Assembly: GCA_012523775.1 (NCBI GenBank) | Contig: JAAYTK010000043.1 | Coordinates: forward strand, 1-34,357 | Direction of reading: 5' to 3' | Origin: Clostridiales bacterium | GTDB lineage: Bacteria > Bacillota > Clostridia > Lachnospirales > Lachnospiraceae | DNA length: 34,357 nucleotides | Shown: positions 1-34,357 of the stretch, one piece after another | Position numbering within the stretch: the stretch's first letter is position 1 | Layout of the letters: every line of letters starts with the position of its first letter | Position numbers and translations under genes: made by a program | Notes under the pieces: generated by a model | What the model was told of the DNA's origin: nothing | Database searches by the model: none | What the model saw: the letters and a program-made list of their open reading frames with translations, nothing else

Positions 1-735
1 ACCCAATAGTAATGCATATTCGTTTCTGATTACTACCAGCCCCGTAACACAGCATACAGCCACCAATATCATAATCAACAGCTGGGCCCTCAAATATGCA
101 ACTCCTGCATCGGCCAGCTTTACAGTGACACTGTTTAAATCATTATATAAATCGGAGTTCTTGTATTTCTTTTGCAATTCAGGCGCTTCTTTTATTATCA
201 GCACCGCAGATATTAATATTATTAGAAAAATTCCTATGAGTCCGACTATTTTTACCGTCAGGCCAAAAGTTCGTGCTGTCATTCCCGGAATTATATCGGT
301 TTTAACCTTATTAACTACGTTTCGTATATTATCATCCATTAAGGCCCGAACACTTCCGCTGGATAATCCAAAAATTTCATCACAGTTGCTACAGATATAA
401 TCCAGCTTGGCTGTCAGTATACTTAAATATACCGGTAAACTCCTGGCAAAACTAATAAATTGCCTAATCAATATGTTTCCTAAATAAAACAGGCTCAAAA
501 CCACAATCGAAATCAGCAGCAGGACAGATATTGAGCCTCCTATTGTTCTTGGTATTTTTGCTCTTCTGTATAGTAATTCTGTTGTGGGACGAACGATCCA
601 TGCCAACAGATAAGCAATGATAAACGGCAGAATAAGAGGGAGAATAAAGCGAAAGCCCAAATATACGCCAAGTGTAATAATTGCCAGTTTTATAAAAAAA
701 CCGGTTCTTTCACCCATGCCCTCCAAGAATTTCAC
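1..735 (-). CDS. AI-2E/YtvI-family membrane protein, C-terminus cut by window edge
   Basis: Reading from a GTG at 733-735, the frame stays open for 245 codons to the window edge, so the C-terminal part is missing. The start is set by a strong ribosome binding site (GGGGGTGAT) just upstream. The visible part begins MKFLEGMGERTGFF and has hydrophobic segments near residues 14-40 and 58-78, a charged soluble stretch, then further segments near 150-170 and 205-235. This pattern, with an N-terminal membrane pair followed by a helical soluble domain, fits the AI-2E transporter family. Its Firmicutes members include the sporulation integral membrane protein YtvI. Substrate is unknown; family members have been linked to autoinducer-2 or ion export, and nothing here decides between them. 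The gene is separated from its upstream neighbour by 241 bp with no clear promoter. Confidence 0.8.
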   Translation of the reverse strand, partial: MKFLEGMGERTGFFIKLAIITLGVYLGFRFILPLILPFIIAYLLAWIVRPTTELLYRRAKIPRTIGGSISVLLLISIVVLSLFYLGNILIRQFISFARSLPVYLSILTAKLDYICSNCDEIFGLSSGSVRALMDDNIRNVVNKVKTDIIPGMTARTFGLTVKIVGLIGIFLIILISAVLIIKEAPELQKKYKNSDLYNDLNSVTVKLADAGVAYLRAQLLIMILVAVCCVTGLVVIRNEYALLLG

Positions 736-976
736 TCTTATCACCCCCAAGTAAATTTTAGAAATAAAAAGAGAATTCATTATTTATGAATCCTCATGTT
801 TTTATTTTTACTTATAAATATTTTTATATCCTCGGGGATATTTTGAAATAAAAAGGATATATTATCTTATTCCGATATTTATTATATTTGCGTCGTAAGT
901 TGTATACGTTAAATGTAATTATGTCCGTTATTTTTCATGTTTTGAAGAATTCTCTTTAATAAATCATTTATTTTAA

Positions 977-1768
977 TTATTTAATAATATCAATAGCAAG
1001 ATAGCTTACTCCCGCAATCAGAGCCGCTTTGGCAAAATCAATATTATCTGTTACAAGGTACTTTCCATTTTGTTGCTTTACCTTAATCGCATTGTCACTG
1101 ATACAAACCGTATCTTTCAGCTCTTTCACCAAATCCCTTAGGCGCTCATTGTCATCCTCTGTCAGAGCTTCAAATATCAGGCTCTTAGGGGAAACGAGTA
1201 TTTTTGTTGTATACTGTGGATTATCATAATATTTTCTGGCTTCCTCCATCACAATATCAGCTATGGTATCAGGATCACAATAGGTGCTGTCTATAATTAA
1301 ATTGTAGTTATTAAAATCCATATAATTAAGATTATAGATTTCTTTATAGCGTATACTCTCAGTCTTTGCCCGCTCCGCAAGCAACTCCTTTGCCTCCTCA
1401 ATGGAAGAATACCTCTCTACAGAACCTCTTTGATCCTTAATTATACGCTCAGCCGCCACATCCAGACTTACGGATACAAAAACCTTGAAGGATTCTTCGG
1501 CAAAATGCCATGCCAGTCTGGAGTCAAAGATAATATTCTTATCTTTATGAACTCTTGAAATCATTGTGGTTTCATCATCTATCATATGATCATATTTACG
1601 GTCGCTCATCATTAATTGATTAAGTTCTAAGGTACTAAGATTCATCTTGGCGGCAAGCTCTCTTTGAACCTTTCCGGTAGAATAAATCTCAAAGGAGTAT
1701 TTTTCACTTATAATCCTACCTATGGTTGACTTACCGCTTCCCAAGTTACCTGTTATTGTTATATGCAT
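977..1768 (-). CDS. Cytidylate kinase-like P-loop nucleotide kinase with C-terminal extension
   Basis: The protein has 263 residues. A Walker A motif (GNLGSGKST, residues 7-15) sits at the very N-terminus. The layout up to about residue 180 (an ERxLA-like helix, a DSRLAWHF segment near 82-89, a DQRGSVERY lid-like segment) resembles cytidylate kinase-like proteins, which phosphorylate CMP or dCMP or have an unknown substrate. Residues about 185-263 form an extra domain not present in a normal 220-residue Cmk. It is probably not the housekeeping cmk, because NMP-binding residues are not clearly conserved. It has its own promoter (1807-1835) and a good ribosome binding site (AAAGGAAGG), so it appears to be transcribed alone. 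The family assignment is good; the substrate is not known. Confidence 0.75.
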   Translation of the reverse strand: MHITITGNLGSGKSTIGRIISEKYSFEIYSTGKVQRELAAKMNLSTLELNQLMMSDRKYDHMIDDETTMISRVHKDKNIIFDSRLAWHFAEESFKVFVSVSLDVAAERIIKDQRGSVERYSSIEEAKELLAERAKTESIRYKEIYNLNYMDFNNYNLIIDSTYCDPDTIADIVMEEARKYYDNPQYTTKILVSPKSLIFEALTEDDNERLRDLVKELKDTVCISDNAIKVKQQNGKYLVTDNIDFAKAALIAGVSYLAIDIIK

Positions 1769-1806
1769 ATAAAAACCTTCCTTTTTGGATAGAATGATTA
1801 TAAAGT

Positions 1807-1835
1807 ATTATATCTGAAACATGCTTAAAATACAA
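1807..1835 (-). promoter_or_regulatory. Sigma-A-type promoter for the cytidylate kinase-like gene
   Basis: On the minus strand, TTGTAT (1835-1830), a 17-bp spacer and TATAAT (1812-1807). It lies in the 77-bp gap after the ABC ATPase gene and points at the kinase-like gene starting at 1768. Confidence 0.65.
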
Positions 1836-1845
1836 CAAAATCAGT

Positions 1846-2430
1846 TTATTGCCTGCTGTTTAAGTAAACCAGTTCCCCACCGAGCATAGCCACCTCATCT
1901 CTGTCATGAGTTATGACTATAAGAGTCTTTCCTTTTGTATTTTCTCTGACATAATTAACAACCTGATTTTTTAGTTTTTCATCAAGCCCCTTAAAAGGTT
2001 CATCCATAAAAAGTATGTCATATTCAGACAAGATAGCTCTGACAATAGCCACTCTTCGTCTCATGCCTCCGCTTAAAGCTCTTACAGGCTTCCCTTCATA
2101 ATCGACCAGCCCGATGTCTTCCAGATGCTTTTTGACTATTTCATCGGTTACATTACCGGAACAAACCAACAAAATATTCTTTATGGCATCCCAGTGTTCT
2201 ATTAGACGGTCCTCCTGAAATACTGCCGAGATTTTTTTATTATTAATACCTGTAATCTCACCCGAGTCGGCTTCCCATAATCCCATTAATATGTTTATCA
2301 GAGTTGTCTTACCCACCCCGGAGGCTCCCATTATACATGTGATTTTTCCCTCAGAAAATGACATGCTTACATCACTTAATACCTGCTGCCCGTTAAAGCT
2401 CTTACAGATGTTTTTCATCTTAATGCTCAT
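1846..2430 (-). CDS. ABC transporter ATP-binding protein (NitT/TauT type)
   Basis: A 194-residue ATPase that would power import by the adjoining permease and lipoprotein. All motifs are visible: Walker A GASGVGKTT (about 35-43), Q-loop AVFQEDRL, signature LSGGM (about 120-124), Walker B ILFMDEPF and H-loop ITHD. It is shorter than the usual 240-260 residues of SsuB/TauB/ThiZ-type ATPases because the C-terminal part after the H-loop is almost absent; the catalytic core is intact. The start overlaps the permease gene by 11 bp, which suggests translational coupling. It is the last gene of the module that begins with the TM1266-type regulator. The substrate cannot be read from this subunit. Confidence 0.9.
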   Translation of the reverse strand: MSIKMKNICKSFNGQQVLSDVSMSFSEGKITCIMGASGVGKTTLINILMGLWEADSGEITGINNKKISAVFQEDRLIEHWDAIKNILLVCSGNVTDEIVKKHLEDIGLVDYEGKPVRALSGGMRRRVAIVRAILSEYDILFMDEPFKGLDEKLKNQVVNYVRENTKGKTLIVITHDRDEVAMLGGELVYLNSRQ

Positions 2431-3184
2431 GGTTTATCCCCCTTTTCATGATTAAAGGAAGAACTTTCATCACAATAAATTCAAATAATACGCTTAAGAG
2501 AATTATAACTACCGTCCAGGCAAACAGCTCCTTGGTCATAAGATAGAGCTTGGACTCATATAGATTTATTCCGATTGAATTTACAGGCCGTCCGATAACC
2601 TCTGCTGCTATTCCCGACTTAAAGCTAAATCCAAGTCCAATCGATATCGCAGATATAATAAAGGGTAAAACCGTTGGAAAGTATATTGCCCTTATGCGCT
2701 TCCATCTGTTAATACGAAACACCCTCGACATCTCCAGCAGCTTTTGGTCTATGCTTTTTAGCCCCTGCAATATGTTTGAATATGATACGGGAAGCACCAT
2801 TAAGAATGCAATTAAAACTGATAGATTAACCGCGCTTATCCAGACTAATGCCAATATAATAAAGGATGCCACCGGTGTTGCCTTTATCACCTTCATTAAG
2901 GGTGACAATAATTCATATACCACTTTGCTTTTGTAGGATATAAGAGCAAGCACTGCCCCGATAATCAATCCCAGGAAAAAACCAAGGATAATTCTAATGA
3001 AGGAATTTCCTATGCTAATCCAAAATGTCGTATTCTTACCAATCTCAAATATAGTAGTAAGAACACTTATGGGCGAGGGCAAAAACAGTTCCTGATTAAT
3101 TATTCTGCTTAATACCCCCCATATAATTATCCAAAAACAGAGAACCATCAGCCTTAAACCGGCTCTCTTAAACCATTTCTCCAT
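2420..3184 (-). CDS. ABC transporter permease (NitT/TauT, BPD_transp_1 type)
   Basis: A 254-residue inner-membrane permease. About six hydrophobic helices are visible, starting at residues 11-28 (LRLMVLCFWIIIWGVLS). A segment near 160-175 (RVFRINRWKRIRAIYFPTVL) matches the EAA loop, which docks onto the ATPase in binding-protein-dependent permeases. ATPVASFIILALVW in the middle is typical of the SsuC/TauC/ThiX group that moves sulfonates, taurine, pyrimidine precursors and similar solutes. The start is backed by a good ribosome binding site (AGAGGTGAG). It lies 12 bp after the solute-binding protein gene and overlaps the ATPase gene. Likely homodimeric, since only one permease gene is present. 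Confidence 0.9.
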   Translation of the reverse strand: MEKWFKRAGLRLMVLCFWIIIWGVLSRIINQELFLPSPISVLTTIFEIGKNTTFWISIGNSFIRIILGFFLGLIIGAVLALISYKSKVVYELLSPLMKVIKATPVASFIILALVWISAVNLSVLIAFLMVLPVSYSNILQGLKSIDQKLLEMSRVFRINRWKRIRAIYFPTVLPFIISAISIGLGFSFKSGIAAEVIGRPVNSIGINLYESKLYLMTKELFAWTVVIILLSVLFEFIVMKVLPLIMKRGINHEH

Positions 3185-3196
3185 AATCTCACCTCT

Positions 3197-4297
3197 TTAG
3201 GAACGGGAGTCTCCTTCAGCCATATAGTAAAAATCATCTGCAGGTAAGGCTCCCCCGACCGCATTGGGATTCTGCTCATACAGAACATTCAGATAGCCTT
3301 CAACCATTTCCTTCATCCTTGAGTCTCTAATTAATGTAATATTACAAAACGGAATGGCTTTCTTTGCCACAGCCGCCTTAAATAATCCAAACTTCTCTAT
3401 AAGCTCAGCCGCTTTATCCACATCATTATTTACGAATTCCGCACTTTTTTCATATTCTGATAGAAAATCCCGGACTGCCTCAGGATAATTCTTAAGGAAC
3501 TCACTGTTAACGACTACCACACCCGTAACCACACCGGTGTCTTGATTTTGGGCTGTCCACTCCTTTTCAATATCAATTGCTATCCTTACCCTCTCATTAT
3601 TCATCATCACAGTGGTCACATATGGCTGTGGCAGCATTGCTACTGCATCTGTGGAATTTTCAAGTACGGCTGCAACCTCAGTAGCCTCGGTTTTATACTC
3701 GATTGTTAAGTCCTTCTCGGGGTCCAGCCCATATAAGCTAAGAAGATAGTTAAGTGTATACTGAGGCGTCGTTCCATAACCTGTGGAGTATATCGTCTTA
3801 CCTCTAAGGTCCTCTATCTCATTAATATTGCTACCTGTTTCGACAATATAAAGAACACCCAGGGTATTTATGCCTGCTATCTTAATCTGACCCTCGGTCT
3901 TGTTATACAAAACCGATGCCAGATTACACGGAACGGCCGCAATATCAAACTCTCCCTTAACTAAGCCTGTACTGATAATGTCTGCTTCTCCAGCTACGGT
4001 AAATTTATAATTGTGGAGCGTATCGTTTTTCTCTGCATCCTCCATTAATTTAACCATTCCCATTCCGGTAGGTCCTTTTAAAGCAGCTATATTAATATCA
4101 ACCTTTTCCTTTTCATCGCTAATATCATCACTTAATAAGCCTTTATCACTGTTTGTTTCCTCTTTGGTCTCACCGATATTTTGATTATTGGGTATATTAT
4201 CCTTCTTATTGCATCCGCCTATAGCCGTAACTGTAAATAATAAAATTGTTGTCATAATAAGAATAAGCCTTGTTTTTTTAGTCATTTTAATCTTCAT
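3197..4297 (-). CDS. Solute-binding lipoprotein of NitT/TauT-type ABC transporter
   Basis: A 366-residue exported binding protein. The N-terminus has several lysines, a hydrophobic stretch (residues about 11-27) and a lipobox-like AIGGC, so it should be lipid-anchored at about Cys29. A Ser/Asn/Asp/Glu-rich linker follows, then a two-lobed periplasmic-binding fold with features of the NMT1/SsuA group (GPTGMGMVKLMED, a DIAAVPCNLASVLYN turn, DLRGKTIYSTG). Alternative starts at 4297 and 4285 are possible: the GGAGG is very close to the first and about 13 bases from the second. The ligand is unknown. The gene is directly after the TM1266-type regulator gene, and the operon has a switch-like leader, which suggests that expression follows a metabolite or metal status. 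Confidence 0.88.
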   Translation of the reverse strand: MKIKMTKKTRLILIMTTILLFTVTAIGGCNKKDNIPNNQNIGETKEETNSDKGLLSDDISDEKEKVDINIAALKGPTGMGMVKLMEDAEKNDTLHNYKFTVAGEADIISTGLVKGEFDIAAVPCNLASVLYNKTEGQIKIAGINTLGVLYIVETGSNINEIEDLRGKTIYSTGYGTTPQYTLNYLLSLYGLDPEKDLTIEYKTEATEVAAVLENSTDAVAMLPQPYVTTVMMNNERVRIAIDIEKEWTAQNQDTGVVTGVVVVNSEFLKNYPEAVRDFLSEYEKSAEFVNNDVDKAAELIEKFGLFKAAVAKKAIPFCNITLIRDSRMKEMVEGYLNVLYEQNPNAVGGALPADDFYYMAEGDSRS

Positions 4298-4305
4298 TCC
4301 TCCGT

Positions 4306-4551
4306 TTATTTTTTAGAATATATGGTCTTTACACTTACTCCCTTAAGCATACCCAACTTGCCTGACAGGGAGCTTATCACATCCTGCTCGGCATGAATTA
4401 CAATGCTTATGATACTGATGTTTTTTTCACGGTAAGGGATTCCCATTCGGCCGATTATATCGTCCTTGTATTCATGAAGCAATTTATTTAGCTTTTCTAC
4501 CGAATCGGTATCCTCTACAATAATACCTATCTGTGCAATCCTCTTATCCAT
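4306..4551 (-). CDS. TM1266-type putative iron-only hydrogenase system regulator
   Basis: A small 81-residue protein with an ACT-like/NikR-C-like alternating pattern: a first strand RIAQIGIIVED, a helix with SVEKLNKLLHEYKDDIIGRMGIP, then ISIISIVIHAE and a second helix ending GMLKGVSVKTIYSKK. This matches the family named after Thermotoga TM1266, usually found near genes for FeFe-hydrogenase or its maturases. Its biochemical role is not established; it is called a regulator by its fold. Here it is the first gene of an ABC transporter operon, with a strong ribosome binding site (GGAGGTAAACAA before ATG), and no hydrogenase gene lies in the window. Family assignment is good; function is inferred. 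Confidence 0.8.
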   Translation of the reverse strand: MDKRIAQIGIIVEDTDSVEKLNKLLHEYKDDIIGRMGIPYREKNISIISIVIHAEQDVISSLSGKLGMLKGVSVKTIYSKK

Positions 4552-4599
4552 TTGTTTACCTCCAAATACATATCCATGTAAAGCGCTTTATTGAACAAT

Positions 4600-4712
4600 A
4601 AAAAACTATGCCATAGACATTTTATAGCCAACGGCATAGGGATTAATAATAGGTACTTCTTATGCTATACTATCCTATGCCTCTCTGTCAGATACTTCTT
4701 CCAGATTGGCTT
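4600..4712 (-). promoter_or_regulatory. Structured 5' leader with switchable intrinsic terminator (candidate riboswitch, class not recognised)
   Basis: In the transcript starting near 4712, AGCCAA (4711-4706) can pair with UUGGCU (4631-4626), enclosing an 8-bp perfect stem GGCAUAGG (4681-4674) with CCUAUGCC (4640-4633). A short UCUG/CAGA stem could make it a three-way junction. The same CUAUGCC (4639-4633) can instead pair with a later GGCAUAG (4612-4606), which is followed at once by six U (4605-4600): an intrinsic terminator. The two pairings exclude each other, the hallmark of a transcription attenuator or riboswitch. I compared it from memory with SAM, TPP, FMN, lysine, purine, guanidine, cobalamin, preQ1 and GEMM signatures and saw no match. 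A protein-bound leader is an alternative. Confidence 0.6.
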
Positions 4713-4717
4713 TGCTA

Positions 4718-4746
4718 ATTCTAGCACATTGTTAATTTATTGTCAA
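4718..4746 (-). promoter_or_regulatory. Consensus sigma-A promoter for the TM1266-ABC operon
   Basis: On the minus strand, a perfect TTGACA (4746-4741), a 17-bp spacer and TAGAAT (4723-4718). Transcription should start near 4712, giving a leader of about 160 nt before the ATG at 4551. It begins only 20 bp after the response regulator stop codon, so the ABC operon is separately controlled. Confidence 0.85.
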
Positions 4747-4766
4747 GGATAGTATTTTGAGTTTAT

Positions 4767-5456
4767 TTAAACTTTAAATCTATACCCCACTCCCCAAATC
4801 GTCTCTATATATTGGGGCTTCGAGGTATTGTATTCTATTTTTTCACGGATTTTCTTAATATGTACAGTTACGGTAGCAATATCTCCGATAGACTCCATAT
4901 CCCATATTTCCCTAAAGAGCTCTTCCTTGGTAAATACATGATTGGGATTCTCAGCCAAAAATGTCAGAAGATCAAATTCCTTAGTGGTAAATATCCTTTC
5001 CTCATCATTAATAAATACTCTTCTGGCTGTCTTATCAATCTTAAGGCCTCTGATTTCTATAATCTCATTCTCTTTTTGTCCGGAGCCGATTAAGCGCTCA
5101 TATCTGGAAAGATGGGCTTTTACTCTTGCAACCAGCTCACTGGGGCTAAACGGCTTGGTTATATAATCATCTGCACCCATACCTAAGCCTCGGATTTTAT
5201 CAATATCGTCCTTCTTTGCCGTTACCATTATAACAGGTATGTTTTTTTCCTGTCTGATACGTTTACATATTTCAAAGCCGTCCATACCGGGTAGCATTAA
5301 ATCCAGAATTATGAGATTAAAATCCTCCTTCAATGCCCTGTCGACTCCAACATCTCCACATGTCTCTACTTCAACTTCAAAGCCTGAAAGCTCCAAGTAA
5401 TCCTTTTCCAGCTCAGCTATGGCTAACTCATCTTCAATAATTAGAATCCGTTTCAT
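4767..5456 (-). CDS. OmpR/PhoB-family response regulator
   Basis: A 229-residue DNA-binding response regulator. The receiver domain (about 1-118) has the acidic pair E8/D9, the phospho-acceptor D52 in LDLMLPG, T79 and K101 in the KPF turn. The C-terminal winged helix (about 130-229) has the typical end TVTVHIKKIREKIE...IETIWGVGYRF. It is the partner of the sensor kinase whose gene ends 32 bp upstream, and it carries a clear ribosome binding site (AAGGAGG). Target genes are unknown; the ABC transporter operon that follows is an obvious candidate by position only. Confidence 0.95.
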   Translation of the reverse strand: MKRILIIEDELAIAELEKDYLELSGFEVEVETCGDVGVDRALKEDFNLIILDLMLPGMDGFEICKRIRQEKNIPVIMVTAKKDDIDKIRGLGMGADDYITKPFSPSELVARVKAHLSRYERLIGSGQKENEIIEIRGLKIDKTARRVFINDEERIFTTKEFDLLTFLAENPNHVFTKEELFREIWDMESIGDIATVTVHIKKIREKIEYNTSKPQYIETIWGVGYRFKV

Positions 5457-5488
5457 TTCATTCCTCCTTATCTAAGGTATAAAGCTAT

Positions 5489-6964
5489 CTAATCTGCTTT
5501 CTTTAAAGTGAAGCTGATGGTAGTTCCTTTGCCTCTTTTACTGGTGGCCCATATCTTACCAAAATGATCCTCAATTACCTTCTTTGCTATGGCAAGACCT
5601 AAGCCACTTCCCCCGGTCTTTGTACTTCTGGAGGCGTCTGCTCTATAAAAACGGTCAAATATATATGGTAGCTCTTCCTCTTCAATTCCTGCTCCGTTGT
5701 CCTTAATATCTACCTGAACATACTCCTCGTTATCTACTATTCGAATTTTAATATGACCCTCCGGCTTATCAAGATATTTTACAGAATTGCCAATAATATT
5801 ATGAATTACTCTTTTTAGCTGTTCTGCATCGGCAACCACCTTTACATCATGATCCACCAGGTTCTCATATATAACCCTGATATTCTTAACCTCAAGCTCC
5901 AGATATAAATCCTCCACACAATCCTCAAAATAATCCGACAGGTTTATGGGTGTAAATGAATATGGAATTGTGTTGCTGTCTATTTTAGCATAATATGCAA
6001 GCTCATCCACAAGCACGGACATATCATTTGCCTTCATATAAATGGTTTTAAGATATTTCTCCTGTTTTTCCATGGTATCGGCCACACCGTCAATCAATCC
6101 CTCGGAATATCCTTTAATGGCAGTAAGCGGCGTCTTCAGATCATGGGATATATTGCTGATAAGCTCCTTTATCTCCTCTTCATATTGAAGTCTGTCTTCG
6201 ATGAGCTTCTTTAGACGTAATCTCATATTTTCAAAATCATTGCACAACTGACCTATCTCATCGTTTGTATATGGTTCAACAGAATAGTCAAGGTCTCCCT
6301 CCTTGATATGGTCAGTTGCAATCCTAAGAATATTCATAGGTTTGAGTATACTTCTGTAAATCCAGAATATAAGAAGACTGGCTGTAAAGAAAAGAATTAC
6401 AACAAATGAGATTACGCTTTGAATCGCTACGGCCTTAAGCTGTGGCATAAGAACATTAAGGTCTGTTATTACATATATCGTTCCATTGCTACCATCGGTA
6501 TATGTAAAATCCTGTAGCTTTACCAGAAACGGTTCTCTTCCACCCAAATAGATTCCACCGTCAACCTCAGTACTTCCCGTTCCGTAATGGGGAAGTAAGT
6601 CTTTAATCGAATCCAACTTCTCTTTATTACCTATAAATATAAATTCATCATCCTTACGAACCAGTAAAAACGAGTGCTTGTTCTCCAGCAGATCATTCAG
6701 CTCACTGTAATAATCAGAATCGCTAAGCTTTTCCGGAAGATTTAACGAGTATAGCTTTATCTCATTAAAGATTCCTCTTGTTATTCTGTTAAGTATCTGA
6801 ATGGGATTTGTGATTACCTGTAAGGTTTTAGCCTCCACATCATAGGATTCATGAATGGAATCCATCTGAAAACGAACTATGGTCCCGGCTGTTATAGATA
6901 TCAAAATCACCGGCATAGCTATCATAATTAGAAACGCTATAATTAATCGATGCTTGAGCTTCAT
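5489..6964 (-). CDS. Membrane sensor histidine kinase
   Basis: A 491-residue sensor kinase. A first membrane helix (about 8-31) and a second (about 184-205) enclose an extracellular sensor part of about 150 residues. A HAMP domain follows (about 205-258), then the dimerisation domain with the phosphorylated His274 in SHDLKTPL, and the ATPase domain with N-box (about 386-394), DNGAGI (422-427) and GGSGLGLAI (451-459). All catalytic motifs are present. It starts 27 bp after metK with an AGGTGA ribosome binding site and no intervening terminator or promoter that I can see, so it is probably co-transcribed with metK under the SAM-I riboswitch. The signal sensed cannot be read from the sequence. 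Confidence 0.93.
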   Translation of the reverse strand: MKLKHRLIIAFLIMIAMPVILISITAGTIVRFQMDSIHESYDVEAKTLQVITNPIQILNRITRGIFNEIKLYSLNLPEKLSDSDYYSELNDLLENKHSFLLVRKDDEFIFIGNKEKLDSIKDLLPHYGTGSTEVDGGIYLGGREPFLVKLQDFTYTDGSNGTIYVITDLNVLMPQLKAVAIQSVISFVVILFFTASLLIFWIYRSILKPMNILRIATDHIKEGDLDYSVEPYTNDEIGQLCNDFENMRLRLKKLIEDRLQYEEEIKELISNISHDLKTPLTAIKGYSEGLIDGVADTMEKQEKYLKTIYMKANDMSVLVDELAYYAKIDSNTIPYSFTPINLSDYFEDCVEDLYLELEVKNIRVIYENLVDHDVKVVADAEQLKRVIHNIIGNSVKYLDKPEGHIKIRIVDNEEYVQVDIKDNGAGIEEEELPYIFDRFYRADASRSTKTGGSGLGLAIAKKVIEDHFGKIWATSKRGKGTTISFTLKKAD

Positions 6965-6991
6965 GTTTCACCTGCCATCAGTTGCTTATCA

Positions 6992-8197
6992 TTATTTGTT
7001 TACATCGGTATCCAAATAAGCTTTTAGCACATCCACCATATCTGTTCTTTCCCAGGTAAAATCCTGATCATCTCTTCCAAAATGTCCGTAAACCGCTGTT
7101 TTCTTATATATAGGCCTTCTAAGATCAAGCATTTTTATAATGCCTGCGGGACGAAGGTCAAAATGCTTCCTAATAATTGTCACTAATTCTTCATCGGATA
7201 TTTTTCCTGTACCAAAAGTATCCACCATTATAGAGGTGGGTTCTGATACTCCAATCGCATATGAAAGCTGTACCTCACAGCGCTTTGCAAGTCCTGCCGC
7301 CACGACATTCTTAGCCACATAACGGGCCGCATATGCCGCGGACCTGTCAACCTTTGTGCAATCCTTGCCGGAAAATGCTCCACCGCCATGTCTTGCGTAT
7401 CCACCGTAAGTGTCCACGATAATTTTTCTTCCTGTCAGGCCGCTGTCACCGTTTGGCCCTCCTATAACAAATCTTCCCGTAGGATTAATATAGAATTTCG
7501 TTCTGTCGTCTATTAATTCCTTAGGAAGTACCTTATCCAGAATGTGCTCCTTAACATCCTTTCTTAATTTCTCCATGGTTACCTTTTCATCATGCTGGGT
7601 AGATAACACTACTGCATTTATATGGGTTGGTAAACCGTTCTCATCATACTCAACGGTAACCTGAGCCTTCCCGTCAGGCCTGAGATAATCCAAAATCTTT
7701 TCCTTTCTTACCTGTGAAAGCCTACGTGTCAGCTTGTGTGCCAAAGATATAGCATAGGGCATGTATTCCTCTGTCTCATCGGTTGCATAACCATACATCA
7801 TTCCCTGGTCCCCTGCTCCTATACTTGACATCTCAATATCATCAGTAAGGTTTTCCTTCACCTCATAAGATTTGTCCACTCCAAGAGCAATATCCTGTGA
7901 TTGCTCATTTATTGATACAATTACCCCACAGGTATCCGCATCAAAACCATATTTTGCTCTATCATAACCTATCTCTCTGACAGTGTCTCGAACCACCTTT
8001 TGTATATCTACATATCCCTGGGTTGTAATCTCTCCCATAACAAGAACCAATCCTGTAGTAACGGCTGTTTCACACGCCACTCTGCTCATGGGGTCCTGCT
8101 TTATCAGTTCATCTAATATTGCATCCGATATTTGATCACATATCTTGTCAGGATGTCCTTCGGTTACTGATTCTGAAGTAAAAAGTCTTTTTTGCAT
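6992..8197 (-). CDS. metK: S-adenosylmethionine synthetase
   Basis: A full-length 401-residue methionine adenosyltransferase that makes SAM from methionine and ATP in the cytosol, usually as a tetramer. Diagnostic motifs are [12 protein letters not shown] (14-25), with the catalytic His15 and metal-binding Asp17, the ATP-binding hexapeptide GAGDQG (127-132) and the P-loop-like GGGAFSGKD (271-279). It starts after an AGGAAG-type ribosome binding site and is preceded by a SAM-I riboswitch, so expression should fall when SAM is abundant. Two-component system genes follow closely on the same strand. Confidence 0.98.
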
Positions 8198-8251
8198 AAT
8201 TCTTCCTCCGTTTTATAATATACAGAAATTTTTCTGAAGTCTCCCTTCATC

Positions 8252-8280
8252 AATAAAAGAAGTCTGCAATAAGCAGACTT
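8252..8280 (-). terminator. Intrinsic terminator of the metK SAM-I riboswitch
   Basis: On the minus strand, AAGTCTGC, loop TTATT, GCAGACTT, followed by a U-rich run (CTTTTATT). It lies 20 nt after the aptamer and about 55 nt before the metK start, as expected for an expression platform that stops transcription when SAM binds. Confidence 0.85.
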
Positions 8281-8299
8281 GATAATTACAAATCAAATC

Positions 8300-8397
8300 C
8301 TCTTATTGTTCGATTACTCGCTCAGGCTGGCACCTTCCATTAAATGGGGTTGCCGTGACTTCATCGAGCCTTACCTCTCCATCACTCTGAATAAGAG
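8300..8397 (-). promoter_or_regulatory. SAM-I (S-box) riboswitch aptamer
   Basis: The closing stem is CTCTTAT (8397-8391) with ATAAGAG (8306-8300). Inside are the conserved S-box blocks on the minus strand: AGAGTGATGGAGAGG, a GGCTCGATGAAGTCACGGCAACC-like stretch (8354-8376), an AAGGTGCCA block and the GAGCGAG junction. It senses SAM and controls metK, with the terminator at 8252-8280 as its output. Probably also controls the downstream kinase and response regulator genes by read-through. Confidence 0.95.
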
Positions 8398-8425
8398 AAA
8401 TTCTTTTAATTAATTCTTAATTATG

Positions 8426-8454
8426 ATGATATACGTTATTATATCCTACGTCAA
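8426..8454 (-). promoter_or_regulatory. metK: Sigma-A promoter for metK
   Basis: On the minus strand, TTGACG (8454-8449), a 17-bp spacer and TATCAT (8431-8426). Start of transcription near 8419 gives a leader that contains the complete SAM-I riboswitch. Confidence 0.75.
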
Positions 8455-8543
8455 GGTATTTTTCAGCAAAATTTTCAGTATTTAGAAAATTGTGTGTTTT
8501 GATACTTATTTGTTCGAATTTTGCACCATAATCCACAAAATGA

Positions 8544-8572
8544 TTGACTTTTCGCCGTTTTTTGACTATACT
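8544..8572 (+). promoter_or_regulatory. Sigma-A promoter for the HD-GYP gene
   Basis: TTGACT (8544-8549), a 17-bp spacer and TATACT (8567-8572), divergent from the metK promoter. A second TTGACT overlaps it at 8562-8567. The leader to the ATG at 8656 would be about 77 nt. Confidence 0.7.
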
Positions 8573-8655
8573 AAAATAAACCACATAAATATTTTGTGTT
8601 GTTATTATCTGTTTAGAAAGGAGCGCCTGGTTATATATTCATGGCCTAAAATCCT

Positions 8656-9738
8656 ATGAATACCATAAAGATTTTAACCTCGCAAGCCATACCTGGAATG
8701 ATTGTTTCCGAGGATGTATATACTAAGGACCTTCATCTTGTTATCAGTAAGGGTACCACCCTAACGGATAAAATTATTACACGCCTCGAATTCTATTCCA
8801 TAACAGATTTCTCTGTATATTCTGATGATTCCAACGATAATGTAGGGCCGGAGTATGTTGAGAATACTTTTTATAGTGAAATAAAAAACAGCGATTCCTT
8901 CAAGCGGTTCCAGAAGGCATATCAGAATACGGTTAAAAATTTTAAAGCGTCCATAGATAACATCGTCGAAAATAATGAGGATGTGGATCCCGAACACATC
9001 TTATCGGATGTAAGCAAAATAATTCATCAGTGTAATACAAATATTGAGCTCTTTAATATGCTGCATTGCATGAGAGAATATGATGATACCACATATGTTC
9101 ATAGTCTGAATGTTTCTTTAATATGCAATATATTGGGCAAATGGCTAAGCTTTTCACCTAAAGACGTAGAGGTTATTACACTCTGTGGATTACTTCATGA
9201 TGTCGGAAAACTCAAGATACCAAATAGTATTATTTCCAAGCCCGGTAAGCTTACCAGCGAGGAATTCTCCCTAATAAAAACCCATACAATTAGAGGGTTT
9301 AATATACTTAAAAATAAGAATGTTGATGAAAGAGTTAAACTGGCCGCTGTTATGCATCATGAGCGATGTGACGGTAGCGGTTACCCCAATGGTCTGGTTA
9401 GCCACGAAATAGACCAGTTTTCTAAGCTGGTGGCAATTGCAGATGTTTATGATGCCATGACCTGTGCAAGAGTATACAGAGGACCCTTATGTCCCTTTGA
9501 GGTTATAAACCTTTTTGAAACTGAGGGATATTTGAAATATGATACAAAGTACATCCTGACTTTCTTAGAAGGTATAGTACAGACATATATTAATAACAGC
9601 GTCCGCTTAAACAATGATATGGAAGGCGAGATTGTGTTAATCAATAAATTTGAACTGTCAAGGCCTATTGTTATGGTTGGGGATGAATTTATCGATTTAT
9701 CGAAGCACCGCAATCTATACATTCAAGCACTTATTTAA
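8656..9738 (+). CDS. HD-GYP domain protein, probable cyclic-di-GMP phosphodiesterase
   Basis: A 360-residue cytosolic protein. The N-terminal region (about 1-60; IPGMIVSEDVYTKD, ISKGTTLT) is the extension often seen before HD-GYP domains. The HD-GYP domain (about 145-290) has H149, the H181/D182 pair in LLHDVGK, H210, the H234/H235 pair, the GYP triplet at 242-244 and the IADVYDAMT stretch (261-269). All metal ligands and the GYP motif are present, so hydrolysis of cyclic-di-GMP is likely. No receiver domain or membrane helix is visible. The nearest strong ribosome binding site (AGAAAGGAG, 8615-8623) is 32 nt from this ATG and precedes a tiny ATG-GCC-TAA at 8641. The ATG at 8656 is preferred because an in-frame stop at 8647 excludes longer starts and conserved sequence begins at once. 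Confidence 0.92.
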   Translation: MNTIKILTSQAIPGMIVSEDVYTKDLHLVISKGTTLTDKIITRLEFYSITDFSVYSDDSNDNVGPEYVENTFYSEIKNSDSFKRFQKAYQNTVKNFKASIDNIVENNEDVDPEHILSDVSKIIHQCNTNIELFNMLHCMREYDDTTYVHSLNVSLICNILGKWLSFSPKDVEVITLCGLLHDVGKLKIPNSIISKPGKLTSEEFSLIKTHTIRGFNILKNKNVDERVKLAAVMHHERCDGSGYPNGLVSHEIDQFSKLVAIADVYDAMTCARVYRGPLCPFEVINLFETEGYLKYDTKYILTFLEGIVQTYINNSVRLNNDMEGEIVLINKFELSRPIVMVGDEFIDLSKHRNLYIQALI

Positions 9739-9758
9739 TTCCTATTACAAAAATAAAG

Positions 9759-9795
9759 GGCTGTTTCAAAATGAGTTTTGAAACAGCCGTTTTTT
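9759..9795. terminator. Bidirectional terminator between HD-GYP gene and murA
   Basis: A 13-bp perfect stem, GGCTGTTTCAAAA/TTTTGAAACAGCC, with a 4-nt loop. It is followed by GTTTTTT on the plus strand and by CTTTATTTTTG on the minus strand. The convergent HD-GYP and murA genes both end next to it. Confidence 0.9.
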
Positions 9796-9796
9796 C

Positions 9797-11098
9797 TCAG
9801 CTAACCTTTAGCTTAAATTTCTTAATAGCCTTCAAATCATTGGAATCCACCTTCGTCATGGCCGCACCTAACTGCTGCATCTTCCTTTCAAAATCCTCAT
9901 AGCCTCGTTCAATATATTCTACGTTCTCGACTATTGTATATCCCTCGGCCATAAGACCTGCCATAACCAGTGCTGCTCCTCCCCGTAAATCAGATGCACT
10001 GACGATAGCTCCGGTCAGACGTTCCACTCCGGTAATAAAAGCAGTATTACTCTCCACAACCTTAATTGATGCGCCCATCTTAGTCAGCTCATCGACAAAT
10101 TTAAATCTGTTTTCAAATATGCTCTCAGTTACAATACTCGTTCCGGTAGACATTGATAACAGCGTGGTCATTAACGGCTGCATATCCGTTAAGAATCCGG
10201 GATACGCTAAGGTCTTGACATGAGTACTGCCCGGCCTCTTATCCGCAGTAACCCTGACAGCATCATCAAATTCCTCTACCTTTACGCCGACCTCTAAAAG
10301 CTTTGCAGTAAAAGCTTCAAGGTGCTTGGGAATTACGTTCTTAACAAGCACGTCCCCCATTGAGGCCGCTGCCGCAATCATAAAAGTTCCCGCCTCTATT
10401 TGATCGGGAATAATGGAGTATTCGCTTCCATGAAGCTTACTTACACCTTTTATACGAATAACATCCGTTCCTGCTCCCTTTATATTAGCTCCCATACTAT
10501 TTAAAAAGTTAGCCACATCAACCACATGAGGTTCCTTAGCGGCATTCTCAAGAATAGTCTGTCCCTCTGCCATACTGGCCGCTAACATAACATTAATCGT
10601 TGCTCCTACACTTGATTCATCAAAGTATACAGATGCACCGATTAGTTTATCTGCTTTGGCACATATGAGTCCATGCTCAATCTTTACCTCTGATCCCAGA
10701 GCATCGAAGCCTTTAATATGCCGGTCTATAGGTCTGCTTCCAATATTACATCCTCCCGGCAAAGCAACCTGTGCCTTCTTATATTTACCTAATAAAGCCC
10801 CTACCAGATAATAGGACCCTCTTATTTTTCGTACATTATCAGAATCTGCCTTAACTGTGTTGATTCTGGATGCGTTTATTTTTATCGTATGCTTACCGAT
10901 ACGGTCAACCTTTGCACCCAATTCCTCTATTACCTTAAGTAATGTGTCTATATCACTGATATCAGGAACATTCTCTATCTTAACAGTTTCATCAGTCATA
11001 ATAGCTGCGGCTATTATACCTAGCGCTGCATTTTTATAACCACTGATTGTTACTTCCCCTTTTAATGGCCTTCCACCCTTTATAATATATTGCTCCAT
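9797..11098 (-). CDS. murA: UDP-N-acetylglucosamine 1-carboxyvinyltransferase
   Basis: A full-length 433-residue enzyme catalysing the first committed step of peptidoglycan synthesis: transfer of enolpyruvate from PEP to UDP-GlcNAc. Visible signatures are GYKNAAL with the catalytic Lys22, the active-site Cys117 in LPGGCNIGSRPID (the fosfomycin target; resistant enzymes often have Asp here), the second-domain GFLTDMQP block and DLRGGAALV near the C-terminus. It has its own promoter (11182-11209) and ends at the shared terminator, so it is probably monocistronic. Firmicutes often have two copies (murA and murZ/murA2). Which one this is cannot be decided from the window. Confidence 0.97.
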   Translation of the reverse strand: MEQYIIKGGRPLKGEVTISGYKNAALGIIAAAIMTDETVKIENVPDISDIDTLLKVIEELGAKVDRIGKHTIKINASRINTVKADSDNVRKIRGSYYLVGALLGKYKKAQVALPGGCNIGSRPIDRHIKGFDALGSEVKIEHGLICAKADKLIGASVYFDESSVGATINVMLAASMAEGQTILENAAKEPHVVDVANFLNSMGANIKGAGTDVIRIKGVSKLHGSEYSIIPDQIEAGTFMIAAAASMGDVLVKNVIPKHLEAFTAKLLEVGVKVEEFDDAVRVTADKRPGSTHVKTLAYPGFLTDMQPLMTTLLSMSTGTSIVTESIFENRFKFVDELTKMGASIKVVESNTAFITGVERLTGAIVSASDLRGGAALVMAGLMAEGYTIVENVEYIERGYEDFERKMQQLGAAMTKVDSNDLKAIKKFKLKVS

Positions 11099-11181
11099 AA
11101 CACACCTCGTATTTAATCTATTTTGTTATCAAACTCGTCTAATTTTTAAGCAATTATTGTTAAATTTTAATCACTATTTTG

Positions 11182-11209
11182 ATTATACCACAATGTGGGT
11201 TTTTGTAAA
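11182..11209 (-). promoter_or_regulatory. murA: Promoter for murA
   Basis: On the minus strand, TTTACA (11209-11204), a 16-bp spacer and TATAAT (11187-11182), giving a leader of about 75 nt. The remaining gap from 11099 to 11472 is AT-rich; apart from this and the plus-strand promoter I see nothing else in it. Confidence 0.6.
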
Positions 11210-11398
11210 TCGTTTTTTAGGTTTTTTATTTGCCTGATATAACTAAATATGCCATAATGTTCCACGCCCCTTCTTTTACATTTAAATTCTGATAGGTTTA
11301 TTTTTTATGTTTTGCTTATTTATATTCTAAAAATTTATTGAAAAAGAAAGGAAAAGTATAGATAGTAACCATTTTTAAGTATAATTGCCTTATATTTA

Positions 11399-11427
11399 TT
11401 GAAGATGTTTAAAAATCATGTTATAAT
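11399..11427 (+). promoter_or_regulatory. Promoter for the small Ig-like protein gene
   Basis: TTGAAG (11399-11404), a 17-bp spacer and TATAAT (11422-11427), followed within 35 nt by an excellent ribosome binding site. Confidence 0.65.
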
Positions 11428-11472
11428 AAATATGCTAATTATGCGTATTTGCATATAATAGGAGGTGATATT

Positions 11473-11811
11473 ATGGCAAAATACATTACAATAGAATCTG
11501 TTACCGGCGGCGTTAAAAACCGTGTTAAGCAAAATTTAAAATTTAAAACCGGCAATTTCGTCTGGCGTATTAAATTTACAGCCCCGTTAAAGCCTTCAAC
11601 TGTTAATAATAAGAATCTTAATGTGACAACATTAAATAATACACCCTTACTTACAAATATACGCTATGATTCAGTAAATAATTATATCGAAATCGAGCCT
11701 CTTGAGCCATATAACAAAAACGAATCCTATCTGCTTCATGTTTCCGACAGGGTTGAATCTAAAGGAGGCCAAAAGCTACAAGAGGAAATCATTATACAAT
11801 TCAAGTTGTAA
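11473..11811 (+). CDS. Small single-domain Ig-like (SbsA/Big_5-like) protein
   Basis: A 112-residue protein. The ATG at 11473 is preferred over one at 11449 because GGAGGTGAT (11461-11469) lies just before it. The sequence WRIKFTAPLKPSTVNNKNLNV...IEIEPLEPYNKNESYLLHVSDRVESKGGQKL is the pattern of bacterial Ig-like domains that decorate S-layer and cell-wall proteins (W-x-I-x-F, an x-Y-x-L-x-V strand, xSxxGxxL). Here the domain is alone, with no signal peptide, anchor or membrane helix, so it should stay in the cytosol. Its last 11 bases overlap the 3' end of the convergent TPR/ATPase gene. Function unknown. Confidence 0.75.
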   Translation: MAKYITIESVTGGVKNRVKQNLKFKTGNFVWRIKFTAPLKPSTVNNKNLNVTTLNNTPLLTNIRYDSVNNYIEIEPLEPYNKNESYLLHVSDRVESKGGQKLQEEIIIQFKL

Positions 11812-13564
11812 TTTCATATGTAAAATCCTCTGGTAACAGGGACAGGACATCAACATCTGCGAGCCTGCCTTCAGCAGCCAGCTTAGGCAACTGCTTTCCT
11901 GTCCTTAGGTCTGCCGATGTCATCGCATTCTGAACATACTTTGAGATATTTTCCAATCTCTTTTCTTTTTCGCTACTCTCAATAATCTTTCTTACTCCAT
12001 CCTTTAGAACACTGTGTGCCAACGGCTGTATTTTATACTCTCTCAGGAATATATATGAATATGCAAAGCCCAGTAAATCTTCCTCTGTATATGCCGGAAG
12101 ATGTATTCTGTTTTTGAACAGTTCCATAAGCTTAGGACACTGTCTGAAAACTTTGTTCATGTTCTTCTTGTTCTCTTCAAAGATAACCGCGATCTCTCCA
12201 TGAAAATATTTAATAAGCTCCAGTAATTTATCTATGGTCGGTTTCTTTAAATCACTTGCATTTTCGATAACAAGACAGCTGTTTCTTAATTCTTCCTTCA
12301 TGCTTAATATGTCGATTTCATTCAGCTTAATCGCAGATATCTTAGCGATTCTGGATGTTTTTAGTTTGCCGGTCCGATTTAAGAATATGGCAATATCCTT
12401 AGCCAATGTGGTTTTACCTGAACATGGCGCTCCTGTTATTATCATCTGCACACTTTTTGTGTGCTTACTCATAATTAGTTCCAGGCATCTTGCCAATTGC
12501 TTTTGAATCGATACCACATGAAGAAAGTTTCCGAATATCTGATATATATCTACTCCCAGGTTCTCTGCCAGCTTTTCAAGCTTTTCCAAATCCTCATTCT
12601 TATTCTCAGTTTTTATGAATTTATAGATGTCCATATCTGTCCCGGCTTCTTCCTCCGTAGGGGGCTTATAAATGTCGCTTTGTCCTGTAGTCATAAATTC
12701 CTCTACATCCTTCCCTACATTCTCTGCCAGCTCGTCTAAGACCCGGTCTTCAGGCCCTTCATGTAACGTTAAGCTTACCGCATCTTCAATTTCATCCTCT
12801 ATGGTTTCATGCACTGTGCTGAGGTCATTATCCTCTCCCATATCGGGAGATTCCTCATCTAAAACTTTATCTTCTTCCGACAAAGCTTTGTCTTCATCCG
12901 TATCTTGCTCATCCTCCTGGCTTTGTGTATCGGTGGCTTCGCTTGTTTTCATCGCCCTGTTCTTAAGGCTTTCAATTATTTCATCCTTGTCCACCTCTCC
13001 TGAATAGTAAGCCTTGAGTATTTTGGCTTTCTCGACATAGCTTCCCTCCCCAAACCATAGTATAAGGTCAGAGCATTCTCTAATGCATTCCTTTTCCATT
13101 TCCGCTTTATAATAAAGCTTTGCTAATTCGTATGCCCACTTCTCCATATAAGTATGGTTTTTTAATTTTTTCAGGGAATCTATCAGGATGATATATGGCT
13201 CCTTTTTAAGCTTGTCTATCTTATACCTAAAAATATATATATTAAAATCATTCGGAGCGGCCTGCTCGTATTCCGCCAAAAAGCGCTCTGCATCCGCAAT
13301 GTTTTTTCTGCCTATGGATGCATATACCATCTGATATAAGGTTCTTCTTGTCTTTGATTTCTTATATATACGATTAAGCAGCTCCATGGCTTCATCGTAT
13401 CTTTCATTTTGGATATAAATATCAGTGAAAAGGCCTAGGTCTGCTATATTTTTTACTTTTCTCAACGGTATGGTGTCCATGATTTTCTGAGCGGCACTAT
13501 AGTCGCCCTCCTGAACCCTTCTTCTAATCTCTTCCGTCTTTACAATAATATTATAGCTTCCCAT
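11801..13564 (-). CDS. TPR-containing AAA-like ATPase of unknown function
   Basis: A 587-residue protein, apparently cytosolic. Residues 1-200 are helical repeats of TPR type (for example YIQNERYDEAMELLNRIY). About 205-312 is a low-complexity acidic linker. The rest is a P-loop ATPase with Walker A GAPCSGKTT (about 378-386). The strand where Walker B is expected reads CLVIENA rather than a DE pair, so hydrolysis may be weak. The C-terminal part (YTEEDLLGFAYSYIF) resembles the lid of CbbX/SpoVK-type AAA proteins. An ATG at 13564 is chosen over the GTG at 13567 because GGAGG is 7 nt away. It follows the 777-residue gene by about 50 bp and is surely in the same operon. I do not recognise a named family for the whole protein. 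Confidence 0.8.
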   Translation of the reverse strand: MGSYNIIVKTEEIRRRVQEGDYSAAQKIMDTIPLRKVKNIADLGLFTDIYIQNERYDEAMELLNRIYKKSKTRRTLYQMVYASIGRKNIADAERFLAEYEQAAPNDFNIYIFRYKIDKLKKEPYIILIDSLKKLKNHTYMEKWAYELAKLYYKAEMEKECIRECSDLILWFGEGSYVEKAKILKAYYSGEVDKDEIIESLKNRAMKTSEATDTQSQEDEQDTDEDKALSEEDKVLDEESPDMGEDNDLSTVHETIEDEIEDAVSLTLHEGPEDRVLDELAENVGKDVEEFMTTGQSDIYKPPTEEEAGTDMDIYKFIKTENKNEDLEKLEKLAENLGVDIYQIFGNFLHVVSIQKQLARCLELIMSKHTKSVQMIITGAPCSGKTTLAKDIAIFLNRTGKLKTSRIAKISAIKLNEIDILSMKEELRNSCLVIENASDLKKPTIDKLLELIKYFHGEIAVIFEENKKNMNKVFRQCPKLMELFKNRIHLPAYTEEDLLGFAYSYIFLREYKIQPLAHSVLKDGVRKIIESSEKEKRLENISKYVQNAMTSADLRTGKQLPKLAAEGRLADVDVLSLLPEDFTYEITT

Positions 13565-13614
13565 CACTATTCCTCCTTACTAATGATTAGGCCTAAATTT
13601 ATCATAAACCTGCA

Positions 13615-15948
13615 TCAGGTTTCCTTATAGTATTCCAATGTATCTACCATTTCCTTAGTCGGCTCAATATTCTCCTTCATTAATAACCTATGTCTTCCTT
13701 CGATTTCCCTGATTTTCTTTAGACGATTTCTATTAAATCTGGCATAGGCTTCTTCAAAAATTGGCTGTATTATTAATTGGTCTCTAAGCCTCTTGGAGAA
13801 GGGGCAGTAGGTAGCCAATATTTCTCTGACAGGCTTGTTTAGCTTGATTGCCCCCTTTGACTCGTAATTAATCCAAGCTTCATAGTCAATAACAAAAATC
13901 TCTCTGCTGTTATTTCTGCCCTTTTGAATCTGAAGCTTAATCTTTTCTTTTCTTTCCTCTGACAGCTCCCTATTCTTTCTGTAAAACTGAAGATAATCGG
14001 AATATTCAGAGGTTAAGGACTTAACCTTAATATCATTCCACGCCGTGCCTTCTATGGTCCTACACATCTCCCAACGGTATCTGCCACATACCTTCACTAC
14101 ATTCATAAACAAATTTGATTCACAAAATATAGGAAACATAAAACGTCCCGGAGTATTTCTTTTTTTGCCGGTTATTTCTTGCCACATGACACCGTTTATA
14201 CCGACGTTTGGCATTAATATAATATCAGGGTATACCCGCTCAATTATATATTCCTTTTCGATTTTCCTTTGCTTATTGACATATAGGGTTTCACGGTCAA
14301 CTATTGAATAATCTATATCAAGAATATTGTCAAATGCTTCTTTTATGGTATTAGCGGTTACAAATGCTTTGTCAGGCTGACCAAACATCATTTCTCTATG
14401 TAATACCGGTACAAAGGTGCTGATTTGACCATTTGTGATTCTGTTATTATATCGGAACATATTCTGAATCTCGTATTCAAGTTTTTTGCTCATGTCAGAG
14501 ACATATTCCTTTGTCTGCTTATCTGTAAGCTTTCCCTTATTCTTCATAGACATAAGCATCTCATTATATTCCTGATCAAATTCATTCTTAGAAGGCTCTT
14601 TCTTCCCTTCGTAGATCAATTGCAGCCATTCCCTTATATTATATACATGGAGATTGCCTGACACATTCTCTTTCTTTAAAAAGTAAATGGACAAAAGCTG
14701 CTCATTAGTAAGAAGCCTTTCATCTGCATATCCGTACTCCAAAAACATTTCAATTATTCTGGGAACATTCTTATCGTGATATGCTTTCAAAAAGACTTCC
14801 TTATACAGCTCATAATATTCCTCTGTTAGCTGTTTTCTTATTTTTCTTGCGTTATCGTCAATAGAAAGCCTGTCCTTTAAATTGACAAAATCCGACATGG
14901 TATTCTGCATTTTCTGTGCTTTATCTTTATCTATTCCTGAGTAGTTAAGAATCTGTTGATAAGAATATGTAAGCTCTACAATTGTCTTTTCAGCATCCTC
15001 CACGGAATATTTCAGATAGGTCTGTGCGCTCATTTCTCTATCCTTGGTCCCGGTAATTATAAGATGATATGCCTCCTCCATCCGTTTGCGGTTTATTTTT
15101 ACCTTCCTTCCAAGCCTGCTGCTAAAGAATCCATCTATCTTGTTAATCTCCTCAATAATACTGTCCATGATTTCCATAAGCTCCTGATTATTGCCGTCTG
15201 AATTGACAACCTCTATGGCAAATTCGGCTATCAGAGAAAAAAGACAGGTATTGTCCTCGCCTATTAGTAATTCGGACATATATGCAAGCTTGCCTACAGA
15301 TTCCTTTAATAAATCATTAAGCTCATTTATGAGATCTGTCTGATTCTCTAGCTGGTATAAGGCTATAATGGCGCTATGAGAATAATATGATTTAACCACA
15401 TCCATAGGAATGGCAGCACACTCTTTATAATAATTAATTTTATCTATATCCGGTTCAGTATAAGATTCAAATTCAGCTATTTTATCTATCCAATTTGGTT
15501 TCCTTGCGGTGTAGCCTAATCTGGTTGCGGAGTCATAATAAGCCTTATACTCTTTTATTAAAAAGTTATACAGAGAATAGCTATGCTTTAAAACATCCTG
15601 ATAAAGTCTGCCTAATTCATTGATAATTCTATTCATTGTCATAATAAGAAAACCGTTATAATCATTGTTAATGGATAAAATGTTCTCAATATCATCCTTA
15701 TGATCTACGGTAAACACATATATTATAATCTCGTCCAATGCCGTATATGTACTTTGGTACGTTCCTCGGGTAATATCACTTACCGCCAGAAACGCTCCCG
15801 GTCCCATTATGTATCTTGCACCCTCATGATGAATTTGAACACGTCCTTTAATTATAAGGGATATGCTGGATACCGTCTCTCCCTCTGAATAGATGACTGT
15901 TCCCTTTGGAAATTGATTCACTGCATCTAAATTGATTTTTTGCTTCAA
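13615..15948 (-). CDS. Large protein with N-terminal cyclic-nucleotide-binding-like domain, function unknown
   Basis: A 777-residue protein starting at a TTG, chosen because GGAG lies 8 nt upstream and no later ATG keeps the conserved N-terminus. Residues about 10-110 have the beta-roll pattern of a cNMP/Crp-type domain (FPKGTVIYSEGE, LIIKGRVQIH, GPGAFLAVSD). The usual phosphate-binding cassette (GE...RxA) is not conserved, so the ligand may be different or absent. No HTH, kinase or channel domain follows. The remaining 650 residues are mostly helical and charged, with a more compact region near 560-690 (YPDIILMPNVGINGVMWQEI, RFMFPIFCESN, CGRYRWEMCRTIEGTAW). No membrane helices or signal peptide. 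It is transcribed with the TPR/ATPase gene. I associate such proteins with Lachnospiraceae but know of no assigned function. Confidence 0.75.
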   Translation of the reverse strand: MKQKINLDAVNQFPKGTVIYSEGETVSSISLIIKGRVQIHHEGARYIMGPGAFLAVSDITRGTYQSTYTALDEIIIYVFTVDHKDDIENILSINNDYNGFLIMTMNRIINELGRLYQDVLKHSYSLYNFLIKEYKAYYDSATRLGYTARKPNWIDKIAEFESYTEPDIDKINYYKECAAIPMDVVKSYYSHSAIIALYQLENQTDLINELNDLLKESVGKLAYMSELLIGEDNTCLFSLIAEFAIEVVNSDGNNQELMEIMDSIIEEINKIDGFFSSRLGRKVKINRKRMEEAYHLIITGTKDREMSAQTYLKYSVEDAEKTIVELTYSYQQILNYSGIDKDKAQKMQNTMSDFVNLKDRLSIDDNARKIRKQLTEEYYELYKEVFLKAYHDKNVPRIIEMFLEYGYADERLLTNEQLLSIYFLKKENVSGNLHVYNIREWLQLIYEGKKEPSKNEFDQEYNEMLMSMKNKGKLTDKQTKEYVSDMSKKLEYEIQNMFRYNNRITNGQISTFVPVLHREMMFGQPDKAFVTANTIKEAFDNILDIDYSIVDRETLYVNKQRKIEKEYIIERVYPDIILMPNVGINGVMWQEITGKKRNTPGRFMFPIFCESNLFMNVVKVCGRYRWEMCRTIEGTAWNDIKVKSLTSEYSDYLQFYRKNRELSEERKEKIKLQIQKGRNNSREIFVIDYEAWINYESKGAIKLNKPVREILATYCPFSKRLRDQLIIQPIFEEAYARFNRNRLKKIREIEGRHRLLMKENIEPTKEMVDTLEYYKET

Positions 15949-16106
15949 TAGAATCTCTCCAATTCATAATTATTTATACTCGCATTTAATATTATATACT
16001 ATTCATTAATTAATTTAAATCAAAATTTCCCATCTTCAACATTATTAGTACAAAATTCTCATAAAATTTACGCAATTCAACTAATTTTTAAGAATTTATA
16101 AAAAGA

Positions 16107-16157
16107 CTAATAAAATATAACAGGCGGGTGCTTATCATGCCATATCGCAACCGCCTG
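16107..16157 (-). terminator. Probable terminator of the SRP RNA gene
   Basis: On the minus strand, an 11-bp stem with one mismatch (CAGGCGGTTGC with GCACCCGCCTG), a 15-nt loop, then TTATATTTTATT. It lies about 40 nt after the SRP RNA 3' end. The remaining gap to the 777-residue gene (15949-16106) is AT-rich and shows no other clear feature. Confidence 0.65.
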
Positions 16158-16195
16158 ATTGTTTCTTTGAAACAGTCCTATTATATATAAATTTA

Positions 16196-16463
16196 ATCCG
16201 TGCATTCTGCTTCGAATGCTTACCACAAGCGTTACCTTTACAGTTAACTCAGCCCAGGTGACCTTACGGCACACAGAAGCTTTCGCTTAGTGCTGCTTCA
16301 TTCCTGACCTGACACGGTTCACGAATTTCTGTTGCGTAAGACCCAGACGTCAACATCACTTATAAAGGGCAGCCTCACAGCAAATCACCCTAGGCAGAAT
16401 ATCACCCCTGCTGTAGCGGATTGCAGGTACAGGGCACCGCTATCTCCCCGGCTGCACGGAAAC
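16196..16463 (-). ncRNA. ffs: Signal recognition particle RNA, large Bacillus/Clostridium type
   Basis: About 268 nt. The ends pair (TCCGTGCA near 16460 with TGCACGGA near 16197). The Alu-like domain block GGTGCCCTGTACCTGCAATC (about 16437-16418) and the later TGTTGACGTCTGGGTC, ACGCTTGTGGTAAGC and CTGGGCTGAG blocks match the B. subtilis scRNA closely. The Ffh-binding hairpin GTCAGGTCAGGAATGAAGCA (about 16313-16294) has the GGAA loop; its closing pair is A-U here instead of the usual C-G, a compensated change. It works with Ffh in membrane targeting of nascent proteins. The position next to tadA is the same as in Bacillus. The ends are approximate. Confidence 0.95.
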
Positions 16464-16495
16464 TTTATGACAAAGTAATTTTTGAGTGTATGGAA

Positions 16496-16524
16496 AGTAT
16501 ACGGCTTTTAGCCTATACTGTCAA
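16496..16524 (-). promoter_or_regulatory. ffs: Promoter for the SRP RNA gene
   Basis: On the minus strand, TTGACA (16524-16519), a 17-bp spacer and TATACT (16501-16496). The TGA inside the -35 box is the stop codon of tadA. Transcription should start near 16489, leaving a short 5' precursor before the mature RNA. Confidence 0.85.
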
Positions 16525-16997
16525 CCCTCAAGCTTTTCCATTTTATTTCTAATGCGAAGCTCTTTAAAAAAGGTCTGTAATATTTCGGTGCATTTCTCTT
16601 CGAGTACTCCCGTGGTTATTTCAACTTGATGATTAAACTCCTCCATCTGAAGAAGATTAAGTATTGATCCTGCACATCCTGCCTTTGGATTCATTGTTCC
16701 TATTACAGCTCTTTTTATTCTTGCTTGAACTATGGCACCTGAACACATCTGACAAGGCTCCAATGTAATATATATGGTGCAGTCCTCCAAACGCCAGTCT
16801 CCCATGTTCTTACTTGCCTTATTAATTGCCATGAGCTCAGCATGGGCAAGTGTGGTTTTATTGGTATTTCTCTTATTATAGCCTCTACCAATAATTTTAT
16901 CATTATAAACAATTACGCATCCAATTGGCACCTCTCCAAGTCGGTATGCCTTTTCGGCCTGCTTCAATGCTTCTTTCATATATTTCTCATCTGTCAT
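16521..16997 (-). CDS. tadA: tRNA(Arg) adenosine-34 deaminase
   Basis: A 158-residue zinc deaminase that converts A34 to inosine in the tRNA-Arg anticodon (ACG), needed to read CGU/CGC/CGA codons. The HAE motif (in LAHAELMAI, near residue 52) and PCQMCSGAI (near 82-90) supply the zinc ligands and the proton-shuttling Glu. Length and the start MTDEKYMKEALKQAEKAYRLGEVPIGCVIV are typical of TadA. The start has an AAAAGGA ribosome binding site; a likely promoter is at 17044-17073. Its stop codon is embedded in the SRP RNA promoter. Confidence 0.96.
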   Translation of the reverse strand: MTDEKYMKEALKQAEKAYRLGEVPIGCVIVYNDKIIGRGYNKRNTNKTTLAHAELMAINKASKNMGDWRLEDCTIYITLEPCQMCSGAIVQARIKRAVIGTMNPKAGCAGSILNLLQMEEFNHQVEITTGVLEEKCTEILQTFFKELRIRNKMEKLEG

Positions 16998-17043
16998 ATC
17001 TTTTTCCTTTTCTACGGCCTGTATCTATGATATATTATATATT

Positions 17044-17073
17044 ATTATATATGATGTATAAGAGGATTATCAA
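17044..17073 (-). promoter_or_regulatory. tadA: Probable promoter for tadA
   Basis: On the minus strand, TTGATA (17073-17068), an 18-bp spacer and TATAAT (17049-17044), in the divergent gap between tadA and the nrdG-like gene. The very AT-rich surroundings give several alternative -10 boxes. Confidence 0.5.
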
Positions 17074-17100
17074 CTCGAATTCATAACCAAAGGAGACAAT

Positions 17101-17796
17101 ATGCAAATTCATGGCTTCATTAAATCGACTCTTTTAGATTATCCAAAGCACCTGGCCGCCACCGTGTTTGTAGGGGGCTGTAATATGCGTTGCCCCTTCT
17201 GCCACAACGCCTCGCTGGTACTTAGACCCCACACTCAGCCCATCATATCTGAGGATGATATTATGTCTTACCTTAATACAAGAAAAAACATCTTGGAGGG
17301 AGTATGTATTACCGGAGGCGAGCCGACCCTATATCCGGATTTGTCCCTTTTTATTGAACAAATTAAAGAGCTTGGACTAAAGGTAAAACTTGATACCAAT
17401 GGCACCAATCCGTCATTGATGTATGAGCTGATTAATAAGAAGCTTATTGATTATGTTTCCATGGATATAAAAAATTCTAAGGATAAATATAAATCCACTG
17501 CCGGAAATAAAGATATTTCCATGGACAAAATCGAAGAGAGTGTATCCCTGCTTATTTCCAATGTTATTGATTATGAATTTCGGACAACCATAGTAAATGA
17601 GCTACATACCGAACAGGATATGAAATCAATAGGTCTTTGGATTAAGGGTGCAAAGGCCTATTATCTTCAAGCATATAGCGATTCCGGAGACGTGATTTCG
17701 CCGGGATTTACAAGCCCATCAAAGGAAACACTGATTCAGTATAAGGAACTCTTATCCCCTTATGTGGATTATGTAGGCATTAGGGGTGTCGATTAG
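17101..17796 (+). CDS. Anaerobic ribonucleoside-triphosphate reductase activating protein (radical SAM, NrdG2 type)
   Basis: A 231-residue radical SAM enzyme. The CxxxCxxC cluster motif is C27, C31, C34 (GGCNMRCPFCHN). An ITGGEPT segment (about 72-78) matches the GGE motif that holds the SAM amino group. The start MQIHGFIKSTLLDYP is typical of the longer NrdG-like activases of clostridia, which install a glycyl radical on class III ribonucleotide reductase. The reductase gene nrdD is not nearby, so the partner is inferred from the family. A clear ribosome binding site (AAAGGAGA) precedes the ATG. The gene ends 3 bp before the stop of the convergent gene, with no terminator hairpin between them. 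Confidence 0.88.
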   Translation: MQIHGFIKSTLLDYPKHLAATVFVGGCNMRCPFCHNASLVLRPHTQPIISEDDIMSYLNTRKNILEGVCITGGEPTLYPDLSLFIEQIKELGLKVKLDTNGTNPSLMYELINKKLIDYVSMDIKNSKDKYKSTAGNKDISMDKIEESVSLLISNVIDYEFRTTIVNELHTEQDMKSIGLWIKGAKAYYLQAYSDSGDVISPGFTSPSKETLIQYKELLSPYVDYVGIRGVD

Positions 17797-17799
17797 TAT

Positions 17800-18969
17800 T
17801 TAATAGACTTTTATCTCCATATACCAATATCCGAAATCCCCTTGTTTCAACTCCCTCTTACGGATGGACTTAAAGCATTCAAACCCAAACATCCTGGCCA
17901 TAAACCGTTCTCTGTTATGGTATATGCCAGGGACCCCAAGTATATATCGACATCCAAAGCGGTCAATTATTTCAGCAAAAATCAAATGATGGTAGCAATA
18001 GAAGCCATGAAGCAAAAAGCTGTTATTGCTTAAGACCCATGTGTCCGAGGGAAGGGCTCCTATATCCTTGGGTTCGATCTTTACGCATCTTGTGACCTCA
18101 TTGTCCTCGAAGGGATATATCCTTGGATAATTAGTGAATATTTTTTCAACCACAGGGTTCTCTTTCTGCAACTTTTCTTCGGCAACGCTTACATCTTCTG
18201 CAGCACTCTTAATCTCAGTTGTCTTTTCGGATATTACCTCTTTCTCTGTTGTCTTATCAGGTATATCCTTCCTAACCGTATCCGATTCCTTTTGTTTCTC
18301 GGCTTCCAGCTCTTTATACCTTTCCACTAATCTCCATGGGTTGACCGGGGTCCTGGGATGAGCATGCTGTGCACTCTCCTTCATCTTCCATCCACCCGGA
18401 AGCATATAAATAGGTCGATTTTCGTCTGTTACGGCATCTGACTGCTCCTTGTCAGTATCGGCCTCAGGCATTTTAGTTGCCGGCATAATGGGTTCCGGCT
18501 CCTCAAACTTATCCTTCGGCTTAAGGGCTTCTAAAACCTCTTCTAAAACCACCGGTTTATCATCCCATTGTGTGGCATAAAAAACCTCGGAATTTAAGAA
18601 TAACAAAATTCCTCCTATTTCAGAAAAGTTATGACCGGAATCCATTATATTGCTTTCTTTGGCATAGAGTCTACTGTCCATGACCTGATTCTTTACGGAG
18701 CAGTCACCCAGATAAATCAGATCCATCTCCTCATCGGGTCTATGAATAAGATAGGTGGGAAATATACCTTCAAGCAAGCCCTCAAGCTGCATATGTATTG
18801 TGAATCTGCACTCCCCGTTTCTTATCTCCACTCTGGCATATCCCACATTCTTTTTCTTAACCCCATTTACATATTCGTACATATACGATACAAATCTTTT
18901 ATAATCAGCCAAATAACCACGCTCCCTGCTTATACATAATGATTTGGGTTGTTTCATGATTCTATTCAA
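17800..18969 (-). CDS. Conserved Lachnospiraceae-type protein of unknown function
   Basis: A 389-residue protein in two conserved blocks. The N-terminal block (about 1-150) begins with YKRFVSYMYEYVNGVKKKNVGYARVE and looks like a compact beta-rich domain. Residues about 150-275 are a low-complexity, charged linker full of Glu, Lys and Thr. The C-terminal block (about 280-389) has YPRIYPFEDNEVTRCVKIEP and NNSFLLHGFYCYHHLIFAE. I recall similar proteins labelled as a DUF (possibly DUF6128) in Lachnospiraceae but am not sure of the number. No signal peptide or membrane helix. The start may be TTG 18969 or ATG 18957; neither has a strong ribosome binding site. It lies downstream of carB without a terminator between them. 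Confidence 0.75.
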   Translation of the reverse strand: MNRIMKQPKSLCISRERGYLADYKRFVSYMYEYVNGVKKKNVGYARVEIRNGECRFTIHMQLEGLLEGIFPTYLIHRPDEEMDLIYLGDCSVKNQVMDSRLYAKESNIMDSGHNFSEIGGILLFLNSEVFYATQWDDKPVVLEEVLEALKPKDKFEEPEPIMPATKMPEADTDKEQSDAVTDENRPIYMLPGGWKMKESAQHAHPRTPVNPWRLVERYKELEAEKQKESDTVRKDIPDKTTEKEVISEKTTEIKSAAEDVSVAEEKLQKENPVVEKIFTNYPRIYPFEDNEVTRCVKIEPKDIGALPSDTWVLSNNSFLLHGFYCYHHLIFAEIIDRFGCRYILGVPGIYHNRERFMARMFGFECFKSIRKRELKQGDFGYWYMEIKVY

Positions 18970-19031
18970 TATATTCCATGAAAACTGCCATTATGCTTAT
19001 GAAAGCAATGAGCGTGGTTGTAACTAAAAAC

Positions 19032-22000
19032 TTATTTCCATTTAATTTGACTATGAAGCTCCTGTAATGAGCGGACTCCTGCTGCCTTATTAAGCTTTAT
19101 ATCCTTGATTCCTGCTATGGTAGCCCTAGCCGCAGCCATGGTGGTAACATAGCTTATACCGCCTTTAATTGCCGCCTTTCTGATATAACTGTCGTCATCG
19201 GCACCTTTCTTATCGATGGGAGTATTGACAACAATGTCGATAAGTCCGTTAGTTATTGCATCTAGGATATTGGGTCTTCCTTTTCCAAGTTTATGAATTC
19301 TCTCGGCAGCAATATTATTCTCTCTTATTTTGTTATATGTTCCGCCCGTTGCCAGAATCTTAAATCCACAGTCTGCAAAGCCCTGAGCAATCTCTATCAT
19401 TTCTTCCTTATCTCTGTCATTTACGCTGATTAACACCGTTCCGGATAGAGGAAGTCCATGATTAGTTGCCTCCTGTGCTTTAAAGAAAGCTTCTCCAAAG
19501 GTCTGTGCCAGCCCAAGAACCTCTCCTGTCGAACGCATTTCAGGGCCCAGTACAGGATCAACCTCGGGAAACATATTAAAGGGAAATACGGCTTCCTTTA
19601 CACCGTAATGAGTAAAGCTACTCTCCTTAAGCTTTGGTATAGGGGAAGGTATTCCGGTTAATTCACTGATAATAATCTGTGTAGCCAGTCTGACCATCTG
19701 TATATTACATACCTTTGAAACCAAAGGTACGGTTCTTGATGCCCTCGGATTTGCCTCCAACACATAAACAATACCGTTCTCTATGGCGTATTGCATGTTC
19801 ATAAGTCCGCGGACCTTCATTTCCTTTGCGATCTTAACGGTATATTCCTTAATTGTCTCCAGATTCTCTTTTGTAATATTAAGAGACGGTATTACACATG
19901 CAGAGTCACCGGAATGAATTCCCGCCAGTTCAATATGCTCCATAACTGCCGGAACGAAGGCATGTGTGCCATCGCTGATGGCATCTGCTTCACATTCAAG
20001 AGCATTATTAAGAAAACGGTCAATAAGAATAGGTCGATCCGGAGTGACTCCTACCGCCGCCTTCATGTATATCTTTAGGCTCTCATCATCATGTACTATC
20101 TCCATGCCTCGGCCTCCGAGAACATAGGAGGGACGTACCATAACGGGATATCCGATTTTCCTCGCTATCTGAAGTGCTTCATCGGTATCAATGGCCATTC
20201 CTGCTTCCGGCATAGGAATATTAAGCTTGTCCATCATTTCACGGAATCTGTCCCTATCCTCAGCCAGATCGATTGTCTCCGGTGTAGTACCCAGAATATT
20301 AACACCGTTATTCTTTAATTCCTGTGCCAGATTAAGAGGCGTCTGTCCTCCAAACTGTGCAATTATTCCTAAGGGTTTTTCCCTCTCATAAATACTAAGA
20401 ACATCCTCCAGTGTAAGCGGTTCAAAATACAGCTTATCTGAGGTATCATAATCTGTGGATACCGTTTCCGGATTACAGTTTACCATTATCGTCTCAATAC
20501 CCAGGTCCTTTAATGCAAATGCCGCATGTACACAGCAGTAATCAAACTCGATACCCTGTCCGATACGATTGGGTCCTCCCCCGAGAATCATAACCTTTTT
20601 ATTGGAGGATATAGGTACATTATATTCCTTAATATGATAGGAGGAATAGTAGTATTTTGCATCCTCGCTTCCGCTTACATGGATGCCCTCCCAAGAAGCC
20701 TTAATTCCCTTTTCATATCTTGCCCTTCTTACAGCGTCTTCGCTTATCATTAGAAGTTGACTAAGATATTTATCAGAAAAGCCGTTTTGCTTGGCTTGTC
20801 TTAATACCTCTGTCGGAGGTATCTGTCCCTGATATGATTTCAGTGACTCCTCTTCCTCCACAAGCTCCTTCATCTGCTCTATAAAATAGTGTTTAATTTT
20901 TGTTAAATCATGAAGCTCTTCTACGGTAGCTCCCTTTCTTAAGGCTTCATACATTATAAATTGCCGTTCGCTGGTGGTATTATGGAGCATATCCAATAGC
21001 TCATCCCTGGATTTGGACGCGAAATCCTTCGCATTGCCCAGTCCATAACGTCCAATCTCAAGGCTTCTTATTGCCTTTTGAAATGCCTCCTTATAGGTTT
21101 TTCCAACGCTCATAACCTCGCCGACAGCCTTCATCTGTGTACCCAGCTTATCCTGTGCCTTGGGAAACTTCTCAAAAGCCCAGCGGGCGAATTTTATAAC
21201 CAGATGGTCGCCGTTGGGAACATATTTATCTAAGGTCCCATATTTACCACAGGGGATTTCATCCAGATTTATTCCGGTCGCAAGCATGGCCGAAATCAAC
21301 GCTATGGGAAAACCGGTTGCCTTGGATGCCAGGGCAGAAGATCTGGATGTTCTCGGATTAATCTCAATAACACATATCCTTCCGCTTACAGGATCATGGG
21401 CAAACTGTACATTGGTACCGCCTATTACCCCGATTGCATCCACTATCATATATGCCTGTCTTTGAAGCTCCTTCTGAAGCTCCTTTGATATGGTCAACAT
21501 AGGGGCACAGCATATTGAATCGCCGGTATGTACCCCTAAAGGATCTATATTCTCAATATAGCAGACAGTTATCATCTTGCCTTTAGAATCCCTTACCACC
21601 TCAAGCTCCAGCTCATCCCAGCCGAGTATAGATTCCTCCACAAGAACCTGACCTACCATACTTGCCTGCAGTCCTCTTTTGACAACTGTTTTAAGCTCCT
21701 CAACATTATATACAAGGCCTCCGCCTTCACCTCCCATGGTATAGGCGGGACGAATAACTACCGGATAGGACAATTTGTCTGCTATTTTCAGCGCTTCCTC
21801 CACTGAATAAGCGACCTCGCTTCTTGCCATCTCCAATCCCAAGGAATTTATGGTCTTCTTAAATTCGATCCTGTCCTCGCCCCGTTCTATGGCATCAATC
21901 TGTACGCCGATTACCTTGACATTATATTTATCCAACACCCCTGCCTTATGGAGCTCTGAACATAAATTTAGGCCCGATTGCCCACCCAGGTTTGGAAGAA

Positions 22001-22256
22001 GTGCATCTGGCCGTTCCTTATCGATAATATGTGTCAATCTTTCTACATTCAATGGTTCAATATAGGTTACATCCGCTGTTGAAGTATCAGTCATGATGGT
22101 TGCCGGATTAGAATTAACAAGAATAATTTTATACCCCAGATTTCTAAGGGCTTTACATGCCTGTGTTCCCGAATAATCAAATTCACATGCCTGTCCGATT
22201 ACGATAGGTCCAGATCCTATTATTAACACCTTATGAATGTCAGTCCGCTTGCTCAT
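19032..22256 (-). CDS. carB: Carbamoyl-phosphate synthase large subunit
   Basis: A full-length 1074-residue enzyme making carbamoyl phosphate from bicarbonate, ATP and ammonia (from glutamine via CarA) for pyrimidine and arginine synthesis. The start at 22256 is preferred over 22283 because GGAGGA lies just before it and MSKRTDIHKVLIIGSGPIVIGQ is the family start. Two ATP-grasp halves are visible (first with RPAYTMGGEGGG, second starting near KKVMILGGGPNRIGQG with RPSYVLGGRGM), followed by an MGS-like allosteric domain (about 935-1074). The small subunit gene carA, usually directly upstream, is absent here; rsmA is upstream instead. A weak own promoter may exist at 22310-22338. Confidence 0.97.
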   Translation of the reverse strand: MSKRTDIHKVLIIGSGPIVIGQACEFDYSGTQACKALRNLGYKIILVNSNPATIMTDTSTADVTYIEPLNVERLTHIIDKERPDALLPNLGGQSGLNLCSELHKAGVLDKYNVKVIGVQIDAIERGEDRIEFKKTINSLGLEMARSEVAYSVEEALKIADKLSYPVVIRPAYTMGGEGGGLVYNVEELKTVVKRGLQASMVGQVLVEESILGWDELELEVVRDSKGKMITVCYIENIDPLGVHTGDSICCAPMLTISKELQKELQRQAYMIVDAIGVIGGTNVQFAHDPVSGRICVIEINPRTSRSSALASKATGFPIALISAMLATGINLDEIPCGKYGTLDKYVPNGDHLVIKFARWAFEKFPKAQDKLGTQMKAVGEVMSVGKTYKEAFQKAIRSLEIGRYGLGNAKDFASKSRDELLDMLHNTTSERQFIMYEALRKGATVEELHDLTKIKHYFIEQMKELVEEEESLKSYQGQIPPTEVLRQAKQNGFSDKYLSQLLMISEDAVRRARYEKGIKASWEGIHVSGSEDAKYYYSSYHIKEYNVPISSNKKVMILGGGPNRIGQGIEFDYCCVHAAFALKDLGIETIMVNCNPETVSTDYDTSDKLYFEPLTLEDVLSIYEREKPLGIIAQFGGQTPLNLAQELKNNGVNILGTTPETIDLAEDRDRFREMMDKLNIPMPEAGMAIDTDEALQIARKIGYPVMVRPSYVLGGRGMEIVHDDESLKIYMKAAVGVTPDRPILIDRFLNNALECEADAISDGTHAFVPAVMEHIELAGIHSGDSACVIPSLNITKENLETIKEYTVKIAKEMKVRGLMNMQYAIENGIVYVLEANPRASRTVPLVSKVCNIQMVRLATQIIISELTGIPSPIPKLKESSFTHYGVKEAVFPFNMFPEVDPVLGPEMRSTGEVLGLAQTFGEAFFKAQEATNHGLPLSGTVLISVNDRDKEEMIEIAQGFADCGFKILATGGTYNKIRENNIAAERIHKLGKGRPNILDAITNGLIDIVVNTPIDKKGADDDSYIRKAAIKGGISYVTTMAAARATIAGIKDIKLNKAAGVRSLQELHSQIKWK

Positions 22257-22309
22257 ATAATCCTCCTCAATAAAAATGGGCAAAAAAAATTTGCGATTTA
22301 TTTCTATCT

Positions 22310-22338
22310 ATATTAATTGAAACGTTATAAATATGCAA
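22310..22338 (-). promoter_or_regulatory. carB: Possible promoter for carB
   Basis: On the minus strand, TTGCAT (22338-22333), a 17-bp spacer and TAATAT (22315-22310) in the 117-bp gap between rsmA and carB. I see no PyrR-type attenuator or terminator in this gap. Confidence 0.4.
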
Positions 22339-22373
22339 CTGTTTTTTATCTTTTTCTTTAAATATATGTTTAT

Positions 22374-23243
22374 TTACGAATTATTAATAGCAAGACGGTT
22401 GGCAATTTGAACAAACTGCTCAAGAGTCAGGGCTTCTCCTCTGATATCAACCGGTATACCCAGGGCATTTAGAACCTCTATTATATTATCCTTGCTGTAG
22501 GATAAGCCTTCATAATTGTTGACACCATTAGCAAAGGTCTTTCTTCTCTGATTAAAGGATGCACGAATTAACGAGAATAAAAGCGCCTCATCCTCGACAT
22601 GATAAAGAGGTTTTTCGTAAGGAGTCAGATTAATAACCGCCGATCCGACCTTAGGACGTGGTATAAAGCAGTTAGGAGGCACATATGCGGCAATATATGG
22701 TTTTGCATAATATTGCACTGCTAGGGATAATGCCCCGTAATCCTTAGAGCCGGGCTCTGCCTGGATGCGGTCAGCCACTTCCTTCTGAATCATAACCGTT
22801 ACACCGGCTAAAGGAATTTTCTTTTCAAAAAGCTCCATAATAATCGGTGTGGTTATATAGTATGGCAGGTTTGCCACTACTTTAATGGGTTTATTATTGT
22901 TATGCTCTTTAACCAAGGACAAAATATCGACCTTAAGAATATCCTGATTTAATATTGTAATATTTTCATAGTCTGACAGGGTTTCCTCAAGAATAGGAAT
23001 CAGCATTCTGTCAATTTCTACAGCAATAACCTCCCTGGCATTTTCACATAAATACTGTGTAAGCGTCCCGATTCCGGGACCAATTTCAAGGACGAAATCA
23101 TTTTTTGTAATGTCTGCCGCCTTAATAATCTTTTCCAGCACATGACTGTCAATCAGAAAGTTCTGTCCGAATTTTTTCTGAATGGCAAAATCATATTTAT
23201 TTAATATATCAATTGTATTCTTTGGTATTCCAAGGGTCCCCAT
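22374..23243 (-). CDS. rsmA: 16S rRNA (adenine-1518/1519-N6) dimethyltransferase
   Basis: A 289-residue KsgA/RsmA enzyme that dimethylates two adjacent adenines in the 3' hairpin of 16S rRNA late in 30S assembly. The N-terminal KKFGQNFLID (23-32), the SAM-binding GPGIGTLT (55-62) and the catalytic NLPYY (125-129) are all present, as is the C-terminal FNQRRKT block. It starts 3 bp after tatD ends, so it is co-transcribed with it. The tatD-rsmA order is the common Firmicutes arrangement, but the ribonuclease M5 gene (rnmV) usually between them is missing. Confidence 0.97.
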   Translation of the reverse strand: MGTLGIPKNTIDILNKYDFAIQKKFGQNFLIDSHVLEKIIKAADITKNDFVLEIGPGIGTLTQYLCENAREVIAVEIDRMLIPILEETLSDYENITILNQDILKVDILSLVKEHNNNKPIKVVANLPYYITTPIIMELFEKKIPLAGVTVMIQKEVADRIQAEPGSKDYGALSLAVQYYAKPYIAAYVPPNCFIPRPKVGSAVINLTPYEKPLYHVEDEALLFSLIRASFNQRRKTFANGVNNYEGLSYSKDNIIEVLNALGIPVDIRGEALTLEQFVQIANRLAINNS

Positions 23244-23246
23244 CTG

Positions 23247-24017
23247 TTATCCTTTCAGCTTATATAATTTCTTGGCGTTCTCATTGGTGACACGAACCAC
23301 CGTGTCATAGTCAATATTCTTGATGTTTGCTATTTCCTGCGCTATATAGGGGAGGTATAGTGAACTGTTTCTTTTCCCTCTATACGGAACCGGCGACAGG
23401 TAAGGACAATCTGTTTCGAGTACCAACTGCTCCAAGGGTGCATAGGCTACAACCTCTTTTAGTTTCCTTCCGTTAGTAAATGTTACAACGCCTCCGATAC
23501 CAAGATAAAATCCCATGTTAAGATAATACTTGGCCTGCTCTACGCCATAACCAAAGCAGTGAAGAACGGCTCCCAACTCTTCTACACTGGCCTCCTTCAA
23601 CAAATTGTAGGTGTCATTGGACGCGTCCCTACTGTGTATTACAAGGGGTTTACCGATTTCCTTTGCCATCTCCATCTGTCTCGAAAACCAAATCCTTTGA
23701 GTCTCCCTGTCAGGGGTGTCCCAGAAATAATCGAGGCCTATTTCTCCGACAGCTACCACCTTGGGGTGCTCCGCTTTATTCTTCAGCCATAATAAAAGTT
23801 CTTCGTTCATCAGCATGGACTCCCCCGGGTGAATACCAACAGAAGCATATATATAGTTATAGTTCTGCGCGAGGTTAATGGACTCGTCAACCGTCTTTAT
23901 ACTCGAGCTGATATTCACTACATATTCTATATTATGCTCCGGTAGACTTTCTAAAAGTTCTCTACGGTCTTCGTCAAATGCTGCATCCTCATAATGGGCA
24001 TGGGTTTCAAATATCAT
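23247..24017 (-). CDS. tatD: TatD-family metal-dependent deoxyribonuclease
   Basis: A 256-residue TIM-barrel hydrolase. The ATG at 24017 is chosen over 24041 because GAGG lies 8 nt upstream and the family starts with MIFETHAHYED. Metal ligands are visible: the HxH at residues 6 and 8, Glu in VAVGEIGLDYFWD, His in LVIHSRDA, His in AVLHCFGYG and Asp in LVLETDCPYLSP. TatD enzymes are 3'-5' exonucleases or DNA-repair and quality-control nucleases; the exact substrate is not settled. It is first in the tatD-rsmA(-carB) transcript with a promoter at 24069-24097. Confidence 0.94.
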   Translation of the reverse strand: MIFETHAHYEDAAFDEDRRELLESLPEHNIEYVVNISSSIKTVDESINLAQNYNYIYASVGIHPGESMLMNEELLLWLKNKAEHPKVVAVGEIGLDYFWDTPDRETQRIWFSRQMEMAKEIGKPLVIHSRDASNDTYNLLKEASVEELGAVLHCFGYGVEQAKYYLNMGFYLGIGGVVTFTNGRKLKEVVAYAPLEQLVLETDCPYLSPVPYRGKRNSSLYLPYIAQEIANIKNIDYDTVVRVTNENAKKLYKLKG

Positions 24018-24068
24018 TTGTCTATCCTCATATTTAAACAATATTAATGTTCACATCGTGTCGCGTTA

Positions 24069-24097
24069 ATTATACATCAGCTTTCACTTTAAAACAA
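24069..24097 (-). promoter_or_regulatory. Promoter for tatD-rsmA
   Basis: On the minus strand, TTGTTT (24097-24092), a 17-bp spacer and TATAAT (24074-24069), in the gap after the AmmeMemoRadiSam genes, 50 bp before the tatD start. Confidence 0.6.
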
Positions 24098-24106
24098 TAT
24101 TGCGCA

Positions 24107-24934
24107 CTAACAATTGCCTTCATATACATTCCTGAGCCTTTTACGGGCTATATTGGCCAGTCGATATACTGTCTCTACAGGAGTCGCTTCTCTGTCCTGC
24201 ATTTTCCATCTGGGAAAGAACCGTGATATATGAAGCGGAATGTTCGGGCTAATCCCACAGAGCCAGTCTGACAATTCCTCCATCTCCTCTTCACTGTCAT
24301 TTTCACCGGGAATTATAAGAATGGTAACCTCCACATGACAATGCCGTGTGGCTGTTTTTATGGTGTTCTTAACCGTTTCCAAATCTCCCTTAAGCTTCTT
24401 GTAAAAATCATTCGAAAAGCTTTTTAAATCGATATTAAAGGCGTCTATTAACGGAAGTATCTCGATAAGAGGTTCCTGACATATATAGCCGTTTGTTACT
24501 ACTACATTCTTAAGGTCCTTTTTTCTTGCATCCTTGCTGCAATCCTTAACAAATTCATATCCTATCAAAGGTTCATTATAGGTATAGGCGATTCCGATAT
24601 TGCCTCTGCTCTTAAGCTCATACGCTTGAGTAACCAAACCCTCACATGTTATATTACCGTAATCGATTTCCGTTCCCTTAACCATCGATATATCATGATT
24701 CTGACAAAAGGAGCACCTTAGATTACAGCCATAGCTTCCTACTGAAAGAATTTTGCTGCCCGGATAAAAATGATATAACGGCTTCTTTTCAATCGGGTCT
24801 AATGCCATTGCGGTAATTCTTCCATAATTCTCACTTACCACCTTACCGTCTCTGCAGATTCTTCCGTTGCAAAAACCCAGCTGACCTTCCTCAAGCTTAC
24901 ATTTGTGAGGGCATATATTACATACTGTTTTCAT
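24107..24934 (-). CDS. amrS: AmmeMemoRadiSam system radical SAM enzyme
   Basis: A 275-residue radical SAM protein. The cluster motif is C70, C74, C77 (GCNLRCSFCQNHD). The N-terminal segment has five more cysteines (C5, C8, C12, C22, C27; CNICPHKC...GFCNGRIC), as is usual in this PflA-like family and suggestive of an auxiliary metal or cluster site. The conserved block NDSEEEMEELSDWL and the LHISRFFPRWKM ending are typical. Its start overlaps the end of the Memo/AMMECR1 gene by 4 bp (ATGA), so the two are translationally coupled. The system was defined by co-occurrence; its reaction is not firmly established. Confidence 0.93.
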   Translation of the reverse strand: MKTVCNICPHKCKLEEGQLGFCNGRICRDGKVVSENYGRITAMALDPIEKKPLYHFYPGSKILSVGSYGCNLRCSFCQNHDISMVKGTEIDYGNITCEGLVTQAYELKSRGNIGIAYTYNEPLIGYEFVKDCSKDARKKDLKNVVVTNGYICQEPLIEILPLIDAFNIDLKSFSNDFYKKLKGDLETVKNTIKTATRHCHVEVTILIIPGENDSEEEMEELSDWLCGISPNIPLHISRFFPRWKMQDREATPVETVYRLANIARKRLRNVYEGNC

Positions 24935-26241
24935 TGATGTCTTACCACCTCAAACCTTTCCAGCCTAACAGCTTCATTGTCATATATTCCGGCCTTTCTT
25001 TTTGCTATGGATACCTGCTCCTCTACGGTATCTATTCCCTCCAGATTCGGCAGCAAAAGTCCCCTTTTTCTTCCCGAACTGACTATCACTCCATAACGGT
25101 ATACGTCAAGCTCATCGACGGAATTTATGGGCTCAGCCTCTGACAGCACATCTACGCTATAATCAAGTTCATCCAGCTCCTCTTCACCGACAGGAGGAAA
25201 ACGGGGATCCTCTACCCCTGCGCTAATTGCATTTCTGATTATCTCCTGTGCTATGCTGTCAGTAATCGGAGAAATTGTTCCTATACATCCTCTAAGTTGT
25301 CCATACTTTTTTAAAGAAACGAATACGCCTGCCCTGTTCTTTATCATTTCCTCCGGAAGATTATCCGGAATGCCAACCGGTCTGCCCGATTTAATATAGG
25401 TTTCCAACGATAATCTTGCAAGCGTTACATAAGCATCCTCACAGGTAATCTCATATGCACATACTCCATAGCCCACCCCGAATGTACCTTCATATGATAG
25501 TAATTGGGATTCGACTCTAAGACCGCTTAAAGCACCAGCCATGATTATAAATGACCTAAGGCCGCATTCCGCCGCAGCTTCACAAAAGTCCGGTGAAAAG
25601 TTAAGGAAGCTTAAAAGGTCACCCTTACTCATGGCCTCGGTAATTCTCCTGTCAAACTCTACTCCTTCTTTGGCAAATCCATATGGTCCGTCCTCTTTAA
25701 GCTTATGAGAGAGATCTCCGCTCGCTATAAATACTATTCTTCGCTTAAGCTTGTCCGCCGTTTCCTTAATACATCTGCCCAGTCTATAATGATCCGTAAC
25801 CGAAAGTCCTGACAGACCAATTCGCACAAGCTTATAATCTTTTAGATACTGATTTACAAAATAAAGAGGTACCATGGTTCCGTGATCCAGACCGGAATCT
25901 CTTTCCCCAAGGGTTCCCGCTTCAATCATTTTTCTTTTTGCTAAAGCCTCTAGTTCCTTTACAAAGCTTACGTCATACTCTACCGAAAAGGATACATCTT
26001 TTGCTCCAAACCGTTCAAAGTTTCCTTTTGCACCGGAACCCGGTGAGATGTGAAAATAATCGGAATAAAGGATTGAATGAGGTGTAGTAATTATTATAGT
26101 GTCCGGCTTAAGCTCTGCTATCCGCTTTGCTATTTCATGACAGCTGTCGATTGTCTTTTGTATCTTCTTTTCATCTCCTCGTCCAACCTCCGGAATAATA
26201 AGAGGCGGATGAGGAACAATAAACGCTCCTAATATAGACAT
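24931..26241 (-). CDS. Memo/LigB-like plus AMMECR1 fusion protein (AmmeMemoRadiSam system A and B)
   Basis: A 436-residue two-domain protein. Residues 1-263 are a class III extradiol dioxygenase/Memo-like domain, with candidate metal ligands H11 (in PHPP), H55, H120 (in DHG) and H179 (in SGDLSH). Residues about 265-436 are an AMMECR1 domain with the family signature LRGCIG (316-321) and EDPRFPPV. Both proteins exist separately in many organisms, and in human as MEMO1 and AMMECR1. With the overlapping radical SAM gene this completes the AmmeMemoRadiSam triad in two genes. The start has a strong ribosome binding site (AAGGAGTTG). Own promoter at 26300-26328. Confidence 0.93.
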   Translation of the reverse strand: MSILGAFIVPHPPLIIPEVGRGDEKKIQKTIDSCHEIAKRIAELKPDTIIITTPHSILYSDYFHISPGSGAKGNFERFGAKDVSFSVEYDVSFVKELEALAKRKMIEAGTLGERDSGLDHGTMVPLYFVNQYLKDYKLVRIGLSGLSVTDHYRLGRCIKETADKLKRRIVFIASGDLSHKLKEDGPYGFAKEGVEFDRRITEAMSKGDLLSFLNFSPDFCEAAAECGLRSFIIMAGALSGLRVESQLLSYEGTFGVGYGVCAYEITCEDAYVTLARLSLETYIKSGRPVGIPDNLPEEMIKNRAGVFVSLKKYGQLRGCIGTISPITDSIAQEIIRNAISAGVEDPRFPPVGEEELDELDYSVDVLSEAEPINSVDELDVYRYGVIVSSGRKRGLLLPNLEGIDTVEEQVSIAKRKAGIYDNEAVRLERFEVVRHQ

Positions 26242-26265
26242 CTCTTCAACTCCTTTTCTGATAAT

Positions 26266-26332
26266 CGGTATGCATATTTTACAACTGTTGCTATACTAGA
26301 TTTTACCTCTTTTTATGGTAATATGCAAACCG
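26266..26332. repeat. Inverted repeat around the Memo/AMMECR1 promoter
   Basis: The arms CGGTATGCATATT (26266-26278) and AATATGCAAACCG (26320-26332) are complementary at 12 of 13 positions and 41 bp apart. The distal arm covers the -35 box and the proximal arm lies just after the expected transcription start, so this is better read as a two-part operator than an RNA hairpin. No regulator gene is adjacent. Confidence 0.45.
26300..26328 (-). promoter_or_regulatory. Promoter for the AmmeMemoRadiSam operon
   Basis: On the minus strand, TTGCAT (26328-26323), a 17-bp spacer and TAAAAT (26305-26300). Transcription would start near 26293, giving a leader of about 50 nt. Confidence 0.6.
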
Positions 26333-26341
26333 AATGCAGTG

Positions 26342-26869
26342 CTAAAAAATTAAATTTGTGATTATAACACTGGCAACAATACTGGCAAGAGAGGCTACCA
26401 AAGCTCCGGCAAGGGTATAGCGTGATTTCTTTACTCCTGCTGCCATAAAATACACCGCCATTGTATAGAATATTGTTTCTGTACTGCTCAGTATTATTGA
26501 TACCAGCCTTCCCAAATAAGAATCCGGCCCATATTCTTTATAGATATCAAGAAGCAGACCGGTGGCGGCAGATGAGGAAAACATTTTAACCAATACTATC
26601 GGTAAAAGCTCTGACGGAAAATGAAGTATCTTTGTAACAGGCTTTAAAAGTCCTGATAACAAATCTAGCGCTCCTGAAGCACGAAGAATACCTATTCCAA
26701 TCATTAGCCCAATGAGTGTGGGAAGAATGTCTAAAACCACTTGAAATCCTTTCTTCGAACCCTTTATAAATTCATCATAAATTGATGTTTTCGTAAGCAG
26801 TCCCATGCCAATTATATAGAAAAATATAAACGGTATTATAAAATCAGATACATAGATAATAAAATTCAT
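26342..26869 (-). CDS. spmB: Spore maturation protein B (nucleoside recognition/gate domain)
   Basis: A 175-residue membrane protein with about five hydrophobic segments and a Gate-type core (GSKKGFQVVLDILPTLIGLMIGIGILRASGALD), as in SpmB. In Bacillus and Clostridium, SpmA and SpmB act in spore core dehydration and heat resistance; the molecular function is not settled. It starts 11 bp after spmA with a very good ribosome binding site (GGGGGGAG), so the pair is one operon. Its presence is good evidence for a spore former. Confidence 0.9.
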   Translation of the reverse strand: MNFIIYVSDFIIPFIFFYIIGMGLLTKTSIYDEFIKGSKKGFQVVLDILPTLIGLMIGIGILRASGALDLLSGLLKPVTKILHFPSELLPIVLVKMFSSSAATGLLLDIYKEYGPDSYLGRLVSIILSSTETIFYTMAVYFMAAGVKKSRYTLAGALVASLASIVASVIITNLIF

Positions 26870-26880
26870 CTTACTCCCCC

Positions 26881-27477
26881 CTACCTATGACCGTGTCTTC
26901 GGCTTACAATTTTTCTTGCCGTGATGGCAAATATTACGCCCACTAAGGTAGAAAAACATGTGGTAATAATCCCTGCCATCAATATTTCAGCCGGATTAGC
27001 CGAGCCGTACTGGCTTCTGTATGCTATAATATTTACCGGTATTAACTGAAGTGAGGATATGTTTACAATTAAAAGAGTGCACATATCACAGCTTGCCAAG
27101 TCGGAGTTATTGTTAAGCTTCTTGAGCTCCCTCATAGCCATTAATCCCATAGGCGTGGCTGCCCAGCCAAGCCCTAATATATTTGCGATCATATTTGATG
27201 CAATATATTCATTAACCACATGTCCCTTTGGAATGCCGGGAAAAAGAAGGCTGATAACAGGCCTTAAAGCCTTTGTAAACGATGCTACCAGCCCACATTT
27301 TTTTGCCACCTGCATCATTCCTGTCCACATGGACATAATGCCCACCATTGATATGCACAGACTAACGGCCTCCTTAGAGGAATTAATCGCCGCATTACCA
27401 ACCTCGGCTATATTACCGTTAAATATTCCTACTACGATACCGATGATTATCATGAATCCCCATAAATAGCTTAACAT
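26881..27477 (-). CDS. spmA: Spore maturation protein A (nucleoside recognition/gate domain)
   Basis: A 198-residue membrane protein with the SpmA start MLSYLWGFMIIIGIVVGIFNGN. The Gate-type segment (INSSKEAVSLCISMVGIMSMWTG) and the NILGLGWAATPMGLMAMREL block are diagnostic of SpmA. It is the first gene of spmA-spmB. The ribosome binding site is weak (GGGCGGGC before ATG). A forespore or mother-cell promoter is expected; GAATATA with GTATATAG upstream vaguely resembles a sigma-E promoter, but I would not rely on it. Confidence 0.9.
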   Translation of the reverse strand: MLSYLWGFMIIIGIVVGIFNGNIAEVGNAAINSSKEAVSLCISMVGIMSMWTGMMQVAKKCGLVASFTKALRPVISLLFPGIPKGHVVNEYIASNMIANILGLGWAATPMGLMAMRELKKLNNNSDLASCDMCTLLIVNISSLQLIPVNIIAYRSQYGSANPAEILMAGIITTCFSTLVGVIFAITARKIVSRRHGHR

Positions 27478-27606
27478 CTGTATGCCCGCCCTATATACAA
27501 CCTTAATTAACTATATTCAGAATTGATTGAATAATGAGCTAATTAATATTAATTTATAGTGGGTTTTGAATCCCTTTTACATATATTGTTTAAAATGTGC
27601 TATCTT

Positions 27607-27651
27607 TTGACAATTATTTTAGTTGACTTTAAAATAGTACTATGGTATCTT
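27607..27651 (+). promoter_or_regulatory. Two overlapping promoters for abrB-like gene
   Basis: P1 is TTGACA (27607-27612), 17 bp, TAAAAT (27630-27635). P2 is TTGACT (27623-27628), 17 bp, TATCTT (27646-27651). The P2 -35 box lies in the P1 spacer, so the two would compete. The leader is about 95-110 nt. Confidence 0.65.
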
Positions 27652-27663
27652 ATAGTAATGCTA

Positions 27664-27712
27664 TATACAAAAAATGTAAGCCTTTATTATCCCCAAAAAA
27701 GGCTTGTGTATA
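27664..27712 (+). promoter_or_regulatory. Hairpin in the abrB-like leader
   Basis: An 8-bp stem AAGCCTTT (27678-27685) with AAAGGCTT (27698-27705) inside a 6-bp outer stem TATACA (27664-27669) with TGTATA (27707-27712). It ends 21 nt before the ribosome binding site AAGGAGG. There is no U-run, so it is not a terminator; it may stabilise the mRNA or bind a regulator. Confidence 0.4.
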
Positions 27713-27752
27713 AGCATTTTCCCCAATATACCTGAGAAAAGGAGGCCAAAAT

Positions 27753-28007
27753 ATGAAAGGTACAGGCATTGTAAGAAGACTCGATGAGCTGGGAAGAATC
27801 ACCCTTCCTATCGAGTTAAGAAGAACACTTGATGTTGGTGAAAGAGATCCCTTAGAAATCTTTGTCGATGAAGGTAGGATTATTCTTCAGAAGTATGAGC
27901 CTGCCGATATCTTTACCGGTAGCAAGGAGAATCTTATTGACTTTCATGACAAGAAGATATCAAAAGATACTATTAGGGAACTGGCAAAATTAGCCGGAAT
28001 TATATAG
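27753..28007 (+). CDS. AbrB-family transition-state transcriptional regulator
   Basis: An 84-residue DNA-binding protein. The N-terminal swapped-hairpin domain is intact (GIVRRLDELGRITLPIELRRTL, then DPLEIFVDEGRIILQKYEP), as in AbrB and Abh of Bacillus, which repress post-exponential genes. The short C-terminal part (about 53-84) is of the Abh/AbrB type rather than the long GAF domain of SpoVT. Strong ribosome binding site (AAAAGGAGG). Two overlapping promoters and a structured leader suggest tight control; autoregulation is common in the family. It is divergent from spmA and convergent with the TPR gene. Confidence 0.93.
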   Translation: MKGTGIVRRLDELGRITLPIELRRTLDVGERDPLEIFVDEGRIILQKYEPADIFTGSKENLIDFHDKKISKDTIRELAKLAGII

Positions 28008-28030
28008 TGTACATATTTTATATTCAAGTA

Positions 28031-28076
28031 AGAGAACCCCAAAGAGATGACACATCATCGCTTTGGGGCTCTCTTT
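28031..28076. terminator. Bidirectional terminator between abrB and the TPR gene
   Basis: A long stem (AGAGAACCCCAAAG...CTTTGGGGCTCTCT with an inner GATGA/TCATC and a CACA loop). It is followed by TTTAAT on the plus strand; the minus-strand side overlaps the TPR gene stop codon. Confidence 0.85.
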
Positions 28077-29607
28077 AATCATTATTTAATTTAACGGTAA
28101 ACTTTGTATTGTTATTAACGCTATAATATTCTCCAGTTGGTTCGTTATTAAGATAAATTGGTCCAATTACATACTGATAGGGCTTGTCTGCCTGAATTTC
28201 CTGACCGTTCTCATCTAAATAAGGTTTAGGTACTCCGTCTGAGGCTGTATAATAGACCCTTCCTACCTCCTCCTCATTTATATAAAAAGTCTTTTGCATT
28301 CCTCCGCTTTCTAAACCATACACAAACAAACCGCTGGTTTCGGTAACTTTATTTTGCCATTTGCCGACACTGTCCTTTTCAAGGACTCCCTCTCCGGTCT
28401 TTCCCATTCCATTTGGCATATCATGATTCCATTCTCCCTGATAATAATACCAGCCCGAATTCTTTTCATTTTCATGAAGCACAAATTGGATTCCTATTCC
28501 CTCTTTCATCTTATCTCTAAATCCTCCGGCATAGATGTTATTTTTATCGGCTATAAACATGCCGTAGCCCATGGCTGTGTTAAGATTTCCGGAAGGACTG
28601 TAGTAAAAGGGTGCTTCAATTGCTATTACTTCAATAAAAAATGAATCCTTCATGATTTTTGTGATTTCCTCAATATCGACCACACTTAATGCTGTATAGA
28701 GCTCATTTAAAATTCTTTGCTTTTCTTTTCGCTGCCGTATTAATTCATTTGCCTTATTTAGAATTTCCTGAGAAGCCTCACTTACATTGCTTCTTAAGAA
28801 ATTTTGAATAAGCGCCTTAGCCGTATCGTATTCGCCCATGGATATATATAGCTCAGCCATTTGATTATACGCCAGATCCTTCTCGGGAATAAGCCAAATG
28901 GCTTCGTTAAAACTGTTAAATGCCTCCTCATAATTTTCCTGATATATGTATTCAGAAGCCTTCAAAAGAATTTCATCATACTTTATCTCATTAAGGCGGG
29001 TCTCCACCTTAATCAGCATTTCTTTCAGCTTAGTTGATTCGGTCAATTCAAGGCCTTCCTGTATCTCCTCCTTAGCCAAATTGTACTCTTCCATAGCTAT
29101 ATAGGACTCGACAATCTTAAGATAGGAGATATCCTCCTTGCTCATTATAAGCTTAGCCTTCTCATATTCGTCAATGGCCTTATTATACTCTTCATTGGAA
29201 AAGTAAGTGTCGCCAAAGGATATTAACTGATAAAAGCTATGATCTGCCTTTTTTGCACTGATTTCCTCGATTTTTTCCTTCACTGCATTGGTTTTTTCGA
29301 TTTCATAACGGCTTCTTAAAACCTCAAGAGCCCTATCATAGTTGTTAATACCGGCATAGGATTCGGCTAATCCTATGGATAGAAGCTCTCTGTCACCGTA
29401 ATTCATTGACAGTGCCTTCTGATAGGCCTTTACCGCCTCCTCATAGTTACCTTCCTCAAAATATTCCTGAGCCATTGTCGTCTGCTCTTTATATCTTTTC
29501 TTTGTAATATATGAATTGTATATTAATACAGCCGTCAATAATAATATAAAGGCAAGTGCTATAAATATCCATTTTTTCTTATTCCAGTGTAATATTGCAT
29601 TTATCAT
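28075..29607 (-). CDS. Membrane-anchored TPR protein with MORN-like C-terminal part
   Basis: A 510-residue protein. An uncleaved N-terminal membrane helix (about 13-31, after NKKKW) anchors it. Several TPR units follow (for example MAQEYFEEGNYEEAVKAYQKAL at 45-66, SFGDTYFSNEEYNKAIDEYEKA, AELYISMGEYDTAKALIQNFL) to about residue 280. The C-terminal 200 residues contain YGMFIADKNNIYAGGF and YYYQGEWNHDMPNGMGKTGEG, which resemble MORN repeats. By charge the domains should lie outside the cell. It is last in the gmk-yaaR-...-rsmI operon, 44 bp after rsmI, with a GGGGGTG ribosome binding site. No known named family; probably a protein-interaction scaffold at the envelope. Confidence 0.8.
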   Translation of the reverse strand: MINAILHWNKKKWIFIALAFILLLTAVLIYNSYITKKRYKEQTTMAQEYFEEGNYEEAVKAYQKALSMNYGDRELLSIGLAESYAGINNYDRALEVLRSRYEIEKTNAVKEKIEEISAKKADHSFYQLISFGDTYFSNEEYNKAIDEYEKAKLIMSKEDISYLKIVESYIAMEEYNLAKEEIQEGLELTESTKLKEMLIKVETRLNEIKYDEILLKASEYIYQENYEEAFNSFNEAIWLIPEKDLAYNQMAELYISMGEYDTAKALIQNFLRSNVSEASQEILNKANELIRQRKEKQRILNELYTALSVVDIEEITKIMKDSFFIEVIAIEAPFYYSPSGNLNTAMGYGMFIADKNNIYAGGFRDKMKEGIGIQFVLHENEKNSGWYYYQGEWNHDMPNGMGKTGEGVLEKDSVGKWQNKVTETSGLFVYGLESGGMQKTFYINEEEVGRVYYTASDGVPKPYLDENGQEIQADKPYQYVIGPIYLNNEPTGEYYSVNNNTKFTVKLNND

Positions 29608-29651
29608 TGCTACACCCCCAAAAGACCTCTCTCACACGATTTTGATTAGAA

Positions 29652-30506
29652 TTATGAATCCTCATTCGCATCGAGTAAGGCTTGGTATACATCTCTCTTA
29701 CTGATACCTCTATCCTTGGCAACCGATTTCATCGCCTCTTTTTTATCTAATCCTGCATCTATATATATCCTCATATGCTCAGTTATGGATTTTTCCTCCC
29801 ACCTGCTTTGTATTTCTGCCTCAATCTCTTCGTGGGATTTTCCCTCTATTATTAATACGTATTCTCCCTTAGGCTCTATGGCTTCATATTCCCTGACAGC
29901 TTCTTTAAGGCTTGTCCTCCAAATCGTCTCGTGGGTTTTAGTTAGTTCCTTTATAATGGTTATGTTTCTATTACCCAGCGCTTCGTATAATGCTTTAATT
30001 GTCCTTAGTAATCTATGAGGTGCCTCATATAGGATTAAAGTACGGGTATCGTTAATGAGCTCCTTCAGAATCCTCTCTCTTTCCCTTTTATCGTGTGGGA
30101 GAAAGGCTTCAAAAGAAAACCTTCTGGTAGAAAGACCCGATAATGTGAGTCCGGTAATCAAAGCACAGGGTCCGGGAAGGGAGGTCACTTCTATTCCCGC
30201 TTCGTAAGCCTGCTTAACCAGCTCCTCACCGGGGTCGGAAATTGCCGGTGTACCCGCATCCGTAATAAGAGCAATACTCTTTCCCTCTAATAGCTTCTTA
30301 ACAAGATATCTTGCCTTATCTACCTTATTATGTTCATGATAGCTCGTCATCGGCGTCTTGATTTCATAATGATTTAGGAGCTTCCTGCTATGTCTGGTGT
30401 CCTCTGCTGCAATTAAATCAACCTCCTTTAAGGTCTTAACAACCCTAAAGGTTATATCCTCAAGATTACCGATGGGAGTAGCACATAAGTATAGTTTTCC
30501 CGACAT
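29652..30506 (-). CDS. rsmI: 16S rRNA (cytidine-1402-2'-O) methyltransferase
   Basis: A 284-residue SAM-dependent methyltransferase of the tetrapyrrole methylase fold. The start MSGKLYLCATPIGNLEDITFR, AAEDTRHSRKLL, ALITDAGTPAISDPGE and SLPGPCALITGL are classic RsmI (YabC/YraL) blocks. The ATG at 30506 is chosen over GTG 30512 because AAAGG is 8-9 nt upstream. It acts on C1402 of 16S rRNA in the decoding centre, together with RsmH. The C-terminal helical part (about 235-284) is complete. It follows trmN6 in the operon. Confidence 0.96.
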   Translation of the reverse strand: MSGKLYLCATPIGNLEDITFRVVKTLKEVDLIAAEDTRHSRKLLNHYEIKTPMTSYHEHNKVDKARYLVKKLLEGKSIALITDAGTPAISDPGEELVKQAYEAGIEVTSLPGPCALITGLTLSGLSTRRFSFEAFLPHDKRERERILKELINDTRTLILYEAPHRLLRTIKALYEALGNRNITIIKELTKTHETIWRTSLKEAVREYEAIEPKGEYVLIIEGKSHEEIEAEIQSRWEEKSITEHMRIYIDAGLDKKEAMKSVAKDRGISKRDVYQALLDANEDS

Positions 30507-30573
30507 GTCCACTTACCTTTCCCAAAGCTTATCGAATACCCCCTCCGTCGTATAAAGACGGCTTTCGGTATTA

Positions 30574-31338
30574 TTAAATTGAGTAACCATAAATATCAAG
30601 AATTTCATCCGTATATTTGCCCGGTTCCTTATATACTATTAAGGGGGCTTCTACAATCAGATTTCTTCCTCCCCCTTTTACGCACTCTATAAGGACCATA
30701 TTCGGCTCCTTATCCGCATATGGGTAAACCAAGCGCATTCTCTTTGCCTCCAGCTTATATAAGGAGCATATATTGATGATGTCAACCATTCTAAATGGTC
30801 TGTGAACCATATAAAATCTACCGTTAGGCTTTAATATCCTTGCTGTCTCACGGACTACATCCTCCAAGGTACACAGTATTTCATGTCTAGCTATGGCCTT
30901 TGCAGTTTCAGGACTTAAGATTCCGTTACTCTGGTTTAAATATGGCGGATTACAGGTAACAACATCAAAGGAAGCCGCTCCAAATATCCGTGAGGCCTCC
31001 TTGATATCTCCAACCACAATATCAATTTTATCTTCCAGCTTGTTCATTAAGACACTTCGTCTGGCCATATCGGCGCTTTCCGGCTGTATCTCCAGTCCGG
31101 TAAAATGTCTTCCCGGTGTTTTTGCCTCCAGAAGAATGGGTATAATTCCTGTTCCGGTTCCCATATCCAAGACATTTTCATCCAAAAGAACCTTAGTAAA
31201 TCCGGATAATAACACCGCATCCATTCCGAAGCAAAATAACTTTGTGTTTTGAATTATCTTATAATCGTTTCTATGAAGCTCGTCTATTCGTTCGCCGGGC
31301 TTCAATAATTCATTGGAATCATACATACTACTCATCAT
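30574..31338 (-). CDS. trmN6: tRNA1(Val) (adenine-37-N6)-methyltransferase family protein
   Basis: A 254-residue Rossmann-fold methyltransferase with DMGTGTG (58-64) for SAM binding and the catalytic NPPY (130-133) of N6-adenine methylases. The start ERIDELHRNDYKIIQ...CFGMDAVLLSGF is typical of the YfiC/YabB group, which in E. coli modifies A37 of tRNA1-Val. In Firmicutes the gene is routinely between ricT (yaaT) and rsmI, as here. The start overlaps the end of the PSP1 gene by 11 bp; an ATG five codons later is also possible. Function is inferred from family; the natural tRNA substrate may differ. Confidence 0.9.
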   Translation of the reverse strand: MMSSMYDSNELLKPGERIDELHRNDYKIIQNTKLFCFGMDAVLLSGFTKVLLDENVLDMGTGTGIIPILLEAKTPGRHFTGLEIQPESADMARRSVLMNKLEDKIDIVVGDIKEASRIFGAASFDVVTCNPPYLNQSNGILSPETAKAIARHEILCTLEDVVRETARILKPNGRFYMVHRPFRMVDIINICSLYKLEAKRMRLVYPYADKEPNMVLIECVKGGGRNLIVEAPLIVYKEPGKYTDEILDIYGYSI

Positions 31339-32242
31339 CCAGAAGGGATTTTCCTTCCTTCTTCTCCAACAGCTCCAGAGCTCTTAGCTCTTCATCTTCT
31401 ATGCCGTTAATTTTATCTTTTTTCTTCCTAGGCTTAAATTCCAGGTCATCTACTTTATATTCACGTACTTCCTTCTCGTCGTTCTCAAGTGTTACGATGA
31501 CCTTCACCAGTTGCTTTAACACACTTACACTCTGTACCTCGCCCTTTAGATTATCCTTTGTGGTCACATAATCTCCCACGTCCGGAAGTTTTGCATTCAG
31601 TTCCTCGTATGCCTCCTGTTCGTTCTTGAGGCAACACATTAATCTTCCGCATACCCCGGAAATCTTGGTGGGATTGAGGGAGAGATTCTGTTCCTTTGCC
31701 ATCTTTATGGAAACCGGCGCAAACTCGGATAAATGAGTATTGCAGCAGAGTGTCCTTCCGCAGATGCCGATTCCTCCGACAATTTTGGTCTCGTCTCTGA
31801 CTCCTATCTGTCTTAGCTCAATTCTGGTTTTGAATACCGAAGCAAGATCTTTAACCAGTTCCCTAAAATCTATTCTTCCGTCTGCCGTGAAATAGAATAA
31901 TACCTTATTGTTATCAAATGTATATTCCGAATCTATAAGCTTCATTTCTAAGCCATGTTTTTTTATTTTTTCGAGACAGATCTGAAAGGCTTCTTTTTCC
32001 TTCTCTTTATTCTTTCTTTCTACCTCATCATCCTCCGGTGTTGCCTGACGTATAACGGGCTTCAGAGGTTGTATTATCTTGTCGTCATCTATATTTCTGA
32101 GTCCCAATACAACTTTGCCGTATTCCACTCCTCTTGCTGTTTCAACGATAACATTGTCGCCTTGCTGTATATCAAATCCTGCAGGATCAAAATAATATAT
32201 CTTTCCCGCATTACGAAATCTCACTCCTATAACATTAGCCAT
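31328..32242 (-). CDS. ricT: PSP1-domain protein RicT/YaaT
   Basis: A 304-residue protein. The PSP1 C-terminal domain spans about residues 60-210 and has the cysteine pattern C161, C166, C167, C198, C203, C204 (ICGRTLCCNTH and VCGRLMCCLKN). In B. subtilis these cysteines bind a Fe-S cluster in the RicA-RicF-RicT complex, which assists RNase Y processing and affects sporulation and competence. The C-terminal tail is charged (EFKPRKKKDK, then an acidic end). It overlaps holB by 8 bp and trmN6 by 11 bp, so the genes are translationally coupled. Confidence 0.95.
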   Translation of the reverse strand: MANVIGVRFRNAGKIYYFDPAGFDIQQGDNVIVETARGVEYGKVVLGLRNIDDDKIIQPLKPVIRQATPEDDEVERKNKEKEKEAFQICLEKIKKHGLEMKLIDSEYTFDNNKVLFYFTADGRIDFRELVKDLASVFKTRIELRQIGVRDETKIVGGIGICGRTLCCNTHLSEFAPVSIKMAKEQNLSLNPTKISGVCGRLMCCLKNEQEAYEELNAKLPDVGDYVTTKDNLKGEVQSVSVLKQLVKVIVTLENDEKEVREYKVDDLEFKPRKKKDKINGIEDEELRALELLEKKEGKSLLDDE

Positions 32243-33230
32243 TGTAATTCTCCTTTATACTTAATAGCATCAGTTCAATTGTAATATCAAAATTAACATT
32301 CGCTTTTAATTTATCCTTTGCTTCTTCTAAAGCTTTGATTATATTCTCAATCCTATCATAGCTTCTTATCTTAGCCTGCTTCTTTATTGTCTGAAACTCA
32401 TCTTTAAATAATAATAAATTAGGATCATTGGTTGCTTTAAGCATTAGAACATCTCTAAACCACAGCATCATTAAATCAATATAATCATAGACGGAGGATT
32501 TGTTCTCTGAGATTGTCTTGATTCCGGCTATGATTTCATGATGTTCCATTTCATCTATATACCTGAGTATATGAAATATATCTTCCTTTTTTATTTCAAA
32601 GTCGTCCGAGGATGCATACTTTATGGCCTTGCCGACATTTCCTCCGCAAAATCCCGCCGCAATTTCTGCCACATAATCCGGTATCTGCAGCTTCTCCATG
32701 AGATGTTCTTTAATTAGCTGCTTATCTATTGGCTTTAAATCCAAGACTACACAACGTGACAAAATGGTGGGTAAAAGGCTCTGTGTACTGCAGGCAAGTA
32801 AAAGAATTATGGCATACTCGGGAGGCTCTTCAATTGTTTTTAACAATGCGTTCTGTGCATTTTCGGTCATTTTATCCGCTTCGTCTATTATATATATCTT
32901 ATACCGGCTCTGATATGGCTTTACAAGAATATCGGCATTTATCTGTGTCCTAATGTCATCCACGCCAATGCTGAGTTTTTCATGAGTTATCCACATTATA
33001 TCGGGATGATTTTCACTATCGGCTTGCTTGCAGGACTTGCATTTGTTGCATGGCTGAACACTCTTCTCATTACACTGCAGAGTTTTCGCAAAGACAAAGG
33101 AAAGAGACTTCTTCCCCATGCCATCCTCACCATGAAAAATATAAGCATGGGATGTCTTTCCGGATTTAATAGCATTCTGTAAATGCTTTATTATGCTTTC
33201 ATGCCCAATGATTTGAGAAAAATCCTGCAT
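32235..33230 (-). CDS. holB: DNA polymerase III delta-prime subunit
   Basis: A 331-residue clamp-loader subunit. A P-loop-like GEDGMGKKS (34-42), a four-cysteine zinc module (C53, C61, C64, C67) and DEADKMTENAQNALLKTIEEPP followed by a sensor-1-type SRC (in ILSRCVVL) are all characteristic of AAA+ clamp-loader proteins. The DEAD motif and P-loop are closer to DnaX-type sequences than to E. coli HolB, which is normal in Firmicutes. Position between yaaR and ricT is as in Bacillus. The ribosome binding site is AGAGGTGG. Confidence 0.96.
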   Translation of the reverse strand: MQDFSQIIGHESIIKHLQNAIKSGKTSHAYIFHGEDGMGKKSLSFVFAKTLQCNEKSVQPCNKCKSCKQADSENHPDIMWITHEKLSIGVDDIRTQINADILVKPYQSRYKIYIIDEADKMTENAQNALLKTIEEPPEYAIILLLACSTQSLLPTILSRCVVLDLKPIDKQLIKEHLMEKLQIPDYVAEIAAGFCGGNVGKAIKYASSDDFEIKKEDIFHILRYIDEMEHHEIIAGIKTISENKSSVYDYIDLMMLWFRDVLMLKATNDPNLLLFKDEFQTIKKQAKIRSYDRIENIIKALEEAKDKLKANVNFDITIELMLLSIKENYNG

Positions 33231-33271
33231 TAAACCACCTCTTAGGCTATCATAATTGACTAAGATGTTTA

Positions 33272-33712
33272 TTAAGTCATTATATCAATTAATAATCCCC
33301 TGATTTCATCTATCTTATTAAGAATTAAAAGATGATCTTTCTCATCCTTAATAAGCTCAAGTGCAAGTTCGTCCAGCTCCTTGTTAACCAGTTTAATCAT
33401 AGTATAGACTCTGTGTCTGCCCTTTCTGTCAAGAAAATTCTCTCTCGAAAACTTATGAGACCTACTGACAATCTCATTCATAAATTCTCTGATTAATTCT
33501 CTGTAGCGTTTCATATCCCGCACGTCCATATGCTTGCTTATCTTTTTGCCCTGTGCGGATATCTCGTCCAGCATAAAGTTAAGTCTGGCTTGAAGGTTTT
33601 GATCCTCTATATGTGAAACCAAGGTAAACTTAAAAGAACCGTCCGTTTCCTGTACCGGAGGCTTCGGTGTTGGTTGATTAACCTGCTGAGCCTGATTTAC
33701 CTTGATATCCAT
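33272..33712 (-). CDS. yaaR: YaaR-family protein (DUF327)
   Basis: A 146-residue mainly helical protein with a Pro/Gln-rich N-terminus (about 1-25) and the family core ([61 protein letters not shown]). The family is DUF327/YaaR, found in the same place (after tmk or gmk, before holB) in most Firmicutes. No biochemical function is known. It has a good ribosome binding site (AAGGGAG). A TATAAT at 33744-33749 may allow an internal promoter. Confidence 0.93.
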
Positions 33713-33780
33713 GGGATACTCCCTTCTTAATAAATGTATAATGATTATATCATAAAAAAGCTCTGATTACATTATATATT

Positions 33781-34357
33781 TTATCGGCTCTTATTGTCTT
33801 TGATATCATTTATTATTTCCTGCAGGCATATGTTAATATCAAGATTCATATATCGCTTGGTTATTCCGTATTTTGCTATATTTTCTTCGGAGAAATCCTC
33901 ATCATCCGCAAGATACCTTCTACATAACTCGGCATATTTTGGCTCTGCCTGCTTTTGTTCTCTGCGAAGTGCACGCATAAGACGTATACCGTCTTCTACT
34001 TCAATATATAAGGGAATGACTCTGTCTTTTCCATAATAATCCCTAATTTGTCCATAGCTTTGTAGGGTTCCATGCATAATATAATCATGACTGCCAAGAT
34101 CAATCTGACCGTCATCTACGGTAAAATAATGCCATTCTCCGTGTATTGTATTATAAGAACGGTGTTCTATTACCTTGTTCTGTTTTTTAAGTTCCTTAAG
34201 CCTTGCTTCATCTACAAAAAAATACTCTACTCCGTCTGTTTCTGATTTCCTGATTGGTCTTGTGGTATACATTATAACGCTTCTTAATCCTAATTCTTCA
34301 TGTTCCAAAAGCTTTTTGTATATTGTATCTTTACCTGTTGCACTCTTTCCGATGACT
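33781..34357 (-). CDS. gmk: Guanylate kinase-like protein, N-terminus cut by window edge
   Basis: The frame is open to the right window edge; the visible protein begins VIGKSATGKDTIYKKLLEH. This is the end of the P-loop (GKSATGKDT), so about ten N-terminal residues are missing and a start inside the window would be wrong. TTRPIRKSETDGVEYFFV is the GMP-binding block of guanylate kinases (with a Ser for the usual Pro and Asp-Gly-Val-Glu-Tyr conserved). The reaction is GMP plus ATP to GDP plus ADP. This is the first visible gene of the yaaR-holB-ricT operon. A second gmk elsewhere (near rpoZ) is usual in Firmicutes, so this may be the accessory copy or a dNMP-kinase relative. Confidence 0.88.
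   Translation of the reverse strand, partial: VIGKSATGKDTIYKKLLEHEELGLRSVIMYTTRPIRKSETDGVEYFFVDEARLKELKKQNKVIEHRSYNTIHGEWHYFTVDDGQIDLGSHDYIMHGTLQSYGQIRDYYGKDRVIPLYIEVEDGIRLMRALRREQKQAEPKYAELCRRYLADDEDFSEENIAKYGITKRYMNLDINICLQEIINDIKDNKSR

Follow-up and report, generated by a model that had tools for sequence, protein, structure and literature searches.

Upstream of a gene for a TM1266 family protein and an ABC importer operon, contig JAAYTK010000043.1 of a Clostridiales bacterium (34,357 nt; this entire stretch is referred to here as the window) carries a leader that a first-pass annotation, made from the letters alone, described as a candidate new riboswitch or transcription attenuator of metabolite-sensing layout. 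Does this leader belong to a real and hitherto undescribed family of regulatory RNAs, how would such an RNA control the genes behind it, and what does it bind?

The locus lies on the minus strand of the window. Its promoter (4718..4746), identified by a promoter scan, comprises TTGACA (4746-4741), a 17-nt spacer and TAGAAT (4723-4718), and the leaders of the nearest relatives that reach that far have similar letters. The promoter noted earlier is thus present, although it is near-consensus rather than perfect, with 11 of 12 matches and a TG ahead of the -10 box; the remaining 15 promoter-like sites in the window have nine matches each, and shuffled sequences are expected to contain 15.8 sites with at least nine. 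From the probable transcription start near 4711 to the U-run of the terminator, the leader RNA spans 4600..4711 (about 110 nt), as judged from its fold and from a match to the model R1 described below. The genes that follow, in this order, encode a TM1266 family protein of 81 amino acids (4306..4551; TIGR03959 at 120.1 bits, PF21699, PDB 2nzc), that is, a putative iron-only hydrogenase system regulator with a NikR C-terminal-like fold; an NMT1/SsuA-like ABC solute-binding lipoprotein (3197..4297; NMT1 above the Pfam cut-off, SsuA_fam below its own); an ABC permease (2420..3184); and an ABC ATPase (1846..2430), the last two assigned by domain matches. A gene for a cytidylate-kinase-like protein (977-1768, minus strand) lies directly behind the ABC operon.

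Every helix and repeat listed in the first-pass annotation was located in the leader: AGCCAA/UUGGCU, GGCAUAGG/CCUAUGCC, UCUG/CAGA, a later GGCAUAG before six U, and two copies of AAGAAGUA. Compared with dinucleotide shuffles, the region 4592-4712 folds with a z-score of -3.2 (1 of 200 shuffles equally good), and 4620-4712, the part before the terminator, with a z-score of -3.5 (0 of 200). The two folds that had been predicted to be mutually exclusive are indeed so, with full-leader energies of -29.6 kcal/mol for the antiterminator fold and -34.0 kcal/mol for the terminator fold. The first hairpin, hereafter core 1, occupies 4679..4710 and reads GCC-AA-UCUG-GA-AGA-AGUA-UCU-GA-CAGA-GA-GGC; it is assigned from the fold and from a match to the core model R2 (4675-4714; see below). 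Its 3' strand overlaps the antiterminator that pairs with the downstream terminator: the terminal GGC of core 1 doubles as part of the antiterminator 5' arm GGCAUAGG (4674..4681), an assignment based on the fold and on the pairing test at other loci. The partner, CCUAUGCC (4633..4640), is both the antiterminator 3' arm and the terminator 5' arm, in agreement with the fold and with the terminator helix of relatives. The intrinsic terminator itself, CUAUGCC...GGCAUAG-UUUUUU (4600..4639), follows from the fold and from the corresponding helix in 21 relatives; a simple terminator scan does not list it because its loop is longer than the scan permits.

The leader had been said to show none of the familiar signatures of SAM, TPP, FMN, purine, lysine, cobalamin, guanidine, preQ1 or GEMM RNAs, and covariance searches of the window, the leader, and the genus and core loci bear this out. 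No Rfam 15 family reaches its gathering score at the leader; the search of the whole window at gathering scores returned only, elsewhere, a bacterial large SRP RNA (16198-16459, minus strand) and a SAM riboswitch (8300-8397, minus strand) ahead of the gene 8197-6992, which, judging from its translation, presumably encodes an S-adenosylmethionine synthetase. At E<=5, the leader has five weak Rfam matches, all far under the gathering scores; 20 genus loci at gathering scores and 20 diverse core loci at E<=0.5 have none. In the absence of any covariance match, the known Rfam classes (SAM, TPP, FMN, cobalamin, T-box and others) were ruled out. Literature searches returned no paper that, in the portions available, was recognizable as a description of the motif, and none that ties the TM1266 family to an RNA; in the main texts of PMC8632094, PMC6429828 and PMC10043782, a search by term found none of 'hydrogenase', 'hydE' and 'hydG', and the first two also lack 'TM1266'. 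Within the limits of Rfam 15 and of these paper searches, the RNA family is apparently undescribed.

Comparison with relatives redefines the conserved element. Within the genus, 32 of 34 genomes have the binding protein, as against 120 of 299 across the family. Most of the genus leaders that precede TM1266 share a hairpin, GCCAA-stem-AAGG..CCUGA-stem-AAGGCAUAGG, which is followed by a middle domain and then by CCCUAUGCC..GGCAUAGGG-U-run. Alignment A1 was compiled from 21 of the 35 leaders with an adjacent TM1266, omitting the window itself (L008), ten divergent or cut leaders (L012, L020, L022, L023, L025, L027, L036, L048, L058 and L059), and L039, L041 and L047. Its covariation is 0.240, compared with 0.151+-0.010 for shuffles and at most 0.100 for slid partners; both sides change at 13 of 30 pairs, and 100% of the cells in the terminator helix are paired. 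Model R1, from which the window was left out, hits it at 4597-4719 with 71.1 bits (E 2.0e-10), the sole R1 match at E<=0.1 in the genome, and finds 31 of 34 genus genomes at that threshold, 21 of these leaders having contributed to the model.

The layout that had been drawn around P1, the AGCCAA/UUGGCU helix, did not hold up as a conserved structure. Of 28 genus leaders, four (those of the window, L038, L041 and L042) have a UUGGC partner for AGCCAA that is distinct from the terminator arms, and a 4-bp remnant of the helix persists in L039; a pattern-only flag gave 12 such leaders, a number that includes terminator arms. In the window, UUGGCU (4626..4631), partner of AGCCAA (4706-4711), is accordingly a clade-specific extension of the antiterminated fold, and a three-stem aptamer is ruled out as the conserved structure. 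The doubled AAGAAGUA was likewise discarded as a motif, being present in 1 of 28 genus leaders, that of the window. Conservation is wide for three parts, namely UCUG/CAGA (which forms the inner stem of core 1), the terminator and the GGCAUAGG/CCUAUGCC switch; the conserved unit is a symmetric hairpin.

Across the family, R1 matches 22 of 299 genomes at E<=0.1, and many of the weak matches proved on reading to be mere terminators or other leaders, for example, those of L073, L083 and L084, which precede what we take to be L10-like ribosomal genes. For this reason, a model of the core only was built. TM1266 leaders of other genera contain a single hairpin of about 40 nt that consists of CUGA, a helix of 3-4 bp, AAAGG, a loop, CCUGA, the helix partner and AAAGG. 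Each strand thus reads approximately CCUGA-N4-AAAGG, and the hairpin is two-fold pseudo-symmetric, with two inverted purine-rich internal loops; the loops vary in length and base content, by eye, in both A1 and A3. Alignment A3, from which the core model R2 was built, holds 35 of 54 located hand-picked cores (1 of 55 typed was not located), and its covariation over these 35 hand-picked sequences is 0.470, compared with 0.227+-0.020 shuffled and at most 0.189 slid.

In several genus leaders, R2 matches both hairpins (27.3 and 20.1 bits in L040, 23.5 and 19.9 in L039, 26.2 and 19.9 in L056, 21.2 and 19.6 in L046, 32.2 and 18.4 in L048), which identifies the hairpin singled out in the first-pass annotation as core 1 and the variable middle domain as core 2, so that these relatives carry two cores in tandem. 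Alignment with five close relatives (L038-L042) indicates that the window copy has kept core 1, along with a remnant of core 2 (4650..4663, containing its 5' part AUAAGAAGUACCUA), after which about 51 nt, that is, most of core 2, are absent. A loss in the assembly is a possible cause; taken at face value, the alignment makes the window copy a naturally shortened family member, not the type specimen, and with most of core 2 absent, control there should be weaker or altered. On the 211 bases around the leader, R2 detects core 1 at 4675-4714 with 12.7 bits (E 0.006), and the whole-genome R2 search misses this core, which demonstrates that R2 is insensitive to weak cores. That same search, at E<=10, found no further credible core in the genome of the window, its sole match (L417) lying inside a coding sequence.

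For a test independent of the RNA, the TM1266 protein was the sole criterion for fetching loci, from named as well as metagenome-assembled genomes, and the best 80 of at least 583 relatives were searched with R2. At E<=1, R2 has 63 matches in these best 80, and every one of them is on the TM1266 strand. Of the 63, 55 start no more than 600 nt ahead of TM1266 (median distance, 105 nt), and they belong to 51 of the 80 loci. The next gene in these 51 loci is HydE-like in 30, HydG-like in 12, a binding protein in 5 and another gene in 4. The 62 distinct rows found by R2 in this set of 80 have a covariation of 0.588, compared with 0.212+-0.017 shuffled, in an alignment that was fitted to the structure. 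The fold of a single sequence, taken alone, would be compatible with a chance pair of hairpins devoid of function; this explanation is refuted by the covariation in A1 and by the same-strand placement of 63 of 63 matches among the best 80 of at least 583 relatives, is further at odds with the retention of the leader in 31 of 34 genus genomes (21 of whose leaders built the model), and in our estimate has next to no probability left. From these comparisons, the existence of a real cis-regulatory RNA family appears close to certain.

The core is spread through Clostridia, with few outliers. Within the 80 best of at least 583 relatives, the core turns up, for example, in Faecalicatena contorta (L350), Mobilitalea sibirica (L353), Acetobacterium bakii (L338) and Desulfosporosinus hippei (L401), and likewise in Loigolactobacillus rennini (L360) and in a genome of the Victivallales (L362). 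In the same set of 80, the core upstream of TM1266 scores 31.2 bits in the lactobacillus L360 and 29.4, 21.7 and 22.7 bits in the Lentisphaerae-like L362, L349 and L400, respectively, the last two being weak; horizontal transfer of the RNA and the gene together is possible in these four cases. In a family sample of 299 genomes from 298 genera, searched with stricter filters, 51 genomes have an R2 match at E<=0.05, and in the class 29 of 391 genomes do so at E<=0.02. Among the family hits, the contexts of 14 plus two loci were read and the others placed from coordinates, as neighbors of TM1266 or binding-protein matches, apart from G091, G250, G185 and the second hit in contig C4 of G175, which were not placed. 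In 41 of the 42 loci read, the core lies upstream of TM1266, HydE, HydG or an ABC importer operon, L288 being the exception. The genes at these 42 loci were named by eye from their translations, and a reference HydG and HydE named in this manner exceed the curated cut-offs (TIGR03955, 831 bits; TIGR03956, 603 bits). Relatives of the window leader thus also precede FeFe-hydrogenase maturase genes.

How the family would act can be read from the sequence that follows the core. A scripted search found a terminator-like hairpin after the core in 55 of 61 loci. In these 55 loci, the core 3' end (16 nt plus 12 nt downstream) pairs with the 5' arm of its own terminator with a mean energy of -12.1 kcal/mol and with those of other loci at -9.6 kcal/mol, and none of 10000 permutations was as good; in 34 of the 61 loci the core end was set at a fixed distance rather than by the model. 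The ranks of the own core among the 55 span best to worst, with a mean of 14, so the pairing relation does not hold at every locus. That pairing with the own terminator is better than with others implies that core formation and antiterminator formation compete in general, and it follows from this competition that a partner holding the core closed should favor termination. We conclude that the family very likely acts by attenuation.

A different platform is seen in L308 and L309, from one other family (f73), where the gene order is TM1266-HydE-core-HydG and the core 3' AAAGGUGG is the apparent hydG ribosome-binding site. The core 3' strand overlaps or abuts the ribosome-binding site in L308, L309 and L261, which suggests a translational version of the switch in these three loci. 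Classic expression platforms of this kind, terminators plus the apparent ribosome-binding site in L308 and L309, would equally befit a metabolite or metal riboswitch whose core, single or doubled, binds a small molecule of H-cluster assembly or the imported solute and shuts off the maturases, TM1266 and the importer, TM1266 being a member of the same pathway rather than the binder. The tandem core copies could be read in the same way, as could the occurrence behind TM1266 of the maturases and of several unrelated importer types (NMT1-like ABC, FecCD-type and a weak ECF-type match); against such an aptamer, the core is small and symmetric, and its stems are variable.

The distribution of the core among genomes bears on the choice between a small molecule and a protein. 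TM1266 is encoded in 49 of 51 R2-positive and in 103 of 248 other family genomes (Fisher 2e-14), and the two R2-positive genomes without TM1266 (G080 and G109) owe their status to chance matches inside coding sequences. All 18 R2-positive genomes chosen because the match is not obviously beside TM1266 encode this protein; its gene is no more than 1.5 kb from the match in 5 of them and elsewhere in the other 13, one of which (G365) has a chance match only, inside the end of a reading frame. HydG was sought on the TM1266-negative side of the sample only, in 80 of 147 genomes (the TM1266-positive side numbers 152), which makes the HydG comparison one-sided; it exceeds the cut-off in 30 of these 80. 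In these 30 HydG-positive, TM1266-negative genomes, R2 found no credible core (0/30), the sole match being the chance hit in G080, and 12 HydG loci of TM1266-negative genomes yielded chance scores only (E 0.7-1.9). Among binding-protein loci without an adjacent TM1266, a core at E<=0.1 is present in 8 of 26 from TM1266-positive and in 0 of 35 from TM1266-negative genomes; this table covers 61 of 66 sources, three with an adjacent TM1266 and two fetched for an RNA match being omitted. Taken together, the HydG census and the binding-protein counts show that the RNA follows TM1266 rather than HydG or the importer: in the genomes checked, the RNA is present only with the TM1266 gene. The reverse fails, in that 29 of the 80 TM1266 loci (the best 80 of at least 583) are without an upstream R2 match. 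The genomes of these 29 have an R2 match at E<=1 in 13 cases, the best of which, L405, was the one read and is a real HydE leader; all such absences depend on R2 being a short model.

The first-pass proposal of an attenuator upstream of the TM1266-ABC operon thus survives as a conserved attenuator-like leader that is absent from Rfam 15, whereas its metabolite-sensing part loses ground: an RNA that tracks the TM1266 gene rather than HydG or the ABC operon makes a protein partner at least as likely. In particular, HydG-positive genomes without TM1266 have the same maturase and 0/30 credible copies of the core, which makes a general intermediate of the H-cluster improbable as the ligand, unless TM1266 sets its level. 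Direct sensing of a metabolite or metal by the core is a serious possibility, which we nevertheless judge to fall short of probable.

Another protein of the same genomes might instead bind the core, or the core might be a processing or stability element, the TM1266 link then marking a shared gene set only. Leader RNAs for other RNA-binding proteins are common, and presence was compared with the RNA across genomes for two proteins, TM1266 and HydG. This account sits poorly with a link to TM1266 that holds across genera (298 in the sample of 299 genomes) and for loci distant from TM1266, and no other regulator gene recurs beside the RNA in the 42 loci read; we consider it unlikely.

The structure model of the window protein (mean pLDDT 96) has its best match in TM1266 of T. 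maritima (2nzc), followed chiefly by the NikR C-terminal regulatory domain, with weaker matches to ACT, ribosomal-protein and other ferredoxin-like folds. We know of no RNA-binding function for this fold. At each of the positions R4, R35, K65 and K75, at least 99% of the TM1266 proteins (best 80 of at least 583) have a basic residue. In the same set, TM1266 proteins with the RNA (52, including L327, counted as RNA-positive because of L405) and those without it (28) do not differ significantly in net charge (0.52 vs 0.04, p 0.17). In L360, an ABC ATPase (4795-5889) carries a C-terminal TM1266-like domain (PF21699, 30.0 bits, cut-off 27), a layout similar to that of ligand-sensing domains fused to importer ATPases; under the riboswitch explanation, this fusion suggests that TM1266 itself senses the solute. 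The lack of a significant charge difference and the fusion both accord with a ligand-sensing domain; neither favors RNA binding as such. In a CO2 study of Thermotoga neapolitana, TM1266 is tabulated with HydE and HydG as maturation genes, with expression changes (PMC7039931).

We propose that the leader represents a new cis-regulatory RNA family, the TM1266-linked core, which would be OFF when the core is bound, the TM1266 protein being its likeliest binder; we assign this reading a probability of about 0.5. A partner that holds the core closed would make its 3' strand unavailable as an antiterminator, the terminator would then form, and the operon would be off; with the core free, the antiterminator would form and transcription would continue. 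In L308 and L309, where the 3' strand holds the apparent hydG ribosome-binding site, an equivalent logic would operate at the level of translation. The OFF direction is deduced from the pairing pattern and is to that extent conditional. For the partner, TM1266 stands at roughly even odds: an ACT/NikR-C-like protein without a DNA-binding domain, it might bind the core with a ligand or metal bound, acting on its own operon and in trans on related operons. NikR is oligomeric, and by analogy TM1266 is expected to be so. A broader and more tentative proposal, to which we give slightly less credence, is that TM1266 binds RNA in response to a ligand or metal, recognizing a two-fold symmetric hairpin, and thereby controls FeFe-hydrogenase maturation, its own gene and, in trans, several importers, which would constitute a new class of RNA-based regulon and a new type of RNA-binding regulator, with the window copy having lost one of its two binding hairpins.

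Known systems resemble the TM1266-linked core in part. Riboswitch-type attenuators share with it a conserved hairpin, mutually exclusive antiterminator and terminator and, in some other species, a ribosome-binding-site platform, but the core is without an Rfam class and is tied to one protein gene, TM1266. In PyrR, ribosomal-protein and ANTAR-type leaders, small and sometimes doubled hairpins lie upstream of the gene of the binder and of related operons. The TM1266-linked core has hairpins that are likewise small and sometimes doubled, the comparison having been made through Rfam only; unlike in those leaders, its stem is symmetric and has two internal loops, its loop varies in length, and its proposed binder is NikR-C/ACT-like. 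ANTAR targets are dual hairpins with two hexaloops and fixed A1 and G4 loop bases; as seen by eye, the core loops vary in length and bases, and models of this class were run from Rfam only. The HMP-PP (thiS motif) RNA and other recent candidates are also terminator-linked leader RNAs, from which the core differs in being without an Rfam match. NMT1-like importers are known to occur with thiamin RNAs.

As far as the literature searched shows, in the portions available, FeFe-hydrogenase maturation genes of fermentative bacteria have so far been without a dedicated RNA regulator. The family to which the gene behind the window leader belongs (TM1266/hyd_TM1266; TIGR03959, PF21699, PDB 2nzc) is named a putative regulator and has stayed without a known mechanism although the 2nzc structure was released in 2006. 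The RNA offers a concrete candidate for the binding partner of TM1266 and defines a candidate regulon of maturases and importers, which may point to the imported solute. A new family that extends through Clostridia, with isolated lactobacillus and Lentisphaerae-like matches, should be of interest to researchers of RNA, hydrogenases and gut microbes.

The importers encoded behind the core and TM1266 are of several kinds. A FecCD-type importer follows in L286 (identified with Pfam), L360 (NCBIfam relatives), and L375 and L392 (by eye), and in L300, TM1266 is followed by an ECF-like component that scores below the Pfam cut-off. In L360 and L392, the importer is followed by genes for two further proteins, one HydE-like (radical SAM) and one NifH-like, an arrangement that suggests a second, nitrogenase-like pathway under the same RNA in these two loci.
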